From contig NZ_CP117439.1 in assembly GCF_030687575.1 (NCBI RefSeq), positions 4,207,501-4,271,500 on the forward strand: a stretch of 64,000 nt of DNA, read 5' to 3'. Positions 1 to 64,000 of this stretch are shown here, in pieces (the first letter of the stretch is position 1; every line of letters starts with the position of its first letter). The notes under the pieces are model-generated. The model searched no databases and had not been told where the DNA came from. It worked only from the letters and a program-made list of their open reading frames with translations. The DNA is from Pseudomonas sp. FP2309. GTDB taxonomy: Bacteria; Pseudomonadota; Gammaproteobacteria; Pseudomonadales; Pseudomonadaceae. Made by a program: the position numbers and the translations under genes.

Positions 1-44
1 AACCCTAAGGTCAGCCGATACGTTGTGTTGCGTATAACTTTGCA

Positions 45-386
45 CTACATCGGTAACGGACGTACCGGGTGCTTGACGCCCCACCCTTCGATGATTCCAC
101 CAAGGGGTTCCACCACTGCTTCAAAGTCCTGCTCGAAGTCTCCTATGCCGTCGTAGGTTGCAAACATGACTTTGCTCAACTCCAGGTACCAGGCGCCATC
201 GTCGCGCGCACTGACCTGGGCGTTCAGGGACTCTCCACGAAACTCACCCGCAGCCCTGCGCGCCCGTTCCTCGTCCGGAAAAATCGCGTAGAACTCAATG
301 GGGTGAAACCTTGAAAAGTCGAAGCCGCCTTCTTTCATGCGACGTAGAACGTGGGTGCTGATGTCTTCTTGATAGGCTGTGCTCAT
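45..386 (-). CDS. RraB-family regulator of RNase E activity (putative)
   Basis: 113-residue soluble protein with no signal peptide. The C-terminal half carries a YDGIGDFEQDF segment and an IEGWGVKHP segment, which resemble the YDGWGTYFED signature of E. coli RraB, an acidic protein that binds the RNase E scaffold and lowers its activity. It is somewhat shorter than E. coli RraB (about 138 residues). The ATG start follows a strong GAGGAGG ribosome-binding site. It is monocistronic as far as can be seen. The RraB assignment rests on short motif similarity. RNase E itself lies about 42 kb away in this window. An RNase E role here is inference. Confidence 0.6.
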   Translation of the reverse strand: MSTAYQEDISTHVLRRMKEGGFDFSRFHPIEFYAIFPDEERARRAAGEFRGESLNAQVSARDDGAWYLELSKVMFATYDGIGDFEQDFEAVVEPLGGIIEGWGVKHPVRPLPM

Positions 387-435
387 GAAACGTCCTCCTC
401 AAACCGATGGATAGACTTTCCGTGCTTCCCAAAAG

Positions 436-456
436 CCCGCGCGCTACCGGCGCGGG
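436..456. repeat. GC-rich hairpin
   Basis: Seven-base perfect arms CCCGCGC and GCGCGGG enclose a seven-base loop, just upstream of the RraB-like gene. No T-run follows on either strand, so this is a weak terminator candidate or a REP fragment. The rest of the 387-600 gap shows nothing else clear. Confidence 0.35.
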
Positions 457-600
457 TACCACGGCAATAACATCACCACGGGAAAACAAGCATGTAGCTG
501 ACAAGACCAGACCTTAGCGATTCATTCGCTGATCTCGCTTGCAGAGTAGCGCGAAGCTTTCACCTCCACCAGTAGCGCCTGGAGGTGATACAGGGAATAT

Positions 601-837
601 TCAGGCGGCGGGAGAAATGTCGAGGATCTGGATGCTGTTCTGGTCTTTCAGAATCTTGACCGTAGGCTCTGCCTTGCGGCCCTCAAGGTCATTGAGGTCG
701 AGCTCGGCGGCTACAGGTACCAGTTTGTTGCGAATCATGTGCGCAGCATCTTCGAGGCTGGGCTTTTGTTCGCAGGTGAACTGCTCCACGGATGTCTCGC
801 CGTGATCATCAACGAAGGTAATGTGCCACGTTTGCAT
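601..837 (-). CDS. conserved small protein of unknown function (78 aa)
   Basis: The ATG beginning MQTWHITFVDD was chosen over an upstream in-frame ATG because an excellent CGAGGAGG site lies six bases before it. The protein has no signal peptide or membrane segment. It starts with alternating hydrophobic residues that look like a beta strand (WHITFVDDHGETSVEQF), followed by a helix containing a central Cys-Glu pair and a C-terminal strand (IQILDIS). I recognise no family. It is flanked by the RraB-like and START-domain genes on the same strand, with gaps of more than 100 bases, so it is probably its own transcript. Confidence 0.7.
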   Translation of the reverse strand: MQTWHITFVDDHGETSVEQFTCEQKPSLEDAAHMIRNKLVPVAAELDLNDLEGRKAEPTVKILKDQNSIQILDISPAA

Positions 838-940
838 CGGTGCCTCCTCGATAAAGCCCGCGTGTGGGCTCACCTGTATCTGGACCTTGAGGGCTCGGTA
901 AACGTTCCATTCAAGCCCTGAGGCACCGCGTCTATCGCGC

Positions 941-1546
941 TTATTGTTCAGCGTGGGTTTTCAAGGCTTTCAAGGTGTTGAACGGGGCGTCCACCACGAA
1001 CTTGTTGGCCAGCCACGACGGCACGCTGCCGCCGGGCTCGGTGTGAACCTGGTAGGTGACTTCGGTTTCATTAGCACCCTTGGGGACCAGCTTCCAAAAC
1101 CCCTCGACCTGGGCCACGCGCACGTAGCCTTTTTCTTCCGGCTTGTAGGTAGGCACGCCCTCAAGTTTGCGGGTCAGGCTGCCATCGGCATTCTTGGTGG
1201 TGGTGACGTGAATGTACGAATCACGATCGGTCACAGGGAACGGCGCCTTGAACTGGGTGTAGGTCCAGGCCTCGTCGCCTTTTTTATCCACCAGCTTCTG
1301 GGATTTGCATTCGTGAATCCACGCACAGGCGCCGGCGACGTCTTCCTGAAGCGCCTGGATCCTGGCAACGGGTGCCTTGATCAGAGTCACGCCGCGATAC
1401 GCCTTGTACTTGGAGCCGGCAATTTCGCTCAGCGAAATCTTGATACCGTCTTCGTCCTTGGCGACTTGCCAGTCCTCAGCCTGGGCCGTGGCCGCAAACA
1501 ACACCGTAACACCGCACAGCACAGCCATTCGTTTCAGCGAACCCAT
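941..1546 (-). CDS. exported START-domain protein
   Basis: 201 residues. An N-terminal Sec signal (KRMAVLCGVTVLFAATAQA, cleavage after the AQA near residue 23) precedes a START/SRPBCC lipid-binding-like fold. The typical pattern is visible: a leading EDWQVAKDEDGIKISL strand, YRGVTLIKAPV, a central W-Y-T-Q-F-KAPFPVTDRDSYI segment that is the most conserved part of bacterial START proteins, and a closing VVDAPFNTLKALKTHAE helix. Such periplasmic START proteins probably bind a lipid or other hydrophobic ligand. No ligand can be named. The start has an AAGGA site. The gene stands alone, with the cysteine-cluster gene 37 bases upstream. Confidence 0.8.
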   Translation of the reverse strand: MGSLKRMAVLCGVTVLFAATAQAEDWQVAKDEDGIKISLSEIAGSKYKAYRGVTLIKAPVARIQALQEDVAGACAWIHECKSQKLVDKKGDEAWTYTQFKAPFPVTDRDSYIHVTTTKNADGSLTRKLEGVPTYKPEEKGYVRVAQVEGFWKLVPKGANETEVTYQVHTEPGGSVPSWLANKFVVDAPFNTLKALKTHAEQ

Positions 1547-1583
1547 TGTTGTATTCCTTATTGAAGTTCCGATAGTAAGCCCA

Positions 1584-1838
1584 TCAAGCCGCCGTCATCT
1601 GTTCCCACCAGCCGATCAAGCGGATGGCATCGGCCTGGTCGGTACCGCAGACATCGATATCCGCCTTGAAATCACTGCACACCGCCGGGCGCTCAGGCTG
1701 CCCGAACAACTGGCACAGCTGTTCGACCGACAAGTGCAGGCAGCGTTCGCCCGCGGGTTTGCCATCAGGCATCCCAGGTAATGGCGAACTGATAGAGGGG
1801 GCGATGCAGCAGGCGCCACAGCCTTCGCGGCAATTCAT
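1584..1838 (-). CDS. YkgJ-family cysteine-cluster protein
   Basis: 84 residues rich in cysteine. The N-terminus MNCREGCGACCIAPSIS has the CxxCxxCC pattern of the YkgJ/UPF0153 zinc- or iron-chelating family, and further cysteines occur in GERCLHL, QLCQLFG, AVCSDF and DVCGTD. The length is typical for the short Pseudomonas members. The biochemical function of the family is not established. The start is set by a GAGGA site ten bases upstream. It lies just upstream of the START-domain gene on the same strand and may share its transcript. Confidence 0.85.
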   Translation of the reverse strand: MNCREGCGACCIAPSISSPLPGMPDGKPAGERCLHLSVEQLCQLFGQPERPAVCSDFKADIDVCGTDQADAIRLIGWWEQMTAA

Positions 1839-2000
1839 GAACAGCAGTTCCTCGACAACTCAATGGGGTAGGCCGGGCTAGAGTACGCCCTTAAACAGCC
1901 GTTTTAAAATGGTCTAACAGGGGTTTTTCGCACAAATAAACAGTGACTGACCAGTCTGCGACAGGTGGTCGACAGCGTGCATGACGCGAGCAGCAAACGC

Positions 2001-2492
2001 TTACTGCTTGAACTCGAACTCCAACGCCGCGCCTTCCACATCACGGCGCTCTTCGTTGCGCAATTGCAGCTTCATTTCATTGCTGAGCAGACGCCCGTTG
2101 ATCTGAAACGCGCTGTTGTCCGTGGGCTTTTCACCGAACATCGGTGGCAGCAACGGCACGCTCTTGGGTTTGGGCACGGTGCCAAGAGGTTGCAAGTGCC
2201 TGACCATGTCAGACGGCAACGTCAGATCCAACTGTGCCGGTGGCAGTTTGGTTTGTGCGACTTCCCGGGCCGATTTGGACTTCTTCGCAGCCGCCGCACG
2301 CTTTTTCGCACTAGCAGCCTTCTTCTTCGCAGTGGCGTTTTGCGTGGCCGAAGCCGGTTTTTTCGCGGGGGTCGTTTGTTCAGCGCTCGCAGCGGGCTTG
2401 TCATCCGTCACAGGGGCTGCCGCCAGCACTGTGCTGACGTCACACAGGCTTAACAGGCCAATCACCAAAGCAACGCGAACAATCGAAGTCAT
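2001..2492 (-). CDS. exported Lys/Ala-rich protein of unknown function
   Basis: 163 residues from the chosen ATG (MTSIVRVALVIGLLSL). The upstream in-frame start would add 20 residues of non-signal sequence. A hydrophobic signal segment (about residues 4-24) is followed by a low-complexity basic region of repeated KKAAS/AKK/TPAKKPAS units (about 35-80), then a conserved-looking C-terminal part with LDLTLPSDMVRHLQPLG and FQINGRLLSNEMKLQL. Pseudomonas homologues are sometimes labelled translation initiation factor 2 because of the Lys/Ala repeat. That label is unsupported, as there is no GTPase domain. The C-terminus may be the functional part. Confidence 0.7.
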   Translation of the reverse strand: MTSIVRVALVIGLLSLCDVSTVLAAAPVTDDKPAASAEQTTPAKKPASATQNATAKKKAASAKKRAAAAKKSKSAREVAQTKLPPAQLDLTLPSDMVRHLQPLGTVPKPKSVPLLPPMFGEKPTDNSAFQINGRLLSNEMKLQLRNEERRDVEGAALEFEFKQ

Positions 2493-2595
2493 ATCGCCTA
2501 CAGCATTAACGGCAGAGGGCCATATGCTCGCTTGTTGGGCGCGGCATGACAAGGGCAGTGATTAGCCAGCTATCGGACTTGTCCGACTGTGCGCC

Positions 2596-4035
2596 TCAAA
2601 AGCCAGCCGCGGTTTCCTGGCATAACTGACTGGCCAGCATCCCCAACGTCATCAGCGCCCGCTCTGCCTCGCGGTTCCACGGAGTGCCGCAGTTGAGACG
2701 GATGCAGTGGTTGAACTGCTCGGTGTTACTGAAGATCAACCCCGGCGCAATGCTGATGCCCTGTTGCAGGGCACGCACGTGCAGTTCCTGGGTATTGACC
2801 CTTCCGGGCAAACTGACCCACAGGATAAAACCGCCGGTCGGCCTGGTCATCTGGGTGCCCTCAGGGAAATACTGCTGCACCGCCAGTTGAAAGGCACTGA
2901 GGTTCTTGCGGTATTCCTGACGGATGTAACGCAGGTGCCGGTCATAGCCGCCGTTTTCCAGGTACGCCGCAACGCCCATCTGCGTGACACTGCACGCCGA
3001 GTGGGTGCTGAACATTTGCAGGCGCTGGATTTCCTGTTGGTACTTGCCGGCGATCATCCAACCGATACGCACACCCGGCGACAACGTTTTGGAGAAGCTC
3101 GAGCAATAGATCACCCGATCCAGCCGATCGTAAGCCTTGAGCGCCTTGGTGCGGCCCAGTTCGAACATCAGTTCGCCGTAGATATCATCCTCGACAATCT
3201 GGATATCGAAGTCCGATGCCAGGCGCAGCAACTGTTTCTGCCGCTCCTCGGGCATGGTGCCGCCCAGTGGGTTGCTCAGACGCGTGGTCAGCACCAGCGC
3301 CTTGATCGACCATTGGTTGGCCGCCAGTTGTAGGGCTTCCAGGCTCATTCCGGTGGAGGGATCGCTGGGAATTTCGATGACCTTGAGACCCAGCAAATCA
3401 GCCAGTTGCAGCAAACCGTAATAAGTCGGTGATTCGGCGGCGATCAGGTCGCCGGGACGGGTCAACACCCGCAACGACATCTGCAACGCATCCACGCAAC
3501 CGTGGGTGATCACCACTTCCGACGGGTCCACCACCACGCCGGCATCGCGCATGCGGATCGCCACCTGCCGACGCAGCGGCTCGAAACCTGGGCTGAACAT
3601 GTAGCTGAACGCCCGTGGGCTCTGGAACCGCGTGACCTTGGCCAACTGCTGGTGCAGCGCGCGCACCGGCAAATAGTCGACACTCGGCACTGCAGCCCCC
3701 AGCGGGAACACGCCTTCGCGGCGCGACTCGCCCAATACCTGCTGAATGATGCTGCTGCGGGTGACCAAACCGGGGCGCTCGACCCGCGCAATGTCCGGGG
3801 TTGGCGCCGTCAGCGCCGGTGTCTGGTGCACGTAGTAGCCGGACTGTGGCCGCGCCCGAATCAGCCCCTGGTCTTCCAGGTTGGCGTAGGCCTGCAATAC
3901 CGTGGCGTGGCTCACATTGAGCTGGGAGCTCATCTTGCGTACCGAAGGCACGCGCTCGCCCGGCTGATAGACACCGCGCCGGATATCCTCAGCCAGTTGC
4001 TGGGCGATACGTTGGTAGAGCAACAGATTGGTCAT
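2596..4035 (-). CDS. MocR-type GntR regulator with aminotransferase-like domain
   Basis: 479 residues. Residues 5-70 form a GntR winged helix (VYQPGERVPSVRKMSSQLNVSHATV). Residues 110-470 form a fold-type I PLP domain with the expected ligands: Asn255 in LSNPLGG, Asp283/284 and Tyr286 in VEDDIYGE, the Schiff-base lysine Lys316 in SSFSKTLSPG, and Arg323. MocR proteins use PLP or its adduct as effector, usually to control vitamin B6, amino-acid or amine metabolism, often of a divergent gene. No divergent partner is next to it: the upstream 260 bases hold only its promoter region and a REP-like repeat. Its target is therefore unknown. Confidence 0.9.
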   Translation of the reverse strand: MTNLLLYQRIAQQLAEDIRRGVYQPGERVPSVRKMSSQLNVSHATVLQAYANLEDQGLIRARPQSGYYVHQTPALTAPTPDIARVERPGLVTRSSIIQQVLGESRREGVFPLGAAVPSVDYLPVRALHQQLAKVTRFQSPRAFSYMFSPGFEPLRRQVAIRMRDAGVVVDPSEVVITHGCVDALQMSLRVLTRPGDLIAAESPTYYGLLQLADLLGLKVIEIPSDPSTGMSLEALQLAANQWSIKALVLTTRLSNPLGGTMPEERQKQLLRLASDFDIQIVEDDIYGELMFELGRTKALKAYDRLDRVIYCSSFSKTLSPGVRIGWMIAGKYQQEIQRLQMFSTHSACSVTQMGVAAYLENGGYDRHLRYIRQEYRKNLSAFQLAVQQYFPEGTQMTRPTGGFILWVSLPGRVNTQELHVRALQQGISIAPGLIFSNTEQFNHCIRLNCGTPWNREAERALMTLGMLASQLCQETAAGF

Positions 4036-4204
4036 GACGCAGCACTCGATTTCACGGGTATTTTATTTTTGTGTGAAACATACCGGCACAGTTTAGAAGT
4101 GTACGGGGACAGTTGTCACAATAGTCGAGCGCGCGCCGGAGTGACAGTAAAAACTGTAGGGGTGATGCCCGGTTTTCGAATGTACATCGAACACATTGAA
4201 AGAA

Positions 4205-4276
4205 CGGGCGTGCTCGCGAAAGCGGCTTATCAGTCGATATTGCATCGCTGACATACCGCTTTCGCGGGCACGCCCG
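4205..4276. repeat. REP-like inverted repeat
   Basis: Two 21-base arms (4205-4225 and 4256-4276) are inverted copies differing at one position, built on CGGGCGTGCTCGCGAAAGCGG, separated by 30 bases. This is the shape of the extragenic palindromes common in P. fluorescens genomes. It sits between the OmpA lipoprotein stop and the MocR promoter. Confidence 0.75.
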
Positions 4277-4298
4277 CTTATTGACTCGTGCCCGGTTC

Positions 4299-5114
4299 TT
4301 AGCGAGCGGCGCCCAACTGGCCTTTCTCGTCCGAGAACACTATCTCCACGCGACGGTTCTGCGCCCGCCCCCGCTCAGAGGCGTTGGCCTCCACCGGGTA
4401 CTGGTCACCGTAGCCTTCAACCTGAATACGCTTTTCATCGATTCCCAGGTCCACCAGCACATCGGCCACCGACTGCGCGCGGTCACGGGACAGCTTGAGG
4501 TTTTCCTGCTGGCCGCCGGTGTTGTCGGCGTAGCCCTCGATGCGTACCACGCGCTTGGGGTTCAGTTGCAGGAACTGCACGATCTTCAACACTGTGCGGT
4601 TGGCTGAGTTTTTCAGCTCAGCTTCGCCGGTGTCGAAGAGCACGTCGCCCAGGGTCATTACCAGGCCACGCTCAGTCTGGGTGGTCGTCAGGCTGGCGAT
4701 CTGTTCTTCGAGCCATTTGCCCTGTTGCTGCACGCTGATCAGCTTGCTTTCGCGCAGCGCCAATTGCAGGCGCTGGCGTTCCAGTTCGAGCTTGGCGGCG
4801 CGCTCTTCATTGAGTGCCTGCTCGGTGTGTTCGCGGGCGATGGCACTGTAGCGCTGGCTCAGGTAAGCGTAATGCACCACGTCCGGGCCGCTGCCCCAAT
4901 AGCTGGACAAGCGGTCGGCACGCGCCAGGGACTCACCCGCGCGAATCACGTCCTTGGGCGCGATGCGCAGCACATTCGAGTCTTCCTTGACCTTCTGAAA
5001 GTCGCTGCCGGCCTGCTGCAAAGCCTGCTCGCCACTCGGATGGCTCGCACAACCGCCCAACGCCACACTGCCCAACAGCACGGCACAGCCCACACCACGG
5101 ATCAGCGGGCTCAT
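4299..5114 (-). CDS. OmpA-family outer-membrane lipoprotein
   Basis: 271 residues. A lipobox LGGC puts the lipidated cysteine at residue 22. The middle (about 30-155) is helical and Gln/Glu-rich with coiled-coil character. Residues 155-265 form an OmpA-like peptidoglycan-binding domain (GDVLFDTGEAELK, RIEGYADNTG, LSRDRAQSVADVL, RAQNRRVEIVF). It should anchor the outer membrane to the cell wall. The start overlaps the stop of the upstream DUF4398 lipoprotein by four bases (ATGA), so the two are translationally coupled and probably act together. The exact partner function in Pseudomonas is not known to me. Confidence 0.9.
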   Translation of the reverse strand: MSPLIRGVGCAVLLGSVALGGCASHPSGEQALQQAGSDFQKVKEDSNVLRIAPKDVIRAGESLARADRLSSYWGSGPDVVHYAYLSQRYSAIAREHTEQALNEERAAKLELERQRLQLALRESKLISVQQQGKWLEEQIASLTTTQTERGLVMTLGDVLFDTGEAELKNSANRTVLKIVQFLQLNPKRVVRIEGYADNTGGQQENLKLSRDRAQSVADVLVDLGIDEKRIQVEGYGDQYPVEANASERGRAQNRRVEIVFSDEKGQLGAAR

Positions 5115-5473
5115 TGGGCTTCTCCCAATTGCAATTGCTTGCGCAAGCGCGTGATGCGGGTGTTGAGCACGTTCAGTTGTTCCTGGCTCTTGCGGGTCAG
5201 CACTTGGGCTTCCGCCAGGCGCGCGTCCAGTTCGGCCTGTTCGGCCTGCATGCGCGCGTGTTTGTAGGATTGATCGGCCATGTCGGCCTTGGCCTGGGCA
5301 AACTTGTCTTGCGCCAGTTTCAGTTCAGCCGATTCATCGGCGCTGGCGCCCACGGCGTCGGCTTGTTCAAGGGCTTGCTGGGTCAGGCGAATTTGTTCAT
5401 TCGGCGCAGGATCGGCTGCACATCCCGCCAGAGCGACAACGGCGAGGGCCGCGAAAAGAGGTCGAAGAGTCAC
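5111..5473 (-). CDS. DUF4398-type lipoprotein
   Basis: 120 residues. A signal peptide ends in the lipobox LAGC (Cys18). The mature part is almost entirely alpha-helical with heptad-like Ala/Gln/Leu spacing (QAEQAELDARLAEAQVL), as in the DUF4398 family. It is the first gene of a coupled pair with the OmpA-like lipoprotein. The matching helical region in the partner suggests that the two associate through coiled coils in the periplasm. That interaction is inference. Confidence 0.85.
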   Translation of the reverse strand: MTLRPLFAALAVVALAGCAADPAPNEQIRLTQQALEQADAVGASADESAELKLAQDKFAQAKADMADQSYKHARMQAEQAELDARLAEAQVLTRKSQEQLNVLNTRITRLRKQLQLGEAQ

Positions 5474-5482
5474 TGAAAATCC

Positions 5483-6298
5483 CTACTTTGTTTGGGTGCC
5501 GACAGGTTGTTGCAATTGCGCTTTCCAGCGCTCGAGGTTGCGCTGCAGCGCCGCTTGCGCCACACCAGACCCGGCCAATTCTGTCATCTTTTTGGCGAGC
5601 TGTCCGCGCAACCACGGATCATTGCAGGCCGAGTTGTGTGAAATCGCCAGGTACAGGCCAGGCTGGTCGATGGGCGTATCGTGGGCGATCAGGTCATTGC
5701 TCATACCCAGCGTCTGGGCGAGGGCCATGCCGGAATAGCGCCCCGCCAGTACGTAATCCACCTCCCCCAGCAGCAGTTTCTGGAACACTGGCGTCAAGGT
5801 GGGCAGGCGTTGCAGGTTCAAGTGTTGCATAGCGAAGGTGTCGAACGCGGGGGTTAAACGTGCGCGCTCCGACACCGCCCCCTTCAAGCCTTGCAAGTCG
5901 CCGGCTGTGGCATAGGACAGCGTCGAGTCTTTACGGGTCCAGACCAGATAGTCGGTCTGCACCAACGCCGGGTGAATGTAATCGAGGTTATCCAGTTCTC
6001 CAAGGTTCAGCGGCGCATCGGCAAGTATGTCCATGCGCCCGCTGCGCACCTCGTCCAGAGCAAGGGAGCGCGTGCCGCCATAGAGCAGGTCGATTTTCAC
6101 ACCAAGATCCTTGGCGACCTGCTGCAACACATCGGCGGTGGCGCCGATCAGGTGCGTGGGGTCCTGCGGATCACGCCAAAGCAAGGGTGGCGCGTCCGGG
6201 CTGCCGGTGATGACCAGGCGCTCACATTTGCCGGCGGCCAGCGCCAGGCTGGGCAACAGCAAAAGGCTCAGCAATACGGCCCAGGGGCGCAGTTCCAT
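5483..6298 (-). CDS. periplasmic solute-binding protein, family 3 type
   Basis: 271 residues from the ATG of MELRPWAVLLSLLLLPSLALA, a clear Sec signal. An upstream start would add 17 residues before it. The mature protein has the family-3 amino-acid-binding layout (SPDAPPLLWRD, GATADVLQQVAKDLG, DEVRSGRMDILADAP, a C-terminal LYLAISHNSAC). No permease or ATPase gene is beside it. It is therefore either an orphan binding protein or a periplasmic sensor. It lies nine bases upstream of the DUF4398 gene on the same strand and may be the first gene of a three-gene operon with the two lipoproteins. Confidence 0.8.
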   Translation of the reverse strand: MELRPWAVLLSLLLLPSLALAAGKCERLVITGSPDAPPLLWRDPQDPTHLIGATADVLQQVAKDLGVKIDLLYGGTRSLALDEVRSGRMDILADAPLNLGELDNLDYIHPALVQTDYLVWTRKDSTLSYATAGDLQGLKGAVSERARLTPAFDTFAMQHLNLQRLPTLTPVFQKLLLGEVDYVLAGRYSGMALAQTLGMSNDLIAHDTPIDQPGLYLAISHNSACNDPWLRGQLAKKMTELAGSGVAQAALQRNLERWKAQLQQPVGTQTK

Positions 6299-6332
6299 GG
6301 CGGTTTCTCCGATATTCACAAAAGGCCGGGCG

Positions 6333-6358
6333 AAAAAAAACCCGGTCACAAGACCGGG
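6333..6358 (-). terminator. terminator after etfBA
   Basis: Seven-base arms CCCGGTC/GACCGGG with a four-base loop. On the minus strand they are followed by eight T residues, 25 bases after the etfA stop. A strong intrinsic terminator. Confidence 0.9.
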
Positions 6359-6382
6359 CTCTTTATAAGTGAAGCGACTGGA

Positions 6383-7312
6383 TTAGACCAGCTTCTCCAA
6401 CTCAGGTACGGCTTCGAACAAGTCCGCCACCAGGCCGTAATCGGCCACCTGGAAGATCGGTGCTTCTTCGTCCTTGTTGATCGCAACGATCACCTTGGAG
6501 TCTTTCATACCGGCCAAGTGCTGAATCGCGCCGGAGATACCGACGGCGATGTACAGCTGTGGCGCAACGATTTTGCCGGTCTGGCCGACCTGCATGTCGT
6601 TGGGTACGAAACCTGCGTCGACGGCCGCGCGGGAAGCGCCGACCGCAGCGCCCAGCTTGTCGGCCAGAGCGTACAGGTGCTTGAAGTTGTCACCGTTCTG
6701 CATGCCACGGCCGCCGGAAACGACGATCTTGGCAGCGGTCAGCTCAGGACGGTCCGACTTGGCCAGCTCTTCGCCGACAAAGCTGGAAGTGCCGGCGTCG
6801 TGGGCAGCGGAGACGGCTTCAACGGCAGCCGAACCACCTTCGGCGGCAACCGGGTCGAAACCGGTAGCACGTACGGTGATCACTTTTACCGAAGCGTTGG
6901 ACTGTACGGTCGCGATGGCGTTACCGGCGTAGATCGGGCGCTTGAAGGTATCGGCGCTTTCGACCGAAACGATCTCGGAGATCTGGTCAACGTCCAGTTG
7001 CGCAGCAACGCGCGGCAGGATGTTTTTGCCGTTGGAGGTGGCAGCCGCCAGGATGTGGCTGTAGCCGGCGCCCAGCTCTGCAACCAGCGGGGCTACGTTT
7101 TCCGGCAGTTGATGCGCGTAGGCGGCATGATCAGCGTTCAGCACTTTGCTCACGCCCGCGATCTTCGCAGCGGCTTCGGCTACAGCACCCGCGCCTTGGC
7201 CGGCGACCAGTACGTGAATGTCGCCACCGATTTTAGCGGCCGCAGCCACGGTGTTCAGGGTGGCCGGGGCCAGCACCTTGTTGTCGTGTTCAGCGATTAC
7301 GAGGATAGCCAT
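6383..7312 (-). CDS. etfA: electron transfer flavoprotein alpha subunit
   Basis: 309 residues, normal length. EtfA holds the FAD and, with EtfB, carries electrons from acyl-CoA and other flavin dehydrogenases to ETF-quinone oxidoreductase. The N-terminal domain begins [20 protein letters not shown]. The C-terminal FAD domain shows the family signature: [41 protein letters not shown], and the [20 protein letters not shown] stretch. It is two bases downstream of etfB in the same operon, and the terminator follows directly. Confidence 0.98.
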
Positions 7313-7314
7313 GA

Positions 7315-8064
7315 TCAGATCACCTTCGCTTCGTTTTTCAGTTTCTCGACCAGTTCAGCCACCGACTTGACCTTGATGCCCGCGCTGCGTGCAGCCGGCG
7401 CTTCGACTTTGACAGTCTTGTTGGTGGAGGCGGTGGAAACGCCCAAAGCATCCGGAGTCAGCACTTCAAGCGGCTTCTTCTTGGCTTTCATGATGTTTGG
7501 CAGGGACGCATAGCGCGGCTCGTTCAAACGCAGGTCGGTGGTGACGATGGCCGGCAGTTTCAGGGAAACCGTCTGCGCACCGCCGTCAATTTCGCGGGTC
7601 ACGGCAACGCTGTCGCCGCTCACTTCGACTTTGGAGGCGAAGGTGCCCTGGCCGTAACCGGTCAGCGCAGCGAGCATCTGGCCCGTCTGGTTGTTGTCGC
7701 TGTCGATGGCTTGTTTGCCAAGGATCACCAACTGAGGCTGTTCCTTGTCGACAACGGCCTTGAGCAGCTTGGCAACGGCCAGGGAGGTCAGGTCTTCAGC
7801 GGATTCGACGAGGATCGCACGGTCTGCACCCAGCGCCAGGGCGGTGCGCAGCTGCTCTTGAGCAGTGGTCGGGCCGATGGAAACCACGACGATTTCAGTC
7901 GCCACGCCTTTCTCTTTCAGGCGTACGGCTTCTTCCACGGCGATTTCACAGAATGGGTTCATCGACATCTTGACGTTAGCAAGATCGACGCCGGAATTGT
8001 CCGCCTTGACGCGAACTTTCACGTTGTAATCGACAACGCGTTTGACAGCTACAAGAACCTTCAT
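7315..8064 (-). CDS. etfB: electron transfer flavoprotein beta subunit
   Basis: 249 residues, normal length. EtfB completes the ETF heterodimer and binds AMP. Recognised by [38 protein letters not shown], the ADP-moiety signature ([20 protein letters not shown], residues about 116-135) and the C-terminal [11 protein letters not shown]. First gene of the etfBA operon, with a GAGGA site before the ATG. The etfD gene for the next enzyme of the electron path is divergent across a 505-base regulatory gap. Confidence 0.98.
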
Positions 8065-8333
8065 GGATTCCTCGTTACTCTCCGGTGAAAAGAAAGTCGC
8101 CTAGGCGAACCTGGCGGTTGATGCTCATCGGCACACAAGGGCACCTCCAAAAACGTCGGCAAGTGGCCTTGCTCACGGGAAGTGATGACCGTTCGTCAGT
8201 GGTGACTGAGAGGTCATTCTTTATCGCGGCGTGTAAACTGCGCGCCGGTGCTCGGGCGCGCGTCACCTGTTTCGCTTTTGGACGTGCTCTTGAAACCTGC
8301 TGTCTGCCTACGGTAAGCGCAAAACCGACCGTA

Positions 8334-8363
8334 TATTGACCGGAACGCCTATTCTGGTCAATA
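8334..8363. promoter_or_regulatory. inverted repeat, possible operator
   Basis: TATTGACC and GGTCAATA are perfect 8-base arms 14 bases apart, and the similarity extends a few bases on both sides (GTATATTGACCGGAA against TTCTGGTCAATAC). It lies about 75 bases upstream of the etfD -35 box. No T-run follows, so an operator for an unknown regulator is more likely than a terminator. Confidence 0.45.
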
Positions 8364-8421
8364 CGGCAAAATGGCCAGTCATAAGCCGCGTTGCTTTGAT
8401 TTACCTAGCCTGCGGCCAATT

Positions 8422-8435
8422 CAAACAAACGTTTG
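8422..8435. promoter_or_regulatory. PsrA-like operator
   Basis: CAAACAAACGTTTG contains CAAAC and GTTTG half-sites four bases apart, fitting the published PsrA pattern (G/C)AAAC-N2-4-GTTT(G/C). It ends two bases before the etfD -35 box. PsrA is a fatty-acid-responsive TetR-family regulator in Pseudomonas, and control of ETF genes makes physiological sense. Confidence 0.7.
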
Positions 8436-8437
8436 TA

Positions 8438-8466
8438 TTGGACGCTGACAGTGGTCTATATATAAT
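8438..8466 (+). promoter_or_regulatory. sigma-70 promoter of etfD
   Basis: TTGGAC (8438-8443) and a perfect TATAAT (8461-8466) are separated by 17 bases. Transcription should start near 8473, giving a leader of about 97 nt before the GTG start. Confidence 0.85.
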
Positions 8467-8569
8467 GCGCCACCTAGAGAGAAAGGTGGTCTTGCCGCTA
8501 CCGCAAGACGACACCGAACCTCCATCCATTAGAAAAAAAGCCTGTTGAGCCTTGAGTAGGAGATAGCCT

Positions 8570-10234
8570 GTGGAACGCGAATACATGGAATTCGACGTGG
8601 TCATCGTCGGCGCTGGCCCGGCGGGCCTGTCCGCCGCCTGCCGACTGAAGCAGAAGGCCGCCGAAGCCGGTAAGGAAATCAGCGTCTGCGTGGTCGAGAA
8701 AGGCTCCGAAGTCGGCGCGCACATCCTCTCCGGTGCCGTGTTCGAACCACGCGCCCTGAACGAACTGTTCCCGGACTGGAAAGAACTCGGCGCCCCGCTC
8801 AACACCCCTGTGGTGCGCGATGACATCTATGTCCTGCGCAGCAGCGAGACCTCCACCAAAGTCCCTGACTTCTTTGTGCCCAAGACCATGCACAACGAAG
8901 GCAACTACATCATCTCCCTGGGCAACCTGTGCCGCTGGCTGGCCCAACAGGCCGAGAACCTGGGCGTTGAAGTCTACCCGGGCTTCGCTGCCCAGGAAGC
9001 GCTGTTCGATGAAAACGGCGTGGTCCGCGGGATCGTCACCGGTGACCTCGGCGTCGACCGTGAAGGCCATCCAAAAGAAGGCGTCTACACCCCCGGCATG
9101 GAACTGCGCGGCAAGTACACGCTGTTCGCCGAAGGCTGCCGTGGCCACATCGGCAAGCAACTGATCAAGCGCTTCAACCTGGACAGCGACGCCGATGCCC
9201 AGCACTACGGCATCGGTTTGAAGGAAATCTGGGAAATCGACTCCGCCAAGCATCAGCCGGGCCTGGTAGTGCACACCGCCGGTTGGCCGCTGGACATCAT
9301 GAGCAACGAGAACACCGGTGGCTCCTTCCTTTATCACCTGGAAAATAACCAGGTGGTCGTCGGCCTGATCGTCGACCTGTCCTACAGCAACGCTTTCCTG
9401 TCGCCGTTCGATGAGTTCCAGCGCCTCAAGCATCACCCGGTGCTGGCCCAGTACCTGGAAGGCGGCAAGCGCATCAGCTACGGTGCCCGTGCCTTGGCCA
9501 AGGGTGGCATCAACTCGCTGCCGAAGATGGTGTTCAAGGGCGGCGCTCTGATCGGTTGCGACCTGGGCACCATGAACGTGGCCAAGATCAAAGGCAGCCA
9601 CACGGCCATGAAGTCCGGCATGCTCGCCGCCGACGCCGTGGCCGAGCGCCTGCTCGCAGAATCGCAAGGCGGTGACGAGCTGACCAACTATGTCGACAGC
9701 TTCAAAGCCAGCTGGCTGTATGAGGAATTGTTCGCCACCCGTAACTTCGGCCCGGCGATGCACAAATTCGGCCCGATCATCGGCGCCGGCTTCAACTGGT
9801 TCGACCAGAACATCCTCGGCGGCAAAATGCCGTTCACCCTGCACGACACCAAGCCGGACTACGCCTGCCTGAAGCTGGCAAAAGACAGCACGAAGATCGA
9901 CTACCCCAAACCCGACGGCAAGCTGAGCTTCGACAAGCTGAGCTCGGTGTTCATCTCCGGCACCAACCATGAAGAAGAGCAGCCCTGCCACCTGAAGCTC
10001 AAAGACCCAAGCATCCCGATCGGCACCAACCTGCCGCTCTACGATGAACCGGCGCAGCGCTACTGCCCGGCCGGCGTCTATGAAGTGATCACCAAGGAAG
10101 ACGGCGAGAAACGCTTCCAGATCAACGCCCAGAATTGCGTGCACTGCAAGACCTGTGACATCAAGGACCCTTCGCAGAACATCACCTGGGTCACGCCGGA
10201 AGGTGCGGGTGGGCCGACTTACCCGAATATGTAA
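8570..10234 (+). CDS. etfD: electron transfer flavoprotein-ubiquinone oxidoreductase
   Basis: 554 residues. A membrane-associated flavo-iron-sulfur enzyme that passes electrons from reduced ETF to ubiquinone. The N-terminal FAD motif is VIVGAGPAGLSAACRL (about residues 10-25). A GCRGHIGKQL segment and the LPKMVFKGGALIGCDLGT region are family hallmarks. The C-terminal domain holds the 4Fe-4S ligands in YCPAGVYEV and CVHCKTCDIKDP. The GTG start follows a TAGGAGATAG site. An ATG five codons later would also work, but the MEREYMEFDVV N-terminus is typical of Pseudomonas. Full length, divergent from etfBA. Confidence 0.97.
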   Translation: MEREYMEFDVVIVGAGPAGLSAACRLKQKAAEAGKEISVCVVEKGSEVGAHILSGAVFEPRALNELFPDWKELGAPLNTPVVRDDIYVLRSSETSTKVPDFFVPKTMHNEGNYIISLGNLCRWLAQQAENLGVEVYPGFAAQEALFDENGVVRGIVTGDLGVDREGHPKEGVYTPGMELRGKYTLFAEGCRGHIGKQLIKRFNLDSDADAQHYGIGLKEIWEIDSAKHQPGLVVHTAGWPLDIMSNENTGGSFLYHLENNQVVVGLIVDLSYSNAFLSPFDEFQRLKHHPVLAQYLEGGKRISYGARALAKGGINSLPKMVFKGGALIGCDLGTMNVAKIKGSHTAMKSGMLAADAVAERLLAESQGGDELTNYVDSFKASWLYEELFATRNFGPAMHKFGPIIGAGFNWFDQNILGGKMPFTLHDTKPDYACLKLAKDSTKIDYPKPDGKLSFDKLSSVFISGTNHEEEQPCHLKLKDPSIPIGTNLPLYDEPAQRYCPAGVYEVITKEDGEKRFQINAQNCVHCKTCDIKDPSQNITWVTPEGAGGPTYPNM

Positions 10235-10245
10235 CCCCCGCCACC

Positions 10246-10356
10246 GATCGTTCCCACGCTGCGTGGGAACGCCTCTTGTGACGCTGCGCGTCACGGCTTT
10301 AAAAGCGGACGCGCAGCGTCCAGGGCTGCATTCCCACGCAGAGCGTGGGAACGATC
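10246..10356. repeat. nested REP doublet (REPIN-like)
   Basis: The outer arms 10246-10271 and 10331-10356 are each palindromic around TTCCCACGC/GCGTGGGAA and are inverted with respect to one another. Inside, GACGCTGCGCGTC (10280-10292) and GACGCGCAGCGTC (10308-10320) are perfect inverted copies. This nested symmetry is that of two REP sequences in inverted orientation. The right end overlaps the AraC-family stop codon by two bases. Confidence 0.85.
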
Positions 10357-11248
10357 AGGCAGCCCGCTCTTCACCGGGGTTGCGCTCAAAGTAGCGCTTA
10401 TATTCGCGACTGAACTGCGACGTGCTCTGATACCCCACGCTGTGCGCCGCCTGCGCCACGCCCATGCCTTCCACCAACAGCAGTTGCTGGGCCTTGAGCA
10501 GGCGCAGGCGCTTGAGGTACTGCACCGGCGACAACAGCGTGCAGCGCTTGAAGTGCTCGTGAAACGTCGACGCACTCATGTGCGCATAGCCGGCCAGGGT
10601 TTCGATATTCAGCGGTTCGGCGAAGTGCGCATGCAGATGGTTCAGCGAGGTGGCAATGCGCGAGAACTGCCCCTGCTGCTCCACCAAGGCGCGCAACACA
10701 TCGGCCTGGGGTCCGCGCAACGCGGTGAACAACAATTCGCGCACCCGCGCCGGGCCCATGATCCGGCTTTCCAGCGGATCGTGCAGACACTGCAACAGCC
10801 GCTCGACACAGCCGCGCATCGCCTCATCGAGCACCACCGAACTCATCGACTCCAGGGTCTGCGCCGTCGGCGGTGGCCCGGCCTGCATGCCCATGGCCAT
10901 GACCAGTTCACCGAGCACCACACGGTCGATCCCCACCGTCACCCCCAACAATGGCGCGCCCGGCGCCATGGCGAAGGTCTCGCATTCGAACGGCACCGGC
11001 ATGGCCTGGATCAGGTAATGGCCGGCGCCATACTCCAGGGTGCGCGGGCCCAGGTAAGCCACTTTGCTGCCCTGGGCCACGAACATCAGGCTCGGCTCAT
11101 AGATCTGCGGCCCGCGCGCCACGTCGCAACTGGCGCGCAGCACCTGCACCCCCGGCAGGTGGGTCGGGGAGAAACCGTCGCGGGACGTGAGCCCCTCAAT
11201 CAAGGCAACCAGCGTGGCGTTGGCATCGAGATGGCGGGTCAACAACAT
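10355..11248 (-). CDS. AraC-family transcriptional regulator (AraC_N type)
   Basis: 297 residues. The N-terminal 190 residues match the AraC_N sensor domain (YEPSLMFVAQGSKVAYLG, GAGHYLIQAMPVPFECE). The C-terminal 100 residues are a double helix-turn-helix (ETLAGYAHMSASTFHEHFK, and GVAQAAHSVGYQSTSQFSREYKRYF). The ATG of MLLTRHLDANATLV was chosen over an upstream start that adds 17 residues. It is divergent from the zinc alcohol dehydrogenase gene, the same layout as E. coli yqhC-yqhD, where the AraC_N protein activates an aldehyde-detoxifying reductase. An analogous role is likely but inferred. Confidence 0.9.
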   Translation of the reverse strand: MLLTRHLDANATLVALIEGLTSRDGFSPTHLPGVQVLRASCDVARGPQIYEPSLMFVAQGSKVAYLGPRTLEYGAGHYLIQAMPVPFECETFAMAPGAPLLGVTVGIDRVVLGELVMAMGMQAGPPPTAQTLESMSSVVLDEAMRGCVERLLQCLHDPLESRIMGPARVRELLFTALRGPQADVLRALVEQQGQFSRIATSLNHLHAHFAEPLNIETLAGYAHMSASTFHEHFKRCTLLSPVQYLKRLRLLKAQQLLLVEGMGVAQAAHSVGYQSTSQFSREYKRYFERNPGEERAA

Positions 11249-11296
11249 AAAAGCAGCTCTCAGAAGATTCACGACTCGGCGCAGAGTGGCAAGCAT

Positions 11297-11356
11297 CAAG
11301 CCACAAGCTGCAAGAAAGTACGCAGTTTATAGCTTGCCGCTTGGAGCTTGCCGCTT
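11297..11356. repeat. AGCTTGCCGCTT repeats
   Basis: Two exact copies of AGCTTGCCGCTT (11331-11342, 11345-11356) are preceded by CCACAAGCTGCAAG, roughly their reverse complement, so the region can fold into a hairpin. It lies in the AraC/adh divergent gap, which otherwise shows no clear promoter to my eye. Confidence 0.5.
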
Positions 11357-11472
11357 TTAGCTGCCCTTCGGAGCTTTAGGCATGAGACTCGGAGCAATCG
11401 CCATGGTCGCCTGGACGGTCGGTGGGGAGAATGGCTCACCTCACTTGTCACTGCTTTTTGCGAGGTTTCCCC

Positions 11473-12525
11473 ATGTACACCGCCATCGGTTACGCCGCCC
11501 AGTCGGCCACCACTCCCCTCGCCCCCATGTCGTTTGAACGTCGCAGCCCGCGCGCCGATGACGTGGCCATCGAGATTCTTTACTGCGGCGTCTGCCACTC
11601 CGACATCCACCAGGCCCGCAACGAATGGGGCATCGCCGTGTACCCGCTGATGCCCGGCCACGAAATCGTCGGCAAAGTCACCGCCGTCGGTGCCAGTGTC
11701 ACCGCACACAAGGTCGGCGACCTGGTGGGCGTAGGCTGCATGGTCGACTCATGCCGTCACTGCGACGCGTGCCAGTCGGACTTGGAGCAGTATTGCCTCG
11801 AAGGCCCGACCATGACCTACGCCACCCCGGACCGCGTGGATGGCAGCAACACCATGGGCGGCTACTCCGACAGCATCGTGGTCAGCGAACACTTTGTGGT
11901 GAAGATCCCGGCCAAGCTCGACCTGGCCAGCGCCGCGCCGATTCTGTGCGCCGGTATCACCACCTACTCGCCGCTCAAACACTACGGCGTGAAGGCCGGC
12001 GATAAGGTCGGGATTCTCGGCATGGGCGGCCTGGGCCATATGGGCATCAAGTTCGCCAAAGCCATGGGCGCGCAAGTGACCCTGTTCACCCGCTCCGCGA
12101 GCAAAGCCGAAGAAGGCCGTCGCCAGGGTGCCGATCATGTGATCGTGTCCACCGACCCCGAGCAGATGAAGGCCGCCGCCGGCAGCTTTGACTTCCTGCT
12201 GGACACCATCCCGGTGCAGCACGACCTGAACCCCTACCTCGACGTGCTGCGCTTTGACGGCGTGCACATCCTGGTGGGTTTGATCGAGCCGGTGGACCCG
12301 CCGGTCAACGCCGCCAAGCTGGTGCTGGGGCGTAAAGTGCTGGCCGGTTCGTTGATCGGCGGCATTGCAGAAACCCAGGAAGTCCTGGATTTCTGCGCCG
12401 AGCATGGCATTACCTGCGATATCGAAATGCTCGACATCCGCCAGATCAACGAGGCTTACACCCGCATGATCGCCGGCGATGTGAAGTACCGCTTCGTTAT
12501 CGACATGGCGACCTTGAAAGCCTGA
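11473..12525 (+). CDS. zinc-dependent NAD(P) alcohol dehydrogenase (YahK/CAD type)
   Basis: 350 residues of the cinnamyl-alcohol-dehydrogenase branch of medium-chain dehydrogenases. Catalytic-zinc ligands: Cys41 in CGVCHSD and His63 in PGHEIVG. The structural-zinc cysteine cluster lies in DSCRHCDACQSDLEQYC. The Rossmann glycines are in GILGMGGLGHMG. YahK-type enzymes reduce a wide range of aldehydes with NADPH. The ATG of MYTAIGYAAQ follows a GAGG site, and upstream in-frame starts lack one. Divergent AraC-family regulator upstream. The stop abuts the convergent iclR-family stop within a GCCTGATCAGGC palindrome. Confidence 0.92.
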   Translation: MYTAIGYAAQSATTPLAPMSFERRSPRADDVAIEILYCGVCHSDIHQARNEWGIAVYPLMPGHEIVGKVTAVGASVTAHKVGDLVGVGCMVDSCRHCDACQSDLEQYCLEGPTMTYATPDRVDGSNTMGGYSDSIVVSEHFVVKIPAKLDLASAAPILCAGITTYSPLKHYGVKAGDKVGILGMGGLGHMGIKFAKAMGAQVTLFTRSASKAEEGRRQGADHVIVSTDPEQMKAAAGSFDFLLDTIPVQHDLNPYLDVLRFDGVHILVGLIEPVDPPVNAAKLVLGRKVLAGSLIGGIAETQEVLDFCAEHGITCDIEMLDIRQINEAYTRMIAGDVKYRFVIDMATLKA

Positions 12526-13329
12526 TCAGGCCTTCGCGCCCAACTCCGCTGACAGCCGCGCTGCGACCTGTTTGATCACAGGGATCAGCTCGGCCATTTT
12601 CTCCAGCGGCATATAGGGCACGGTACTGGCGATGCTGATGCCGGCGACGATTCGCCGGCTGGCATCGCGCACCGGTGCCGCGACGCAACGGATCGACGGT
12701 TCGTTGTCTTCCAGATCGAATGCATAACCGCCCAGCACGTATTCCTGCATGCGCTGCTCGAACTGCGCCCAGGATTGCTCCGGGTGCTGCGGCCATTGCA
12801 GGTTCTTCCCCCCCGCCGGCAGGCTTGTTTCGTACAGGCGCTTCCACTCCTGCACCGAGTCATCCAGCAACATCGCCTTGCCCACGCCCGTGCGCGCCAG
12901 CGGCATGCGATGGCCGACCCGCGAGCGCATTTCCGGACCATTGCGGCCGGGGTTCTTGTGCAGGTACAGCACGTCGTCGTATTCGCGGATGGCCAGGTGG
13001 ATGGTGTCACCGGTCAACGCCGACAACTGGTCCAGGTAAGGCACTGCCAGGGTCACCAACGGCAATTCTTCCCGCGCCTGAAACCCCAATTCGATCAGCT
13101 TGGGCCCCAGCAGGTAACCGACTTGCGGCACCACGCGCAGGTAACGCTCCTCCACCAGGCAACTGGCCAGGCGGTGAGTGGTGCTGCGGGTGGTGCCGAT
13201 GCGCCGGGCGATCTCCTTGAGATCCCGCGCACCGGCCGCCACCGCCTGTACCACGCCCAGGCCACGCAACAGGGTCTGAGTGCCGGTGGGCGCAGCGTCT
13301 TTGACGGGGATGTGGGCGTTTTCCTGCAT
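12526..13329 (-). CDS. IclR-family transcriptional regulator
   Basis: 267 residues. N-terminal winged helix (about 17-75: LLRGLGVVQAVAAGARDLKEIA, then RIGTTRSTTHRLASCL) and C-terminal IclR effector domain (about 90-265: LDQLSALTGDTIHLAIRE, RVGHRMPLARTGVGKAML, VRDASRRIVAGISIASTVPY). A long in-frame extension upstream is antisense to the permease gene and was discarded. The chosen ATG begins MQENAHIPVKD. It lies 122 bases downstream of the araFGH-type operon on the same strand, so it probably controls that operon, with a sugar or sugar acid as effector. The ligand is not evident. Confidence 0.9.
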   Translation of the reverse strand: MQENAHIPVKDAAPTGTQTLLRGLGVVQAVAAGARDLKEIARRIGTTRSTTHRLASCLVEERYLRVVPQVGYLLGPKLIELGFQAREELPLVTLAVPYLDQLSALTGDTIHLAIREYDDVLYLHKNPGRNGPEMRSRVGHRMPLARTGVGKAMLLDDSVQEWKRLYETSLPAGGKNLQWPQHPEQSWAQFEQRMQEYVLGGYAFDLEDNEPSIRCVAAPVRDASRRIVAGISIASTVPYMPLEKMAELIPVIKQVAARLSAELGAKA

Positions 13330-13451
13330 ATCGGGCCTATTGGGAAGTACGAAAACGGCGCCATTATGGCAAATGCTGAAGGTCAATACAGAAACGGCTG
13401 TGCAAACTGACACGCCGCCATCGTGGGCAGCCCACTCACTCCAACGGCCTG

Positions 13452-14420
13452 TCAGCGTTGCTTCATACGGTCGATGACCACCGCCAGCAGCAGGATCGAG
13501 CCGCGGATCACGTATTGGTAAAACGTGTCGATGTTCTTCAGGTTCATCGCATTCTCGATGATCGCCAGAATCAGCACCCCGGCAATCACATGGCGGATCA
13601 TGCCGATCCCGCCGCTCAACGACACCCCACCCAGCACGCACGCCGAGATCACCGTCAGCTCGAAGCCCTGGCCGATCATCGGCTGGCCCGAGGTCATGCG
13701 CGAGGCAAGGATCACCCCGGCCAGTGCGCCGATCAAACCGTGCACGGCGAAGATCAGGATCTTGGTGCGGTCCACGTTCACACCTGCCAGCAGCGCCGCT
13801 TCCGGGTTGCCGCCGATGGCCATGGTGTTGCGCCCGTAGGTGGTGTAGTTGAGCAGCCAGCCGAAGAACAGGAAGCACACAATGGTGATCAGGATCGGCA
13901 CCGGTACGCCGAACAACTGGCCGTTGCCGAAGACAAAAAACTGCTCCTGGGACACGCCCACCGCCTTGCCGTCGGCAAAGATGTAGGCCAGACCGCGCAC
14001 GATCTGCATGGTCGCCAGGGTGGTGATCAGCGCGTTGACCCGCAACTTGGCGATGACGATGCCGTTGATCAATCCGACGATCAGCCCCATCCCCAGCGCC
14101 GCGCCGATGCCCAGCATGACGCTGTCGGTGTCGCGCATCACAATCGCCGCGACCACGCCGGCGCAGGCGATGACCGAGCCCACCGACAAGTCAAAATGCC
14201 CCGACGCCAGGCAGAACAGCATGGTGCACGCGGCGATGCCCACCGTGGAAATCGCCAGGCCCAGGCCGCGCATGTTCAGCGGCGAGAGGAAGTTATCGAT
14301 CAGCAAGGCACACAGGACAAAAATCCCCACCGCCGCCAGCAGCATCGCCCAGTTGTCGAGCAGCGCACGGATATCGAGGGGTTTGCGTGCAGTGGGCAAC
14401 GCGTTGTTTTGAGTGGTCAT
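13452..14420 (-). CDS. araH: L-arabinose-type ABC transporter permease
   Basis: 322 residues, BPD_transp_2 family, with about 8-10 hydrophobic segments. The N-terminus has one membrane span after a short cytoplasmic stretch (LLDNWAMLLAAVGIFVLCAL). Family signatures are NMRGLGLAISTVGIAACTML, SGHFDLSVGSV, GLINGIVIAKLRVNALITTL and GGNPEAALLAGVNV. It would form the inner-membrane channel for the AraF/AraG partners. Nine bases after araG. Last transporter gene of the operon. Confidence 0.9.
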   Translation of the reverse strand: MTTQNNALPTARKPLDIRALLDNWAMLLAAVGIFVLCALLIDNFLSPLNMRGLGLAISTVGIAACTMLFCLASGHFDLSVGSVIACAGVVAAIVMRDTDSVMLGIGAALGMGLIVGLINGIVIAKLRVNALITTLATMQIVRGLAYIFADGKAVGVSQEQFFVFGNGQLFGVPVPILITIVCFLFFGWLLNYTTYGRNTMAIGGNPEAALLAGVNVDRTKILIFAVHGLIGALAGVILASRMTSGQPMIGQGFELTVISACVLGGVSLSGGIGMIRHVIAGVLILAIIENAMNLKNIDTFYQYVIRGSILLLAVVIDRMKQR

Positions 14421-14429
14421 GGTTTTCTC

Positions 14430-15932
14430 TCAGTTCGTCACGCGGCGCGGCAAGGCCAGCTGCAGCAGGTTGGATTCAGTCGCGTGTTCACGGGTTTGTT
14501 CGCCGCGCAGGGCGCCTTCGCACAGCACCAGGATGCGGTCGGAAATGCCCATGACTTCCATCAGGTCGCTGGACACCACGATCACCGCAATGCCCTGGGC
14601 CGCAAGGTTGTGGATGATCTGGTAGATCTCCGACTTGGCGCCGATGTCGATGCCTCGGGTCGGCTCGTCCAGCAGCAACACCTTCATCGGCATCGACAGC
14701 CAGCGGCCGAGAATGGCTTTTTGCTGATTGCCGCCGGACAGGTAGAGGATTTTCTGTTCGGCGTTGGGCGTCTTCACCTTCATCGCCTGGATCTGCCGGT
14801 CGGCGTTGCCTTTCTCCCATTTGTCGCGCAACAGCCAGCCAAACGCGGAATGGGCGCCACGGGCACTGATGTTGATGTTCTCGGCCACGCTCGACAGCGG
14901 AATGATGCCCTCCTTCTTGCGGTCCTCGGGGCACAGCAACACGCCGGCGGCGATGGCGTCGCGCGGCGAGCGCAAGGGCAGCGGCGCGCCGCACAGTTCC
15001 AGGCTGCCGGCGCTGGCGCGTTCCAGGCCGCTGAGCAGGCGCAACAGCTCGGTGCGCCCGGCCCCCACCAGCCCGAACAGGCCCAGGATCTCGCCCTTGC
15101 GCACCTTGAAGCTGAGCGGCTCGCGCAGGCCCGGCCCCAGCAGGCCATTGACCTTGAGCGCCACCTCGCCGTGTTCGCGCGGGCGGTAGTCGTAGATGTC
15201 CTGGATGTCGCGACCGACCATGCAGGTCACCAACTGGTCGTGGCTCAGCGTGCTCATGTCGTCAAAGGTGCGCACGTAGCGGCCGTCCTTGAACACGGTG
15301 ACGGCGTCGCAGATGCGGAACACCTCCTCCATGCGGTGCGACACGTAGAGCACCACTTTGCCCTCCTCGCGCAGGCGCGCAATGATCGCCATCAAGCGGT
15401 CGATCTCCCGCGCCGAAAGGCTGCTGGTCGGCTCGTCGAAGGCAATCACATGGGCGCCACGGGACAACGCCTTGGCGATTTCCACCAGTTGGCGCTGGCC
15501 CAGGGACAGGCGCCCGAGCTTTTCGTCCGGGTCGATTTCATCGGCCAGGCCCTTGAGGCAGGCCAGGGCCTGCTTGCGCAGCAGGCCCCGGTTGACCACA
15601 CCGAAGCGCGTCGGCAAATGCCCCAAAAACAGGTTTTCGGCGACGCTCATTTCCGGCACCAGGTGCAGCTCCTGGTGGATCACCGCGACGCCGCTGGCAA
15701 TGCTGTCGGCCGCGCACTTGAAGGCCATGGTCTGCTCGCCGATCTGCACCGTGCCGCTGCTGGGAATATAGGCACCGCCCAGAATCTTCAGCAGCGTCGA
15801 TTTGCCGGCGCCGTTCTCGCCCATCAACGCGTGCACTTGCCCCGGGTGGGCGGTGAAGCAGATGCCGTCCAGCGCCTTGACCCCGGGAAAGGTTTTGCCG
15901 ATACCGTCAAACCGCAGGGCCGCAGCGGTCAT
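14430..15932 (-). CDS. araG: L-arabinose-type ABC transporter ATP-binding protein
   Basis: 500 residues with two ATPase domains, as usual for sugar importers. The first domain has Walker A GENGAGKST and signature LSLGQRQLVEIAKAL with AFDEPTSSL. The second has the degenerate GLVGAGRTELLR and LSGGNQQKAILGRWL with LLDEPTRGID. The start ATG overlaps the araF stop by four bases, confirming it over an upstream frame start. It energises uptake by AraF and AraH. Confidence 0.95.
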   Translation of the reverse strand: MTAAALRFDGIGKTFPGVKALDGICFTAHPGQVHALMGENGAGKSTLLKILGGAYIPSSGTVQIGEQTMAFKCAADSIASGVAVIHQELHLVPEMSVAENLFLGHLPTRFGVVNRGLLRKQALACLKGLADEIDPDEKLGRLSLGQRQLVEIAKALSRGAHVIAFDEPTSSLSAREIDRLMAIIARLREEGKVVLYVSHRMEEVFRICDAVTVFKDGRYVRTFDDMSTLSHDQLVTCMVGRDIQDIYDYRPREHGEVALKVNGLLGPGLREPLSFKVRKGEILGLFGLVGAGRTELLRLLSGLERASAGSLELCGAPLPLRSPRDAIAAGVLLCPEDRKKEGIIPLSSVAENINISARGAHSAFGWLLRDKWEKGNADRQIQAMKVKTPNAEQKILYLSGGNQQKAILGRWLSMPMKVLLLDEPTRGIDIGAKSEIYQIIHNLAAQGIAVIVVSSDLMEVMGISDRILVLCEGALRGEQTREHATESNLLQLALPRRVTN

Positions 15933-16927
15933 TTCCACAGCCCGATTTTGGTCAGCTCTTCCTTGAAGTTCTCGCGGGTGATCAGGGTCACTTCGTCCAT
16001 CGCGGTGTACTTGGGCGGCTCGGTGCCTTTGGTCACCCACTCGTACATCATCAGGGCGGTGTTGTAGCCCTCGATGTGCGGGCTGGGCAGCATGGAACCG
16101 AAGAAGCCGCTGTTGGCCTTTTTCAGCTCGCCGATGGCGTCGGTGCCGTTGATGCCAATCCCGATCACGTTGGCCGCGGCAAAGCCGGCGCTTTCGGTGG
16201 CGCGCACGCCGCCGAGCACGGTGTTGTCGTTCATGCCGCCGATGATCAGGTTTTTCGCGCCGCTGGGCAGCTTGACCAGCGCCGAGTTGGTGGCGTCCAT
16301 GCTGCCGGGCACGTCGAGGGTTTTCAGCGCGGCGGTGAGGATATGGTCCTTGGGAATCCCGGCTTCTTCGAGGGATTTGATCGAGCCGTCGGTGCGTTTT
16401 TTACCGGTGTCGAGTTCGTTGAAGGTGTTGATCACCGCGTAGGTGTCCTTCCAGTCCCAACCGCGTTTTTTCGCTTCGGCAGCCATGGCCGCGCCCTGCT
16501 TCTGGCCCACTTCAAACGCAGCCATGCCCAGGTACGGCACGTCCTCCATAAAGGCGCCCTTGGCGTCGACGAAACGGTCATCCACCGCCATCACCTTCAA
16601 GCCATTGACCTTGGCCTTGGCCACGATGGCCGGGCCCAGGGACACGTCCGGCGGGCAGATCACAAAGCCCTTGGCGCCGTTGGCCGCCAGGCTGTCGATG
16701 GCCGAGAGGGTCTTCTCGCCGTCGGGCACGGCGATCTTGATCACGGTGAAGCCATGTTCCTTGCCGGCTTTTTCGGCAAACGCCCATTCGGTCTGGAACC
16801 AGGGTTCTTCGGCCTGTTTGACCAGGAAGCCGATTTTGACTTCTTCAGCAGCCGATACCACGCCGCTGAACGCCAGGCCGAGTGCCAGGGCACCGAGTGT
16901 CTTTTTGAAGCTGTTTTTGACAAACAT
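15929..16927 (-). CDS. araF: L-arabinose-binding periplasmic protein
   Basis: 332 residues. A signal peptide ending near VVSAA is followed by IGFLVKQAEEPWFQTEWAF, KIAVPDGEKTLSAIDSLAA, GMNDNTVLGGVRATE and ITRENFKEEL, all very close to E. coli AraF. This makes L-arabinose (possibly also D-fucose or galactose, known AraF ligands) the best guess for the substrate. An AGAGGTG site precedes the chosen ATG. Upstream in-frame residues lack signal character. The preceding gene is a sugar-dehydrogenase-like SDR. Confidence 0.95.
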   Translation of the reverse strand: MFVKNSFKKTLGALALGLAFSGVVSAAEEVKIGFLVKQAEEPWFQTEWAFAEKAGKEHGFTVIKIAVPDGEKTLSAIDSLAANGAKGFVICPPDVSLGPAIVAKAKVNGLKVMAVDDRFVDAKGAFMEDVPYLGMAAFEVGQKQGAAMAAEAKKRGWDWKDTYAVINTFNELDTGKKRTDGSIKSLEEAGIPKDHILTAALKTLDVPGSMDATNSALVKLPSGAKNLIIGGMNDNTVLGGVRATESAGFAAANVIGIGINGTDAIGELKKANSGFFGSMLPSPHIEGYNTALMMYEWVTKGTEPPKYTAMDEVTLITRENFKEELTKIGLWK

Positions 16928-16962
16928 GAGGCACCTCTTGTTGTTATTGAGCGTTACACGTT

Positions 16963-17784
16963 CTAGTCGTGGTACATCACAGACCGCCCGCCATCGATCA
17001 TCAGGCAAGTGGCATTGATAAAAGGCGCCTCGTCGGTGGCCAGGAACAGCGCCGTCATCGCCACCTCGATCGGCTGACCGATGCGCTTGGGCGGGTGCAG
17101 ATCGAAGGCGCGCTGGCGCTCGGCGTGCGGGTCGGGAAAACCGTTCCAGTAGTCAACGTTGAGCTGGGTTTCGATATACCCCGGCGCGATGGCATTCACG
17201 CGGAGGCCCTTGGACGCATATTCGATGCCCAGGGCGCGGGTGAGGCCGAGCAAACCATGCTTGGCCACCGGGTACGGAAAACAGCCGGGAATGATGTGAC
17301 TGGAATGGGTGGAGGCGATGTTGATGATGTTGCCAATGCCCTGCTCGATCATGTGCGGCAGCACCGTGCGGCAACCGAACCAGGCACCGTCGAGGTCAAT
17401 GGCGAAACAACGGCGCCAGTCCTCGTCGGTCATTTGCAGCGGGTCGCAAAACACGTTGACGCCCGCGCAGTTGACCAGCACATCCACGCGGCCGAAGCGC
17501 TCGATGGCCGTATTGACCAGTGTCTGCCATTGCACTTTGCACGTGATGTCGACGGCCTGCGCGTAAATGTCAGCGCCACGTTCACGCCAGTGGGCGGCAA
17601 CGCGATCGACCTTTTCAGCCTGGATATCGGCGATGACCAACCGCGCCTGCTGGGCCTGGAAACACGCGACGATCGCCTCGCCAATGCCTTGGGCGGCGCC
17701 GGTGATGATCACCACCTTGCCTTTGAGCCGCTCGCCGTAAGTGGGCTCGGGCACGGCGGGGAGTGACAACGGTTGTGCCTGCAT
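16963..17784 (-). CDS. SDR-family oxidoreductase, probable sugar 1-dehydrogenase
   Basis: 273 residues. The classical SDR pattern is complete: TGAAQGIGEAI cofactor loop, NCAGV, catalytic Ser in IASTHSS, Tyr-x3-Lys in YPVAKHG, and a C-terminal FINATCLMIDGG. Standing first in the araFGH operon, 35 bases before araF, it most simply oxidises the imported aldose to its lactone, the first step of the non-phosphorylative arabinose/galactose pathways found in pseudomonads. The substrate is inference. The lactonase, dehydratase and later steps are not in this window. Confidence 0.8.
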   Translation of the reverse strand: MQAQPLSLPAVPEPTYGERLKGKVVIITGAAQGIGEAIVACFQAQQARLVIADIQAEKVDRVAAHWRERGADIYAQAVDITCKVQWQTLVNTAIERFGRVDVLVNCAGVNVFCDPLQMTDEDWRRCFAIDLDGAWFGCRTVLPHMIEQGIGNIINIASTHSSHIIPGCFPYPVAKHGLLGLTRALGIEYASKGLRVNAIAPGYIETQLNVDYWNGFPDPHAERQRAFDLHPPKRIGQPIEVAMTALFLATDEAPFINATCLMIDGGRSVMYHD

Positions 17785-17828
17785 CGCTTCACCTGTTTTA
17801 TTTTTGGTAGTGAGTGCTGATGCCGCCG

Positions 17829-17858
17829 ACTATAAACCCAGACCCGAAAACATCTCAA
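17829..17858 (-). promoter_or_regulatory. candidate promoter of the SDR-araFGH operon
   Basis: On the minus strand, TTGAGA and TATAGT are separated by 18 bases, about 45 bases before the SDR start codon. Spacing is one base over ideal. Confidence 0.5.
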
Positions 17859-17895
17859 TATATAAATTTGCATCCCATATTGTGAGAGAAAACAC

Positions 17896-17926
17896 AAAAA
17901 AACCGACGCTTTCGGCGCCGGCTTTT
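17896..17926 (-). terminator. terminator after the GNAT gene
   Basis: On the minus strand, a CCG-G-CGC stem pairs with GCG-T-CGG (one G-U pair) around a CGAAA loop and runs into seven T residues, just after the acetyltransferase stop. Its A-rich left side gives some terminator character in the other direction too. Confidence 0.8.
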
Positions 17927-17941
17927 TGAGAGGGCCTTGAA

Positions 17942-18421
17942 TCAACCCAAGGCGAAATCGCGCAACGCGTCGCCTTCCATGCGGTAGCGCACCCACTCTT
18001 CCTGGGGTTGGGCACCGATGGATTTGTAGAAGGCAATGGCTGGCTCGTTCCAGTCCAGCACGCTCCACTCGAAGCGACCGCAACCATTATCAAAGGCGAT
18101 TTTGGCCAAGTGACGCAGCAACTTCTTGCCCGCCCCGCCGCCGCGCTGTTCAGGGTTGATGTAGAGGTCTTCCAGGTACAGGCAGTTGCTGCCAAGCCAG
18201 GTCGAATAGCTGAAAAAGAACACCGCAAAGCCGATCGGCAAACCGTCGCGCAGGCAAATCAGGCCATGGGCGGTGGCCCCTTCGCTGAACAGGCTGCGCT
18301 CGATGTCCACCACACTGGCGATCACTTCATGCCGGGCCTTTTCGTACTCGGCAAGTTCGGTGATGAAAGTCAGAATCTGCGCAGCATCGCTGGGCACCGC
18401 AGGGCGAATCTCGATGGTCAT
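17942..18421 (-). CDS. GNAT N-acetyltransferase, spermidine/diamine acetyltransferase-like
   Basis: 159 residues covering a full GNAT fold. IEIRPAVPSDAAQILTFI begins the domain. YLEDLYINPEQRGGGAGKKLL is the acetyl-CoA loop (Q/RxxGxG/A). WSVLDWNEPAIAFYKSIGA closes it. The LEDLYV/I and WNEPAIAFYKSIGA segments resemble SAT1-type diamine acetyltransferases, so a polyamine or other amine substrate is plausible but unproven. The ATG of MTIEIRP was chosen, since the upstream start adds ten unrelated residues. It is a single gene with its own terminator. Confidence 0.88.
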   Translation of the reverse strand: MTIEIRPAVPSDAAQILTFITELAEYEKARHEVIASVVDIERSLFSEGATAHGLICLRDGLPIGFAVFFFSYSTWLGSNCLYLEDLYINPEQRGGGAGKKLLRHLAKIAFDNGCGRFEWSVLDWNEPAIAFYKSIGAQPQEEWVRYRMEGDALRDFALG

Positions 18422-18607
18422 GGGCAAGCCTTGGGCAATTTCAAAGCACACATACTAAGGCGCTTTGATGACCGATTGCAGCGCAATTTCCGGGGATGCC
18501 GGTTACTCCGCCCGGCCGTAATGCAAGCACCACCAACCACAGAACAAACCTGGCTGGCGTACATGGTAAACAGTGGGCCGTAACTCCAACGACCTCCAGG
18601 CGGCCCC

Positions 18608-19804
18608 ATGCAGTCCACGTCCCCGGTGAGCACAAAGCTGTTCGCGCTGTTTTGCCTTGCCAGCTTTCTGTTGTCGCTGTCTTACGGCTCGACCTTTCTG
18701 CTGTCGCTGTTGATTCATATACGCGGCGGCAATGAGCACGATGCCGGCAGTGTGATCGCCACTGCGATGCTCAGTACCTTTGTGGCGGTCGTGCTGTCCG
18801 GGCATTTGGCGGATGCGTGGGGCGCGGCGCGGGCGATTGCGGGGATGGGTGTATTGCTGGTGGTGGCATGCCTGGGCTTTGCATTGATGCCGGGCTTTGG
18901 CGAAGGCTTGATGTTGTTCGGGCTGGCCCTGGGCCTGGGCTGGGGCGTGTTCTACACCCTGGGACCGATCATCGTGGCCATGCTGGTAGCGCCGCAGCAC
19001 CGCGCTAAATATTTTGCGCTGCTGTCGGGCAGCATGATGAGCGGCATCGGTTCCGGGCCGTTACTCGGCCGGGCGGCCCACGCGTTGGGCCTGCCCTTGA
19101 CCAGCGCTTTCGTCATTGCCGCACTGGCCAGCCTGGTCGGGGTGCTGATGTTCTGGCGCCTGGGCACAGCGCTCAAACGCCACACCTCGGCACCGGTGTC
19201 GAAAATTTCCTGGGTGGCCTGCCGTCGCGTGCTGTCTTCACGGGCGGCATTTGCCATCGTCATGGTCAGCCTCGGCGGCTGCGTGTTTGGTGGGTTGTCG
19301 TCGTTCCAGACCAGCTACGCGGCAGCCCATGGGCTGGATTATTCGTTGTTTTTTGCAGGCTTCGTCAGTGCGGCGATTACCAGTCGCCTGCTGATCGCCG
19401 GTTACGTGGTCAAGCGCGATGCCTACGTGGCCGCCTGCGTGCTGTCCGGGATGATGCTGGGGTCGATCCTGCTGTTCGCCTTTGGCGTGAGTGGCAATGC
19501 CAGCTACCTGTTGGCCGCCGTGACTCTGGGCGTCGGGTATGGCCTGACGTATTCGGTGATCAACGGCCTGGTGGCCAACGAAGCACCCAACGGCACCACG
19601 TCCCAGGCATTGCTGTTGTTCAGCCTGGCGTACTTTGTGGGGGTGTTTGGCTTCCCGTGGCTGGCGGGCTGGATTATCGTCGATTTCGGTTTACCGGCGC
19701 TGATGCTGAGCGTGCTGGCCGTGGCGACCGTTAATTGGTTGATCAGCGTGGCGCGCCTGGCGTGGCGCCGGGCGACAGCACACAAAATCTTACAGGCTGG
19801 CTGA
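18608..19804 (+). CDS. MFS transporter
   Basis: 398 residues with about 12 hydrophobic spans and little outside them, typical of major facilitator proteins. The loop after span 2 is GHLADAWGAARAIAG, a variant of the MFS motif A. The sequence gives no substrate. Recognisable sugar-acid or drug signatures are absent. It ends 85 bases before a set of small genes on the same strand, and the divergent GNAT gene lies on the other side. Confidence 0.85.
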   Translation: MQSTSPVSTKLFALFCLASFLLSLSYGSTFLLSLLIHIRGGNEHDAGSVIATAMLSTFVAVVLSGHLADAWGAARAIAGMGVLLVVACLGFALMPGFGEGLMLFGLALGLGWGVFYTLGPIIVAMLVAPQHRAKYFALLSGSMMSGIGSGPLLGRAAHALGLPLTSAFVIAALASLVGVLMFWRLGTALKRHTSAPVSKISWVACRRVLSSRAAFAIVMVSLGGCVFGGLSSFQTSYAAAHGLDYSLFFAGFVSAAITSRLLIAGYVVKRDAYVAACVLSGMMLGSILLFAFGVSGNASYLLAAVTLGVGYGLTYSVINGLVANEAPNGTTSQALLLFSLAYFVGVFGFPWLAGWIIVDFGLPALMLSVLAVATVNWLISVARLAWRRATAHKILQAG

Positions 19805-19889
19805 GACCGTTCGTCGCCACCCCGGCACCAACGCAAAACGAGGGCGGACCAATACAGGGTAAGGACAATAACCCTAGGGAGACACCCTC

Positions 19890-20228
19890 ATGAAAAATGC
19901 CAAATTTGCTGCCCTCGCCCTCACTGGCCTGCTGTCTGCCGCTTCGCTGAGCGCCTATGCCGCAAGCTCGACCACAGGTCCGACCGACCCAACGCCGGAC
20001 GCCACCACCGAGTCGCAAAAATCCATGGGCACCGGCCTGGATACCAACGGTGGCGCAGTCATCGACAACACCAATGGCGCCGACCCTCGCACCCAGGGCC
20101 ACGACACCCAGCGCCAGGCACCCGCTGCCGTTGGCAATGGCAAGATGGGGCCGTCGGTGAATGAGCCAAAGATCAATAAAGGCGACGACTCGAACCTGCC
20201 CGGCGCGCCAAAGCAACCTGCGCCGTAA
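19890..20228 (+). CDS. small exported hydrophilic protein
   Basis: 112 residues. A clear signal peptide (MKNAKFAALALTGLLSAASLSAYA) is followed by about 88 mostly polar residues rich in Thr, Pro, Asp, Gly and Asn with almost no hydrophobic core, so the mature protein is probably disordered. AGGGAGAC precedes the ATG. I do not recognise the family. It heads a run of three small co-oriented genes with gaps of about 50 bases. The style (hydrophilic, charged, small) recalls stationary-phase or desiccation proteins, but this is only an impression. Confidence 0.7.
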   Translation: MKNAKFAALALTGLLSAASLSAYAASSTTGPTDPTPDATTESQKSMGTGLDTNGGAVIDNTNGADPRTQGHDTQRQAPAAVGNGKMGPSVNEPKINKGDDSNLPGAPKQPAP

Positions 20229-20279
20229 GCCCTCGAACGCAAGACGAACACCCGATCATTTCCCAGTGAAGAGGTACGC

Positions 20280-20546
20280 ATGAACGTCGATAGAACCCTT
20301 GAAAAAGAAGTCCTCACCCGCCTGCTGCACGCCCACCCGCAAGGCTTGGGCAAGGAGGTGCTGGACAACTACCGCGGCGAAAAGGAAGTGGCCGGCGTGT
20401 TGGCCTTCCTGCAGGACCGCGGGCTGATCAAGGATGGTCATGTGACCACCGACGACTCCGGCGAATATTCGTTGAATCTACCGATCAAGCTGACTGCGTC
20501 GGGTGTAGATGAGGCGCGCAAGCTGGAAGGCGAGCGCCCTCAGTAA
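20280..20546 (+). CDS. small protein of unknown function, winged-helix-like
   Basis: 88 residues, soluble. The pattern is helical (LEKEVLTRLLHAHPQGL), then KEVAGVLAFLQDRGLIKDG, then a short beta hairpin ending NLPIKLTASGVDEARKL. This is the helix-helix-wing arrangement of small winged-helix domains with a trailing helix. No enzymatic motif. A GAAGAGG site precedes the ATG. It sits between the small exported protein and the Rho_N/SAP-type protein and may be co-transcribed with both. A DNA-binding role is inference. Confidence 0.65.
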   Translation: MNVDRTLEKEVLTRLLHAHPQGLGKEVLDNYRGEKEVAGVLAFLQDRGLIKDGHVTTDDSGEYSLNLPIKLTASGVDEARKLEGERPQ

Positions 20547-20595
20547 TCCATTTTGTCTGGTCCGGCCCTGTTACAGGGCCGGAAGGAGTATCGCG

Positions 20596-20976
20596 ATGCC
20601 TCGTGGAAGCAAAGCCAAATACACCCCCGAACAAAAGCGCAAGGCCGCGCATATCGAAGACAGTTACGAACACAAGGGCGTGCCCGCTGCCGAGGCCGAA
20701 GCCCGTGCCTGGGCCACCGTCAACAAGCAATCCGGCGGTGGCGAAAAGGCCGGTGGCTCGGGCCGGCGCAAGGCACCAATGAAAAAGGCTCAGGACCGCA
20801 GTGACTCGGCCAAACGCGCGGCGGCCAGCCGCGAGGGTCATCCTCGCAGCAGCCGAGTCTCATTGGGCACTCAGACTAAAGAAAGCCTGATGAAGGAAGC
20901 GCGCGCCAAGGATATTCCCGGGCGCTCGAGCATGCGCAAGGCTGAGTTGATTGAAGCGCTGAAAAAGGCCGGCTGA
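20596..20976 (+). CDS. basic protein with C-terminal Rho_N/SAP-like domain
   Basis: 126 residues, very Lys/Arg-rich. Residues 1-45 (YTPEQKRKAAHIEDSYEHKG, AEAEARAWATVNKQ) look like the plasmid-stabilisation/ChaB-like segment often found in Pseudomonas proteins of this type. A flexible basic linker follows. The last 35 residues (TKESLMKEARAKDIPGRSSM, RKAELIEALKKAG) form a Rho N-terminal or SAP-type helix-extended-helix nucleic-acid-binding motif. The ATG follows GGAAGGAG. It probably binds DNA or RNA. The cellular role is unknown. Confidence 0.75.
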   Translation: MPRGSKAKYTPEQKRKAAHIEDSYEHKGVPAAEAEARAWATVNKQSGGGEKAGGSGRRKAPMKKAQDRSDSAKRAAASREGHPRSSRVSLGTQTKESLMKEARAKDIPGRSSMRKAELIEALKKAG

Positions 20977-21069
20977 CACGCCTCGCGGTGTAAGCGGCCT
21001 GATGCCAGTCAGAGAGCAAGAAGCACCCTGTGCCCACCGTTAATTGATGGGCATTTGCGCTCGCCTTGC

Positions 21070-21990
21070 TCACGCCTCAGCTACTAACGCATCCACCTCG
21101 CAGGTTGCGGGGCACGTCGCCGGTCCCCAACGCGTCACCGCCAACGCCGCCGCCGCATTCGCCCGGCGTGCGGCTTGGGCAGATTTCAAGCCGTTGGCCA
21201 ACCCCGCAATAAACACCCCCGCATGGGCATCGCCCGCGCCATTGCTGTCCACGGCCTCAACCTCGAAACCCGGCACGTGCTCGATCTGCTCCGCACGCCC
21301 GACCAGGCATCCATTCGGCCCGTCGCGCACCACCAGCAGTGTGTTGGCGGGCAGATGCCGGCTTAACGCAGGCAACGCGGTGGCAATGTCCGATGCACCG
21401 GTAAACGCCAGCGCTTCCGGACCATTGCTGGTCCAGATGTCGATGCGCGGCAGTAAGCGGCGCATCAAGGCCGAATCCGGGGCTTTGACCAACGGGCCCG
21501 GATCGAATACCACCGCGATGCTGTGCGGCAATGCCAGTAACCAGTCGAGCAACGGCTGGGCCTTGCCCTCGAGCAGCAAGCTGTAGCCGCTGACATAAAC
21601 GTAGTCGTCCGCACGCGGCACTATGGGCGCCAAGTCCTCGGCACTGAGTTCACCCTCGGCACCGAGGTGGGAAATAAACGTGCGCTCGGTGGTGGCTTCG
21701 GTCAGGGACACACATAAACCGGTGTCCTTGCCGCGGCTTGGCGCGAGGGCCATGTCAATGCCCTCAGCCTGCATCGCAGTGCGCGCCAGGTCGCCGAAGC
21801 GACCCTCGCCATGACGCCCCAGGTAAACCACCGGCAAGCCATTGCGTCGGGCTGCGGCCATCACATTGAACCCGCCGCCCACTTCAAAATTGGCCGAATG
21901 CGCCAGCACATCGCCACCGCTGGCGGGTAAGGCATCAAGGGCCATGACCAGGTCGACGATGACCTGGCCCGTGTGCAGCAATCTAGACAT
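21070..21990 (-). CDS. PfkB-family carbohydrate/nucleoside kinase
   Basis: 306 residues. The N-terminal GQVIVDLVMALDALPASGG and GGGFNVMAAARRNG region and the C-terminal anion-hole and catalytic-base motif DSNGAGDAHAGVF are PfkB/ribokinase signatures. It should phosphorylate a sugar or nucleoside hydroxyl with ATP. The start overlaps the end of the NCS1 permease gene by eight bases. It is the last gene of the GntR/ADP-ribosylglycohydrolase/permease operon, so the substrate is probably a released pentose or a nucleoside imported by the permease. The exact substrate cannot be read from sequence. Confidence 0.9.
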   Translation of the reverse strand: MSRLLHTGQVIVDLVMALDALPASGGDVLAHSANFEVGGGFNVMAAARRNGLPVVYLGRHGEGRFGDLARTAMQAEGIDMALAPSRGKDTGLCVSLTEATTERTFISHLGAEGELSAEDLAPIVPRADDYVYVSGYSLLLEGKAQPLLDWLLALPHSIAVVFDPGPLVKAPDSALMRRLLPRIDIWTSNGPEALAFTGASDIATALPALSRHLPANTLLVVRDGPNGCLVGRAEQIEHVPGFEVEAVDSNGAGDAHAGVFIAGLANGLKSAQAARRANAAAALAVTRWGPATCPATCEVDALVAEA

Positions 21991-23449
21991 TGTGGCTCTC
22001 TACCAGCGCCGGCCGCCGGTCGGCCGCGCCGCCCAGTACCGCATAAATCCCGCCGGCCACCAGGAAGGTGACGATCCAGCCCAGGCCGTTGTGGCCCAGC
22101 CAGGAGTCGGACAGCGGCCCGGCGAACCAGATATTTTCGGCGGTGGTGCCGATGGTGGTGAAGCAAAAGCCCAGCACGATGGCCACGGCCCAGGCACCGA
22201 AGGCTCGCCATTCCACGCCGCCGCGATACCAGTAGGCACTGCTTGGGCTGACGTCGAGCAGGTCCTTGGGGCTGTAGTAATGACGATGAATCAGGTCAAC
22301 CACGAAGATCCCGACCCACGCGGTGATCGGCACCGCCAGCAGCGAAATGAAGGTGATGAACGGGCCGTAGAAACTGTCGGCGATCAGCATGAAGTAAATC
22401 GACCCGGCAAAAATCGCCACGATATCGACGATCACCGCGTGCACGCGCTTGACCTTCAAACCCAGGGTCAAGGTGGTGAGACCGGCCGAATACACCGACA
22501 GGTTGTTCGACAGCAGCAGGCCGCCGAATGCGGTGATCAGGTACGGCACAGCCATCCAGGTCGGCAGCATGTCGCGGATCGCGATGATTGGGTCGGTGGC
22601 CGAGGCCAGGTCATTGTTGCCCACCGACAGCAGGCCACCGAGGGTGATCAGCAGTACCAGAGGAATGCCCGCGCCAAACGCCGCGGAGGCCACCAGGCGC
22701 GCGGCCTTGACGCTGCGGTGTTGGTAGCGCGACATATCGGCGCCGGCGTTGGCCCAACCGATACCGGTGCCGGCCGCCATGGTGCCGACGCCGATGATCA
22801 TCGCGCTCAGCGGCGCGGGGGTGGCGTTGAACACCGCGCTCCAGTCAATGGTGGCACAGAGGAAGCCGCCCACCAGGATATTCAAAGCGCCGAATACGTA
22901 GGTGGCCCACTTCTGGATCACCAGCAGGGTGGCGTGGCCGAGGCCGGAAACGGCCAGGGTGAGCAGCACGAAAATGGCGATGAAAATCAGCGTCAGCACG
23001 GGTGCGCTTTTCGCCTCCACCGGCGACCCGAAGAGAATCGAACACAACGACAGCAACACAAACGCCGCCGTGGTGGTGTTGACGGTTTCCCAACCCAGGC
23101 GCGACATCAGCGACACCAGTGTCGGGCCAATATTGCCGCGCACGCCGAAGATGGCACGGGACAAGGTCAGGCTCGGTGCACGGCCACGACGACCGGCGAT
23201 GGAGATGATGCCCACCACCGCAAAGGAACCGGCCGCGCCGAGGATCGCCACAATAATCGCCTGCCAGATCGCCAAGCCCCGGAACGCCACCAGCGTGGCC
23301 CCAAGCGGTAAGCCGAGGATGCTGATGTTGGCAGCGAACCACACCCAGAACAGTTGCAACGGATGGCCGTTGCACTCGCCTTCCGGGACCGGTTCGATGC
23401 CGCGTGTTTCCAATTGTCCGGCGCTTTGGCCGGAAGACGTGCTGCTCAT
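21983..23449 (-). CDS. NCS1-family purine/pyrimidine or nucleoside permease
   Basis: 488 residues with about 12 membrane spans. The N-terminal GIEPVPEGECNGHPLQLFWVWF and LGLPLGATLVAF segments, GRRGRAPSLTLSRAIFG, and WANAGADMSRYQ (about residue 245) are typical of the CodB/purine-cytosine-permease branch of NCS1 transporters, which import nucleobases, nucleosides or related compounds with H+ or Na+. It is the third gene of the operon, 72 bases after the ADP-ribosylglycohydrolase gene, and is coupled to the kinase gene. Confidence 0.88.
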   Translation of the reverse strand: MSSTSSGQSAGQLETRGIEPVPEGECNGHPLQLFWVWFAANISILGLPLGATLVAFRGLAIWQAIIVAILGAAGSFAVVGIISIAGRRGRAPSLTLSRAIFGVRGNIGPTLVSLMSRLGWETVNTTTAAFVLLSLCSILFGSPVEAKSAPVLTLIFIAIFVLLTLAVSGLGHATLLVIQKWATYVFGALNILVGGFLCATIDWSAVFNATPAPLSAMIIGVGTMAAGTGIGWANAGADMSRYQHRSVKAARLVASAAFGAGIPLVLLITLGGLLSVGNNDLASATDPIIAIRDMLPTWMAVPYLITAFGGLLLSNNLSVYSAGLTTLTLGLKVKRVHAVIVDIVAIFAGSIYFMLIADSFYGPFITFISLLAVPITAWVGIFVVDLIHRHYYSPKDLLDVSPSSAYWYRGGVEWRAFGAWAVAIVLGFCFTTIGTTAENIWFAGPLSDSWLGHNGLGWIVTFLVAGGIYAVLGGAADRRPALVESHNV

Positions 23450-23521
23450 GAGGTGTTGCTCCTGGTGCCTGTATTTTTGTGGTTGTGGCAGGTCGTCAAC
23501 GCTGTGACTGGTCGTCCTGAC

Positions 23522-24523
23522 TCATCGCATTTTCAGAAGGTTTTCAACCAATGGCTGCAAGTCCAACCCATTGACGGCCTTGACCTGTTCGATCATTGCC
23601 GCAGGCCAGCACTGCATGCCGAAACACGCGCCAAGCATCGCGCCGAGCATCGCCGCGATGGTGTCGGTGTCGCCCCCCAGGCTGGCGGCCAGGCACAACG
23701 CCTGGAACGCGTTCATATCCCCCACCGCCACTTGCTGGGCCAGGGCAAACGACACCACCACCGACTCCTGGGAGGCCACGGAAGTGCCGATCAATTCATA
23801 GAGCAGGTCGGCAAACAACGCGGTGTCGCCACTGCCCACACTGAGGGTGCGCGCCCAACTGATGCGAGTGGAAATACGCCCGCCGGCCACCCAATGCCCG
23901 TGACCTTCCGCCTGTTGGGCGATCTGGGTACCAATGTTCAGCGCTTCGCCCAGGTCCGCACCGTTGATGCCGGCGGACACCACCGCCGCCACCGCTGCCG
24001 CACTGGAAATGCCCAGGGTGGTGTTGTGGGTGACTTGGCACGCCTGGATCACCGCCTGGATAAACTGCGCCGGGTCGCTGACATCGACGGCGATGCCCAC
24101 CGGCGTGATGCGCATGGCGGCACCATTGGTGCTGCCGTAGCGCCCGGACTCCTGCGGAGTATGCCCGGCGAGGATCATGTCGATGGCACGCTTGGTGGAC
24201 GGACCAAGCAGATCCTGAGAACCCTTGGCGCGCATCGTCGCTTCCCAGTCGATCAGGCGCTGGGCAAGCACGGCAGGTTCGATCCTGCCTTGGCCTTCGA
24301 CCAGCAACTGGCCAACCAGAATCGCCTGCTCAGTGTCATCGGTGATGGAACCGGCCGGCATGTTCGGGGCGATCGGCTGGTCGGCGCCGGCCTTCTCAAG
24401 GGCGGTAATGGCACCAAAGCGCTGTTGCACTTGCTCACGGCTCAGGGATTGGGTGGGCATGCCCAAGGCATCGCCCAGGGCCAAACCGTAGAAGGCGCCG
24501 AGGGCGCGGGCGTGGGCGGTCAT
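23522..24523 (-). CDS. ADP-ribosylglycohydrolase-family protein
   Basis: 333 residues. Both metal-binding motifs of the DraG/ARH fold are intact: AFYGLALGDALGMPT with SITDDTEQAI near residues 60-68, and the C-terminal SLGGDTDTIAAMLGAMLGA. The family cleaves N- or O-glycosidic ribosyl bonds using two Mg ions, classically on ADP-ribosylated proteins. Members outside that role hydrolyse small ribosides. The ATG overlaps the gntR stop by four bases, so the long N-terminal extension in the same frame was rejected. Its place between a regulator and a permease/kinase pair argues for a small-molecule nucleosidase role (inference). Confidence 0.9.
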   Translation of the reverse strand: MTAHARALGAFYGLALGDALGMPTQSLSREQVQQRFGAITALEKAGADQPIAPNMPAGSITDDTEQAILVGQLLVEGQGRIEPAVLAQRLIDWEATMRAKGSQDLLGPSTKRAIDMILAGHTPQESGRYGSTNGAAMRITPVGIAVDVSDPAQFIQAVIQACQVTHNTTLGISSAAAVAAVVSAGINGADLGEALNIGTQIAQQAEGHGHWVAGGRISTRISWARTLSVGSGDTALFADLLYELIGTSVASQESVVVSFALAQQVAVGDMNAFQALCLAASLGGDTDTIAAMLGAMLGACFGMQCWPAAMIEQVKAVNGLDLQPLVENLLKMR

Positions 24524-25233
24524 TTCGAGGGTCCAAATTGCAGGTGCAGGCGAAAGTGCACAGGGTCGAGCAAGCTTTCGACGTACTCCATGAACCGCTC
24601 GCGACGGTCGTACGTAGTACGCGACGCCTTGAGAAACACGCAGCCTGCCGGGCGACCAAGCAGTTCGGCATCCTCGTCGCTCAGGGGTTCGGCGCCGATC
24701 CATTGGTCACCTTCGGCGCCGATGTAGCCGTAGGCTGCCAGGGTGATGGTCAGGGAGTCATCGATCAGCCCCAAACGAGGCAGGCTTTCAAGGCCGCCGG
24801 ACGCCGGCATCAGCGAACGCTCCAGGGACACGGCAGTGCCATCGGTGGTGCGTCGACGGCGGTCAAGGGCGACAAATTGGTCAGTGCCGAAACGACTGAA
24901 CAGATCGGGACGCGACACCGCTTCCAGGCGCAGGATATCGGTGGTCACCAGGGCACCGGTGTCGGCCAGCGCCTGGGCCCAACCACTGGTTTGATCCAGC
25001 ACCATGCCGTCAAAGGTGACGATGGAGCCGACACCGCTCTGGGTCGCAATGTAATTGCGTCGCTTGAGCTCGGCGAGAGCTTCGCGCAGGGTGCCACGAC
25101 TGACCGCAAACTCTTCGGCCAATTGATGCTCGCCCGGCAACAGGAAGCCGTCGGCCATCACCCCACCCTCGATACGGCGGATGAGTTCGTCGACGACGCG
25201 TTTTTTCTTATCAAATCGGACATGTCTAATCAT
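24520..25233 (-). CDS. GntR-family (HutC/UTRA type) transcriptional regulator
   Basis: 237 residues from the ATG. An in-frame TTG two codons earlier is also possible. Residues 1-70 are the GntR winged helix (DGFLLPGEHQLAEEFAVSRG, TLREALAELKRRNYI). Residues 85-235 are a UTRA ligand-binding domain (ALDRRRRTTDGTAVSLERSL, WIGAEPLSDEDAELL, GCVFLKASRTTYDRRERFMEY). It is the first gene of the operon, so it is probably an autoregulator sensing the imported compound or its phosphate. Confidence 0.9.
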   Translation of the reverse strand: MIRHVRFDKKKRVVDELIRRIEGGVMADGFLLPGEHQLAEEFAVSRGTLREALAELKRRNYIATQSGVGSIVTFDGMVLDQTSGWAQALADTGALVTTDILRLEAVSRPDLFSRFGTDQFVALDRRRRTTDGTAVSLERSLMPASGGLESLPRLGLIDDSLTITLAAYGYIGAEGDQWIGAEPLSDEDAELLGRPAGCVFLKASRTTYDRRERFMEYVESLLDPVHFRLHLQFGPSK

Positions 25234-25235
25234 GT
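25220..25235. promoter_or_regulatory. possible GntR operator
   Basis: ACATG-N6-CATGT is a perfect 5-base inverted repeat, and CATGT also recurs directly at a 10-base step. It overlaps the gntR start codon. Short arms make this tentative. Confidence 0.3.
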
Positions 25236-25303
25236 ACAAATTGATAACCGAAAGCGGCCTTTTGCAGCAAGCGAATTATGTCAGGGAGATGAAAAACCCG
25301 GCC

Positions 25304-25864
25304 TCAGGGCTCCAGGCCGATACGGAAAAATTCGCCGCCGCTCCAGACGCCCAGCCACTTCTGACCGTTGATCGGGCGGCTCACCGCCAACTCCACCAAT
25401 TGGTAGAACACATTGCGATGTACGAGAGCTTCAAGGTTGGCGCGCACCCGAAGATAGGGTGACGGTTCCTCGGTGATGGGGTCGATCTCCACCCGCAGCG
25501 GGTGTTCGAGGCCGGCTTCGATCTGTTCATCGACATTGCTGGTAAAACGCAGTACCTGATCTTCGCCCTGCCCTTCGACGTCGAGGGTTACCGCGACAAA
25601 GGGCGCGTCATCGACGCTGATACCGACTTTTTCTACCGGTGTGACCAGAAAGTAATCATCGCCATCGCGGCGGATGATATTAGAGAACAACTTGACCATC
25701 GGCTTGCGCCCGATTGGCGTGCCTTGGTAGAACCAAGTGCCATCGCGGGCGATGCGCATATCGATGTTGCCGCAGAAATCCGGGTTCCACAGGTGCACCG
25801 GCGCCGGCCCCTTGCCTTTGGGCAGTTGGGCCAGCAGGTCGTTGGCCTTGGCGGAATCGGTCAT
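25304..25864 (-). CDS. DUF1285 domain protein
   Basis: 186 residues, soluble. [20 protein letters not shown] followed by [20 protein letters not shown] is the DUF1285 hallmark, and the domain runs to about residue 180. Known members bind small ligands in a beta-rich fold, but no activity is established. It is 27 bases downstream of the DUF4823 lipoprotein gene on the same strand, so the two may be an operon. Part of the core Pseudomonas gene set in my judgement. Confidence 0.85.
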
Positions 25865-25891
25865 GAGAGGCTCCCCTTATTCAGGCTGGGC

Positions 25892-26497
25892 TCACTGATC
25901 ACTCATACCCAGCAGGCTCCGGGCGTACTGTGCCAACGGGCGGGCAATCAGATCTTGTGGCGTGTTGTCGTGGAACGTCAGTAAACCGCCACGACTGCGA
26001 ATACGTGCAGTATCAATCAAATACTGGGTGCTGGTCTCGATCAACATGATCTGGATAACGCCGCTGTCCAGGCCCACACGGTCGAGGGCCTCTTGATCGG
26101 CCCACTCATCGGCATTGCCGATACGGTCGTCCGCCTTGGCGAAGCGGCAGTACAGCAAGTAATGCGCCCCCGCCGCACGGGCTTCGGCCATGGCTTGCTC
26201 GAGGCCTTCAGGCTGTCGCGCGCGGCGCACCATGGGGAAATATTCAACGAAGCCGTTGAAGGCTTCTTCGGCCACCACGTTAGGCCGTGGGTAGGCGCTG
26301 CCCGGCGGCACGAAGGCGCCCTGGGCGATAAAGACGAAGGAGTCCGGCTGTATGCGAACCGAGGCGGTACGACGGGTATCGCTATGGTCGAGCAGCCCGG
26401 CGTCGCTCATCTGATAGCGGGTGCCTTCGGCCATATCGCTGACGGTCATGCAACCACTGAGCGTCAATGACGCCAGCAACAAAACCAGACTACGCAT
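25892..26497 (-). CDS. DUF4823-type lipoprotein
   Basis: 201 residues from the ATG of MRSLVLLLASLTLSGC, which has a GGAGG site and a lipobox LSGC (Cys16). Upstream in-frame residues lack a signal. The mature part (about 17-200) is a compact alpha/beta domain with VVAEEAFNGFVEYFPMVRRA and AHYLLYCRFAKADDRIG segments, matching the DUF4823 family of gamma-proteobacterial lipoproteins with TolB- or CsgG-like fold character. Function unknown. Followed by the DUF1285 gene. Confidence 0.8.
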   Translation of the reverse strand: MRSLVLLLASLTLSGCMTVSDMAEGTRYQMSDAGLLDHSDTRRTASVRIQPDSFVFIAQGAFVPPGSAYPRPNVVAEEAFNGFVEYFPMVRRARQPEGLEQAMAEARAAGAHYLLYCRFAKADDRIGNADEWADQEALDRVGLDSGVIQIMLIETSTQYLIDTARIRSRGGLLTFHDNTPQDLIARPLAQYARSLLGMSDQ

Positions 26498-26569
26498 CCT
26501 AATCCTCCAAAAGCCAGTGACGGAAAACCGGCGAATGGGCGTGAGATGCAGCTTTTGGGCCAGGGGAGC

Positions 26570-26587
26570 CGCTTGCAGCTGCAAGCG
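26570..26587. terminator. perfect 18-base palindrome between moaA and the lipoprotein gene
   Basis: CGCTTGCAGCTGCAAGCG is fully self-complementary, six bases after the moaA stop. It lacks a T-run. The same CTTGCAGCTGCAAG theme occurs as an extragenic repeat at about 11.3 kb, so it may be a repeat that has come to serve as a transcript end. Confidence 0.5.
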
Positions 26588-26592
26588 CGGCG

Positions 26593-27561
26593 TCAGCCGC
26601 CGATGATCTTCATGATGGTGGCGCCCCCGGAGAAGGCCACTTCCTGCTTGTCGCCGAGGGCTTTCACCAGCAAGCCTTGCAAGGCCGGCAGTGCTTGATG
26701 GCGCGGTTTGTCGAGCAGGTCACCGACGTAGTGACGATTGCTCGACGACAGGCAGCCATGCAGCCAGCCGGTGGACGACAACCGCAGCCGCGAACAGGTC
26801 CGGCAGAACGGCACACTTTCGTTGGCAATCACGCCAAAGAAGCCCTTACCCGGCACCTCGTACCGTACCGCCGTGGCATCCACCGGGGCGTTGGCCTGCA
26901 AGTATTCGTGGTGTTCGCCGATCAGGCTGAGCAGTTGCTGCAGGCTGACAAATTGCTGCAGAAACGCGTTGGAATCCTTGGCCAGGTGGCCCATACGCAT
27001 CAACTCGATAAACCGCAGCTCGTAGCCACGCTCCAGGCAGTAGTCGAGCAGCGGCATCACCTGGTCCAGGTTCTGGCCACGCAAGGGCACCATATTGACC
27101 TTGATCTTGATCCCGGCAGCTCGGGCCTGGTCCATGCCGTCGAGCACGGTGGCCAGGTCGCCGCCACGGGCGATGCTGCGAAAAGCGTCGGCATCGAGAG
27201 TGTCGAGGGATACGTTGATGCGCCGAATGCCGGCGTCCACCAGCAGCGGCAGTTTGCGCGCCAGCAATTGGCCGTTGGTCGTCAGACTGATATCACTGAG
27301 GCCCATCTGCCCGACGGCGCCCATGAAGGCTTCCAGCTTGGGGCTCACCAAGGGTTCACCGCCAGTGATACGCAAACGGTCGATACCGGCCGCTTCGATC
27401 AGGTAAGCCACACCACGGGCCATGGCCTCGGCCGAGAGTTCGTCCTGGGCAGCCACCAGCCGCTTGCCGTTGGGCACGCAGTAGGTACACGCGTAATTGC
27501 AGGCTGAGGTCAGGCTGATTCGCAAATTGCGAAAACGCCTGCCTTGACGATCAACGATCAT
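26593..27561 (-). CDS. moaA: GTP 3',8-cyclase (molybdenum cofactor biosynthesis)
   Basis: 322 residues. A radical-SAM enzyme that starts molybdopterin synthesis by rearranging GTP. The N-terminal cluster ligands Cys21, Cys25, Cys28 are in TSACNYACTYCVP. The C-terminal substrate-binding cluster has Cys253, Cys256, Cys270 with the MoaA spacing CxxC-x13-C. The GTP-binding RxLR-type basic stretch RTCSRLRL is present, and the protein ends in the double glycine typical of MoaA. No other moa genes are nearby, so it may be one of two copies, as in P. aeruginosa. Confidence 0.93.
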   Translation of the reverse strand: MIVDRQGRRFRNLRISLTSACNYACTYCVPNGKRLVAAQDELSAEAMARGVAYLIEAAGIDRLRITGGEPLVSPKLEAFMGAVGQMGLSDISLTTNGQLLARKLPLLVDAGIRRINVSLDTLDADAFRSIARGGDLATVLDGMDQARAAGIKIKVNMVPLRGQNLDQVMPLLDYCLERGYELRFIELMRMGHLAKDSNAFLQQFVSLQQLLSLIGEHHEYLQANAPVDATAVRYEVPGKGFFGVIANESVPFCRTCSRLRLSSTGWLHGCLSSSNRHYVGDLLDKPRHQALPALQGLLVKALGDKQEVAFSGGATIMKIIGG

Positions 27562-27593
27562 GGATCACTCCGGCAGAGGATAATTGGGGCGCA

Positions 27594-27623
27594 CTAAAAG
27601 CTGACTTATAAATCAGCTTTTAG
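27594..27623. terminator. palindromic terminator between tetR and moaA
   Basis: CTAAAAGCTGA and TCAGCTTTTAG are perfect 11-base arms with an eight-base AT-rich loop, downstream of the TetR gene and upstream of moaA on the minus strand. Confidence 0.7.
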
Positions 27624-27675
27624 CAAGGTCCATGCCTGAGTATATTCCTGGGGTACTGCGCCAAGCAGCAAATCA

Positions 27676-28344
27676 TTACGTGGCAGGGGTGTCGACAGGT
27701 GCGGCCTCGACCGGTGCAGGCTCGGCGCTATGCTTGCGTTTGTTGCCCATGCGCACGCCAATGTCCATCAAGAACTGGAAGAAACCTTCCTGGTCTTCCA
27801 GCACATTGCTCCAGAACGGCGAGTGGTACAGCGCAACGGCGCCATGCACCAGGGCCCAGGCGGCGCAATAGTGGAAATACGGCGGCACGTCTTCAAGCTT
27901 GCCTTCGCTGATACGACCTTTGATCAGCAGCGTCAGGCGTTCGAAGTTCGAAGCACGGATCTTGTGCAACTCCTCGACCATCTCCGGCACCTGATGCCCC
28001 TTGACCACCTTCTCTTCCAGACGGTCGAACAAGCGGTAGCGCTGCGGGTCACGCATGCGAAACTCGAAGTAGGCACGGGACAAGGCTTCCTTATCCTTGT
28101 CGACATCGGCCGAATGCAGCAACGTGTTCAAGTCGCGCTCGTAGTCGAGCATCAGGCGCAGGTAAATCTCGGCCTTGGACTTGAAGTGTTTGTAGATCGT
28201 GCCTTTGCCGATACCCACGGCATCCGCGATCATCTCAACGGTAACGCTGTCTTCGCCCTGTTCGAGGAACAATTTGAGTGCGGTATCGAGAATTTCCTGC
28301 TCACGGCGGCGAAACTCACGGACCTTACGGGGTTCTTTGTGCAT
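27676..28344 (-). CDS. TetR-family transcriptional regulator
   Basis: 222 residues. N-terminal TetR helix-turn-helix (REQEILDTALKLFLEQGEDS, VTVEMIADAVGIGKGTIYKHF). The ligand domain has a FRMRDPQRYRLFDRLEEKVV helix. The last 20 residues are an acidic, Pro/Ala-rich tail. It corresponds in position to PA2957 of P. aeruginosa, next to tatD. The regulon and ligand are not evident. It is transcribed away from the small RNA listed downstream. Confidence 0.92.
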   Translation of the reverse strand: MHKEPRKVREFRRREQEILDTALKLFLEQGEDSVTVEMIADAVGIGKGTIYKHFKSKAEIYLRLMLDYERDLNTLLHSADVDKDKEALSRAYFEFRMRDPQRYRLFDRLEEKVVKGHQVPEMVEELHKIRASNFERLTLLIKGRISEGKLEDVPPYFHYCAAWALVHGAVALYHSPFWSNVLEDQEGFFQFLMDIGVRMGNKRKHSAEPAPVEAAPVDTPAT

Positions 28345-28651
28345 GAGGAAGAGGTCTGCAAAGGTCGTAGTAGGGAGGGTTACGCAAGGCCACGATTACA
28401 TGGCGATACGATTTACCAGGTGCGAGGGATTATCCCGACTGAACGGTCGTTGGGCAACGCCTATGTGAACCCGGCAGGCACTTACTTTCAGCACGCCAAC
28501 GTTTTTACCCGAATCAGTCAGAAATAACACGCACCAACTACCCCTGTACTCCCGCCCAATGAGAACTCAAGCGAAGCTGACGTATTCCAAATCTGTTTAA
28601 AAAACGATCAGTCGCGACTGGACTGAATCAGATACTGATCAATACTTGAAC
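28345..28651. other. intergenic region upstream of tetR and the small RNA
   Basis: About 300 bases without a gene. It must hold the tetR promoter on the minus strand and the small-RNA promoter on the plus strand. CGACTGAACGGTCG near 28436 is a short inverted repeat (CGAC/GTCG) that could be an operator. Repeated ACTGA/ACTGAT words cluster at 28596-28640. PA2958 of P. aeruginosa has no counterpart here. Confidence 0.5.
28641..28646 (+). promoter_or_regulatory. -10 box of the RgsA-like RNA (RpoS type)
   Basis: CAATACT (from 28640) lies about seven bases before the inferred RNA start. It resembles the sigma-S -10 pattern (C)TATACT with the preferred C at -13, and no good -35 box accompanies it, which is common for RpoS promoters. 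Confidence 0.5.
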
Positions 28652-28771
28652 TGTTGGCGTGACATCTCCCCCAAGTGAAGCGCCAACCTGGGTACCGACG
28701 GACTGTGTGCCCTTGTTTTTACTCCTAATGGTCTTAACCCGGATTCCCCCCCCAGAACCCGGGTTTTTTTT
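28652..28771 (+). ncRNA. rgsA: RgsA-like small regulatory RNA
   Basis: Between tetR (PA2957-like) and tatD (PA2959-like), where P. aeruginosa encodes the Gac/RpoS-linked RNA RgsA of about 120 nt. A 5' hairpin has perfect arms TTGGCG (28654-28659) and CGCCAA (28681-28686) with CATCTCCCCCAAGTG in the loop. The 3' end is an intrinsic terminator with AACCCGG/CCGGGTT arms (28736-28742, 28759-28765) and eight T residues to 28771. An RpoS-like -10 box precedes the start, so the whole unit is about 120 nt. The identity rests on synteny, length and structure. The exact 5' end is inferred. Confidence 0.75.
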
Positions 28772-28792
28772 GCCCGCGATTTGACCCGAGCC

Positions 28793-29578
28793 TTACGCGG
28801 CGACGTGGGCCAATGGAAACAGACGCTTGAAATTCTCGGTGGTCTGTTCGGCGAACCGCTCATAGGACTCACCGCGCAACATCGCCAGGTACTCTGCGAC
28901 ATCACGCACATACTCCGGCAGGTTCGGCTTGCCGCGATGGGGGATGGGCGCCAGGTACGGCGAGTCGGTCTCCACCAGAAGACGATCCACCGGCACTTGC
29001 CGCGCCACGTCACGCAGGGCGTCGGCATTGCGGAAGGTGACGATGCCCGATAAGGAAATATAGAACCCCAGGTCCAGGGCGGCTTTGGCCATGTCCCAGT
29101 CTTCGGTGAAGCAATGCAACACCCCGGCCTGGGGTAAAGCGGCCTCGCGTAAGAGGCTCAGGGTGTCGGCGCGGGCGCCGCGGGTATGGACGATCACCGG
29201 TTTGCCGGTCTGCTGAGCGGCTAGCAGGTGCAAACGGAAGGATGCCTGCTGCAACTCGGCGGCCTCAGGCTCGTAGTGGTAATCCAGACCGGTCTCGCCA
29301 ATGGCCACCACACGTGGATGGTTGACCTCACCCAACAGCCAGTCGAGCGCCGGGGCTTCGCCGGGCTTGAGGTCCAGCGGGTGGATACCCACCGAGCAAT
29401 CCACGTCCGAATAGCGATCCGCCAGGGCTTTGACGTCAGCGGCGTTGTCGGCGCTGACGCCGATGCACAGGAAGTGCCCGACCCCGCGCTGCCGAGCGGC
29501 GTCCAGCGCAGCATCGAGGGAACCGCCATGCTGGGCGAGGTCAAGGCGATCAAGGTGGCAATGGGAATCTACGAGCAT
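28793..29578 (-). CDS. tatD: TatD-family metal-dependent hydrolase
   Basis: 261 residues, normal length. Metal ligands in DSHCHLD (His6, His8), GETGLDYHYE and VIVHTRGA, and the C-terminal VETDSPYLAP are the TatD signatures. TatD-type proteins are Mg-dependent 3'-5' nucleases or deaminase-fold hydrolases. The gene is the last of the tmk-holB-tatD run. In other Pseudomonas a pilZ gene stands just upstream, but here only a 63-base gap is seen. Confidence 0.95.
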   Translation of the reverse strand: MLVDSHCHLDRLDLAQHGGSLDAALDAARQRGVGHFLCIGVSADNAADVKALADRYSDVDCSVGIHPLDLKPGEAPALDWLLGEVNHPRVVAIGETGLDYHYEPEAAELQQASFRLHLLAAQQTGKPVIVHTRGARADTLSLLREAALPQAGVLHCFTEDWDMAKAALDLGFYISLSGIVTFRNADALRDVARQVPVDRLLVETDSPYLAPIPHRGKPNLPEYVRDVAEYLAMLRGESYERFAEQTTENFKRLFPLAHVAA

Positions 29579-29641
29579 AGGAAGTTACGACTTAGGTCTC
29601 GAAAAGTGTCTGACCGACGATACACCCGTCGGCCACCGAAA

Positions 29642-31265
<1,624 letters not shown>

Positions 31266-31275
31266 TTAGTCAGAG

Positions 31276-32397
31276 TCATTGCGGGCTTTGCGGTGCGGCG
31301 GTGTCCGGCACGGGCTCGGCGGGTGCATCAGCGGGCGGCACGACGTCTTCGGCAGGTTTGACCACCGGTGCCGGGCTGGAACGGTAATCGGCACGGCGCT
31401 TGAGCTGGAACTCACGCACCGCAGCATTATGCGCATCCAGGTCATCGGAGAAAATATGACTGCCATCACCCCGTGCCACGAAATACAGGCTGCTGCCCGG
31501 CACCGGGTTCAGCGCGGCATGGATCGCCTCGCGACCGACCATGGCGATCGGCGTCGGCGGCAGTCCGGAGACCATGTAGGTGTTGTAAGGGTTGGCTTCT
31601 TTGAGGTGGGCGCGGGTCAATTTGCCGTTGTAACGCTCACCCAGGCCGTAGATCACCGTGGGGTCGGTCTGCAGCAGCATGCCGATCTTCAGGCGGCGAA
31701 CGAACACGCCGGCAATCTGCCCCCGTTCTTCCGGTACACCGGTCTCTTTCTCGACCAGCGAGGCCATGATCAGGGCTTGGTAAGGGTCGGTGTACGGCAC
31801 ATCAGCGGCGCGCTTGCTCCACTCTTGGGCGAGCACGTCGTCGAGGCGGTTGTAGGCTTTTTTGAGGAATTCGACGTCGGTCATGCCACGCACGAAGCGG
31901 TAGGTATCGGGAAAGAATCGCCCCTCAGGAAACACGCCGGGGTGGCCCAGCTTGTCCATCACTTCGCTGTCGCTGAGGCCCGAGAGGCTCTGCACGATTT
32001 TTTCATGCTTGGCCAGCGCCGCGCGCACCTGGCGGAAGTTCCAGCCTTCAACCAGGGTCAAACTGTATTGCACCACTTCGCCACGCTGCCACAGGCCGAT
32101 CAGGCCTTGAGCGGTCATGCCGGGCGTCATGCGGTATTCGCCACTGTGCAGGGGCTGGCCGTCGAGATTGAAACGCCAGTACAGGCGCAGCCAGAAAGCG
32201 CCGTCGAGCACGCCGTCGGTTTCGAGGCGATTGAAGGTGCCGGTGGGGGTAGCCCCCGCCGGCACATCAAGCAATTGCTCCTGGGTCAGATTCAACGGCT
32301 GCTTCAAAGCAGCGTTGTATTTCCAGGCAGCAAAGCCCAACAGCAATGCCGCCGAGAACACGCCGATCAGCAGCAGTACAACCAGTTTTCGTATCAA
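31276..32397 (-). CDS. mltG: endolytic murein transglycosylase
   Basis: 373 residues from a TTG start one base after the pabC stop, giving MIRKLVVLLLIGVFSAALLL, a signal-anchor. The only in-frame ATG/GTG options lie well inside pabC. The YceG/MltG domain (about 45-335) has the LysM-like region and the catalytic Glu in IMASLVEKETGVPEERGQIA, plus the RLKIGMLLQTDPTVIYGLG signature. The C-terminal 30 residues are Pro/Ala-rich. MltG cleaves nascent glycan strands and influences their length. Confidence 0.92.
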   Translation of the reverse strand: MIRKLVVLLLIGVFSAALLLGFAAWKYNAALKQPLNLTQEQLLDVPAGATPTGTFNRLETDGVLDGAFWLRLYWRFNLDGQPLHSGEYRMTPGMTAQGLIGLWQRGEVVQYSLTLVEGWNFRQVRAALAKHEKIVQSLSGLSDSEVMDKLGHPGVFPEGRFFPDTYRFVRGMTDVEFLKKAYNRLDDVLAQEWSKRAADVPYTDPYQALIMASLVEKETGVPEERGQIAGVFVRRLKIGMLLQTDPTVIYGLGERYNGKLTRAHLKEANPYNTYMVSGLPPTPIAMVGREAIHAALNPVPGSSLYFVARGDGSHIFSDDLDAHNAAVREFQLKRRADYRSSPAPVVKPAEDVVPPADAPAEPVPDTAAPQSPQ

Positions 32398-32398
32398 C

Positions 32399-33214
32399 TT
32401 AAATATCCAATAGTGCGCGAACAATGCCCTGCAGTTTACGGGTGAGCGGCCCAACCGACCAGCTCATCGCTGCGCAGCTGCGCACCGGCCAAATGCCATA
32501 AACGCTGTTGCATACAAAGACTTCGTCGGCCTGCTGCAACTGCTCGACAGAAATGTCGGCCACGGCCACCGGGATGCCCAGCGCCTCTGCCTGGGCCAGG
32601 ATCTCGGCGCGCATCACGCCGGCAACACCGCAACGATTCAGATCGGCGGTTAGTAACAAGCCGTTACGCACCAGGAACAGGTTGCTGAATACACCTTCGA
32701 TAACCCGTCCGGACATATCCAGCATCAGCCCTTCGGCGTGCTCGATATCCCGCCATTCGGCGCGGGCAATTACCTGTTCCAGGCGATTAAGGTGCTTGAG
32801 GCCCGCCAGCAGCGGCTGCTCGGCTAAACGGGTCGCACATGGAAACAGGCGGATACCTTCGATTCCATGGGCGGGGGGATAGTTAGCAGGCGGACTGCCC
32901 TGCAGAATGCGACGCACCGGCGCGTCCGGGTTGATGCCATAACCGCGCAGACTGTCGCCACGGGTAAGAATCAATTTGAGAACGCCCTCTCCAAGCGCGT
33001 CGGCGTAGGCCAGTACTTCGCTGCGGATCAACCCTTGGTCCGCGGCCAACGCGAGGCGCATGCAGCCCTCATGGAGGCGCTGCAGGTGGCGGTCGAGCAG
33101 TACAGGCTGCCCGGCCTTGACGGCGATGGTCTCGAACACACCATCGCCATACGCCAGGCCGCGATCTTTCAGCGGAGCACTGTCCGCCGGCTGACCGTCG
33201 ACCCAGCTGTGCAT
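32399..33214 (-). CDS. pabC: aminodeoxychorismate lyase
   Basis: 271 residues, fold-type IV PLP enzyme that makes p-aminobenzoate for folate. Recognised by DRGLAYGDGVFETI, LILTRGDSLRGYG and the PLP-binding motif GRVIEGVFSNLFLV. The ATG overlaps the fabF stop by one base (TGATG). A GTG just upstream would give GTGATG and cannot be excluded. Conserved fabF-pabC-mltG-tmk order. Confidence 0.95.
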   Translation of the reverse strand: MHSWVDGQPADSAPLKDRGLAYGDGVFETIAVKAGQPVLLDRHLQRLHEGCMRLALAADQGLIRSEVLAYADALGEGVLKLILTRGDSLRGYGINPDAPVRRILQGSPPANYPPAHGIEGIRLFPCATRLAEQPLLAGLKHLNRLEQVIARAEWRDIEHAEGLMLDMSGRVIEGVFSNLFLVRNGLLLTADLNRCGVAGVMRAEILAQAEALGIPVAVADISVEQLQQADEVFVCNSVYGIWPVRSCAAMSWSVGPLTRKLQGIVRALLDI

Positions 33215-34458
33215 CACTCGGCGAACCGGCGGAACACCAGGGAACCGTTGGTGCCACCAAAGCCGAACGAGTTGGAGATGGCCACGTCGATCGGCATCGG
33301 TTGCGGCTCATGGGGCACGAAGTTCAGGTCGCATCCTTCATCCGGCTCGTCAAGGTTGATGGTCGGCGGAGCAACCTGATCCTTGATGGCCATGACGCTG
33401 AAGATCGCCTCGACCGCGCCCGCCGCGCCCAACAGGTGACCCGTCATGGATTTGGTGGAACTGACCGCCAGCTTGTAGGCGTGCTCACCGAACACCGACT
33501 TGATGGCCTCGGCTTCCGCCAGGTCGCCGGTCGGTGTCGAAGTGCCATGAGCGTTGATGTACTGCACCTGGTCCGCATTGACCTTGGCATCGCGCAGAGC
33601 GTTGGTGATGCAACGCGCAGCACCGGCACCGTCAGACGGTGGCGAGGTCATGTGGTAGGCATCGCCGCTCATGCCAAAACCGATCAGTTCGGCGTAGATG
33701 GTGGCACCGCGCGCCTTGGCGTGCTCCAACTCTTCCAGGACCAGCGCACCGGCACCGTCGGCCAGCACGAAGCCATCGCGGCCCTTGTCCCATGGACGGC
33801 TGGCACGGGTCGGCTCGTCATTGCGGGTCGACAGCGCTCGGGAAGCACCGAAGCCGCCCATGCCAAGGCCGCAGGCCGCCATTTCGGCGCCACCGGCGAT
33901 CATCACGTCAGCTTCGTCATAGGCGATGTTGCGCGCCGCCATGCCGATGCAGTGAGTGCCCGTGGTGCACGCCGTCGCAATCGCGTAGTTAGGCCCCTGC
34001 GCACCCAAGTGGATGGACAGGAAACCGGAAATCATATTGATGATCGAGCCAGGCACGAAGAACGGTGAAATTCGACGCGGGCCGGAATCATGCAGCGTGC
34101 GGCTGGTTTCTTCGATATTGGTCAGACCGCCAATACCCGAGCCCATGGCCACGCCGATGCGCTCACGGTTGGCGTCGGTGACTTCCAGGCCGGCGTTACG
34201 CACTGCCTGAAAACCGGCTGCCAGGCCGTACTGAATGAACAGGTCGAGTTTGCGGGATTCCTTGATCGAGAGATATTCCTCGACATTGAAGCCCTTTACC
34301 GAGCCGCCAAAACGGGTGGAATAGGCAGAAAGGTCCGTGTGTTCGATCAGACCAATACCACTGCGGCCAGCCAGAATGCCCTGCCAACTGCTCGGCACAT
34401 CCGTACCCAGTGGCGACAACATACCCATACCGGTGACTACGACGCGTCTACGCGACAC
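33214..34458 (-). CDS. fabF: 3-oxoacyl-ACP synthase II
   Basis: 414 residues. Condenses malonyl-ACP with growing acyl chains. Active-site Cys164 in [10 protein letters not shown], the two histidines in [11 protein letters not shown] and [11 protein letters not shown], and Lys in SSTKSMTG match FabF. The C-terminal [14 protein letters not shown] is typical. Downstream of acpP after a partial terminator, which probably lowers its expression relative to the carrier protein. Confidence 0.98.
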
Positions 34459-34522
34459 AGCACTCTCCTTTTTCTAATGACGACACTTTGCTTCAGAGCC
34501 TACTGTTCATCCGCGCTAAAGA

Positions 34523-34556
34523 AAAAACCGCACGCCGTTACAGCAGTGCGGTTTTT
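34523..34556 (-). terminator. terminator/attenuator between acpP and fabF
   Basis: Perfect 11-base arms AAAAACCGCAC and GTGCGGTTTTT. On the minus strand it ends in a T-rich tract 30 bases after acpP. It likely sets the high acpP to fabF ratio, with read-through feeding fabF. Confidence 0.85.
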
Positions 34557-34585
34557 CCCTAACAGCAAGCGACGACTACAAACTA

Positions 34586-34822
34586 TTACGCCTGGTGGCT
34601 GGTAACGTAGTCGATAGCAGCTTGAACAGTAGTGATTTTTTCAGCTTCTTCGTCCGGGATTTCGGTCTCGAATTCCTCTTCCAGAGCCATCACCAGCTCA
34701 ACGGTGTCAAGGGAATCGGCACCCAGGTCTTCAACGAAGGAAGCAGTGTTGACCACTTCTTCTTCTTTAACGCCCAGTTGCTCGGCAACGATTTTCTTGA
34801 CGCGCTCTTCGATGGTGCTCAT
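34586..34822 (-). CDS. acpP: acyl carrier protein
   Basis: 78 residues, acidic. Ser37 in [19 protein letters not shown] is the phosphopantetheine attachment site, matching the Sfp-type transferase encoded at about 53 kb. It has its own promoter in the 190-base gap after fabG and a terminator behind it, as expected for one of the most abundant proteins. Confidence 0.99.
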
Positions 34823-34873
34823 ACCTTGTTTAACTCCTAATGGACAAATTCAGGCAGCTGGCCAGTGGGTAAG

Positions 34874-34901
34874 TGTATAGAAAGCCATTTCAGCTTTTCA
34901 A
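34874..34901 (-). promoter_or_regulatory. candidate acpP promoter
   Basis: On the minus strand, TTGAAA (34901-34896) and TATACA (34879-34874) are 16 bases apart, giving a leader of about 45 nt with a TAGGAG site before the acpP ATG. Confidence 0.6.
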
Positions 34902-35013
34902 CTGAAAGCTTCACCCTGTACCCGCCAGACCACCTGCCTATAAATTAAGTTGCAGCTTTATAACGGATTTTAGACAGCTCGTATGACATTTTTTTGAAGC
35001 GATCCGTCACAAT

Positions 35014-35757
35014 TTAGCTCATGTACATCCCGCCGTTAACCGGGATTGTAGCCCCAGTCACGTATGCCGCACCGTCGGATGCCAGGAAAGTGACCACATT
35101 CGCGATCTCTTGAGCCTGACCCAGACGGCCCAGCGGAATCTGCGTCAGCAGCGCTTCACGCTGTGCTTCCGGCAGTTCGCGGGTCATGTCGGTGTCGATG
35201 AACCCTGGGGCCACCGAGTTGACTGTAATCGACCGCGAGCCGACTTCACGCGCCAATGCACGGCTGAAACCTTCCAGACCGGCCTTGGCGGCTGCATAGT
35301 TTACTTGGCCTGCGTTGCCCATGGCACCCACTACGGAGCCAATATTGATAATTCGGCCCCAACGCGCCTTGGTCATGCCACGCAAAACGCCCTTGGAGAG
35401 GCGGAACAGACTGTTCAAGTTCGTATCGACCACGTCGTACCACTCGTCGTCTTTCATGCGCATCATCAGGTTGTCGCGGGTGATACCGGCGTTATTCACC
35501 AGAATCGACGGCGCGCCGAACTGTGCGGTGATCTGGGCCAGTACCGCCGCCACGGACTCATCGCTGGTCACGTTCAGCTCAAGGCCGGTGCCTTGAACGC
35601 CGTTTTCCTTCAGGGTCGCAGCGATACGCTCGGCACCCGAAGCAGAAGTGGCGGTACCGATCACGACGGCACCCTGACGGCCCAGTTCCAGGGCAATCGC
35701 CTGGCCAATGCCACGGCTCGCGCCGGTAACCAGTGCAACTTTACCTTGCAGACTCAT
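35014..35757 (-). CDS. fabG: 3-oxoacyl-ACP reductase
   Basis: 247 residues. NADPH-dependent SDR of fatty-acid synthesis. TGASRGIGQAI cofactor loop, catalytic Ser141, Tyr154 and Lys158 (YAAAKAG), NSVAPGFIDTDMT and the C-terminal GATIPVNGGMYMS are all present. It lies 24 bases downstream of fabD in the fabD-fabG-acpP-fabF order. Confidence 0.98.
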   Translation of the reverse strand: MSLQGKVALVTGASRGIGQAIALELGRQGAVVIGTATSASGAERIAATLKENGVQGTGLELNVTSDESVAAVLAQITAQFGAPSILVNNAGITRDNLMMRMKDDEWYDVVDTNLNSLFRLSKGVLRGMTKARWGRIINIGSVVGAMGNAGQVNYAAAKAGLEGFSRALAREVGSRSITVNSVAPGFIDTDMTRELPEAQREALLTQIPLGRLGQAQEIANVVTFLASDGAAYVTGATIPVNGGMYMS

Positions 35758-35781
35758 GCAGGCTTCTCCTAAGTTCGGGGG

Positions 35782-36720
35782 TCAGGCCAGCGCCGCACGA
35801 GCGGCAGCGAAGGCATCCGGGGTATTGAGGTTGGCAGTCGACACGCCCTCGGCGCAGCGCTTGTTCAGGCCGGCCAGGACTTTGCCCGGGCCGCACTCGA
35901 CCAGTTCAGTGGCGCCCTTGGCGGCCAGGGTCTGAACCGATTCAACCCAGCGTACCGGCTTGTAGAGTTGCTCCAGCAGGTCGCGCTTGAGCGTCTCAAG
36001 GTCGGCAGCCACGGCCGCACTGACGTTCTGCACCAGCGGGATCTGCGGCGCTTGCCAGTTAATGGCGGCAATGGACTCGGCAAAACGCTCGGCGGCCGGA
36101 CGCATCAGTTCGCAGTGGGACGGCACGCTTACCGGTAACGGCAACGCACGCTTGGCGCCACGGGCCTTGCAACCCTCGATGGCACGCTCGACAGCCGCCT
36201 TGGCGCCCGCGATCACCACCTGACCAGGGGAGTTGAAGTTCACCGCGCTGACCACTTCACCCTGGGCCGCTTCGGCACAGGCTTCGATCACGACCGCGTC
36301 GTCCAGCCCCAGGATCGCGGCCATGCCGCCCTGCCCGGCCGGAACGGCTTCTTGCATCAGTTGACCACGACGCTCGACCAGCTTGACCGCTTCACCCAGA
36401 GTCAGGCTGCCCGCCGCTACCAGGGCGCTGTATTCGCCCAGGCTGTGACCGGCCACAAATGCCGGACGCGCGCCACCTTCGGCCAGCCACAAGCGCCACA
36501 AGGCGATCGAAGCGGTCAGAATGGCCGGCTGGGTTTTGTCGGTTTGATTGAGCTGCTCTTCCGGCCCTTGTTGGGTAAGCGCCCACAGGTCGTAACCCAG
36601 GGCCTCGGAAGCTTCCTTGAAAGTGTCCAGGATCAGCGGATATTGCGCGCCCAACTCGGCCAACATGCCGAGGGACTGCGAACCCTGCCCTGGAAAGACG
36701 AATGCGAGGGATGTAGACAT
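35782..36720 (-). CDS. fabD: malonyl-CoA-ACP transacylase
   Basis: 312 residues. Nucleophile Ser93 in GHSLGEYSAL and His in PVSVPSHCELM, with the N-terminal FVFPGQGSQ motif. The ATG of MSTSLAFVFPGQG was chosen. A start ten codons upstream is off-family. It loads malonate onto AcpP. The 126-base gap to plsX suggests a promoter of its own. Confidence 0.98.
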   Translation of the reverse strand: MSTSLAFVFPGQGSQSLGMLAELGAQYPLILDTFKEASEALGYDLWALTQQGPEEQLNQTDKTQPAILTASIALWRLWLAEGGARPAFVAGHSLGEYSALVAAGSLTLGEAVKLVERRGQLMQEAVPAGQGGMAAILGLDDAVVIEACAEAAQGEVVSAVNFNSPGQVVIAGAKAAVERAIEGCKARGAKRALPLPVSVPSHCELMRPAAERFAESIAAINWQAPQIPLVQNVSAAVAADLETLKRDLLEQLYKPVRWVESVQTLAAKGATELVECGPGKVLAGLNKRCAEGVSTANLNTPDAFAAARAALA

Positions 36721-36756
36721 GTAACAAGCCCCTAATGATCTGGTCGTCAAAAATGG

Positions 36757-36777
36757 TCGCTCCTACGGTGGGAGCGA
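36757..36777. repeat. short inverted repeat upstream of fabD
   Basis: TCGCTCC/GGAGCGA arms with a seven-base loop in the plsX-fabD gap. It resembles the GGGAGC half of the common P. fluorescens extragenic repeat. It may attenuate read-through from plsX. Confidence 0.45.
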
Positions 36778-36846
36778 ACGAAACTGACAGATTGGATGGT
36801 CAATTGAACTGGCCGGTCACATTTAAGCACTCCCGGGCCAATTCGC

Positions 36847-37857
36847 CTAAGACAACAGATCCTCAAGACGGCCGTGCAAACGGTGCGGCAGGTTCTCCTG
36901 GATCTCGATCAAGGCCCGTGCAATCGCACTCTGAAAGCCTTCCACCCCGGCAGACCCGTGGCTTTTCACCACAATGCCCTGCAACCCCAGAAAGCTCGCG
37001 CCATTGTGTCGCGCCGGTGCCAGGTCAGCCTGCAATCGCCGCATCAACGGCAGAGCCAAAGCCCCTACGATGCGCGATGCCAGATTCTGCTTGAACAAAG
37101 CTTCAATACGCGTGGCGATCATGGTCGCCAGGCCTTCGCTGGATTTGAGCAGGATATTACCGACGAACCCGTCGCATACCACGACATCCGCTTCGCCGCG
37201 GTACAACCCATCACCCTCGACAAAGCCGACGTAGTTCAAGCCGCGCGCGCCCTGCAACAACGTGGCGGCAAGCTTGACCTGCTGGTTGCCCTTGATGTCT
37301 TCGGTACCGATATTCAGCAAGGCCACGCGCGGGCGGGCCACGCCGAGCGCTTCAGCGGCCACCGAGCCCATCACGGCGAACTGGAACAGGTGCTCGGCAC
37401 TGCAATCCACATTCGCGCCCAGATCCAGCAACTGGCAATAGCCTTTCTGCGTCGGGATCGCCGCAACCATCGCCGGCCGGTCAATGCCCGGCAACGTCTT
37501 GAGCACGTGCCGCGACAGGGCCATCAATGCCCCGGTATTACCGGCACTGACACACGCTTGCACCTTGCCGTCACGCAACAGCTCCAGGGCCACACGCATC
37601 GAAGAGTCAGGCTTGCCGCGCAGGGCTGCCGCCGGTTTTTCATCCATGGTTATGGCTTCGCTGGCTGGCGTAACCGTCAGGCGCACGCGATCCACCGCCG
37701 GATGGCTGGCAATCAATTCTTCAAGGAGTGAGGGTTGACCGACAAGGGTCAGGTGCAGCGAGGGCGTAGCTGACAGGCTGGCAATGCAGGCCTGAACAAT
37801 GCTGCGGGGACCGAAGTCCCCGCCCATTGCGTCAATCGCGATGACTTGAGCAGACAA
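36847..37857 (-). CDS. plsX: phosphate acyltransferase
   Basis: 336 residues. Makes acyl-phosphate from acyl-ACP for phospholipid synthesis. [12 protein letters not shown] at the N-terminus, the Gly-rich [13 protein letters not shown] (about 115-127) and [14 protein letters not shown] are PlsX signatures. Four bases after rpmF, the widely conserved yceD-rpmF-plsX-fab order. Confidence 0.97.
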
Positions 37858-37861
37858 GTGA

Positions 37862-38044
37862 TTACTCGTCAGCGCCCTTGTCGATCACTTTACGGCCACG
37901 GTATACGCCTTCTGGCGATACGTGGTGACGCAGGTGAATTTCACCGGTGGTTTTTTCTACGGACAGAGTGCTTGCCGTCAGGGCGTCGTGCGAACGACGC
38001 ATGTCACGGGCAGAGCGGGATTTTTTGTTCTGCTGAACAGCCAT
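37862..38044 (-). CDS. rpmF: 50S ribosomal protein L32
   Basis: 60 residues, basic. [20 protein letters not shown] is the standard L32 start. Like many proteobacterial L32 proteins it lacks the zinc-binding cysteines, with [14 protein letters not shown] in their place. It sits 13 bases after yceD. Confidence 0.99.
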
Positions 38045-38057
38045 AATTGATTAACTC

Positions 38058-38588
38058 CTAAACGTTTGGGTCACGCTTTAACTGCGCCAATACACTGAAC
38101 GGGTTGGACCGCGTTACCTCGTCCTCGCTCGGCTCGGCCTCGTCATCAAGGCCCTCCGGCTGCTGGCATTCTTCCGGATGATGAGCAGGCACAATGGGCA
38201 AGGCGAGCAGAAGCTCCTCCTCGATCAGTGCATGCAGATCCAATGGATCTTCGCCCAGTTCCAGCACGTCATAACCTTTCGGCAACGACTGGGTATTCGC
38301 ACCCTCTTTCACCACGGCGTAACTGCATTCGCTGTGGATCGGCAGGGTGACCAGCTCAAGACAACGCTGGCAAACCATTTTGACTTCGGTGTCGATAATG
38401 CTGTGGATTACCACAGACTTACGTTCATCTCGTTCAAAAACGAATTTGGCCTGCACCGTACCGACAGTGTCGGAAAGCGGGTCGCAGAGTCTCTCCAAAT
38501 CGGCCAGCAGCACCTCACCTTGAAGGGTGGTGCCACGATCAGCCAATTTGCGCGGGTCAACGTGAGGTGGAATCGGGTCATTCAACAT
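38058..38588 (-). CDS. yceD: YceD (DUF177), 23S rRNA accumulation protein
   Basis: 176 residues. MVCQRCLELVTLPIHSECSY has the CxxC of the DUF177 family, followed by an acidic C-terminal half (EEELLLALPIVPAHHPEEC). In E. coli YceD is needed for normal 23S rRNA levels. Coupling with rpmF fits a ribosome role. Divergent from maf across 105 bases. Confidence 0.92.
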   Translation of the reverse strand: MLNDPIPPHVDPRKLADRGTTLQGEVLLADLERLCDPLSDTVGTVQAKFVFERDERKSVVIHSIIDTEVKMVCQRCLELVTLPIHSECSYAVVKEGANTQSLPKGYDVLELGEDPLDLHALIEEELLLALPIVPAHHPEECQQPEGLDDEAEPSEDEVTRSNPFSVLAQLKRDPNV

Positions 38589-38693
38589 AGGCGCAGCATT
38601 ATAGGGATGCCCCCGGCCATGTCAAAGGAAATTCAGCCCTGTGCGTCAGCCGGTCGCCCCGCTAGAATTCTGCGCTGCCCTGAGGAGACGCCC

Positions 38694-39272
38694 ATGCTGC
38701 CTTTATTACTCGCTTCCAGCTCGGTTTATCGCCGGGAATTACTGAGCCGCCTGCACCTGCCGTTCATCTGCGGTTCGCCGGATATCGACGAAAGCCATCG
38801 CGCAAATGAGTCGGCCATGGAGCTGGTCAAGCGCCTCGCCGAGGAGAAAGCCCGCGCCCTCGCCGACAACTATCCAGGCCACTTGATTATCGGCTCAGAC
38901 CAGGTCGCTGCATTGGAAGGCCGCATTATCGGCAAGCCACACACCTTTGAAAACGCCCGCGAGCAGTTACTGGCCGCCAGCGGCAAGCGCGTGAGCTTCC
39001 TCACAGGCCTGGCGCTGCTGAACAGCGAGACCGGGCAATGCCAGGTGGACTGCGTTCCTTTTACCGTACACATGCGCGAACTGGACGGAGCGCGCATCGA
39101 GCGCTATCTGCGCGCCGAACAGCCCTACGACTGCGCGGGCAGCTTCAAGGCCGAAGGGCTGGGCGTGAGCTTGTTCCAAAGCACCGAAGGGCCGGATGCG
39201 ACCAGCCTTGTCGGCCTGCCACTGATCCGACTGGTCGATATGCTGCTGAGCGAAGGCGTGCAAATCCCTTAG
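38694..39272 (+). CDS. Maf/YceF-family nucleotide pyrophosphatase
   Basis: 192 residues. MLPLLLASSSVYRRELLSRL has the Maf ASSSxxRxxLL substrate loop. IIGSDQVAALEGRIIGKP and FKAEGLGVSLF complete the fold. The SSVYRRELL and QVA variants resemble YceF, which prefers 7-methyl-GTP, more than the dTTP-specific Maf branch. The ATG follows TGAGGAGA. A long in-frame extension into yceD is antisense. It is the only plus-strand gene in this block. Confidence 0.92.
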   Translation: MLPLLLASSSVYRRELLSRLHLPFICGSPDIDESHRANESAMELVKRLAEEKARALADNYPGHLIIGSDQVAALEGRIIGKPHTFENAREQLLAASGKRVSFLTGLALLNSETGQCQVDCVPFTVHMRELDGARIERYLRAEQPYDCAGSFKAEGLGVSLFQSTEGPDATSLVGLPLIRLVDMLLSEGVQIP

Positions 39273-39288
39273 GAGCACCCTGAATGCC

Positions 39289-39321
39289 AATGTGGGAGAG
39301 AACCTGGCCCCTTCCCACATT
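39289..39321. terminator. convergent terminator between maf and sppA
   Basis: AATGTGGGA and TCCCACATT are perfect nine-base arms with a 15-base loop. The right arm runs into TTT on the plus strand. It separates two convergent genes. Confidence 0.65.
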
Positions 39322-39344
39322 TTGAGCTACCGCTGGCTTGGATA

Positions 39345-40328
39345 TCAGCGCAGGGTGGGGCCCTGGAAGCCCATATACAGCGCCAGCTTTTCAGCCACGC
39401 TGGCACCCAGCTTCTTGGAGAAACGATCGAACGGCGACTCCTCAACCGTAAAATCCACCAACTCCTTCTCGCCAATTACGTCGCGCGCCACCGAACTGGC
39501 ACTGCCCAATCCATCGATCAACCCCAGCGGCAAGGCTTGCTCACCGGACCAGATCAACCCGGAAAACAGCTCCGGATGGTCTTTATCCTTCAGACGATCG
39601 CCGCGCCCCTGCTTCACGCTGGCAATGAACTGACGATGGGTGGTGTCGAGCACGCTCTGCCAGAACTGGGTTTCGTCCGCCTTTTGTGGCTGGAACGGAT
39701 CAAGGAACGCCTTGTGCTCGCCCGACGTGTAGGTACGACGCTCAACACCCAGCTTCTCCATGGTGCCGACAAAGCCGTAACCGGCCGCCGTCACACCAAT
39801 GGAGCCCACCAGACTGGCCTTGTCGGCGTAGATCTGATCAGCAGCACTGGCGATGTAATAAGCACCCGAGGCACCGAGGTCGGAAATCACCGCATACAGC
39901 TTGGTATCCGGGTGCAGTGCGCGCAGGCGACGAATTTCGTCATACACATACCCTGACTGCACCGGGCTGCCGCCAGGACTGTTGATGCGCAGGATCACGC
40001 CCTTGACCTTGGGATCTTCAAACGCCGCACGCAGACTGCCAACGATGTTATCGGCGCTGGCCGGTTCCTTGTCGGCAATCACGCCACGCACTTCGATCAG
40101 CGCGGTGTAATTGGCACCACGGCTCGCGCTTTTTTCCATGTCCACCAGCGGACTGAACAGCGCCAGCATGAGCAGCAGGTAAGTGAAGGTCAGCAGCTTG
40201 AAAAAAATCCCCCAGCGCCTTGTGCGACGCTGCTCCTGCACGCTGGCCAAGAGGGTTTTCTCCAGCAGCTTCCAGCTCTTGTCGTCACCGTTTTCGGCCT
40301 TCTCGGGCGCTTTCCACTCGTCACTCAT
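39345..40328 (-). CDS. sppA: S49-family signal peptide peptidase
   Basis: 327 residues. A membrane anchor near residues 40-62 (FFKLLTFTYLLLMLALFSPL) precedes the S49 protease domain. The nucleophile is Ser154 in GASGAYYIASAADQIYA and the general base Lys206 in SGEHKAFLDPF. The 52-residue spacing equals that of the Bacillus SppA dyad. ILRINSPGGSPVQSG forms the oxyanion region. It degrades cleaved signal peptides in the membrane. Confidence 0.93.
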   Translation of the reverse strand: MSDEWKAPEKAENGDDKSWKLLEKTLLASVQEQRRTRRWGIFFKLLTFTYLLLMLALFSPLVDMEKSASRGANYTALIEVRGVIADKEPASADNIVGSLRAAFEDPKVKGVILRINSPGGSPVQSGYVYDEIRRLRALHPDTKLYAVISDLGASGAYYIASAADQIYADKASLVGSIGVTAAGYGFVGTMEKLGVERRTYTSGEHKAFLDPFQPQKADETQFWQSVLDTTHRQFIASVKQGRGDRLKDKDHPELFSGLIWSGEQALPLGLIDGLGSASSVARDVIGEKELVDFTVEESPFDRFSKKLGASVAEKLALYMGFQGPTLR

Positions 40329-40351
40329 GTGCCATCAACCCCAGCTAAGAC

Positions 40352-41014
40352 TTATCGGGCCTGGCTGAGCCAGGCCTGCAATTGCGAAAAATGATCAATC
40401 GTGACCGTGGGCTCGTATGCCTGCAACGCCTCGGCGGATTGGGCGCCATAGCTGACCGCCACACTGTCCATGCCGGCGGTGCGCGCCATCATCAGGTCAA
40501 AGGAGGCATCCCCCACCATCAGCGCCTCACGTGGCGACACACCACAATGCGCCAGAATCTGCTCCAACATCAGAGGATGAGGCTTGCTGGCGGTTTCATC
40601 CGCGGCACGGGTGATATCGAAATAGTTTTCCCAGCCATGGGCCTTGAGCACGCGATCCAGCCCGCGCCGCGCCTTGCCGGTGGCGACCGCCAGGTGATAA
40701 CCCTCGACTCGAAACGCCTCCAGCGATTGCACAACACCTTCGAACAACGGCGAAGGCTCGGCCTCCAGCGCAATGTAGTGCTCGGCGTAATGCTCGCGAA
40801 AGACTATCAACTCAGCGTCACTGATGTCGGGATACAGGGTGCGGATCGCCTCCGGCAAGCCCAGGCCGATGATGCCCTTGACCGCCAGGTCGCTGCACAA
40901 CCCAAAGCCTGAACGAGTGGAGGCCACGTGCATCGACTCAACGATGCGACCAATGGAGTTGGCCAGCGTCCCGTCCCAATCAAAAATCAGCAGTTTGTAG
41001 TCAAGGCGCGACAC
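40352..41014 (-). CDS. HAD-family hydrolase (phosphatase)
   Basis: 220 residues. HAD motif [10 protein letters not shown], motif [13 protein letters not shown], motif [16 protein letters not shown] and [14 protein letters not shown] are intact, with an alpha-helical cap, as in Gph-type phosphoglycolate or nucleotide phosphatases. The GTG start lies inside the rluC end (14-base overlap), so the two are coupled. Substrate not known. Confidence 0.9.
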
Positions 41015-41960
41015 TCAAGCGCTCCACAGTCTTGGCCCACATCTCGTCGACCGGCGCCTGCAGCTTCAACTCACCACCATCCGGCAGCGGCACGGTAAGC
41101 ATGTAAGCGTGCAAGAACAGACGCTTGCCACCCAAATCACGGATTTCCTTGGAGAAACCTTCGTCCCCGTATTTGGTGTCGCCCGCGATGCAGTGGCCTG
41201 CATGCAGGGTATGCACGCGAATCTGGTGGGTGCGCCCGGTCACGGGCTTGGCCTCGACCATGGTGGCGAAGTCGCCGAAGCGGCGCAGCACCTTGAACAG
41301 GGTCAGGGCTTCTTTGCCCTCCTCGTCCACTTCGACCATACGTTCGCCGGAGCGCAGGTTGCTCTTCTGCAACGGTGCGCGAACGCTCTTGATCGAGCTG
41401 GCCCAGTTACCACGCACCAACGCCATATAGCGCTTGTCCACGCCATCGCCGCGCAGGGCGGTGTGCAGGTGGCGCAACATGCTGCGCTTTTTGGCGATCA
41501 TCAGCAGGCCGGAAGTATCGCGGTCCAGGCGATGGACCAACTCGAGTTCCTTGGCATCCGGACGCAACTGGCGAAAGGCTTCGATCACGCCGAAGTTCAA
41601 ACCGCTGCCACCGTGCACCGCGATGCCGCAGGGCTTGTTGATCACGATCAGCTTGCTGTCTTCGAAGATGATCGAGGCTTCCAGGCGTTGCAGCAGGCCC
41701 TGTGCCAGCGGAACAGGCTCATCACGTTCAGGCACGCGAACTGGCGGCACACGGACGATATCGCCCGCCTGCAGCTTGTACTCGGGCTTGATCCGGCCCT
41801 TGTTCACGCGCACTTCACCTTTACGCAAGATGCGGTAAATCAAGGTCTTGGGCACGCCTTTGAGCCTGGCCAGGAGAAAATTGTCGATGCGTTGGCCGGC
41901 ATATTCCGGCGAGACCTCAAGCAGCTGGACGCTGGGGGTCTGGGGGGCGGTAGTCGTCAT
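41001..41960 (-). CDS. rluC: 23S rRNA pseudouridine synthase C
   Basis: 319 residues. N-terminal S4 domain (about 20-80), then RluA-type catalytic domain with Asp146 in [34 protein letters not shown] and the C-terminal FLHAYML motif are typical. Modifies positions 955/2504/2580 in E. coli 23S rRNA. Divergent from rne with a 758-base gap, a conserved arrangement in gamma-proteobacteria. Confidence 0.96.
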
Positions 41961-41989
41961 GGCGGCGATGATAACAATTTTTTATGGAA

Positions 41990-42018
41990 TTGAAGCACTT
42001 AATCATTGCTGCTATAGT
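41990..42018 (+). promoter_or_regulatory. sigma-70 promoter of rne
   Basis: TTGAAG and TATAGT are separated by 17 bases. The start would be near 42025, giving a leader of about 690 nt before the rne ATG. Confidence 0.8.
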
Positions 42019-42024
42019 CGCGAA

Positions 42025-42718
42025 CGCCGCCAAAAGCGGCCTGGACAGAGGACTTGCGGCAAACTGCCGGCCCTGACCATCGCAATTCATCAGGACGCGA
42101 GGCCGTCCTACGGGGCTTTCGCCACCGTGGAAGGCTCAAGATTGTAACAAGCGCAGGTGACATGAGGCCTGAAGCGAGTGCAGAAAGCAGAGTGAATACT
42201 CGCCTTCTGCGCCGATATTTACGGCCAGTTCACAAAGTGCAGTCAGTCTTGAACCAGACCACGGCGAATGCTTCGGAAACAACGCCTGTTAAGAGCTGAG
42301 TGAGAGCGCAGTCGCCTTCATTCAGTCTTGTTTAGCCATGAGCGTGGACTCCCCATTGGAGAACACGGTAAATGCCAACCCGCTGCGGATTCTGCGCGCG
42401 GCAGCACCCGAATTATCAGGGATACGTGTAGGGTGGAGATGCACAACCGTCGGACCGTGTAGCACTAGGCTTATATTTAGACGCTTCATCTCGTCCACAG
42501 TCGCCGGTTGATTCCTCCTCCTGACCTTAGCTTTTGTTGAAGCGGTGCCTTTGTCACCGCCGCTAACAAGCAGGACGCGTCCGTCGCGATGCCCGCCCAA
42601 TTGGCTGGTTTTGCTGGACACTGGAGTGGCCAACCACTCTTGACGCACCTGACACCGACCGTGAGAAGTCGTGTGTGCCGAACGCCGTTTCCGGCAGCCC
42701 GGAAACCGACGGTACAAC
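42025..42718 (+). promoter_or_regulatory. long 5' leader of rne (rne-II-type autoregulatory element expected)
   Basis: About 690 transcribed bases without a credible gene. A conserved structured RNA called rne-II has been described in Pseudomonas rne leaders and is thought to let RNase E control its own mRNA. I see several stems, for example AGGACG/CGTCCT near 42090-42112, and a pyrimidine-rich stretch near 42510-42530. I cannot align to the published model, so the exact limits are unknown. Confidence 0.55.
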
Positions 42719-45700
42719 ATGAAAAGAATGCTGATTAACGCAACTCAACCCGAAGAGTTGCGTGTTGCACTGGTAGATGGCCAACGCCTCTACGACCTGG
42801 ACATCGAATCCGGTGCACGCGAGCAAAAGAAGGCCAACATCTATAAAGGCCGTATTACTCGCATCGAACCAAGCCTTGAGGCTGCCTTTGTCGATTTCGG
42901 CTCCGAGCGCCACGGCTTCCTGCCCCTCAAAGAAATCTCCCGCGAATACTTCAAGAAAGCCCCCGAAGGCCGCGTGAACATCAAGGACGTCCTGAGCGAA
43001 GGCCAGGAAGTCATCGTCCAGGTCGAAAAAGAAGAACGTGGCAACAAGGGCGCAGCCCTGACCACCTTCATCAGCCTGGCCGGTCGTTACCTCGTCCTGA
43101 TGCCGAACAACCCACGTGCCGGCGGTATCTCCCGTCGCATCGAAGGCGAAGAGCGCAACGAACTGCGTGAAGCGCTCAACGGCCTGATCGCACCGGCCGA
43201 CATGGGCCTGATCGTGCGCACTGCCGGCCTGGGCCGCAGCAGCGAAGAAATGCAGTGGGACCTCGACTACCTGCTGCAACTGTGGACCGCCATCAAAGAA
43301 GCGTCCCTGGATCGTTCCGCGCCGTTCCTGATCTATCAGGAAAGCAACGTGATCATCCGCGCTATTCGCGATTACCTGCGCCAGGACATCGGCGAAGTAC
43401 TGATCGACAGCGTTGAAGCCCAGGACGAAGCCCTGACCTTCATCCGCCAGGTGATGCCGCAGTACGCCAGCAAGATCAAGCTCTACGAAGACAGCGTTCC
43501 GCTGTTCAACCGTTTCCAGATCGAAAGCCAGATCGAGACCGCTTTCCAGCGCGTGGTCGAACTGCCTTCCGGCGGCTCCATCGTGATCGACCCGACCGAA
43601 GCCTTGGTGTCCATCGACATCAACTCGGCGCGTGCGACCAAAGGCAGCGACATCGAAGAAACCGCCCTGCAGACCAACCTGGAAGCGGCTGAAGAAATCG
43701 CCCGCCAGTTGCGCCTGCGTGATATCGGCGGCCTGATCGTGATCGACTTCATCGACATGACCCCCGCCAAGAACCAGCGCGCTGTAGAAGAGAAAGTCCG
43801 CGAATGCCTGGAAGCTGACCGCGCTCGTGTGCAGGTCGGCCGCATCTCGCGCTTCGGCCTGCTGGAAATGTCCCGTCAGCGCCTGCGCCCATCCCTGGGC
43901 GAAAGCAGCGGCATCGTCTGCCCGCGTTGCAACGGCACCGGCATCATCCGTGACGTTGAATCGCTGTCCCTGGCGATCCTGCGCCTGATCGAAGAAGAAG
44001 CCCTGAAAGACCGCACCGCCGAAGTCCGCGCGCAAGTGCCGATCCCGGTTGCAGCGTTCCTGCTCAACGAAAAACGCAACTCGATCACCAAGATCGAACT
44101 GCGCACCCGTGCGCGTATCGTGATCCTGCCGAACGATCACCTCGAAACGCCGCACTTCGAAGTGCAACGCCTGCGTGACGACAGCCCGGAGGCCCACAGC
44201 GGCCAATCGAGCTATGAAATCGCCGCTGCCGCTGCCGAAGTGGAAGAAGTCCAGCCAGCCGCCGCGACCCGCACCCTGGTTCGCCAGGAAGCAGCCGTGA
44301 AGACCGCGCCAGCCCGTGCCAATGCACCGGTACCGGTTGAAGCCGCCGCTCCGGTTGCCGCGCCGGCCACCCTGCCCGAGCCAAGCCTGTTCAAGGGCCT
44401 GGTGAAGTCGTTGGTCAGCCTGTTCGCCAGCAAGGAAGAGCCTGCCGCTCCGGTCGTGGTTGAAAAACCAGCGTCCGAGCGTCCGGCACGCAACGAAGAG
44501 CGTCGCAACGGTCGCCAGCAGAGCCGTAACCGCAACGGTCGTCGTGACGAAGAGCGCAAGCCTCGCGAAGAGCGTGCACCGCGTGAAGAACGCGCGCCAC
44601 GTGAAGAGCGTGCACCGCGTGAAGAGCGTGCACCTCGCGAAGCCCGTGAAGACACACCGACCGTGGCCCGTGAAGAACGTGCACCGCGCGAAGAGCGCGC
44701 ACCACGCACACCACGTGCCCCACGCGAAGACCGCAAGCCACGTGGCGAGCGTGAAGAGCGCGTGCGTGAACTGCGTGAGCCCCTGGACGCCGCGCCAGCC
44801 GTTGCTGGCGCAGCCACCGCCTCCACCGAAGAACGTCCGGCTCGTCAGCCACGTGAAGAGCGCGCTCCCCGCGAAGAGCGCCAACCGCGCCCGCCGCGTG
44901 AAGAGCGTCAACCACGCGCCGAACAAGCCGCTGCCGCCAGTGAAGAAGAAGAAGTACTGACCGGCGAAGAGCAACTGCAGGAAGACGGGCAGGAAGGCGC
45001 CGAAGGCGATCGTCCACGCCGCCGCTCCCGTGGTCAGCGTCGTCGCAGCAACCGTCGTGAGCGCCAGCGTGATGCCAACGGCAACGTGATTGAGGGCTCG
45101 GAAGAGACCGGCGAGAACGCAGAAGCTGCCACCGGCGAACCGTCTGGCGCCGAACTGGCTGCCGGCCTGGCCGTTACCCCTGCCGTTGCCAGCTCGGTCA
45201 TCAGCGCCCCGGCTGAAGCCCAGGCTCACGAACAGGCTGAACGCGCCACTGCCGCGGTAGAAGAAACCGTTGCCGCACAAACGCCGGTTGCCGAGGCCCC
45301 AGCGGTTGAGACGCCTGTCGTTGAAGCCACTACCCCGATCCAGGCCCCAGTGGTTCCGGAAGTAGAAGTAGCACCGCTTCGCGACGCCCAGCCGGAAACC
45401 GAGGCTGTTGTCGCTGAACCTGCGCCAGCGGTTGAGCCTCAGCCTGTGGTTGAGACCGTTGCTGAAACGCCGGTTGTTGAAGCCCCGGTTGTCGAAGAAG
45501 CCGCCCCGGCAGTGCGTGAAGTTCGCGAAGAACAGACCGCCTTCCAATGGACCGCCGAACCCGCCGCCCCGGTTGAAGCACCCGCACCTGCGCCAGTCGT
45601 AGAAGAAGCACCTGCACCGGTTGCCGACGCGGTTGAAGTGGCCCCGGTAGTGGTTGCCGAACCTGCGCCGGTAGTTGAAGCGCCGGCCGTTGCTGAAGTC

Positions 45701-45952
45701 GAAGCGCCTGTGGTTGAAGCCCCTGCTGTCAGCGCCCTGACCGAAAACGGCCGCGCGCCGAACGACCCACGTGAAGTGCGTCGCCGTCGCAAGGAAGCTG
45801 AAGCCGCCGCTGCAGCAGCTGCCGCCGCCGCTCCAGTCGTAGTCGAAGCATCCGCCCCGGTTGCTGAAACCGTGGTTGAGCAAGCGGACGCTGAAGCAGT
45901 GCTAGAGCACAAGGCCCAGGAAGAAGAGCACGAGCCTAAACCCCTCGTCTGA
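42719..45952 (+). CDS. rne: ribonuclease E
   Basis: 1077 residues. The N-terminal 530 residues are the catalytic half: [21 protein letters not shown]1 domain (about 36-120), 5' sensor/RNase H-like and DNase I-like regions, and the zinc link CPRCNGTG with Cys401 and Cys404. The C-terminal half is disordered: an Arg-rich tract of six-residue APREER repeats (about 614-735), a basic [18 protein letters not shown] patch, a long Ala/Val/Pro/Glu-rich spacer, and a terminal [14 protein letters not shown] motif. The repeat and NDPR regions are likely RNA- and partner-binding. The ATG at the family N-terminus was chosen. Confidence 0.97.
44560..44915 (+). repeat. degenerate 18-base tandem repeats inside rne
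   Basis: Units encoding APREER, near-identical at the DNA level (GCACCGCGTGAAGAGCGT type), run to about 44719 and recur after a spacer near 44850-44915. Number of units may vary between strains. Confidence 0.85.
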
Positions 45953-45962
45953 TTCCATCGGC

Positions 45963-46006
45963 CACTAAAAAGCCCCGCCTGAGCGATCAGGCGGGGCTTT
46001 TTAGTG
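45963..46006. terminator. bidirectional terminator between rne and mocA
   Basis: Twenty-base perfect arms (CACTAAAAAGCCCCGCCTGA and its complement) with a GCGA loop. T-runs on both strands serve the convergent rne and mocA transcripts. Confidence 0.97.
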
Positions 46007-46015
46007 CGTGCTTGG

Positions 46016-46594
46016 TCAGCGGTAATGCAATAACGCAGGCACATCCACGTCCCACAACACACCCGGATCATCCACTGGTACTTCCTTCACCGCCGCCTGC
46101 GTAAACAGCGGTTTGGCGCCGCGATCCCCCGTCAACGCCATCAAGGCAGGCCCGAAGGCGTGAGCAAACGCAACTGGATGTCCATACCGCCCGGCATGCA
46201 GGGGCACATTGATGCCTTCCAGGGCATCAATCACCCGCTCAATGGTCGAGGACTGAATAAACGGCATATCCCCCAGTACCACCAGCCAGCCATGCGCCGT
46301 TGCACTGGCCGCAACGCCTGCGGCAATACTGTCGCCCATGCCGGCCGATTCCAGCAGCAAGACCTGGCAGCCGTAAGCCTCGGCGAACCGAATGACTTCC
46401 TTACGCTCAGGGGAGGTCACCACCCAGCGCTCCACCACACTCGGCGGCAAACTCACCAGCACCTGTTCGATCACCGGGCGTGTCACGCCGTCACGACCGA
46501 CGCAGGGCGCCAGCAACTTATCCTGATCCTTCCCCGCCTCGGCGCGAAATCGGCTGCCCTGCCCTGCCGCCAGCACAATCGCCGCAAGCGTCAC
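46016..46594 (-). CDS. MocA-type molybdenum cofactor nucleotidyltransferase
   Basis: 192 residues. AAIVLAAGQGSRF (nucleotide-binding), a central LLLESAGMGDSIAAGVAAS, GWLVVLGDMPFI, and the RYGHPVAFA segment match MocA/MobA-like NTP transferases, which add CMP (or GMP) to molybdopterin. The start overlaps the xdhC-family stop by four bases. Pairing with XdhC points to MocA and the cytosine dinucleotide cofactor of xanthine- or aldehyde-dehydrogenase-type enzymes. These enzymes are not in the window. Confidence 0.85.
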   Translation of the reverse strand: MTLAAIVLAAGQGSRFRAEAGKDQDKLLAPCVGRDGVTRPVIEQVLVSLPPSVVERWVVTSPERKEVIRFAEAYGCQVLLLESAGMGDSIAAGVAASATAHGWLVVLGDMPFIQSSTIERVIDALEGINVPLHAGRYGHPVAFAHAFGPALMALTGDRGAKPLFTQAAVKEVPVDDPGVLWDVDVPALLHYR

Positions 46595-47577
46595 TCGGCC
46601 AGCACCGGCAGGGGCTTCTTCTGCATCGGCGCCACACCGTTTTTGATCGCGACAATTTCCGCCATCAGCGACAGCGCGATCTCCGCCGGTGTATGGCTGC
46701 CGATATGCAATCCGATCGGCCCGTGCAGCCGCGCAATCGCCTCTGCCGATAAGCCCAGGGCAGCCAGGGTTTCCCGGCGTTTCTGAGTGTTGACCCGCGA
46801 TCCCAACGCACCGATGTAGAAGGCACTGGAGTTCAACGCGGTCAGCAAGGCCATATCGTCAAGGCGCGGGTCATGAGTGAGGCAGACAATCGCTGTACGC
46901 TCATCGGTCTGGATAGTGAGTACCGCTTCATCCGGCATGCCCGGTACAAAGCGGCCATGCTGCTCCTCCCAGCCGTACACGAACTCTTCACGCGGGTCGC
47001 AGATCAGCACCTCGAAATCCAGCAAGCGCGCCATTTCGGCCACGTAACGTGACAGTTGCCCGGCACCGATCAACAGCAGGCGCCAGCGCGGACCGTAGAT
47101 CGCTCGCAAACGTTCGCCGTCAAAACTCACCACATCGGTCTTGCTCGCGCCGCTCAAGATAACTTCGCCGGTGGTCAGGTTCAGTTCCCGGGCGACAATC
47201 TGATGGTCCTCACAGCGCGCCAGCAACTGCGCGACCCACTCCCAATCGTCCACGCGCTCTTCGGTCAGGCGCAACGTCCCGCCGCACGGCAAGCCGAAAC
47301 GCGCCGCCTCATCGCGGGTGACGCCGTAGGTCACCAACTGCACGGGCGGGCCGTCAGCGGCCAGGCGGCCATCCTGTAGACGGGCGATCAAGTCATCCTC
47401 GATGCACCCACCCGAAACCGAGCCAATCACCACGCCATCGCCGCGCAAGGCCAGCATTGCCCCCGGCGGGCGTGGGGCACTGCCCCAGGTCTGGACCACG
47501 CTGTACAACACCACTCGCTGCCCGGCGCGGCGCCATTGGAGCACGCTGCGCAGGACATTCAGATCCACACTGTCCAT
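46591..47577 (-). CDS. XdhC/CoxI-family molybdoenzyme maturation protein
   Basis: 328 residues from the ATG of MDSVDLNVL, which has a GGAGG site. A start ten codons upstream lacks one. Domain 1 (about 1-75: VVQTWGSAPRPPGAMLAL, GSVSGGCIEDDL) and the Rossmann domain 2 (about 160-320: LLLIGAGQLSRYVAEMARLL, CLTHDPRLDDMALL, ALNSSAFYIGALGS) are both complete. XdhC proteins insert the sulfurated molybdenum cofactor into xanthine dehydrogenase. Operon with mocA. Confidence 0.92.
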   Translation of the reverse strand: MDSVDLNVLRSVLQWRRAGQRVVLYSVVQTWGSAPRPPGAMLALRGDGVVIGSVSGGCIEDDLIARLQDGRLAADGPPVQLVTYGVTRDEAARFGLPCGGTLRLTEERVDDWEWVAQLLARCEDHQIVARELNLTTGEVILSGASKTDVVSFDGERLRAIYGPRWRLLLIGAGQLSRYVAEMARLLDFEVLICDPREEFVYGWEEQHGRFVPGMPDEAVLTIQTDERTAIVCLTHDPRLDDMALLTALNSSAFYIGALGSRVNTQKRRETLAALGLSAEAIARLHGPIGLHIGSHTPAEIALSLMAEIVAIKNGVAPMQKKPLPVLAE

Positions 47578-47656
47578 CACGCCTCCTGCCAGCGTTGTTG
47601 ATGACATATTTATTTACTGTAAAGCAAAGTCGCTCAAAAGTGCCCGCGCAGAAACG

Positions 47657-47685
47657 CAAACGCCCCGAACCAGTCGGGGCGTTTG
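47657..47685. terminator. terminator between dctA and xdhC
   Basis: CAAACGCCCC and GGGGCGTTTG perfect ten-base arms with a nine-base loop. It lies 38 bases after dctA on its strand and before the xdhC promoter. Confidence 0.85.
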
Positions 47686-47722
47686 TGGGTAACAGTCAGC
47701 GTAAGTTCACGCCATCAGCCGT

Positions 47723-49054
47723 TTACTTGACGGCCGGTGCAGGGCCTTCGGCTACGCCGAGGTCATCGACTTCGCGGGTTTCGGAAATACCGGTACCGCC
47801 GGACGCCAGCTCGCTTTGCAGCTTGTCGGTGTCCAGCTCCTTGACCCACTTGGCCACAACGATGGTGGCAACGGCGTTACCCACCAGGTTGGTCAGCGCG
47901 CGGGCTTCGGACATGAAGCGGTCAATACCCAGAATCAGCGCCAGGCCGGCAACCGGCAGATGGCCAACCGCCGACAGGGTTGCCGCCAACACGATGAAGC
48001 CCGAACCGGTTACACCGGCAGCGCCTTTGGAGGACAGCAGCAGCACCAGCAACAGGGTGATCTGGTGGGTGATGTCCATGTGGGTATCAGTCGCCTGAGC
48101 GATGAACACGGCCGCCATGGTCAGGTAGATCGACGTACCGTCCAGGTTGAACGAGTAGCCAGTCGGGATCACCAGGCCGACCACGGATTTCTTCGCGCCC
48201 AGACGCTCCATCTTGATCAGCATGCGTGGCAGTGCGGACTCGGAGGAGGACGTGCCCAGCACGATCAACAGCTCTTCACGGATGTAGCGGATCAGCTTCA
48301 ACACGCTGAAACCGTGAGCGCGGCAGATACCACCCAGCACCACCAGCACAAACAGAATGCAGGTGATGTAGAAGCAGATCATCAACTGGCCCAACTGCAC
48401 CAGCGAACCCACACCGTAGGCACCGATGGTGAAGGCCATGGCGCCCAGGGCACCGATTGGCGCGAGCTTCATGATCATGTTGATGATGTTGAACATCACG
48501 TGGGCAAAGCGATCGATGAAGTCCAGCACCGGCTTGCCGTAGGCACCCAGGCGGTGCAAGGCGAAACCGAAGATCACCGAGAACATCAGCACTTGCAGGA
48601 TGTCGCCGTTGGCGAACGCGCCGACAATAGTGTTAGGAATCACGTTGAGGATAAAGCCAACGATGCTCTGGTCTTTACCGGCCGTCACGTAAGCCGCGAC
48701 TTTGGAAGCGTCCAGGGTCGCAACGTCGATGTGCATGCCGGCGCCCGGTTGCACAACGTTGACCACGACCAGGCCGATCAGCAGGGCGATGGTGGAGACG
48801 ATTTCGAAGTACAGCAGCGCGTAGCCGCCGGTTTTGCCGACCGATTTCATGCTTTGCATGCCAGCGATGCCGCTGACAACGGTGCAGAAGATGATCGGGG
48901 CGATGACCATTTTGATCAGTTTGATAAACCCGTCACCCAGCGGCTTGAGCGCCACACCGGTTTGCGGGTAGAAGTGACCGAGCAAAATACCGATAACGAT
49001 TGCAACGATCACCTGGAAATACAGGGATTTGTAGATTGGCTGACGAGTCGTCAT
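47723..49054 (-). CDS. dctA: C4-dicarboxylate:cation symporter
   Basis: 443 residues from the ATG of [15 protein letters not shown] with a TGAGGA site. Upstream in-frame sequence is the leader. DAACS family with about eight spans plus re-entrant loops: [14 protein letters not shown] (Ser-rich hairpin), [18 protein letters not shown] and the [19 protein letters not shown] end are DctA signatures. It imports succinate, fumarate and malate. The promoter region carries a sigma-54 site and two upstream palindromes, so a DctB/DctD-type system elsewhere should control it. Confidence 0.96.
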
Positions 49055-49189
49055 TGCAAAATTCCTCAATCGTCCCGTGTGGCAAATATCCGCCATTGCC
49101 CACGACACTTGAATTGCGAACCCTCCTGCACTGGAGGGATTTGTTGTTTGCGAGACCTGTAGGACCAGGCCTGCGCTGTAGTCCTTATC

Positions 49190-49204
49190 GCAAACGCCGT
49201 GCCA
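49190..49204 (-). promoter_or_regulatory. sigma-54 promoter of dctA
   Basis: TGGCACGGCGTTTGC on the minus strand matches TGGCACG-N4-TTGC exactly, with GG at -24 and GC at -12. Start near 49179 gives a 125-nt leader. Confidence 0.92.
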
Positions 49205-49281
49205 CTTCTCCGAAAACCGCCAAAGGCCTTTAGACATCAGGGTTGTGGGTTTTCGGACGTCCTCCCAAGCCCCAATCAGTT

Positions 49282-49295
49282 GGCGGATTTCCGCC
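49282..49295. promoter_or_regulatory. upstream palindrome 1 (DctD-like enhancer site)
   Basis: GGCGGATTTCCGCC, perfect six-base arms with two central bases, about 91 bases upstream of the sigma-54 promoter. The GCGGA-TCCGC core resembles rhizobial DctD sites. Confidence 0.7.
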
Positions 49296-49322
49296 GCACC
49301 AACCCATCACGTCCTACAATTT

Positions 49323-49336
49323 GGCGGATATCCGCC
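49323..49336. promoter_or_regulatory. upstream palindrome 2 (DctD-like enhancer site)
   Basis: GGCGGATATCCGCC, a fully self-complementary 14-mer, 41 bases from the first site (four helical turns), so a protein dimer pair could bind the same DNA face. Confidence 0.7.
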
Positions 49337-49392
49337 TTGTCGCCCAGCCCGACGGTGACTAACATCCGCGCTTCCATGGACGAGGGCCCCGC

Positions 49393-50391
49393 ATGCGTGA
49401 ACGTACCATCGCCAGTCATTACGCCCGAGCGGCCCTCGGCGGTGCGCGTCGGGTCGGCTACGATTGCTCGGAGTTGCTGCAGCAGGCGGGTATCACCCCG
49501 CAATTGCTCAGCGAACCCCGCGCCCGCATCGCCCCGGAGCAATTTACCCGCCTGCTGCAAATGCTCTGGCTGGCGCTGGACGACGAATACCTGGGATTCG
49601 CCGATGGCGTGAGTAAGCGCGGCACCTTCGCCATGATGTGCCACGCACTGATCCACTGCCGCACCCTGGAGAAGGCTCTGGAACGCGGCTTATTATTTTA
49701 TGGCTTATTCCCACAAGGTCTGCGCTGGCAGCTGACACGGGAAGGCGAAATGGCGCGCCTGAGCCTGGACGACTCACCGCTCTGGGACCCGGATCACTTC
49801 CTCAGCGAGTGCTTGCTAGTGATCTGGCATCGCCTGGGCAGTTGGCTGATCGGCCAGCGTATCCGGTTGCATCAGGCCACATTCAGCTACCCGATGCCGG
49901 CCCACGCCGCTGAATACGACCTGCTGTTTCCCTGCCCTCTAGTATTCGGCGCACCGATCAGCAGCCTGGTGTTTCCCGCTCGCTACTTGAGCCTGCCACT
50001 GTTGCAGGACGAACGCACCCTCAAGCATTTTCTTGAGCGCTCCCCCGCCGACCTGCTCTCACGCCCGGACGAAGGCGATAGCTTGAGCAGCCAGTTGCGC
50101 CGCTTGCTCAGCCGCGACCGAACGCCGTGGCCGGACCTGGAAGCCGTCGCCCAGCATCTGCACATCAGTCCGCAAACCCTGCGTCGGCATCTGCGCGAGG
50201 AAGGCACCAGTTTTCAGGCGCTCAAGGATGAGCTGCGGCGGGACATCGCCATCTACCACCTGGGGCGTGCGGACTTGTCGTTACAGGAGATCGCCGAGCA
50301 GTTGGGGTTTTCCGAACCGTCGGCGTTTCATCGGGCCTTCAAGAAGTGGACAGGGCTGACCCCCGGCGCCTATCGCGCGCAGGAACACTAG
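49393..50391 (+). CDS. AraC-family transcriptional regulator (Arabinose_bd type)
   Basis: 332 residues. Residues 1-190 resemble the OruR/ArgR-like N-terminal sensor domain (GYDCSELLQQAGITPQLL, RIAPEQFTRLLQMLWLAL, DEYLGFADG). The last 100 residues form the double helix-turn-helix (DLEAVAQHLHISPQTLRRHL, and LQEIAEQLGFSEPSAFHRAF). Effector unknown. Divergent from dctA, but the dctA promoter is of sigma-54 type, so this regulator is unlikely to be its activator. Its stop codon overlaps that of phoQ on the other strand (CTAG). Confidence 0.88.
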   Translation: MRERTIASHYARAALGGARRVGYDCSELLQQAGITPQLLSEPRARIAPEQFTRLLQMLWLALDDEYLGFADGVSKRGTFAMMCHALIHCRTLEKALERGLLFYGLFPQGLRWQLTREGEMARLSLDDSPLWDPDHFLSECLLVIWHRLGSWLIGQRIRLHQATFSYPMPAHAAEYDLLFPCPLVFGAPISSLVFPARYLSLPLLQDERTLKHFLERSPADLLSRPDEGDSLSSQLRRLLSRDRTPWPDLEAVAQHLHISPQTLRRHLREEGTSFQALKDELRRDIAIYHLGRADLSLQEIAEQLGFSEPSAFHRAFKKWTGLTPGAYRAQEH

Positions 50392-51734
50392 AGCGCCGGG
50401 AAGTGAATCTTGAATGCGGCACCGCCCAGCGGTGAATCCCCCAGCGTCAGCCGCGCACCGTAACTTTCGATGATGTCCTTGACCACTGCCAGCCCGATAC
50501 CCTGCCCAGGGTGCTGGCGGTCCAGCCGTTCACCGCGCTGCAGAATTCGCGCACGTTGGTCCGGCGGCACGCCTGGACCGTCATCCTCGATGCACAACTC
50601 GATGCCTTCGAGGCTTTCCACCAGGCTGATACGCACCTCGCTCAGACACAGCCGATAGGCGTTTTCCAGCAGGTTGCCGAGCAACTCAAGCAACGCGCCC
50701 TTCTCGATCGGCACATCACAGGCCTGCGGCAAGTCAAAGGACACCGCTACGTCTTTGTCGCGGTACACCTTGCCCAACGTATCGCACAGGCTTTGCAGTA
50801 CCGGCTCCAGGCGAACCTGATGGCGTACCAGGCCGCTTTTGCGCAGGCTGGCGCGCTGTAACTGGTAGCCGATCTGCTGGCTCATGCGTTCGATCTGCGA
50901 TTGCAGCACCCAGGCCTGATCGCGCTCTTCGCGGCGCTGGGCCATGTCTTCGCTCACGCCCTGCAACACGGCGAGCGGGGTTTTCAGACTGTGGGCCAGG
51001 TCATCCAGCGAATCGCGGTAACGCGCGCGCTGCTCCCGCTCGCTGTGCAGCAAGCGGTTGAGGGAACCGGTAAGGCGCAATAATTCGCGAGGGTGCTGCT
51101 CGGAGAGGCTTTCGCGGGTGCCGCCTTCGATCTGGTCAAGCTCCTGGCTTAAGCGTCGCAACGCTTGCAGGCCCCAGGTCAGGCCCAGCCACAGCAAGGT
51201 CAGCAACACCAGCAACGCGGCACCGAAGCCCAGGTAAAGGTTTTCGCGCAGGCCTTCGAGGGTCAGTTGGTATTCGCGCACCGGTTGCAGGGCCACGATA
51301 CTGAACGCGGCGCTCTTGCCGCCGAGCAACCTGACCTCGACGTCATATACGAAGAACTCCTGGCCGTCAGCCTCGCGGATCCGCGCAAATTCGTTACCGC
51401 GCCCGTCGTAGCGCGGCTTGTAGTTGATGTTTTCTTCGCGAGTCGCCCGCGAGCGCCATACCAGGTGGCCTTCACGGTCGTAGATATAACCGAGCAGCCG
51501 ACTGTCGGCGAGGTTGAAGCGCTCGTCGGGCAACTGCGCCGGCATCTGCAGGCGATTGTTTTCGATCCGCGCGGCGGAAATCAGGGTGGTCACGTCCGAG
51601 GCGAGGCGTTGTTCAATGGAGTCCTGCAACGCCAGGCTGAACGCACCTTGCATGGCGGGCAACAAGGCCAGCATAAACAGCACGGCCAAGGTGGCGGCCG
51701 CCAGCATCAGGCGCACACGTAAAGAACGAATCAA
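50388..51734 (-). CDS. phoQ: sensor histidine kinase PhoQ
   Basis: 448 residues, equal in length to P. aeruginosa PhoQ and similar throughout. Span 1 (about 8-28), a periplasmic sensor domain of about 135 residues (NLADSRLLGYIYDREGHLVW, YDGRGNEFARIREADGQEFF), span 2 (about 168-188), HAMP, His248 in LDDLAHSLKTPLAVLQG, then the ATPase with LLGNLLENAYR, DDGPGVPPDQ and GQGIGLAVVKDI. It senses low divalent cations and peptides in P. aeruginosa. The start overlaps the phoP stop by four bases. Confidence 0.95.
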   Translation of the reverse strand: MIRSLRVRLMLAAATLAVLFMLALLPAMQGAFSLALQDSIEQRLASDVTTLISAARIENNRLQMPAQLPDERFNLADSRLLGYIYDREGHLVWRSRATREENINYKPRYDGRGNEFARIREADGQEFFVYDVEVRLLGGKSAAFSIVALQPVREYQLTLEGLRENLYLGFGAALLVLLTLLWLGLTWGLQALRRLSQELDQIEGGTRESLSEQHPRELLRLTGSLNRLLHSEREQRARYRDSLDDLAHSLKTPLAVLQGVSEDMAQRREERDQAWVLQSQIERMSQQIGYQLQRASLRKSGLVRHQVRLEPVLQSLCDTLGKVYRDKDVAVSFDLPQACDVPIEKGALLELLGNLLENAYRLCLSEVRISLVESLEGIELCIEDDGPGVPPDQRARILQRGERLDRQHPGQGIGLAVVKDIIESYGARLTLGDSPLGGAAFKIHFPAL

Positions 51735-52408
51735 CGGCAGCGCTCATTGAACAGGTAGCCCAGGCCGCGCACGGTGTCGATCGGCTTGAACCCGGCCGGA
51801 CCTTCCAACTTGCGACGCAGGCGGCCGACCAGCACTTCGATCACGTTTGGATCGCGCTCGTCGTCATCGGGGTAGAGCTGTTCCATCAAGCGGTCCTTGG
51901 CGACAACCTGTTGGTGATGGCGCATCAGGTATTCGAGGATGCGGTATTCGTAGGCGGTCAATGCCAACGGCTGCTCATCCAGGCACGCCTGCTTGCGGTT
52001 GAGGTCCAGCAGCAAAGGCCCGGCGACGATGGTCGACTGGGTGAACCCGCTGGAGCGGCGCAACAAGGCGTTCATGCGCGCTTCCAGTTCCTCGAACTGG
52101 AATGGCTTGACCACGTAGTCGTCGGCGCCGGCGGCCAGGCCCTCGACCTTGTCCTGCCAGTTACCGCGCGCGGTGAGGATCAGGATCGGGAAAGTCTTGG
52201 CCTGGGCGCGCAACTGCCGGATCAGGTCCAGGCCGCCCATGCCGGGCAGGCCCAGGTCGATGATCGCCAGGTCATGATTGAATTGGCCGGTCTGGTACAG
52301 GGCCTCTTCGGCGTTGGCCACGGCTTCGACCACGTGGCCGCTGTCGGTCAGGCGGGTAAACAGGTGATGGCGCAGCAGCGCCTCATCTTCCACCACCAGC
52401 AATTTCAT
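51731..52408 (-). CDS. phoP: response regulator PhoP
   Basis: 225 residues. Receiver domain with Asp51 in LAIIDLGLPGMGG and Lys in DYVVKPFQFEEL. OmpR-type winged helix (about 125-222: LTAYEYRILEYLMRHHQQVV, NVIEVLVGRLRRKLEG). MKLLVVEDEALLRHHL is the Pseudomonas PhoP N-terminus. An upstream start would add four residues. It controls genes for magnesium limitation and lipid A modification. Confidence 0.95.
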   Translation of the reverse strand: MKLLVVEDEALLRHHLFTRLTDSGHVVEAVANAEEALYQTGQFNHDLAIIDLGLPGMGGLDLIRQLRAQAKTFPILILTARGNWQDKVEGLAAGADDYVVKPFQFEELEARMNALLRRSSGFTQSTIVAGPLLLDLNRKQACLDEQPLALTAYEYRILEYLMRHHQQVVAKDRLMEQLYPDDDERDPNVIEVLVGRLRRKLEGPAGFKPIDTVRGLGYLFNERCR

Positions 52409-52426
52409 AAGGCTCTCCAAAGCAAA

Positions 52427-52735
52427 TCAACTGTCCGACAGAGTGACATCATAGCGGCCCTGCAGATCTTGCGGGCGCAGTTTAATGCCGTTGAACTGTG
52501 CAGTCAGGTGCGCATAACCCGCGCGGTACGCCGGCTGCGGTGTGGTGAAGCCAAGGGACTGCCCCCAGGGCGAAGACAGAACGGCGGCATTTTCGACGCT
52601 CACACGATGGATCAGGCTACTGGGTTTCTTGGTTTTTTCCCTGCCGAATTCGGCGAATGCGCCCTCCGAGGCCTGGGCCCCGGCGGTGGCACTGAGCAGG
52701 GTTAACGCCAACATCAGCTTTTTGATCGCAGTCAT
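52427..52735 (-). CDS. small exported protein preceding phoPQ
   Basis: 102 residues with a signal peptide (MTAIKKLMLALTLLSATAGAQA). The mature 80 residues are polar, with a VSVENAAVLSSPWGQSLGF segment and a C-terminal GRYDVTLSDS, and no cysteines. I do not recognise the family. It is 18 bases upstream of phoP and shares its strand, taking the place that oprH occupies in P. aeruginosa. It is not OprH: it is too short for a barrel. A PhoP-box-like repeat precedes it, so it is probably PhoP-regulated and may modulate PhoQ. Confidence 0.75.
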   Translation of the reverse strand: MTAIKKLMLALTLLSATAGAQASEGAFAEFGREKTKKPSSLIHRVSVENAAVLSSPWGQSLGFTTPQPAYRAGYAHLTAQFNGIKLRPQDLQGRYDVTLSDS

Positions 52736-52787
52736 GGTGCTACCTCATACGCGTTTTGGCTGTTGGGACCAGCCTACGCAAACGCCC

Positions 52788-52804
52788 CTGAACTCCCCCT
52801 GAAC
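52788..52804 (-). promoter_or_regulatory. PhoP-box-like direct repeat
   Basis: On the minus strand GTTCAG recurs at an 11-base step, the spacing of PhoP boxes (GTTTA-N5-6-GTTTA), and a -10-like TAGGCT (52776-52771) lies 11 bases downstream, as in class I PhoP promoters. The half-sites deviate from GTTTA at one position. Confidence 0.5.
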
Positions 52805-52861
52805 AGGCCTCTCACCGTGGCGGGCTATCCTCGCGCGCGCCAACTCGGCAAAATACCGGGC

Positions 52862-53590
52862 ATGACGCCCTTACCCGCTTGCTGCACCCCACTCGACGCC
52901 CATTGGCCGCTGCCCGAACCTTTGCCGGGCACGGTGTTTCTGAGCACCCGCTTCGACCCCGCTTTATTGACGGCCGCTGATTTCCAGCGCTGCGCCGTGC
53001 TGCCACCGGCAAGCATCCAGCGTTCTGTGGCCAAGCGTCAGGCCGAGTTTCTGGCCGGTCGCCTGTGCGCACGGGCCGCCTTGCAACAGCTCGGTCATCC
53101 AGACTGCATCCCCGCGATCGGCGAAGACCGTGCGCCGGTATGGCCCGCCTCTATCACCGGTTCCATCACCCACAGCACCGGGCATGCCGCAGCAATTGTC
53201 GGGCACAAGACGCACTGGCGCGGTCTGGGGATGGACGTGGAGAACCTGCTGAGCCTGGAACGGGCCGAGCGTCTGGCCGGGGAAATCCTCACCGCCGACG
53301 AACTGCAACGCCTGGCCCACTTGCCGCGCGAGCAGATTGCCCAATGGGTGACGCTCACGTTTTCAGTCAAGGAAAGCCTGTTCAAGGCGCTCTATCCTAT
53401 CGTGCAAAAGCGCTTCTACTTTGAGCACGCCGAGGTGCTGGAATGGTCCGATTCGGGGGCCGTCAGGCTGCGATTGCTGACAGACCTGTCGGGTGAGTGG
53501 TGCCATGGCAAGCAGTTGTCGGCACAATTTACCGTGCATGACGGGCAGTTGCTGAGCCTGGTGGCGATCCCGGCTCAGACTTTTTCCTGA
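52862..53590 (+). CDS. Sfp-type 4'-phosphopantetheinyl transferase
   Basis: 242 residues, the length of P. aeruginosa PcpS. WRGLGMDVENL gives the magnesium ligands Asp125 and Glu127. TLTFSVKESLFKALYP gives Lys170, Glu171 and Lys175 of the Sfp/EntD motif. PASITGSITHSTGHAAAI binds CoA. It transfers phosphopantetheine to carrier proteins. In Pseudomonas the single PcpS serves both AcpP and siderophore synthetases. A long in-frame extension was rejected. The end overlaps the convergent sensor kinase gene by 16 bases. Confidence 0.93.
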   Translation: MTPLPACCTPLDAHWPLPEPLPGTVFLSTRFDPALLTAADFQRCAVLPPASIQRSVAKRQAEFLAGRLCARAALQQLGHPDCIPAIGEDRAPVWPASITGSITHSTGHAAAIVGHKTHWRGLGMDVENLLSLERAERLAGEILTADELQRLAHLPREQIAQWVTLTFSVKESLFKALYPIVQKRFYFEHAEVLEWSDSGAVRLRLLTDLSGEWCHGKQLSAQFTVHDGQLLSLVAIPAQTFS

Positions 53591-55185
53591 TCCCTGGGCC
53601 AACTCAAACTGAAGCATGCCCCACCCAGGTTATTGCTCTTGCTGATCAACGCCCGCCCGCCATGCCAGTAAATAATCCGCCGCACAATCGACAAGCCCAG
53701 GCCATGCCCACCGGAGGCGCGGGTGCGGCTGTCGTCCAGCCGCAGGAACGGCGTGAAGATGCGCTCCCAGGCGCTTTCCGGCACGCCGGGGCCGTCGTCT
53801 TCCACATCGATGCGGCAACGCACCTGGCCTACCTGATAACTGATCAAGACCTGGCCCTGGGCATGGCGCATGGCATTGCTCACCAGGTTTTGCAGCGCAC
53901 GGTGCAGGTAGCGGGGCTCGGCATCGACCCAGGCATCGTCCCAATGCGCCGACGACAGGCAAATCCCCCGAGCAACGTTGACCTGCGGGCGCAGTGGCGA
54001 TAATTCGCCGATCACTTGATCGAGCAGGGCATCAAGGTCCACACGCTGGAAATTCAGCTCCGGCGCGCCCTGCTCCAGCCTGGCGTAGGTGAGCATTTCG
54101 TCCACCAGGCCGTCGAGGTCCTGGATATCACTGTCCATGCCTTCCAGGTACTTGCGGCGCGCCTCGGGGGTGGCCGCTTCGCCGATCATCTCGAGGCCAA
54201 AACGCAGGCGCGCCACCGGCGTGCGCAGCTCGTGGGACACCGCGCGCACCAGCTCGCGCTGGATCGCCAGCAATTGCTGCAAGTGCTCGGCCATGCCATT
54301 GAATGCGGCGGCCAGGCGCCCTACCGAGTCGGCGCCGCGAGCCGGTACACGCACTTGCAGATTGCCTTTGGCGATACGCGTAGCGGCGGCTTCCAGGCCC
54401 AGCAGGCGGCGCTCAAGCTGGCGCACCAATAGATAAACGATCAACCCGATCAAGGTCAGACCGATCAAGGCGATCAGAATCAGCCATTGAGGCGGATATG
54501 GGTTCATTTGATACAAGGGGCCCAGCTCAAGTACCCAAGGCGTGCCGACCATGCCGGCCAACACTCGGATCGAGTCACCGCCCTTGCCCAGGGCCATCAC
54601 CGTGTCGCCTTCCGACACACGCCGACGCTGGTCCTCGTCCATATCCGCCTGGTCGAGCGTCATCAAATGCATGTCAAAACCAAAACCCTTGGCGTCTTTT
54701 ATATCCGCCAGCCGTTGCGGCTGCTCGGCCACGGGGTAGCGCACCAATTCGTCGGCAAGCAGGTAAATGGTCGCACGGGCCAGTTGCTCGCTGATCTGCT
54801 GCACCTCCCCGGTGAGCACCCACTGCTCCTTGTCACTGACCAGGCGCAAGACCCGAGCAGCATGGGGCCCGGTCTGCTCGACCAACACCTGGCCGCGCTG
54901 CAGGCGGTTGCGCTGGCTGAGGTCCAACTGCGCTTCGGTGAGGCTGCGCAGTTCAAGGGGAATTCCCAGCAAGCGCTCCCACACCGCCAAGGCGCGCTGG
55001 CGTTCGATGGCGCTCATGGGCTGCAGGTTATCGCCCATCAACGCAAAGGTGCCGTGGGCCAGGCGTTCGCGGTACTGGCCGCTGCGCACCTCGTTGAGCA
55101 GATGCAATGCCAGTACGCCCAGCAGCGCCACCAGGATCAGCGCCGCGCACATACCGCCGTAGATGCGCAGGAAAATCGAGTTCAC
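53575..55185 (-). CDS. sensor histidine kinase, RstB-like
   Basis: 536 residues. Span 1 (about 7-30), a periplasmic domain of about 200 residues, span 2 (about 235-255), HAMP (RQLERRLLGLEAAATRIAKG), phosphoacceptor His318 in RAVSHELRTPVARLRF, then the ATPase with NLVSNAMRHAQG, DDGPGVPESAWERIF and GHGLGLSIVRRI. It matches the PA1158-like sensor located upstream of nrdA in P. aeruginosa. The signal is unknown. The start overlaps the response regulator stop by four bases. Confidence 0.9.
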   Translation of the reverse strand: MNSIFLRIYGGMCAALILVALLGVLALHLLNEVRSGQYRERLAHGTFALMGDNLQPMSAIERQRALAVWERLLGIPLELRSLTEAQLDLSQRNRLQRGQVLVEQTGPHAARVLRLVSDKEQWVLTGEVQQISEQLARATIYLLADELVRYPVAEQPQRLADIKDAKGFGFDMHLMTLDQADMDEDQRRRVSEGDTVMALGKGGDSIRVLAGMVGTPWVLELGPLYQMNPYPPQWLILIALIGLTLIGLIVYLLVRQLERRLLGLEAAATRIAKGNLQVRVPARGADSVGRLAAAFNGMAEHLQQLLAIQRELVRAVSHELRTPVARLRFGLEMIGEAATPEARRKYLEGMDSDIQDLDGLVDEMLTYARLEQGAPELNFQRVDLDALLDQVIGELSPLRPQVNVARGICLSSAHWDDAWVDAEPRYLHRALQNLVSNAMRHAQGQVLISYQVGQVRCRIDVEDDGPGVPESAWERIFTPFLRLDDSRTRASGGHGLGLSIVRRIIYWHGGRALISKSNNLGGACFSLSWPRDQEKV

Positions 55186-55907
55186 AGTGGCATATCGGCG
55201 GCAGCTTCGGGGACGAACAGGTAGCCTTTGCTGCGGATGGTCTTGATCAGGCGAGGATGAATAGGGTCGTCGCCGATTTTCGGGCGAATCCGTGAGATGC
55301 GTACATCAATGGAGCGGTCCTGGCCGTCGTAGCCGATGCCGCGCAAGGCGATAAAGATTTCTTCGCGGGACAGGACACGCCCGGCATTCGCCACCAATAG
55401 CCACAGCAAGTCGAATTCGGCGCTGGTCAGTTCGATGCCGCCGTCGTGCAGCCAGGCTTCGCGCAGGGCGTTGTCCACCACCAGTGGCCCGAATTGCAGG
55501 CGGCGCTGGTTTTCCACGGCTGCGGGCTCGGCCGGTTCGCTGCGCCGCAGCAACGCCTGGATGCGCGCCAGCAACAGGCGCGGGCGCACGGGTTTGCACA
55601 CATAGTCGTCGGCGCCCATGTCCAGGCCCAACACCTGATCCATGTCGTCGGTGCGCGCGGTCAACATCAGGATCACGCCGTCATAGCGCTCACGCACCTT
55701 GCGGCAAATACTCAGGCCGTCTTCGCCGGGAAGCATCAGGTCGAGGATCACCAGATCGGGTTGCTCGGCGATGATCCGCGCAGCGGCCAGGGCGCCGTCA
55801 CGTTCAATCGACACGCACAGGCCATTGCTCTGCAGGTAGTCGCGGGTCAGGTCGGCCAATCGCTCGTCGTCCTCGACGATCAGGATTTGCCACGCTTCAT
55901 GCTCCAT
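55182..55907 (-). CDS. OmpR-family response regulator, RstA-like
   Basis: 241 residues. Receiver with Asp56 in LVILDLMLPGEDG and DDYVCKPVRPRLLL. Winged helix (about 135-235: LTSAEFDLLWLLVANAGRVL, SIDVRISRIRPKIGDDP). MEHEAWQILIVEDDERLADL start. Partner of the downstream sensor, corresponding to PA1157. Regulon unknown. Its promoter shares the 755-base gap with nrdA. Confidence 0.92.
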   Translation of the reverse strand: MEHEAWQILIVEDDERLADLTRDYLQSNGLCVSIERDGALAAARIIAEQPDLVILDLMLPGEDGLSICRKVRERYDGVILMLTARTDDMDQVLGLDMGADDYVCKPVRPRLLLARIQALLRRSEPAEPAAVENQRRLQFGPLVVDNALREAWLHDGGIELTSAEFDLLWLLVANAGRVLSREEIFIALRGIGYDGQDRSIDVRISRIRPKIGDDPIHPRLIKTIRSKGYLFVPEAAADMPL

Positions 55908-56197
55908 GCGTTGTCCTCATTGTTATAAGCAGTTTTTCAGGCCGACGCAGTCGAATGTGCTTTTCACCAGGCATACCCTCTTTGTCATGTTTTGAGGGCA
56001 TAACAGAGGTCGATTGTAGCCATGGCCGAACCCTTCAACACAAGCCGGGAAATCCATTCGGTGATCGCATTTTTTTGTGATAGGGTTCGCGCCCTCAAAA
56101 ATCCAACCCGCTGTTTTTATCTTGGAATATTCGGTGACAAACGGCCGACTCCAGCAGCAACGCGGCCTACACGGACGTTCCACGTTTCATACACATT

Positions 56198-56218
56198 TTA
56201 CCCACAGCGTTATCCACA
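56198..56218 (+). promoter_or_regulatory. tandem DnaA boxes upstream of nrdA
   Basis: TTACCCACA (one mismatch) and TTATCCACA (consensus) with starts 12 bases apart in the same orientation, about 30 bases before the first NrdR-like box. E. coli nrdA is also activated by DnaA from two boxes. Confidence 0.75.
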
Positions 56219-56244
56219 GGTCGTGCGTTGCTAAGCCCCCCAAA

Positions 56245-56260
56245 ACGCATTATCTTGTAC
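56245..56260. promoter_or_regulatory. NrdR-box-like site 1
   Basis: Core CATTATCTTG fits CWATATATWG at eight of ten positions. Confidence 0.6.
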
Positions 56261-56275
56261 CTCGGCGCAAAAAAA

Positions 56276-56291
56276 ACCCTACATATAGGGT
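56276..56291. promoter_or_regulatory. NrdR-box-like site 2
   Basis: Core CTACATATAG fits CWATATATWG at nine of ten positions. Its centre is 31 bases from the first, the three-turn spacing typical of paired NrdR boxes. Confidence 0.7.
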
Positions 56292-56662
56292 TTTGAGCGA
56301 AAAGACCCAACACAAATCAGACGAGAAATTCAAGACCTTTCTTGCTCCTGTTCGGTCTGAGCCAAGCATTTTTTGAAAGCCCAAACCGCTCAAGCGGATG
56401 GCAACCGCTTTCACGCTCCAATAGCGAAAAACGGTACGGGTGTTGCAGTGCTTGAAGCTGGCGACTGTCACCCATCAGTAATACGGCCAAGGGCGTAGAC
56501 GCCCCGAACCGAAGACTTCGGCATGGAAGCGGCGCTAACAGCTCCCTTCCTCCTGTCCCGAAGTTGTTATGCCAGGCCCAGGCCTGCTGTAAGTGCTTCA
56601 GGACGGAACGGTGGGCACCGTGATGGTGCCCAAATAAATATAGAATGTGGAGACAACCCCCC

Positions 56663-59554
<2,892 letters not shown>

Positions 59555-59562
59555 GCTGAGCC

Positions 59563-59632
59563 AATCCAGGGCTTGAACGCCCTGGATTAAACAAGCCCGA
59601 TAGACCCGAGCTGCATAGGGTTTATCGGGCTT
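59563..59632. terminator. double terminator after nrdA
   Basis: First hairpin: AATCCAGGGC/GCCCTGGATT perfect ten-base arms (59563-59588). Second: AAGCCCGATAGACCC against GGGTTTATCGGGCTT (one mismatch in 15), running into TTTG. The second also works for the convergent gene. Confidence 0.85.
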
Positions 59633-59647
59633 TGTTCGTTCAGCGCG

Positions 59648-60700
59648 CTACAGAAAGGCGTAGGCAATTCCTAACTTCGGCGCGCCGCCTTGATCTCCCC
59701 ATAACTCCACCCGCCCGCCGATAACCGCCATTGAATGGCCGCTATAAGCCACTACACCCAGCCTGCCACTCGCGAGCTCACCACTGGAAGATTGTCTGTA
59801 AAGACCTTTCAACCCAAGGCGATCCAACGCTTCATGGGGCATTTCACCGTTGTTCAAACTGTGCATGGCATGGGCAAAACTTCTCCTCGATTCATGGGGG
59901 TTGTCGTCCAGGCCATTCCCTTCCATCTGGGCCCGCTTGGCACTCACCGCGAACATAAAGTTGGCATCGGTCATCACGGCAGGGTTATCCCCTTTGAACT
60001 GGGCGTATCGGGCCGCCTGCTTCAATTCGACCTTGGATAAATCCAGTTCGAAACCATCGCGCATGGTCACCTTGTAGCCCTGCCCCGTCTCTTTCACCTC
60101 CCTGAAAACGTCGGTGGGTTTCTGGCCAAATTTCATCATGGCGCCTTTTATCGCTGAAACAGTGACGCAGTTACCGTCCGGGCCCTGGCTGAACCCACTC
60201 CAGATATTGTCAGGCTTTTTCCCGGGATTACTGCGATCAGGTTTGTAGTTGAAGTGCCGGGAGCCCGCGGTAATCGGCAGATTGCTCATGGATTTGCGGG
60301 GACCGAAGTGACTGGGGTTGACGCCACCACCACCACCACCACCACCACCGGGAGAAGGTGCTGGCGACGGTGCGGGACCCGGCTCGTCCGGGAACAAGTC
60401 CGGAAACAGTTTTTTAAGGCGAGCGAGTAAGTCTTCCAAGGAATCCTTCCGGATCTGCTCAAGGATCTCCTTGAATTTTTCATCGCCAAGCGTCTTGCGC
60501 TGTTCATTCAGTTTGTCGCGCAGATCCCGTACGGTCTGGCTCTTGGAGGTTTTCTCGGCATCATCAAGTTGCTTCAGAAGATCAACGACCGCGCCTTTAC
60601 TGGCATCCACGTCATGCTTCTTGTCGTCTGAACGGCTGACGCCCCCCAGGTCATACCGCACACCTCCAGCCCCGTGACTGGGCGCCAACGCACTCCACAT
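59648..60700 (-). CDS. unrecognised protein with papain-like cysteine peptidase pattern
   Basis: 350 residues with no signal peptide. Residues 25-105 are charged and helical (LRDKLNEQRKTLGDEKFKEI), followed by a Pro/Ser stretch and a nine-glycine linker (118-126). The C-terminal 200 residues look like a compact domain: Gln172 and Cys178 in SQGPDGNCVTVSAIK have the papain Q-x5-C spacing and QGxxGxC pattern. His322 in GHSMAVIGG is followed by Asp336 in LWGDQGG, where papain has Asn. Also TMRDGFELDLSKVELKQAA. AGAAGGT precedes the ATG. Peptidase or effector activity is inference. It lies between nrdA and flgE. Confidence 0.75.
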   Translation of the reverse strand: MWSALAPSHGAGGVRYDLGGVSRSDDKKHDVDASKGAVVDLLKQLDDAEKTSKSQTVRDLRDKLNEQRKTLGDEKFKEILEQIRKDSLEDLLARLKKLFPDLFPDEPGPAPSPAPSPGGGGGGGGGVNPSHFGPRKSMSNLPITAGSRHFNYKPDRSNPGKKPDNIWSGFSQGPDGNCVTVSAIKGAMMKFGQKPTDVFREVKETGQGYKVTMRDGFELDLSKVELKQAARYAQFKGDNPAVMTDANFMFAVSAKRAQMEGNGLDDNPHESRRSFAHAMHSLNNGEMPHEALDRLGLKGLYRQSSSGELASGRLGVVAYSGHSMAVIGGRVELWGDQGGAPKLGIAYAFL

Positions 60701-60844
60701 AACGACTTACCTTCTTATGACAGGATCGAATATCTCTCGGCCTGATAAGTGGGAAGTCGGCTGTAGTCGGTTCCAACGCACGTCTGTCATCTGGTAACCG
60801 GGCATCTGTGGGAATGGCACCGGCTGCCAAATCACAGGCCAAAA

Positions 60845-60868
60845 AAAACCCCTCATCAGAGGGGTTTT
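60845..60868 (-). terminator. terminator after flgE
   Basis: AAAACCCCT/AGGGGTTTT perfect nine-base arms with a six-base loop. The minus-strand side continues in T residues (eight in all). It ends the flgBCDE transcript. Confidence 0.9.
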
Positions 60869-60896
60869 CAGGGGGGAGAACGTCAGGCCGACCGCA

Positions 60897-62201
60897 TCAC
60901 GTCATCTGAATGATGGTCTGCATGATGGTGCTCTGAGTGGAGATAGTCTTGGCGTTCGCCTGGTAGTTGCTCTGGGCCTTGATCAGGTCCACCAGTTCGT
61001 TGGTCAGGTTGACGTTGGAGTTCTCCAGGGAGTTGGCCACGATCGAACCCAATGTACCGGCTTGCGGGGTGTCGAAACCCGGCTGGCCCGACGCGAAGGT
61101 CTCTCTCCAGGCGGTGCTACCTGCTGGCTGCAAACCCTGTTCGTTGTTGAAGCTGGCCAGGGAGATCTGGCCGATGGCCTTGCTCTGCTGGTTGCTGAAC
61201 GTGGCGAACAAGACGCCGTTGCCATCGATCTTCAGGCCGGTGATCTGGCCGGTGGCGTAGCCATCGGTGGTCGGCGGGTTGCGGTAGCTGGCCGAGTTGT
61301 ACTGGGTGATATTGCCCATGTTGACGGCGATAGGCCCGGCGGTGGCTTCGTTTGGCGTCCACACGCCGTCAGTCACCGAACCCGGAACCCAGCCGGTGAG
61401 CGTCAGGGTCTTACCGCTGACACCGGCGGTCACGACGTCCTTGAGTTTGCCGGCACCATCAAAGGTAATGATGGACGGCACAGGCGCTGTGGTGCCGGTA
61501 GTCGTAGGCTTGGAACCATCAAGGTTACGGCCGTCGATCAGGGTGTAGGCGCTCCACTCGTTGGCGTCGGTTTTCACCATGTACTGCACCATCTCGTGGG
61601 AGTTGCCCTGAGAGTCATACAGAGTGGTGCTGTATTGGGTGGTGAAGGTGGTGGCGTCACTTGGGTTAAACGGTTTGGTGGTCTGATTGATCACCGGCTC
61701 CGACGAATTCAGGTTGCTGGTGGAGTCCACTTTGGTGGACGCCTTCGGCGGCAGGTACGACAGGTTCAGTTGCAGGTCGGTCAGGCCGCCCTTGATGATC
61801 TTGCCGTCGTCATCCGCCGCGTAGCCTTGCAGGCGTGAGGTGCCAGTGTTGTTGGTGATAAAGCCGTCTTTGTCGGCACGGAAGGCACCGCTGCGGGTGT
61901 ATTCCAGCGAACCGTCACTGCCCTTCTGCACGAAGAAGCCGCCGCCCTGGATCGCCATGTCCAGCACGCCGCCGCTGCCGTTGACGTCACCCTGGGTGAA
62001 CTGCTGGGACACGGCCGCCAGGTTCACACCGTTGCCGATGCTGTTCTGGCCGGTACCCAGTTTGGACGCCGCGTAGATGTCGGCGAATTCCGCCCGTGAC
62101 GATTTGAAGCCTGTGGTCGCAACGTTGGCGATGTTGTTGCCGGTCACGTCCAGTTGTTTGTTGGCCGCATAGAGACCGCTAAGGCCGATATTAAAAGACA
62201 T
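60897..62201 (-). CDS. flgE: flagellar hook protein
   Basis: 434 residues. The N-terminal rod/hook motif (NIGLSGLYAANKQLDVTGNN, IANVATTGFKSSRAEFADIY) and the C-terminal NSLENSNVNLTNELVDLIKA, QSNYQANAKTISTQSTIMQ helix pair with a variable D1/D2 region between mark FlgE. It polymerises outside the cell as the hook. Fourth and last gene of this flg operon. The rod gene flgF does not follow. Confidence 0.97.
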   Translation of the reverse strand: MSFNIGLSGLYAANKQLDVTGNNIANVATTGFKSSRAEFADIYAASKLGTGQNSIGNGVNLAAVSQQFTQGDVNGSGGVLDMAIQGGGFFVQKGSDGSLEYTRSGAFRADKDGFITNNTGTSRLQGYAADDDGKIIKGGLTDLQLNLSYLPPKASTKVDSTSNLNSSEPVINQTTKPFNPSDATTFTTQYSTTLYDSQGNSHEMVQYMVKTDANEWSAYTLIDGRNLDGSKPTTTGTTAPVPSIITFDGAGKLKDVVTAGVSGKTLTLTGWVPGSVTDGVWTPNEATAGPIAVNMGNITQYNSASYRNPPTTDGYATGQITGLKIDGNGVLFATFSNQQSKAIGQISLASFNNEQGLQPAGSTAWRETFASGQPGFDTPQAGTLGSIVANSLENSNVNLTNELVDLIKAQSNYQANAKTISTQSTIMQTIIQMT

Positions 62202-62232
62202 GTTTCTCTCCCTCTGCCGTATCTAGCCGGCT

Positions 62233-62958
62233 CTATGTACCAATAGTCTGAATTTGCGACAGCTTGACGCTGCCCATGCCACCTGCAAGGTTCAGCAGCA
62301 TTTCGCCGCCGGTCTTGCTTAACGTCACGCTGGTCACGGTTGCCGGCAGTGACGTTGCCAGGGCCACCGAGTCGCCCTTGTCATTCTTGGTCGTGGCCGC
62401 AAAGGTGTAGGTGCCGGCTGGGGCAACCTCTCCATCGTCGTTCTTGCCATCCCAGATAAAGTCCGAGGTACCTGCGCTTTGAGCGCCCATATCGATGGTG
62501 CGCACCACGCTGCCGTCTTTGTCGGTGATCTTGATCGAGACGTTGCCCGTCGCCGCCGTCACCGCCACCGAACCGGCCATGCTCTTGCTGGTATCCACCA
62601 AGGCTTTGTCGGTCTGGGTGATGATCGAACGCCCAACCAGCGAAGACGCTTGCAGTGCCTGCGACGAACTGAAGTTGCTCGAGATGTTATTCACCGAGTC
62701 GTTCAGGGTGTTGATGCCTTCCAGGCTGCTGAATTGCGCCAGCTGGGCCACGAAAGCGCCGTTGTCCTGAGGCGACAGCGGGTTCTGGTTTTTCAGTTGA
62801 GTCACCAGCAGTTGCAGGAATGCATCCTTGCCCAGCGACTGGCTTCCCGTCGCCGTCTTGGAAGCGTCACTGACACTGCTGTTATTTGTCGCGGTCTGGA
62901 CCTTGGAGTTGAAAAGGTCCTGGACCGCTGAGTTGGTCGTGGTATCAACAATGGCCAT
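62233..62958 (-). CDS. flgD: flagellar hook assembly scaffold protein
   Basis: 241 residues. N-terminal LGKDAFLQLLVTQLKNQNPL and DNGAFVAQLAQFSSLEGINT are the FlgD signature. The C-terminal half is the FlgD tudor/Ig-like Fn3 region (FIWDGKNDDGEVAPAGTYTF). It caps the growing hook. 31 bases before flgE and 16 after flgC. Confidence 0.97.
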   Translation of the reverse strand: MAIVDTTTNSAVQDLFNSKVQTATNNSSVSDASKTATGSQSLGKDAFLQLLVTQLKNQNPLSPQDNGAFVAQLAQFSSLEGINTLNDSVNNISSNFSSSQALQASSLVGRSIITQTDKALVDTSKSMAGSVAVTAATGNVSIKITDKDGSVVRTIDMGAQSAGTSDFIWDGKNDDGEVAPAGTYTFAATTKNDKGDSVALATSLPATVTSVTLSKTGGEMLLNLAGGMGSVKLSQIQTIGT

Positions 62959-62974
62959 TCGTTGGCGCCCCTTA

Positions 62975-63418
62975 TCACTGACCCAGGGTCAGGACCTTCT
63001 GCATCATGGTTTTGGCGGTGTTCATCATTTCCGCGTTGGTCTGGAACGAGCGACTGGCGGAAATCATGTCTGCCATTTCCTCGACCACGTTGACGTTCGG
63101 GTAATACACGTAGCCTTTTTCGTTCGCCGCCGGGTGGTTAGGCTCGTAGCGCGCTTCGAGGTTGCTCTGATCTTCGACCACGCCAAGCACCTGCACGCCT
63201 TTGCCGGCGGCATCCTGTTCCTGGAACAACGAGTCGCTACCGCCGTTCTGGCCCGCCTGGAACATGGTGGCGAACACCGGGTGACGGGCGCGGTAGGTTT
63301 GGTCAATGCTCGAAGACACGGTCTCGGCGTTGGCGATGTTACTGGCGACGGTGTTCAGACGCGTGGTCTGGGCGCTCATGCCGCTACCGGCAATATTGAA
63401 AACACTGGACAGGGACAT
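62975..63418 (-). CDS. flgC: flagellar basal-body rod protein
   Basis: 147 residues. SSVFNIAGSGMSAQTTRLNT and VASNIANAETVSS at the N-terminus, and VEEMADMISASRSFQTNAEM plus MMQKVLTLGQ at the end are the FlgC rod pattern. Three bases after flgB. Confidence 0.97.
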   Translation of the reverse strand: MSLSSVFNIAGSGMSAQTTRLNTVASNIANAETVSSSIDQTYRARHPVFATMFQAGQNGGSDSLFQEQDAAGKGVQVLGVVEDQSNLEARYEPNHPAANEKGYVYYPNVNVVEEMADMISASRSFQTNAEMMNTAKTMMQKVLTLGQ

Positions 63419-63421
63419 GGC

Positions 63422-63829
63422 TTACTCTCCACGCAGGGCTGACATCAGCCCTTTGAATTTGCTGTTGAGCAGGGTAAAGCTGGCCTGAAAGTTCACCGAG
63501 TTCTCGGCATAGTTCGATTGCTCCAACTGGGCGTCGACGGTGTTCTGGTCGATCGACGGCTGCATCGGCGTGCGATAAAGCAGCGACTCGTCACCACTGC
63601 TCAGGCCTTGCGCTTCGATATGACGGCTGTTGGTCATATTCAAGGCGAAGGTGCCGTTTTTGGTCTTGTCCTGCTGCGCGGCGAGCACGGCGGAGAAGTC
63701 CAGGTCCCGAGCCTTGTAGTTCGGGGTATCGGCGTTGGCAATGTTGTTGGCCAGGACTTCGGCACGCTGGGCGCGGAAGCCCAGGGCTTGTTCGTGGATA
63801 CCGAGCGCTTTATCGAAGCTGATGCTCAT
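63422..63829 (-). CDS. flgB: flagellar basal-body rod protein
   Basis: 135 residues from the ATG of MSISFDKALGIHEQALGFRA. A longer in-frame start was rejected because it would pass through the sigma-54 promoter. LANNIANADTPNYKARDLDF is the rod-protein motif. The C-terminal NYAENSVNFQASFTLLNSKF helix matches FlgB. First gene of flgBCDE. Confidence 0.97.
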   Translation of the reverse strand: MSISFDKALGIHEQALGFRAQRAEVLANNIANADTPNYKARDLDFSAVLAAQQDKTKNGTFALNMTNSRHIEAQGLSSGDESLLYRTPMQPSIDQNTVDAQLEQSNYAENSVNFQASFTLLNSKFKGLMSALRGE

Positions 63830-63874
63830 GGCGGAAACCTTTAGGCTGACCTGCTGTTCGTTAACAGGGTTATA

Positions 63875-63889
63875 GCAAGGTGCATGCCA
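63875..63889 (-). promoter_or_regulatory. sigma-54 promoter of flgBCDE
   Basis: TGGCATGCACCTTGC on the minus strand fits TGGCAYG-N4-TTGC. Start near 63864, 35 bases before the flgB ATG. Class III-type flagellar promoters of Pseudomonas use RpoN with FleR or FleQ. Confidence 0.88.
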
Positions 63890-63942
63890 ATTCTTCGAGG
63901 GCCCGTATATCAAGGGTTTGCGGGGCGCTTGCTGGCGGCAAT

Positions 63943-63994
63943 GCCAGAAAAGCGGCAACGGGTTTCCGCGTGGCGCCAGTAAAGCGGCAATGGG
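63943..63994. promoter_or_regulatory. direct repeat upstream of the flgB promoter
   Basis: GCCAGAAAAGCGGCAACGGG (63943-63962) and GCCAGTAAAGCGGCAATGGG (63975-63994) differ at two positions and are 32 bases apart. A third partial GCGGCAA occurs near 63935. They lie 55-105 bases upstream of the sigma-54 site, where an enhancer-binding protein would act. Confidence 0.6.
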
Positions 63995-64000
63995 GGGTTG

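Follow-up and report, generated by a model that had tools for sequence, protein, structure and literature searches.

A conserved operon pairing an ADP-ribosylglycohydrolase-fold enzyme with a PfkB kinase in Pseudomonas sp. FP2309: a candidate unit for riboside catabolism

Introduction

Enzymes of the ADP-ribosylglycohydrolase (ARH) family have mostly been read through ADP-ribosylation. What, then, does such an enzyme do when its gene stands in an operon with those for a regulator, a permease and a PfkB-type kinase? This question is raised by a gene cluster of Pseudomonas sp. FP2309 located in the window analysed here, a stretch of 64,000 nucleotides (contig NZ_CP117439.1, positions 4,207,501 to 4,271,500). 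We regard it as plausible, if short of probable, that the cluster is a self-contained operon for the catabolism of a small riboside, which is first phosphorylated and then hydrolysed. The NCS1 permease would import the riboside, the PfkB kinase would phosphorylate the intact molecule on its 5-hydroxyl, and the ARH enzyme, by means of its metal site, would cleave the resulting riboside 5-phosphate hydrolytically at its glycosidic bond to yield ribose 5-phosphate and the free aglycone. The GntR-UTRA protein would repress the operon until the substrate or an intermediate binds. One clade of the ARH family would then be catabolic, and riboside 5-phosphate hydrolysis would offer a concrete, testable chemistry for yegTUV-type genes, in a module that is present in Escherichia coli K-12 (yegTUV) and in many soil bacteria.

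Organization of the operon and its upstream region

The cluster consists of four genes on the minus strand. The first (24520..25233) encodes a regulator of 237 amino acids whose helix-turn-helix (PF00392; 54.4 bits) and UTRA (PF07702; 43.4 bits) domains both score over cut-off and place it in the GntR/HutC (UTRA) family. It is followed by the ARH gene (23522..24523; 333 amino acids; PF03747, 197.3 bits, over cut-off), by the gene for a presumed importer of the NCS1 family (21983..23449; 488 amino acids; PF02133, 187.5 bits against a cut-off of 23.5) and by that for a PfkB-family kinase (21070..21990; 306 amino acids; PF00294, 145.6 bits, over cut-off), which we predict to be a riboside kinase. 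A mechanical list of open reading frames starts the ARH at 24703; we preferred the ATG at 24523 because the homologues, among 120 listed, mostly comprise 332-343 amino acids. The GntR and ARH genes overlap by 4 bases and the NCS1 and PfkB genes by 8 bases, while 72 bases separate ARH from NCS1. Coordinates, junction sequences and Pfam matches hence bear out the layout given in the first-pass annotation, as they do the intact TDDT and GGDTDT motifs of the ARH and the GAGDAH motif of the kinase.

Directly abutting the ATG of the GntR gene is a block, TATCAATTTGTAC (25234..25246, minus strand), which is preserved exactly in 14 of 21 aligned loci, the window included. It is a weak candidate for a promoter or operator, since no match to the sigma-70 consensus was found between 20900 and 25400.

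Conservation and distribution of the module

Twenty strong ARH loci were retrieved besides that of the window. All 19 of those examined, which are the twenty less G218, carry the order GntR-ARH-NCS1-PfkB, which is more than chance; a further region taken along, G029/L051, is a weaker match with a YegT-YegU-YegV set. Among the best 80 loci from named genomes retrieved with the ARH, all four genes are present in 68 and a PfkB gene in 78, always on the same strand as the clade ARH (78/78); both loci without PfkB are interrupted by contig ends. The ARH-PfkB pair is thus a conserved module whose distribution across Pseudomonadota, Actinomycetota and Bacillota is patchy. It is also sparse, which counts against the reading that we favour: among 369 genomes from across the class, none but the host gave an ARH match above 69 bits. 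Absence of the linkage outside close strains had been named beforehand as an observation that would speak against a salvage system; the linkage extends well past such strains, although the operon is patchy. A threonine precedes the NGAxM motif in 80 of 80 loci, which we do not count as evidence because NGAxM itself served as a search pattern for these loci. The PfkB protein of one locus (L259) was detected by profile search.

In the 44 loci outside Pseudomonas, no additional neighbour recurs widely enough to serve as a clue to the substrate. A protein of the short-chain dehydrogenase type, a very large family, lies near the module in seven of them, and the remaining unlabelled neighbour groups resemble opposite-strand frames or close relatives.

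The ARH enzymes of the module

Profile score, metal-site aspartate motifs and fold make the window protein a member of the ARH superfamily, and structural comparison matches it to DraG and ARH3. These features would suit an enzyme that, like DraG, ARH1 or ARH3, acts on ADP-ribosylated protein or on free ADP-ribosyl compounds. We consider such a role quite improbable: the ARH shares its operon with a permease and a sugar kinase, the eight flanking genes examined with Pfam include no ADP-ribosyltransferase (draT), and the protein reaches 92.2 bits against the DraG model TIGR02662, whose cut-off is 337.05.

Judged by their sequences, the ARHs of the module group separately from DraG, in a clade marked by P108, T132 and R220. 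In a tree with long branches, in which L184 may be misplaced, 29 clade rows are separated from an annotated draG (L185) by a branch with support of 100/97. Residue T132 is found in 30 of 30 clade rows, with glycine at this position in 44 of 45 others; P108 and R220 are likewise present in all 30 clade rows, as opposed to 1 and 2 of the 45 others, respectively. Moreover, the stretch 188-246 is longer in the clade (54-67 residues) than in 44 of the 45 others (30-50 residues). Such signature residues could separate two kinds of ARH in genome annotation. The earlier proposal of a small-molecule catabolic unit, as opposed to protein de-ADP-ribosylation, is supported by the conserved linkage and by the separation of this clade from the named DraG.

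How might an ARH fold come to act on such a substrate? A riboside 5-phosphate corresponds chemically to the distal phosphoribosyl half of the ADP-ribosyl group, so that the fold would need to lose only its requirement for the adenylate. The titles of solved ARH3 structures name alpha-linked ligands (alpha-NAD+ and alpha-O-methyl-ADP-ribose), and the natural substrate could therefore be an alpha-riboside. A broader proposal, which we put forward as possible but doubtful, is a widespread, unrecognised catabolic pathway in which an enzyme of the ARH clade has given up the removal of ADP-ribosyl groups for the hydrolysis of small phosphoribosides, acting on the 5-phosphate made by PfkB. Its substrate could be an alpha-riboside, and the enzyme pair would remain constant while importers are freely exchanged. 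If so, the operon might serve alpha-ribosides derived, for instance, from the breakdown of cobamides, NAD or ADP-ribosyl-amino acids, which ordinary beta-nucleoside enzymes would be unable to use.

Residue pattern of the kinases and the order of reactions

The order of the two reactions could also be the reverse, with the ARH splitting the imported riboside to free ribose and PfkB acting as a ribokinase to form ribose 5-phosphate. Ribokinase is indeed the best NCBIfam match of the window kinase, and by profile the enzyme is still closest to ribokinase, which counts against the order that we favour; the kinase of a similarly named staphylococcal gene trio is likewise annotated as ribokinase in Table 3 of PMC3321955 and Table 1 of PMC3900703. 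However, the match to the ribokinase model TIGR02152 amounts to 104.5 bits, about a third of the cut-off (299.65). Moreover, the window kinase keeps D16, N46 and D255 of RbsK but has isoleucine, a gap and glycine in place of N14, K43 and E143, which we take to be sugar-contact residues. The same pattern of retention and replacement was found in 15 of 15 kinases from loci of the NCS1, NHS and ABC types. In the set of 78 kinases from named-genome loci, neither N14 nor K43 is ever retained and E143 is retained twice, as compared with D16 in 78 and N46 and D255 in 77 each. The host already possesses a ribokinase that scores 363.2 bits against TIGR02152, has N, K and E at the three positions, and adjoins the single PF01156 nucleoside hydrolase of the genome, away from the operon. 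Furthermore, ARHs linked to a phosphotransferase system (PTS) would act after phosphorylation. Taken together, hydrolysis before phosphorylation appears rather unlikely to us.

We favour phosphorylation first because N14 and K43 are missing from the kinases of the module, as E143 nearly always is, and because no PfkB was found in the three PTS-linked loci. As to the proposal that a riboside is imported and then split or phosphorylated, a small-molecule catabolic unit is supported; the solute may be a nucleoside, and kinase residues and PTS loci point to phosphorylation as the likelier first step.

Importers associated with ARHs of the clade

The window permease had been assigned to the nucleobase/nucleoside branch of the NCS1 family. 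This assignment could not be established, since the protein scores 65 bits against the subfamily model TIGR00800 (cut-off 353.1) and no solved homologue is found at an E-value of 1e-3. Among the relatives the importer varies, with NCS1, nucleoside-H+ symporter, ABC and MFS_2 types represented. PfkB is missing in 4 of 20 clade loci examined, and in three of these four a PTS lies beside the ARH, so that the substrate would be phosphorylated on import; the fourth, L182, gave no match to the single PTS query used.

By class these PTS partners are of the beta-glucoside and mannose types, so that those relatives may handle hexose compounds instead of ribosides, a point against our favoured reading. 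The module might then serve a furanosyl glycoside other than a ribofuranoside, or an Amadori-type glycoside, by the same kinase/hydrolase logic. Such a substrate would fit the PTS and MFS_2 importers adjoining clade ARHs, the SIS protein between ARH and PfkB in L183, which resembles the E. coli frl layout, and the kinase of L179, whose best NCBIfam match, to fructokinase, stays below the cut-off (354.9 against 450 bits). We consider it unlikely for the window, as the PTS and MFS_2 rows sit on branches of the ARH tree other than those of the window and of yegTUV, where the importers are NCS1 and a nucleoside-H+ symporter (YegT; 612.8 bits), respectively. An identification of the PTS-linked Listeria ARH (L124) with PDB 8za7 (Lmo0067) was rejected, since the title of that entry names a toxin effector-immunity pair and its score against the clade profile is only 68 bits.

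Related systems in other bacteria

Relatives of the window operon have been described in other bacteria. The closest comparison is with E. coli yegTUV and yegW (ggaR), whose ARH (33% identity), PfkB (29%) and GntR-UTRA protein (29% over 160 amino acids) resemble those of the window; the ARH falls into the same clade, adjacent to PfkB and accompanied by GntR-UTRA. The two systems differ in the transporter (the nucleoside-H+ symporter YegT versus NCS1) and in the regulator gene, which is on the opposite strand in E. coli, whereas that of the window is co-directional and first in the operon. A paper from 2024 describes the yegTUV genes as lacking a clear function (PMC10819704), and a role in ADP-glucose or glycogen metabolism has been inferred from GgaR. 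This regulator is released from DNA by ADP-glucose but not by glucose or ADP, three compounds being all that the release results in section 3.6 cover (PMC10819704), and, in Table 1 of PMC6195507, yegV appears among the mutants scored as glycogen-deficient or glycogen-less on ADP-glucose plates. For the window we regard this role as the least probable of the explanations considered: its transporter differs from that of yegTUV, and the host has no GlgC match over cut-off (best 35.2 against 424.9 bits), as 7 of 14 control genomes do have. Together with the separate nucleoside hydrolase and ribokinase of the host, this speaks against ADP-glucose and common beta-nucleosides as substrates.

In Salmonella, the STM4065-4066-4067 operon, of which STM4065 is presumably a permease and the neighbouring STM4068 a GntR protein, invites a comparison with the salvage of aminoimidazole riboside (AIRs) for thiamine. 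Its look-alikes L178-L181 possess a GntR gene and ARHs of the window's large clade; L179 differs by an MFS_2 permease and by its kinase, which scores 501 bits against 1tyy, which we take to be the AIRs kinase, as compared with 40 bits for the window enzyme. As described in PMC3161100, the Salmonella operon likewise pairs an ARH with PfkB, and its kinase STM4066 phosphorylates the intact riboside AIRs (the primary paper being cited there), in line with the order of reactions that we favour. In E. coli, thiD and thiM lie near yegTUVW. AIRs salvage is nevertheless highly improbable for the window: its kinase gives 58.1 bits to the model NF006957 (cut-off 450), for which the 1tyy relative L179 reaches 354.9, Pfam reveals no thiamine gene in the eight flanking genes examined, and no thiamine riboswitch is found at gathering score between 16000 and 30000, where RgsA is the only match.

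The trio in the J3 region of staphylococcal SCCmec bears the names ARH, permease (of the cytosine/purine family) and ribokinase in the same order; it is likened here by gene names alone, and the tables concerned (PMC3321955, Table 3; PMC3900703, Table 1) name no GntR and assign no function. The label 'uncharacterised' hence holds in part: yegTUV/GgaR and STM4065-4067 are in print and the SCCmec trio is listed as annotation, but the portions of the literature on these relatives that were covered (PMC10819704, PMC6195507, PMC3161100, PMC3810377, PMC8883491, PMC3900703, PMC3321955 and PMC10434189) give no established substrate for this kind of ARH. Among the open-licence papers searched, none combines 'ADP-ribosylglycohydrolase', 'PfkB' and 'NCS1'.

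The pseudouridine pathway PsuT-PsuK-PsuG proceeds by import, phosphorylation of the intact nucleoside and cleavage of the 5-phosphate, with PsuG cleaving a C-glycoside and having a fold different from that of ARH. No match to the PsuG profile PF04227 is present in the host genome; if the order of reactions that we favour is right, the window operon would resemble this pathway in its importer, in a PfkB kinase acting on the intact nucleoside and in 5-phosphate cleavage.

The trees of the kinases and of the ARHs divide into the same two halves and agree within the yegTUV half. The kinases of the two halves need not form a single clade, which weighs against the reading that we favour, as do the positions of Burkholderia stagnalis, Paracoccus and Paraburkholderia, which in the window's half differ between the two trees.

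Organization and genomic context of the operon

The four minus-strand genes encode a GntR-UTRA regulator (25233-24520), an ADP-ribosylglycohydrolase (ARH, PF03747; 24523-23522), an NCS1 permease (23449-21983) and a PfkB kinase (21990-21070). Coordinates and Pfam matches confirmed the compact arrangement proposed in the first-pass annotation, in which the genes make up a single unit with two junctions overlapping by 4 and 8 bases, respectively, and a 72-base gap at the third. The host genome is a single contig of 5.66 Mb; it holds no PF03747 match besides the ARH, and 10 PfkB matches, the operon kinase among them. The closest named ARH proteins (about 90% identical) are from Pseudomonas species (P. 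poae, P. cedrina and others), and on this basis the host is assigned to the fluorescens group of Pseudomonas. Two plus-strand open frames antisense to the NCS1 and ARH genes (21842-23311, 489 amino acids; 23354-24727, 457 amino acids) are probably shadow frames, as expected opposite genes of high GC content.

Convergent with PfkB is a plus-strand gene (20509-20976) for a small Rho_N-domain protein (25.7 bits), a homologue of which is present in 11 of 20 related loci. Upstream of the operon lie genes for a DUF1285 protein (25307-25864, minus), which immediately precedes GntR in 12 of 20 related loci, and a DUF4823 protein (25895-26512, minus). The window also contains a full-length RgsA small RNA (28568-28762, plus; 185.8 bits).

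Distribution of the gene set

ARH matches at E 1e-3 occurred in 40 of 248 genomes of the host's family, and 21 of these 40, the host counted, were strong (at least 459 bits); with strong matches in only 21 of 248 genomes, the operon is patchily distributed. Apart from the host's own, 20 strong loci were found in the family; the 19 of these that we inspected all had the order GntR-ARH-NCS1-PfkB, and one weaker locus inspected with them (L051) carries a YegT-YegU-YegV set. Some ARH match was found in 45 of 369 genomes spread over the class, none of them exceeding 69 bits except in the host. A phylum-wide sample of 398 genomes gave 34 matches to the NCS1 protein, seven of them close (at least 818 bits): the host, five of its genus and one of family f191. 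PF03747 was matched in 79 of 198 genomes of the family of genome G758, which includes yegTUV-type loci.

A one-genome-per-species search matched at least 589 stretches; confirmation left 509, from which we retained the 80 best (44 Pseudomonas, Roseospira, Caballeronia, and 34 others read as Actinomycetota). Among these 80, all four genes were present in 68 (single-sequence search) and PfkB lay within about 2 kb of the ARH in 78 (profile search), on the same strand in 78 of 78, counts that describe this ARH clade rather than ARHs at large since the loci were selected by ARH similarity. The two loci without PfkB (L211, L255) both reach a contig end. A short-chain dehydrogenase-type protein is encoded near the module in seven of 44 loci outside Pseudomonas (L114, L234, L244, L246, L247, L256, L263), perhaps by chance, since this family is large.

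Exchange of the importer

Plasmid-collection records yielded 98 with an ARH match and 300 with an NCS1 match, from which 16 regions were hand-picked. These extend the gene-neighbourhood search and show that the set is not confined to close strains: ARH-NCS1-PfkB was found again in Paraburkholderia, Plesiomonas, Photobacterium and Lactiplantibacillus. The importer is swapped among module relatives. A four-gene ABC importer accompanies ARH-PfkB in Mesorhizobium, Rhizobium, Paracoccus and Burkholderia stagnalis; Pantoea, Vibrio and Salmonella resemble E. coli in having a YegT-like symporter beside the module; and MFS_2 permeases occur at L179 and L183. The ARH adjoins a PTS in Enterococcus (L116), Listeria (L124) and on a Klebsiella plasmid (L186), and PfkB was not found at these three loci. 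Overall, PfkB was present in 16 of 20 clade loci examined (the four without being L116, L124, L186 and L182), and in three of 15 loci of non-clade ARHs, each time more than 3 kb distant.

Three of these loci have further features. At L182 (5618-7719), a YegU-like ARH has a divergent GntR gene, and PfkB is absent within 14 kb. The enterobacterial L183 (4270-9685), in which GntR, ARH, a SIS protein and PfkB accompany a divergent MFS_2 permease, seems to blend the module with the frl (fructoselysine) layout. L186 (1062-6785) combines the clade ARH and GntR with a PTS of the mannose class and two annotated amidohydrolase genes.

The kinase and the proposed order of reactions

The top NCBIfam match of the operon kinase is ribokinase, at 104.5 bits versus a cut-off of 299.65; the host's own ribokinase scores 363.2 bits and adjoins the sole PF01156 nucleoside hydrolase of the genome, in a locus at 3647323-3649657 of its contig. 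Relative to E. coli RbsK, D16, N46 and D255 are retained in 15 of 15 module kinases, in all of which a hydrophobic residue replaces N14, and K43 and E143 are missing. When the comparison covered the named-genome loci, with 78 kinases, N14 was present in 0, K43 in 0 and E143 in two, and D16 in 78, N46 in 77 and D255 in 77, as counted from a fixed-length alignment in which individual columns may shift. We take N14, K43 and E143 to be ribose contacts of RbsK; if so, the module kinases would have a pocket fitting a C1-substituted ribose. The residue after GAGDx is His in 77 of the 78 kinases (GAGDAH in the window), and Phe holds that position in five of seven other distinct host PfkBs aligned. The kinase and ARH trees share two halves; they are concordant in the yegTUV half and discordant for some members of the half containing the window, and the kinase halves are not taken as one clade.

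Most likely, a substrate riboside would be taken up, phosphorylated intact and only then hydrolysed as the phosphoriboside, and the resulting ribose 5-phosphate would pass into central metabolism, a route that we infer throughout. Phosphorylation before hydrolysis, rather than the reverse, is favoured by the residue pattern of the kinase, by the PTS-linked ARHs that lack PfkB, and by the sister-operon kinase, which acts on the intact riboside AIRs (Dougherty and Downs, 2003, as cited in PMC3161100). A bolder thought is that alpha-ribosides might be the substrates, since anomeric inversion accompanies ADP-ribosyl transfer (review PMC8883491) and ARH3 structures were, by their entry titles, solved with alpha-NAD+ and alpha-O-methyl-ADP-ribose.

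Relation to known systems

The operon type is already known, so that novelty would lie in the functional reading. The staphylococcal ARH-permease-ribokinase trio is on record as annotation (PMC3321955, PMC3900703). In E. coli, YegW/GgaR represses yegTUV and was freed from DNA by ADP-glucose, not by glucose or ADP; the GgaR ligand section of that report gives no nucleoside result (PMC10819704). A common substrate is unlikely to be ADP-glucose, because the host genome has no GlgC match over the cut-off. In Salmonella, a mutant in the ARH gene STM4067 was attenuated in pig gut samples (PMC3161100), which would fit the utilization of some metabolite present in the gut.
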